Source of the DNA: an uncultured Eubacteriales bacterium
GTDB taxonomy: Bacteria > Bacillota_A > Clostridia > Oscillospirales > Oscillospiraceae
Direction of reading: 5' to 3'
Assembly: GCA_949451265.1 (NCBI GenBank)
Contig: CASTQR010000087.1
Span: forward strand, 1-6,943
DNA: 6,943 bases
Shown: one piece after another, positions 1 through 6,943 of the stretch
How positions within the stretch are numbered: the stretch's first letter is position 1
How the letters are laid out: every line of letters begins with the position of its first letter
Notes under the pieces: generated by a model
Told to the model about the DNA's origin: nothing
What the model saw: the letters and a program-made list of their open reading frames with translations, nothing else
The model's database searches: none
Translations under genes and position numbers: made by a program

Positions 1-602
1 TCGTGGAGGCACTGGACGATGTTCCGGTTCAGCCCGCCGGAGTAGGGCATCACCTCCACACAGGCCAGCACCCTCGCCCCCTCCAGGGTCATGCGGCGGG
101 CCATGATGAGCCCGATGTCGCCGCTGCCCAGGATCACCACCCGTTTTCCGGGCATCCAGCCCTCTATGTTCACATACCGCTGGGCGGCCCCGGCGGTGAA
201 CACCCCGGCGGGGCGGGTGCCGGGGATGGCGATGGCCCCCCGGGTGCGCTCCCGGCAGCCCATGGCCAGCACGATGGATTTGGCCTCCTCCACCCGGTAG
301 CCGGTGGATTTGCCCACCATATGTACCCTGCGGTCGCCCGTCACCTCTAACACCATGGTGTCCAGGCGGATCTCCACCCCCGTCTCGCCCAGCAGCTTCA
401 CGAACCGCCCGGCGTACTCCGGGCCGGTGAGCTCCTCCTTGAAGTGGTGCAGCCCGAAGCCGTTGTGGATGCACTGGTTGAGGATGCCGCCCAGCTCCTT
501 GTCCCGCTCCACGATCAAAATGGAGCGCAGGCCTCCGTCCCAGGCGGCGCAGGCGGCGGCCAGTCCGGCGGGCCCGCCGCCGATCACAATCAGGTCATAC
601 AT
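1..602 (-). CDS. FAD/NAD(P)-dependent oxidoreductase, GlpB-position partner of the glycerol-3-phosphate dehydrogenase (3' end outside window)
   Basis: The first 200 codons are present; the rest lies beyond the left edge. The protein starts [13 protein letters not shown], an FAD-binding Rossmann fold with GGGPAG at residues 8-13. It continues with [13 protein letters not shown] (38-50, with Cys43), GCRERTRG (115-122) and [13 protein letters not shown] (126-138). A second dinucleotide fold has GSGDIG at 159-164, probably for NAD(P)H. These motifs match the two-dinucleotide-domain oxidoreductases that are usually encoded next to BFD-domain GlpA-like dehydrogenases, often followed by a DUF1667 gene, which might lie further left. 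The role as electron-transfer partner of the upstream flavoprotein is inference. The start is fixed by AAAGGAGG, 8 nt before the ATG. The ATG overlaps the upstream stop codon in ATGTATGA, which suggests translational coupling. Confidence 0.9.
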
Positions 603-2145
603 GGCTGGCGCCTCCTTTCGCGGGCTGTCGTAGGGCGGGACGGCCCGACCCGCCGGATCCGCCGTGCCCTCCCTTGGGTTCCGCGGCGGTTTTCGTCTCC
701 CTGTCCAGCAGCCAGGAGCCCGCCTGATCCTGCACAATCTCGCCGGGGGACTTCTTCAGCTCCCGGGCCAGGATGTCCACCACCCGGGGCCCGCAGAAGC
801 CTCCCTGGCAGCGGCCCATGCCCGCGTTTACCCGGCGCTTCACCCCGTCCACGGACACGGGGGGGATGGGGCCGTGGAGGGCCTCCAAAATCTCCCCCTC
901 GGTAATGGTCTCGCACCGGCAGATCACCCGGCCGAAGGCGGGCTCTTTCTCCACCAGCGCCGCCCGATCCTCCGGGGAAAGCTCCTTGAACCGGGTGCGA
1001 TGGCGCTCACAGAGAAAGGTATCCTTCTTCTCCAGGGCCAGCCCCGCCTTGGCCAGCAGCTCCACCGCGTACTCCCCGATGGCGGGAGCGGCGGACAACC
1101 CCGGCGAGCAGATGCCCGCCAGGTCCAGGAAGCCGGGGGCGCCCTCCTCTAAGATGAAGTCGGGCCGGTCGGCGGCGGCACGCACTCCGGCGAAGTTGCG
1201 GATGGACTCCCGGAAATTGACGGACGGCACGGATTTTTGGGCCGTCTCCCGGACGAACCGCAGGCCGTCCCCGGTGGTGGCGGTGTCGTTCCCCACCACC
1301 TTCTCCGAGTCGGGGCCCACGATCAGGTTCCCATGGACGGTGGGGGCCACCAGCACCCCCTTGCCCGCTTTGCTGGGGCACTGGAAGATCACCCGGCCCA
1401 CCCGATCCCCCTCGCTTTTGTCCAGCAGGTAGTACTGGCCCCGGGCGGGGCGTATGTCAAAGGCGTGGGGGGCGGCCATGTCGTGGACGATGGCGGCGTC
1501 CACCCCGGCGGCGTTGACCACGAACCGGGCCTCAAACTCACCCTGGCTGGTATGGACGGCCCATGCAGGGGAGGGATTTGCTCCTCCCGCCCCTCCCGAT
1601 CTCCACCCATCTATTGGGGAGATCCCGGTGACGGCGGTGTTCAGGTGAAGCTCCACCCCGTTTTTCACCGCCGTCTCCGCCAGGGCCAGGCAGTGCTCCC
1701 AGGGGGAGCAGATGGCGGCGGAGGGGGCGTGGAGTGCGGCGATCACCTTCTCGGACAGGCTGGGCTCCAGCGCCCGGGCCCCGTCCCCGTCCAGCAGCTC
1801 CAGCCCCGGAACGCTATTGGCCGTGCCCCGGCGGTACAGCTCCTCCAGGGTGGGCCGCTCCTCCTCCGAGAAGGCCAGCACCAGCGAGCCGCAGGGGTGG
1901 TAGGGCACGTCCAGCTGACCGCACAGCTCCCGGGCCAGCTCCACCCCCCGGACGTTGAGCTTTGCCATCAGCGTCCCCGGCTCCGGGTCGTACCCGGCGT
2001 GGAGGATGGCGGAGTTGGCCTTGGTGGTGCCCAGGGCCACATCGTTCTCCCGCTCCAAAATGCCCACCTTCAGCTGGTATTTCGCCAGCTCGAAGGCGGC
2101 GGCCGCGCCGGTGACGCCGCAGCCGATGATGAGTACATCGTACAT
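595..2145 (-). CDS. GlpA/GlpO-type FAD-dependent glycerol-3-phosphate dehydrogenase with C-terminal BFD-like [2Fe-2S] domain
   Basis: The gene encodes 516 aa. Residues 1-31 hold the FAD-binding fold ([17 protein letters not shown], then the ILER acidic end). [19 protein letters not shown] (40-58) is the DAO/GlpA-family flavin region. VNAAG (210-214) and the segment near 344-358 ([15 protein letters not shown]) are also family typical. Residues about 405-465 form a BFD-like domain with Cys409, Cys411, Cys446 and Cys451 (CxC...CxxxxC), expected to bind a [2Fe-2S] cluster. The likely reaction is oxidation of sn-glycerol-3-phosphate to dihydroxyacetone phosphate; a 2-hydroxyacid substrate is an alternative, but the glpP neighbour favours glycerol-3-phosphate. 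The ATG at 2145 is preferred to an in-frame TTG at 2160 because GGGAGG would otherwise be inside the coding region. Two oddities: a Gly-rich insertion around residues 175-195 made of inverted repeats, and a low-complexity tail after about residue 488. Confidence 0.9.
1569..1624. repeat. paired inverted repeats inside the GlpA-like gene (candidate inserted palindromic element)
   Basis: Two adjacent hairpins can be drawn: GGGAGG (1569-1574) with CCTCCC (1583-1588), and GATCTCC (1598-1604) with GGAGATC (1618-1624). They encode a Gly/Ala/Ser/Pro-rich stretch, about residues 175-193, between family-like VTGI and WAVHTSQGE segments. The reading frame is kept. It looks like an in-frame insertion of a dispersed palindromic repeat into a surface loop, but copy number cannot be seen from this window. 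Confidence 0.4.
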
Positions 2146-2152
2146 AAAATGA

Positions 2153-2158
2153 CCTCCC
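2153..2158 (-). promoter_or_regulatory. ribosome-binding site that fixes the start of the GlpA-like gene
   Basis: GGGAGG lies 7 nt upstream of the ATG at 2145. An in-frame TTG at 2160 would place this site within codons 2 and 3, so the ATG is the supported start. The 48-nt gap between glpP and this gene shows no terminator or second promoter that I can defend. Confidence 0.75.
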
Positions 2159-2193
2159 AATTGGAAAAATCACGGACTTGCGATCTAAAACTG

Positions 2194-2760
2194 TCACATA
2201 CTCCACACGGCGGGGTTGGTGGTGGACACCGCCACCGCCCCGGCGCTGAGGGCGGCGGTCACGTCCTCCTTGTCGGAGATAAGCCCCCCCGCGATGACGG
2301 GCTTGCCGGTGAGCTGGGCCACCCGGCGGATGATCTTGGGCATGAGGCCGGGCAGCACCTCAATGAGATCCGCGTCCTGGGGCCGCTGGCGCTGGATGTT
2401 GTCCAGGGCCATGGAATCCAGCAGGAAGAACCGCTGTATGGCCACCAGCCCCAGCTCCCGCCCCCGGCGGGTGAGGGCGGCTTTGGTGGAGATGATGCCG
2501 TCGGCGGCGGTCTGCCGGGCGATGAAGTCCACCGAAACCTCCCGGGCCGCCAGCCCGTCCACCAGATCCAGGTGGACGAAGGCCCGCTTGCCCGCCTTGC
2601 GGATCCGGGCGGCGGAGTCGGCCACCGTGAGGATGTCGCCGCCCAGCAGGAAGATGACGGGCACCTCGCTGTCCAGGGCGGCGGCCAGGCCGTCGGCGTC
2701 CTTCACGGCGGCGATCACCGGCCCCTCGGCCAGCAGGTCCAGCAGCTTGTTTCGATCCAT
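2194..2760 (-). CDS. glpP: glycerol-3-phosphate-responsive transcription antiterminator GlpP
   Basis: This 188-aa protein matches the full-length GlpP family. Recognisable blocks are FLLGGDI (37-43), KRAFVHLDLVDGL (58-70), DGIISTKA (87-94), EVLPGLMP (134-141), PVIAGGLI (154-161) and STTNPAVW (179-186), in the order expected for its TIM-barrel-like fold. In Bacillus subtilis, GlpP bound to glycerol-3-phosphate acts on the glpD leader RNA to prevent termination. Here glpP is the first gene of an operon with two flavoproteins, and an intrinsic terminator lies in its own leader, so it probably controls its own operon as well as the dehydrogenase genes. The start is the ATG at 2760, preceded by AAGGGGGG with 7 nt spacing. 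The family assignment is firm; autoregulation is inference. Confidence 0.95.
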   Translation of the reverse strand: MDRNKLLDLLAEGPVIAAVKDADGLAAALDSEVPVIFLLGGDILTVADSAARIRKAGKRAFVHLDLVDGLAAREVSVDFIARQTAADGIISTKAALTRRGRELGLVAIQRFFLLDSMALDNIQRQRPQDADLIEVLPGLMPKIIRRVAQLTGKPVIAGGLISDKEDVTAALSAGAVAVSTTNPAVWSM

Positions 2761-2776
2761 GGGAGCACCCCCCTTG

Positions 2777-2790
2777 CCGCGTCCCCGCGG
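2777..2790 (-). other. small hairpin just before the glpP ribosome-binding site
   Basis: CCGCG and CGCGG pair around a GGGA loop (minus strand), which is a GNRA-type tetraloop. It lies between the leader terminator and the AGGGGGG site. It may stabilise the 5' end of the antiterminated mRNA, but no function is shown by the sequence. Confidence 0.35.
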
Positions 2791-2791
2791 A

Positions 2792-2830
2792 CAAAAAGAG
2801 CGCAAAGCAACCAGGCGGGCTGCTCTGCGC
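2792..2830 (-). terminator. Rho-independent terminator in the glpP leader (probable GlpP-controlled attenuator)
   Basis: On the minus strand GCGCAGAGCA (2830-2821) pairs with TGCTTTGCGC (2809-2800): 10 bp with one G-U wobble and an 11-nt loop. It is followed by TCTTTTTG. It lies about 27 nt after the predicted transcription start and 32 nt before the glpP start codon, so it must be passed to express the operon. Leader terminators are the known GlpP target in Bacillus, which supports the interpretation. I did not find a clear competing antiterminator helix. Confidence 0.8.
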
Positions 2831-2842
2831 GTCTCAAACTCT

Positions 2843-2859
2843 GCACAAAACTTTTGTGC
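2843..2859. promoter_or_regulatory. perfect palindrome over the glpP transcription start (candidate operator)
   Basis: GCACAAAA and TTTTGTGC flank a single central base: 17 nt with two perfect 8-bp halves. It starts 4 nt downstream of the predicted -10 box and covers the likely start site, a typical repressor position. As RNA it could form only a small 5' hairpin. The binding protein is unknown. Confidence 0.55.
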
Positions 2860-2863
2860 CCTT

Positions 2864-2892
2864 ATCATAGCAGGGCTTGGGCGAAAATGCAA
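2864..2892 (-). promoter_or_regulatory. sigma-A promoter of the glpP operon
   Basis: On the minus strand, TTGCAT (2892-2887) and TATGAT (2869-2864) are separated by exactly 17 nt. The -10 box matches consensus at 5 of 6 positions; the -35 keeps TTG. The start is predicted near A2857. This gives a terminated leader of about 65 nt. Confidence 0.65.
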
Positions 2893-2983
2893 GACGGGAA
2901 ACGCTGGTTTTTTTATATTTTGGCGGGAGGAACAAAAAATATACCTTACATTTGGCGGTTTTCGACAAAATTCAAAAAACGGA

Positions 2984-3012
2984 TTGACAAAAAACTGTGG
3001 GGCTGGTATGCT
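2984..3012 (+). promoter_or_regulatory. sigma-A promoter of the hydrolase gene
   Basis: A perfect TTGACA (2984-2989) is separated by 17 nt from TATGCT (3007-3012). The start is predicted near A3019, leaving a 5' leader of about 156 nt. It diverges from the glpP promoter with about 90 bp between the two -35 boxes. The AT-rich spacer contains an 8-bp inverted repeat, TATATTTT (2914-2921) with AAAATATA (2936-2943), of unknown role. Confidence 0.8.
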
Positions 3013-3062
3013 GAACACACAGCAATGCTGAAAAGTGGATATCTGCTCATGAGTTTGGAGAA

Positions 3063-3097
3063 GGGCGTGACAGTGGAAAGACTGTTGCGCCTTTTTT
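3063..3097 (+). terminator. Rho-independent terminator in the hydrolase leader (candidate attenuator)
   Basis: GGCGTGACAGT (3064-3074) pairs with ACTGTTGCGCC (3081-3091): 11 bp with two G-U wobbles and a GGAAAG loop, followed by TTTTTT. It lies about 45 nt after the predicted start and 78 nt before the hydrolase ATG. No gene on this strand ends nearby, so it terminates either an attenuated leader or an 80-nt small RNA. I recognise no riboswitch class in the upstream 45 nt. Confidence 0.75.
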
Positions 3098-3102
3098 GTT
3101 TG

Positions 3103-3110
3103 AAAGGAGG
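3103..3110 (+). other. orphan Shine-Dalgarno-like sequence
   Basis: AAAGGAGG is a near-perfect anti-16S match, but no ATG or GTG follows at a usable distance. The nearest in-frame TTG is at 3130, 19 nt away, and the hydrolase ATG is 64 nt downstream. It lies directly after the leader terminator. It may be a ribosome standby site, a relic of a lost start, or chance. Confidence 0.4.
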
Positions 3111-3174
3111 AAAACGCGGCACCAGGACATTGGGATATTTGAATTTTCTGAGATGGAGAAAGGGGCCTAAAACC

Positions 3175-5022
3175 ATGACTAAAATCAAAAAATCGACGCG
3201 GATCCTGTGCGTGGCATTGGCGATCCTGCTGGTCAGCTGCATTGGGGCCAGCGTGGTTCAGACGGACTTTGGCAAAATCACCATCAAGGATCTCCGCTGG
3301 GAGACCGGGTCGGGCCATCAAATGAGCGCGCTGCTGTTTGTCCCGGATTCCGCCACGGTGGAAAATCCGGCGCCGGCCATCGTGTGCAGCCACGGCTGGT
3401 ATAACAACCGGGAGATGCAGGATCTGAACTACGTAGAGTATGCCCGCCGGGGGTTTGTGGTGATGTCGATTGATATGTATGGCCACGGCAACTCGGAGGA
3501 CATTGAAAACGGCAGCTGGTGGAAGCCGGAGAATAACGCCAACGGTATGTATGACGCGGTGAAGCTCATGGCCACCCTGCCCTATGTGGACGTGTCCCGC
3601 ATCGGCGTCACCGGCCACTCCAACGGCGCCCTGGCCAGCCGCACGGCGGTCATTCTGGACAACGGCGCGGAGACTCCGCTCATCGCCGCCGCACTGTTGG
3701 TGTCCAACGACGCGGTGTATACCGACAGTGAAACCGGCGAGTACATCAACATTTTCGGCAGCCGGGACGCCGGTATTGTCGCTTGCCAGTACGATGAGTT
3801 CTTCCACCGCGTGAAGCAGGAGGACGGATCCAGGAGCGCACCCCGGGATTACATCCACCAGAATACCGCCCAGTCCTTCCTCCACTTCGGCACGGATCCC
3901 GCTGGGTTGGAGGAACGCGCCCCCTACACTGTCTACCACCAGGATGTGGATGGCCAGGATGCCATGCGCGTGATCTATAATCCAGGCATGATCCACCCCT
4001 GGGCCCACTTCTCCGGCGGCGTGGTGGCCAACAGCGTGGCTTTCTTCGATGAGGCCCTGGGCGCTCCCCATATGCTGCCCGGCAGCAATCAAACATGGCA
4101 GTGGAAGGTGGCCTTCAACTTCCTGGGGCTGGTGGGCTTTGTGATGTTCATGGTCGGCTTTGCCCTGTGCCTGCTGGACACCAAGGCGTTCGCCGATCTC
4201 AAAGCGGACAGCGCCCCTGTTCCCGCCCCCCTCAGCGGAGGCAAGGGCAAGGCCTGGTTCTGGGGTGGCCTGGCTGCCGGGACGCTGTTCTCCATGTGGT
4301 TTTATATGTTCGGCTATAGCTGGTGCAATAAGATCAAGCCAGACTTCTTTAACCAGAGTAATCCCTTCTATATTGGTATGTGGAGCGCCCTGTGCGGGCT
4401 GTTCACCCTGCTCATCCTGGCCCTGTCCTACCAGCTTTTCGGCAAGAAGGAGGGCGGCGTGGATTTGAAGGCCAACGGTGTGGCCATCGGCTGGCGCAAG
4501 CTGGGCAAAACCGTGGTGCTGGGCGTGATCGTGGCGGCTGTCACTTACTCCACCGTGTTTGTCTCGGATTACTTCTTCAAGACGGACTTCCGCATCTGGT
4601 GCCTGACCATCAAAGCCTTCACCCCTGATAAACTGCTGGTGGCGGCCAAGTTCCTGCCCTTCTTCCTGATCTACTACGTCATCAACTCCGTGGCCAACAA
4701 CAGCTTCAACTACGTCAAGCTGGGCAATAAGGATTGGATCAACACTGTCGTGCTGGCCGTGTTCAATGGCCTGTCCCCCGCCATTCTCATCATATGGATC
4801 TACGTCACGTTTTTCATCCAGGGCTTCCATCCCATGGAAATGACCGGAATCGGCGGTTCCATCATCGGTATCTGGCTGTTCCCCATTGTGGTGATCCTGC
4901 CGGTATACGCGGTGATCTCGCGCATCCTCTACAAGGCCACTAAGAATCCCTATCTGGCGGGCATTATCATGGCTTTGATCGTTACGGTCATGAGCTGCAC
5001 CAACACGCTGACCCTGGCTTAA
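3175..5022 (+). CDS. membrane-anchored alpha/beta hydrolase with C-terminal multi-spanning domain
   Basis: This 615-aa protein starts MTKIKK, then a hydrophobic segment (about 9-27). That segment may be a membrane anchor or, because LVSC at 19-22 fits a lipobox, a lipoprotein signal. Residues about 35-300 are an alpha/beta-hydrolase domain: CSHGWYNN (oxyanion-hole HG at 73-74), MSIDMYGHG (97-105), the nucleophile elbow GHSNG with Ser149, a possible acid at Asp198 (GSRD) and a catalytic-His candidate at 274 or 278 (IHPWAHFS). Residues about 312-608 hold roughly eight predicted transmembrane helices that I cannot assign to a family. Substrate is unknown; the hydrolase domain probably faces outside. 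The ATG at 3175 is chosen for the basic-hydrophobic N-terminus and AAAGGGG 9 nt upstream; in-frame ATGs at 3025 and 3049 have weak sites and would add a non-signal-like extension. It is transcribed alone. Confidence 0.85.
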   Translation: MTKIKKSTRILCVALAILLVSCIGASVVQTDFGKITIKDLRWETGSGHQMSALLFVPDSATVENPAPAIVCSHGWYNNREMQDLNYVEYARRGFVVMSIDMYGHGNSEDIENGSWWKPENNANGMYDAVKLMATLPYVDVSRIGVTGHSNGALASRTAVILDNGAETPLIAAALLVSNDAVYTDSETGEYINIFGSRDAGIVACQYDEFFHRVKQEDGSRSAPRDYIHQNTAQSFLHFGTDPAGLEERAPYTVYHQDVDGQDAMRVIYNPGMIHPWAHFSGGVVANSVAFFDEALGAPHMLPGSNQTWQWKVAFNFLGLVGFVMFMVGFALCLLDTKAFADLKADSAPVPAPLSGGKGKAWFWGGLAAGTLFSMWFYMFGYSWCNKIKPDFFNQSNPFYIGMWSALCGLFTLLILALSYQLFGKKEGGVDLKANGVAIGWRKLGKTVVLGVIVAAVTYSTVFVSDYFFKTDFRIWCLTIKAFTPDKLLVAAKFLPFFLIYYVINSVANNSFNYVKLGNKDWINTVVLAVFNGLSPAILIIWIYVTFFIQGFHPMEMTGIGGSIIGIWLFPIVVILPVYAVISRILYKATKNPYLAGIIMALIVTVMSCTNTLTLA

Positions 5023-5044
5023 ACCAGACCGTGTATAAGGCTAA

Positions 5045-5077
5045 GGGCCGGATCTCCACGGAGATCCGGCCCTTTTT
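5045..5077 (+). terminator. strong Rho-independent terminator after the hydrolase gene
   Basis: GGGCCGGATCTC (5045-5056) pairs perfectly with GAGATCCGGCCC (5061-5072) around a CACG loop and is followed by TTTTT. It lies 22 nt after the hydrolase stop and between two convergent genes. On the other strand the hairpin is followed only by an interrupted T-rich stretch, so it may terminate uraA less efficiently. Confidence 0.92.
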
Positions 5078-5096
5078 GTGGTCCTTTCGTGATATC

Positions 5097-6455
5097 TCAA
5101 TACCGCCCAAAATCCGCCGACCGCCCGTCGGTGACGTCGGCCCCGAACTCGTAATCCTTCCCCGGCAGAATCGCGTTGAGCACAATCCCCGCGATGGCGG
5201 CGATGGCCAGGGAGGTGAGGGTGATGGCGGTGCCGCCCACGTTGAAGGTGAGCCCGCCGGAGAAGCCCAGGCCGCACACCAGAATCACGGCGGCGATGAT
5301 CAGGTTTCGGGAGTTGGTGAAGTCCACCCGGTTCTCCACCACGTTGCGCACGCCGATGGCGGAAATCATGCCGTACAGCATGAAGCTGATGCCGCCCACG
5401 ATGGCGGTGGGCATGGAGCCGATGAGCTCGCTCATCTTGGGGATGAAGCCCAGCACCACGGCGTAAATCGCCGCCAGCCGGATCACCCTGGGGTCGTACA
5501 CCCTGGACAGCACCAGCACGCCGGTGTTCTCGCCGTAGGTGGTGTTGGCGGGGCCGCCGAACAGGGCGGACAGGGAGGTGGCGATGCCGTCGCCGATGAG
5601 GGTGCGGTGCAGGCCGGGGTTCTCGATGAAGTTCTCCCCCACGGTGGCGGAGATGGCGGACATATCGCCGATGTGCTCCATCATGGCGGCGATGGCGATG
5701 GGGGCCATCACCAGGATGGCGGAGATGTCAAACTTGGCGATCTGGAAGGGGGGCAGGCCCACGATGCCCGCCTCGGCCACCGCCTGGAAGTTCAGGATGG
5801 CGGAGCCGTCCGCGTTAGTCATGCCGCAGGCGTTCATGATGATGGCGGCCACGTAGGCAATCACCACGCCCAGCAGGATGGGGATGATTTTCAGCATCCC
5901 CTTGCCCCAGATGTTGAACACCACGATGACCGCCAGGGCGATGAGGGCCAGGGGCCAGCACTGGGCGGCGTTGGTGACGGCGGAGGGGGCCAGGTTCAGG
6001 CCGATGCAGATGATGATGGGCCCGGTGACCACCGGGGGCAGGAAGCGCATCACCTTATGGACGCCCACCACCTTCACCAGCAGGGCCAGCACCAGGTAGA
6101 GCAGGCCGGCCACCACAATGCCGCCGCAGGCGTATTGCAGCTTTTCCGCCGCGGCCATCCCGGCGAACTTGCCGGAGTCCAGTTTGGACACCGCCTCGAA
6201 CCCGCCCAGGAAGGCGAAGGAGGAGCCCAGGAAGGCGGGCACCTTCAGCTTGGCGCAGACATGGAAGAACAGGGTGCCGATGCCGGCGAAGAACAGGGTG
6301 GTCTGGACAGACAGGGGCAGGCCGTACTGGCTGCTGACAATGATGGGCACCAGGATGGTGGCCCCGAACATGGCGAACATATGCTGGAGGCCCAGGATGA
6401 GCATCTTGGGCACGCCCAGGGCGCGGGCGTCGCGGACGGGCTCTTGGTTATTCAT
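5097..6455 (-). CDS. uraA: uracil permease, NCS2/NAT family (UraA/PyrP type)
   Basis: This 452-aa polytopic protein has the NCS2 length. It imports uracil, probably with protons, across the cytoplasmic membrane for pyrimidine salvage. Diagnostic segments are LQHMFAMFGATILVP (23-37), MEHIGD (259-264), NPGLHRTLIGDG (279-290), GGPANTTYGENTGV (300-313) and MLYGMISAIGVRN (359-371). Glu260 and Glu309 correspond to the two uracil-binding glutamates of E. coli UraA (Glu241, Glu290). Asp264 sits where, as I recall, E. coli UraA has His245. Uracil is more likely than xanthine because of EHIGD and YGENTGV. The ATG at 6455 has AAAGGGAG with 8 nt spacing. The gene is transcribed alone and its leader contains a translated attenuator. 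Convergent with the hydrolase gene. Confidence 0.93.
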   Translation of the reverse strand: MNNQEPVRDARALGVPKMLILGLQHMFAMFGATILVPIIVSSQYGLPLSVQTTLFFAGIGTLFFHVCAKLKVPAFLGSSFAFLGGFEAVSKLDSGKFAGMAAAEKLQYACGGIVVAGLLYLVLALLVKVVGVHKVMRFLPPVVTGPIIICIGLNLAPSAVTNAAQCWPLALIALAVIVVFNIWGKGMLKIIPILLGVVIAYVAAIIMNACGMTNADGSAILNFQAVAEAGIVGLPPFQIAKFDISAILVMAPIAIAAMMEHIGDMSAISATVGENFIENPGLHRTLIGDGIATSLSALFGGPANTTYGENTGVLVLSRVYDPRVIRLAAIYAVVLGFIPKMSELIGSMPTAIVGGISFMLYGMISAIGVRNVVENRVDFTNSRNLIIAAVILVCGLGFSGGLTFNVGGTAITLTSLAIAAIAGIVLNAILPGKDYEFGADVTDGRSADFGRY

Positions 6456-6482
6456 GCTACTCTCTCCCTTTCGTCAATTCGC

Positions 6483-6520
6483 AAAAAAGAAGCAATCACC
6501 GGAAAACGGCGATTGCTTCT
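6483..6520 (-). terminator. Rho-independent attenuator between the leader peptide and uraA
   Basis: On the minus strand AGAAGCAATCGCCG (6520-6507) pairs with CGGTGATTGCTTCT (6501-6488): 14 bp with one G-U wobble and a TTTTC loop, running directly into TTTTTT (6488-6483). It lies 27 nt upstream of the uraA start codon and downstream of the promoter, so uraA needs readthrough. The leader-peptide stop codon (6521-6519) overlaps the first two bases of the stem, so a ribosome at the stop would cover the 5' arm. Confidence 0.9.
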
Positions 6521-6590
6521 AAAAATGGAAATGGAAACGATACGCCCCAAGCTCAGGCGTTTTGAAAAACAGCGGCGTAAGCTGGCGCAT
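6519..6590 (-). CDS. 23-aa leader peptide of the uraA attenuator
   Basis: A short open frame begins with ATG at 6590 and stops with TAG at 6521-6519. It follows a strong AAAAGGAGG with 8 nt spacing from AGGAGG to the ATG, about 22 nt after the predicted transcription start. The peptide starts MRQLTPLFFK and ends YRFHFHF, with no membrane or enzymatic feature, so its translation rather than its product is probably what matters. The last codons are a U-rich run (TTTCCATTTCCATTTTTAG, minus strand). The stop codon touches the terminator stem. The layout resembles the pyrBI leader of enteric bacteria, where UTP shortage stalls RNA polymerase in U-rich sequence and lets the ribosome catch up and block the terminator. 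Expression of the peptide is inferred from the ribosome-binding site only. Confidence 0.7.
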   Translation of the reverse strand: MRQLTPLFFKTPELGAYRFHFHF

Positions 6591-6599
6591 ATCGTTCCC
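6533..6599 (-). promoter_or_regulatory. leader hairpin enclosing the leader-peptide start (candidate pause/timing hairpin)
   Basis: On the minus strand GGGAACGATATGC (6599-6587) pairs with GCGTATCGTTTCC (6545-6533), 13 bp with two G-U wobbles. Inside it AGCTTA can pair with TGAGCT. The 5' arm contains the leader ATG and the last bases of the Shine-Dalgarno region; the 3' arm is followed at once by the U-rich run. Once formed it would favour RNA-polymerase pausing and would hide the start codon; a translating ribosome would melt it. Confidence 0.6.
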
Positions 6600-6618
6600 C
6601 TCCTTTTGCGTTCGTCCC

Positions 6619-6647
6619 ATAATACCAGAAGGGAGCGGTCTTTGCAA
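6619..6647 (-). promoter_or_regulatory. sigma-A promoter of uraA
   Basis: On the minus strand TTGCAA (6647-6642) and TATTAT (6624-6619) are separated by 17 nt; the -10 box matches 5 of 6 consensus bases. The start is predicted near A6612, just upstream of the leader-peptide ribosome-binding site. A 10-bp palindrome, TTGTGCACAA (6655-6664), lies just upstream of the -35 box. Confidence 0.75.
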
Positions 6648-6662
6648 GACTGAATTGTGCAC

Positions 6663-6683
6663 AAAAAGGCGGCGGGATGCCGC
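6663..6683 (-). terminator. possible terminator of a minus-strand gene beyond the right edge
   Basis: On the minus strand GCGGC (6683-6679) and GCCGC (6673-6669) pair around ATCCC, followed by C and TTTTT (6667-6663). The stem is only 5 bp but all G-C. It lies upstream of the uraA promoter in the right orientation to end a transcript coming from outside the window. Confidence 0.5.
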
Positions 6684-6740
6684 AGAAAATTTTGGGAAGG
6701 GGGCCTTCCCGAGCCCTGCTTGCAGGGGGCCCTGCGGGGC

Positions 6741-6802
6741 GGTTTATCTGCGCCCGCCGCCTCGTCGGCGCAAAGTCCGCTCTGCTCCGCTTCCGCCTGC
6801 GG
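6741..6802. repeat. GC-rich intergenic repeat, copy 1
   Basis: Bases 6748-6802 are identical to 6889-6943 over 55 nt, and the similarity extends left (GGTTTATCTG against GGCTTACCTG). The unit contains the inverted pair TGCGCCCGCCG / CGGCGCA. Frames through it give Arg/Ala/Pro-rich translations typical of noncoding GC-rich DNA, so I call no gene here. Confidence 0.85.
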
Positions 6803-6881
6803 CGAAATCTCCGCCCGCTCCCTTGCGCCTCCTCTCCCCACAAAGCCTGAAGGACGGCTTTGCGGGGGCCCCGGATGGGAT
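6803..6881. other. spacer between repeat copies, no gene seen
   Basis: This GC-rich, pyrimidine-biased stretch contains CAAAGCC (6841-6847) and GGCTTTG (6856-6862), a 7-bp hairpin without a T-run on either strand. It is probably the remainder of a 141-bp tandem unit. Together with 6684-6740, which has only short self-complementary runs such as CCTGCTTGCAGG, it has no supported coding content. Confidence 0.45.
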
Positions 6882-6943
6882 GGCTTACCTGCGCCCGCCG
6901 CCTCGTCGGCGCAAAGTCCGCTCTGCTCCGCTTCCGCCTGCGG
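6882..6943. repeat. GC-rich intergenic repeat, copy 2 (cut by window end)
   Basis: This is the second copy of the repeat at 6741-6802, offset by 141 bp in direct orientation. Two differences, both pyrimidine changes, lie in the first seven bases; from 6889 to the window edge the copies are identical. The array may continue beyond the edge. Confidence 0.85.

Follow-up and report, generated by a model that had tools for sequence, protein, structure and literature searches.

A putative UTP-sensitive transcription attenuator with a Shine-Dalgarno gate ahead of the uracil permease gene uraA in Oscillospiraceae

The window analysed here, a stretch of 6,943 nucleotides from an uncultured Eubacteriales bacterium of the Oscillospiraceae, carries on its minus strand a homologue of NCS2 uracil permease genes, uraA, whose product matches TIGR00801 (NCS2) over the cut-off and also Xan_ur_permease, with PRK10720, the uracil-permease equivalog, below its cut-off. 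An earlier note on this DNA had described a promoter, a strong Shine-Dalgarno sequence (SD) and a 23-codon leader ORF before uraA, and every one of these parts is found (Table 1); a promoter search over positions 6300-6943 gave one match against a shuffle mean of 0.1. The 14-bp intrinsic terminator (P2) that the note had placed across the leader stop codon is there as well, the first base of its stem lying in the TAG. A hairpin that includes the start codon (P1) is also present in the predicted fold, with 17 pairs rather than the 13 first given, and the U-rich run is real, at a modest level in the window species (14 U in the last 30 nt ahead of the stop). The predicted fold of 6618-6483 reaches -60.3 kcal/mol (z -6.1), a value matched by 0 of 200 shuffles, and an Rfam search of the window leader gave no family match. 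In E. coli, UTP-dependent reiterative transcription at the start site is described for pyrBI, codBA, upp and carAB (PMC6245113); a U run after the -10 box, looked for as its sign, is absent from the window.

Elsewhere in the window, a 67-nt G+C-rich direct repeat, with two copies 94% identical (6736-6802 and 6877-6943), lies upstream of the uraA promoter. A homologue of the glycerol-3-phosphate responsive antiterminator (PF04309; 2194-2760, minus strand) stands upstream of two same-strand oxidoreductase genes, and the plus-strand gene at 3175-5022 encodes a protein whose N-terminal domain is esterase-like (weak AXE1 match) and whose C-terminal half, by eye, is hydrophobic and probably membrane-spanning.

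Table 1. Parts of the uraA leader and the gene behind it, in window coordinates
Feature	Position	Strand	Remarks
Promoter TTGCAA-17-TATTAT, TG ahead of -10	6619..6647	-	Motif scan; relatives mostly with similar hexamers
Strong Shine-Dalgarno sequence AAAAGGAGGGG of the leader ORF	6597..6607	-	
Leader ORF, 23 codons + TAG, MRQLTPLFFKTPELGAYRFHFHF	6519..6590	-	ATG 6590-6588, TAG 6521-6519
Hairpin P1, 5' arm: SD, spacer and start codon	6587..6603	-	Folding and arm-swap tests
Hairpin P1, 3' arm: anti-SD with 2-nt bulge, within the U-rich tract	6527..6545	-	Folding
Final 30 nt of the leader ORF ahead of the stop, 14 U; proposed UTP-sensitive tract	6522..6551	-	
Intrinsic terminator P2: 14-pair stem 6520-6488, then T5	6483..6520	-	First base within the leader stop codon
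uraA, NCS2 uracil permease homologue; proposed controlled gene	5097..6455	-	Profile matches; pyrR-uraA adjacency in relatives

How far does this layout extend beyond the window? A UraA scan of genomes yielded 80 uraA loci, all of which were scanned for the leader layout, and it recurs at 24 of them, in 23 cases in the standard form and once as a variant (L063); none of the 24 carries a Lachnospiraceae label. Among 300 genomes drawn from one family, uraA is present in 114 (E 1e-80 or better), and 85 of these loci were examined: 20 reached via the sequence model but outside it, 5 from the earlier loci and 60 picked by uraA position alone, with the remaining 29 uraA genomes outside the count ranking among the lower-scoring. 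Leaders were accepted at 50 of the 85, plus L063, and at 26 of the 60 picked by position. Among the 55 uraA loci with the highest scores, all of them examined, there are 43 leaders plus L063, and 11 loci are without a standard leader. The R1 search of the 300 genomes, in which 11 candidates per genome were scored, found at least 24.

The layout is also specific to uraA in these searches. A scan for the whole layout gave 17 matches in 1,088,416 strand-bases of the 80 uraA loci, all directly preceding uraA, against 0 in 800,000 strand-bases of four genomes; the scan missed 7 of the 24 known leaders. When a sequence model was run on the 24 genomes, the 23 strongest matches all fell on the known leaders, with uraA following in every case, and the strong match ranked after them lay at an extra uraA copy (L135). 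Two weak matches (L136, L139) proved on reading to lie in unrelated contexts, and the variant L063 was weakly recovered in its genome, G021 (E 0.1 at its site). A second copy of the leader in the same genomes was considered and set aside, the strong matches being the 23 known leaders and L135 only; a leader of quite different sequence ahead of other pyr genes would escape such a search. In the search before other pyr genes that the earlier note had proposed, no such leader was seen by eye directly before pyrB at 22 loci, of which L093 offers only 55 nt upstream and in which pyrB is often not first in its operon.

For the most part, ORF, SD and terminator travel together in the relatives, as the note had proposed to check, with few exceptions: L201 keeps hairpin and terminator with no convincing ORF, and L170 also departs from the pattern. 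L170, L194 and L201 were not counted as leaders, and L063 was excluded from the arm-swap tests described below. Start and terminator were set by hand for eight loci: L166-L169, L171 and L197 kept the start given by the finder, L161 received a different one, and L163 had been missed by the finder. The stop codon is mostly at the foot of the terminator. Of 70 leaders, 41 have it at -8 to +3 of the terminator in the ORF frame, compared with 3 of 22 and 3 of 49 open control frames, with a finder that favours frame 0; 67 of the 70 have it between -8 and +21 relative to the terminator start, with a finder that selects for such stops. The peptides share little past the closest relatives (for example MRKPTPLFFKTSGLRAYRFYFSF, MLYLMGLKAAEVSSLFHVPFV and MLKGLSLMFDSFSVSIFC), and many end Phe/Ser-rich. 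By this comparison the layout is conserved and the peptide, beyond close relatives, is not. Two arrangements are worth recording in their own right. At L170 (genome G104) the SD is contained in the terminator's own 5' arm, and the mere binding of a ribosome could therefore be enough to avert termination. At L163, L063 and L013 the leader ORFs cross the terminator and stop close to, or at, the beginning of uraA, like E. coli pyrL.

When the window leader and 24 others were folded up to the stop codon (two were cut earlier), the SD region mostly paired with the pyrimidine-rich end. Since a purine-rich SD will pair with any pyrimidine tract, we compared native arms with arms swapped between species; this permutation was used because an alignment of 24 leaders yielded no consensus pairs, probably owing to register shifts of P1 between species. 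In 24 leaders, the native SD:tract pairing was reached by 0 of 20,000 permutations. The same held in 46 further leaders (0 of 20,000, z -6.8; z -6.2 with one leader per cluster), where masking the longest purine run let 18 of 20,000 permutations reach the native value and a promoter-region control was null (z +0.5). For all 70 leaders together the result was 0 of 10,000 (z -10.0), with the terminator arms, swapped as a positive control, at z -15.8. The SD hexamer is paired at a mean probability above 0.5, with partners in the minimum-energy fold within the last 45 nt, in 63 of 70 leaders and not above 0.5 in the other 7, and the start codon is predicted to be paired in 56 of 70. The consensus of the window leader with six close relatives has 34 pairs, of which 10 have changed on both sides with pairing kept. 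By these comparisons, SD and U-rich tract are co-evolving partners and the tract doubles as an anti-SD. The earlier note had missed that its start-codon hairpin arises from pairing between the SD and the U-rich tract, which on this evidence is the best-supported new structural part.

No antiterminator emerged from the same test in the 70 leaders: swapping tract against terminator arm gave z +1.5, and SD against terminator arm likewise showed no excess pairing (z +2.3). SD:tract and terminator arms co-evolve and tract:terminator arm does not, so two independent hairpins appear to be selected, with no antiterminator between them. A Trp-like antiterminator was rejected on this result. The statement in the note that none is apparent thus holds across the leader family; in the window a weak alternative between the tract and the 5' arm of the terminator can be drawn (-12.5 kcal/mol).

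We propose, with a probability of roughly 60%, that the leader is a pyrBI-type, UTP-sensitive transcription attenuator of uracil uptake, blocked directly by the ribosome and equipped with a ribosome-loading gate. Sequence comparison supplies the parts, their conserved order, the SD:tract co-evolution and the placing of the stop codon at the terminator, and it found neither a selected antiterminator nor PyrR; that transcription terminates here in vivo, that the ORF is translated, that UTP is the signal and that the ribosome blocks P2 is what we infer. As the polymerase leaves the promoter, the leader SD would be exposed. With UTP plentiful, the polymerase would pass the U-rich tract quickly, and the tract, complementary to the SD and start region, would fold back as P1 and exclude the ribosome; P2 would then form and transcription would end before uraA. 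With UTP scarce, the polymerase would slow within the U-rich tract, the very stretch that otherwise closes the SD, and a ribosome would gain time to load, translate the short ORF and open P1. Once it had arrived at the stop codon, where P2 begins, it would block the terminator, and uraA would be transcribed. The lack of an antiterminator fits such direct blocking by the ribosome, and the preference for U, the identity of the gene and the parallel with pyrBI point to UTP as the probable signal.

Can a ribosome in these bacteria follow the polymerase closely enough? In E. coli, termination fell from about 90% to less than 10% when a stop codon was relocated to a point 5 bp upstream of a terminator (PMC4824070). 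Keeping the terminator from forming there requires tight coupling over pyrL, although the transcripts of a pyrL reporter were mostly uncoupled (PMC5021804). Bacillota are classed at phylum level as runaway-transcription species (PMC13323073), which argues against a ribosome catching up. The gate would ease this objection, as a polymerase slowed in the tract would keep the SD open and await the ribosome. Terminators lie 8 nt or less from ordinary stop codons too, in 7 of 30 cases in these genomes and in 4 of 16 in E. coli, small numbers in both, and such proximity does not by itself demonstrate coupling.

Other kinds of control have to be weighed against this proposal. PyrR is the usual pyrimidine regulator of Bacillota, and in PyrR-dependent pyr attenuation (RF00515), as in our proposal, a premature terminator controls pyrimidine genes; PyrR is over the cut-off in 47 of the 300 genomes of the family draw. 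Such PyrR-type or other protein-dependent attenuation is nevertheless barely credible for this leader. It requires PyrR and binding loops, and neither turned up where the leader is found: the PyrR RNA loop that the note did not find in the window was found in 0 of 24 leader genomes too, and PyrR protein is over the cut-off in 0 of these 24, whose completeness is unstated. Weak PyrR matches in 23 of the 24 (best 35 bits against a cut-off of 138) are read as other phosphoribosyltransferases. Conversely, a leader is present in 1 of 10 examined PyrR genomes (G258, with pyrR on another contig) against 49 of 75 without a PyrR match, a distribution which suggests that the leader may stand in for PyrR control. 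In genomes with both genes, uraA lies by coordinates right behind pyrR in 16 of 20, which supports a pyrimidine role for uraA. Highly improbable, too, is amino-acid or nascent-peptide attenuation, in which a ribosome would stall at Phe, His or Ser codons or be arrested by the peptide. The Phe/Ser-rich peptide ends speak for it, but the peptides vary from lineage to lineage, the motif TTTCTATTT comes from two different reading frames, and there is no antiterminator for a stalled ribosome to release; the conserved run of codons for one residue with an alternative antiterminator that would mark an amino-acid attenuator was not found. Peptide arrest is unlikely, and the earlier idea of sensing through ribosome arrest at the Phe/His-rich end is not supported, given the lack of peptide conservation beyond the closest relatives; of the earlier interpretation, a terminator linked to a leader ORF, a U-rich leader end, no PyrR element found and no antiterminator have the support of the comparison. 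An unregulated, constitutive attenuator or plain upstream terminator is improbable given that ORF, SD, hairpin and stop position are kept across divergent sequences and that look-alikes are confined, in the scans above, to uraA.

A different signal acting on the same structure deserves more weight. Here P1 would gate ribosome loading as a sensor of translation initiation rather than UTP, opened by ribosome supply, temperature, an RNA-binding protein or an sRNA, and the tract would be U-rich only through the need to pair with the SD. SD:tract pairing is indeed the strongest new signal, and some leaders keep the hairpin with a U-poor tract; eight of the 70 have 4-9 U in 30 (L165-L169, L177, L204, L213), and L063 has no U-rich end. 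We nonetheless regard this reading as unlikely. The last 30 nt of the leader ORF hold a mean of 15.5 U in 24 leaders (the window and 23 others) and 14.6 in all 70, and this U exceeds the pairing need: G in the 5' arm of P1 forms 243 G-U against 458 G-C pairs, compared with 113 against 436 in the terminator, a modest difference. Pairing with the purine-rich SD partly explains the U-richness. T/(T+C) in the 24 leaders is 0.68 in the tract against 0.54 in the earlier leader and a background of 0.16 at uraA third positions. The leader is, moreover, associated with a uracil transporter, and no conserved loop sequence is evident by eye.

If UTP-sensitive attenuation is the correct reading, it would offer PyrR-free control of uracil uptake in gut Bacillota, and a natural test of whether Bacillota ribosomes can trail the polymerase closely enough to regulate termination, against the runaway classification. 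Our literature search found no paper on such a uraA leader and no description of an SD:tract gate; the original pyrBI papers lay outside the search, hence we make no claim that the gate is unpublished.

Finally, we would place the leader among known systems. In the BmrB leader of bmrCD in Bacillus subtilis, as described in PMC4191407, ribosome-mediated transcription attenuation likewise works through a leader ORF in a member of the Bacillota, and readthrough needs translation; unlike our leader, BmrB senses ribosome-targeting antibiotics and has alternative stem-loops with a predicted anti-terminator. Leader-peptide attenuators have also been predicted in Firmicutes for hisS of bacilli (PMC2965389), but these involve histidine codons, and uracil, pyrimidine, UTP and uraA are absent from the main text of that paper. 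The pyrBI system of enterobacteria, with its leader ORF pyrL, shares more of the layout: a short leader ORF with its own strong SD before a pyrimidine gene, a U-rich tract transcribed just ahead of the terminator (in our set with the eight U-poor exceptions), an ORF end overlapping the terminator and, by position, a terminator that the leader ribosome could block. pyrBI has no competing antiterminator, and the swap test found none in the uraA leaders. The two differ in phylum, in the gene controlled (here a transporter) and in their peptides, which by eye are unrelated. The uraA-leader tract abuts the terminator, whereas SD partners lie 15-33 nt ahead of it in six gamma-proteobacterial pyrB leaders, and the uraA-leader stop codon is usually at the terminator foot, not inside or beyond it; the Salmonella, Klebsiella and Photobacterium leaders have theirs 10-11 nt inside the terminator.

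The gate itself may be shared. The SD of E. coli pyrL, GGGAGG, is predicted to fold onto its own U-rich tract (NC_000913; L242:6400-6534), and in the six gamma-proteobacterial leaders the SD hexamer pairs with a later part of the leader at a probability of 0.82-1.00. The same fold is predicted for Klebsiella, Salmonella, Proteus and Photobacterium and is doubtful for Aeromonas, where the script's choice of SD, GGTCGG, may be wrong and the segment paired with it lacks U-richness. Native arms rank 12th of 720 permutations in these six, suggestive for a small sample with three close relatives, and a shuffle test is weak for Proteus (z -0.4) and Klebsiella (z -1.0). Convergence seems likelier than common descent for the uraA leader and enterobacterial pyrL. 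More tentatively, and at a little under even odds, we suggest that the U-rich tract of pyrBI-type attenuators may serve both as UTP sensor and as leader anti-SD, a general and apparently convergent gate in Oscillospiraceae uraA and gamma-proteobacterial pyrBI that would point to working transcription-translation coupling in part of the Bacillota and possibly add an element, the SD:U-tract gate, to the textbook pyrBI system.
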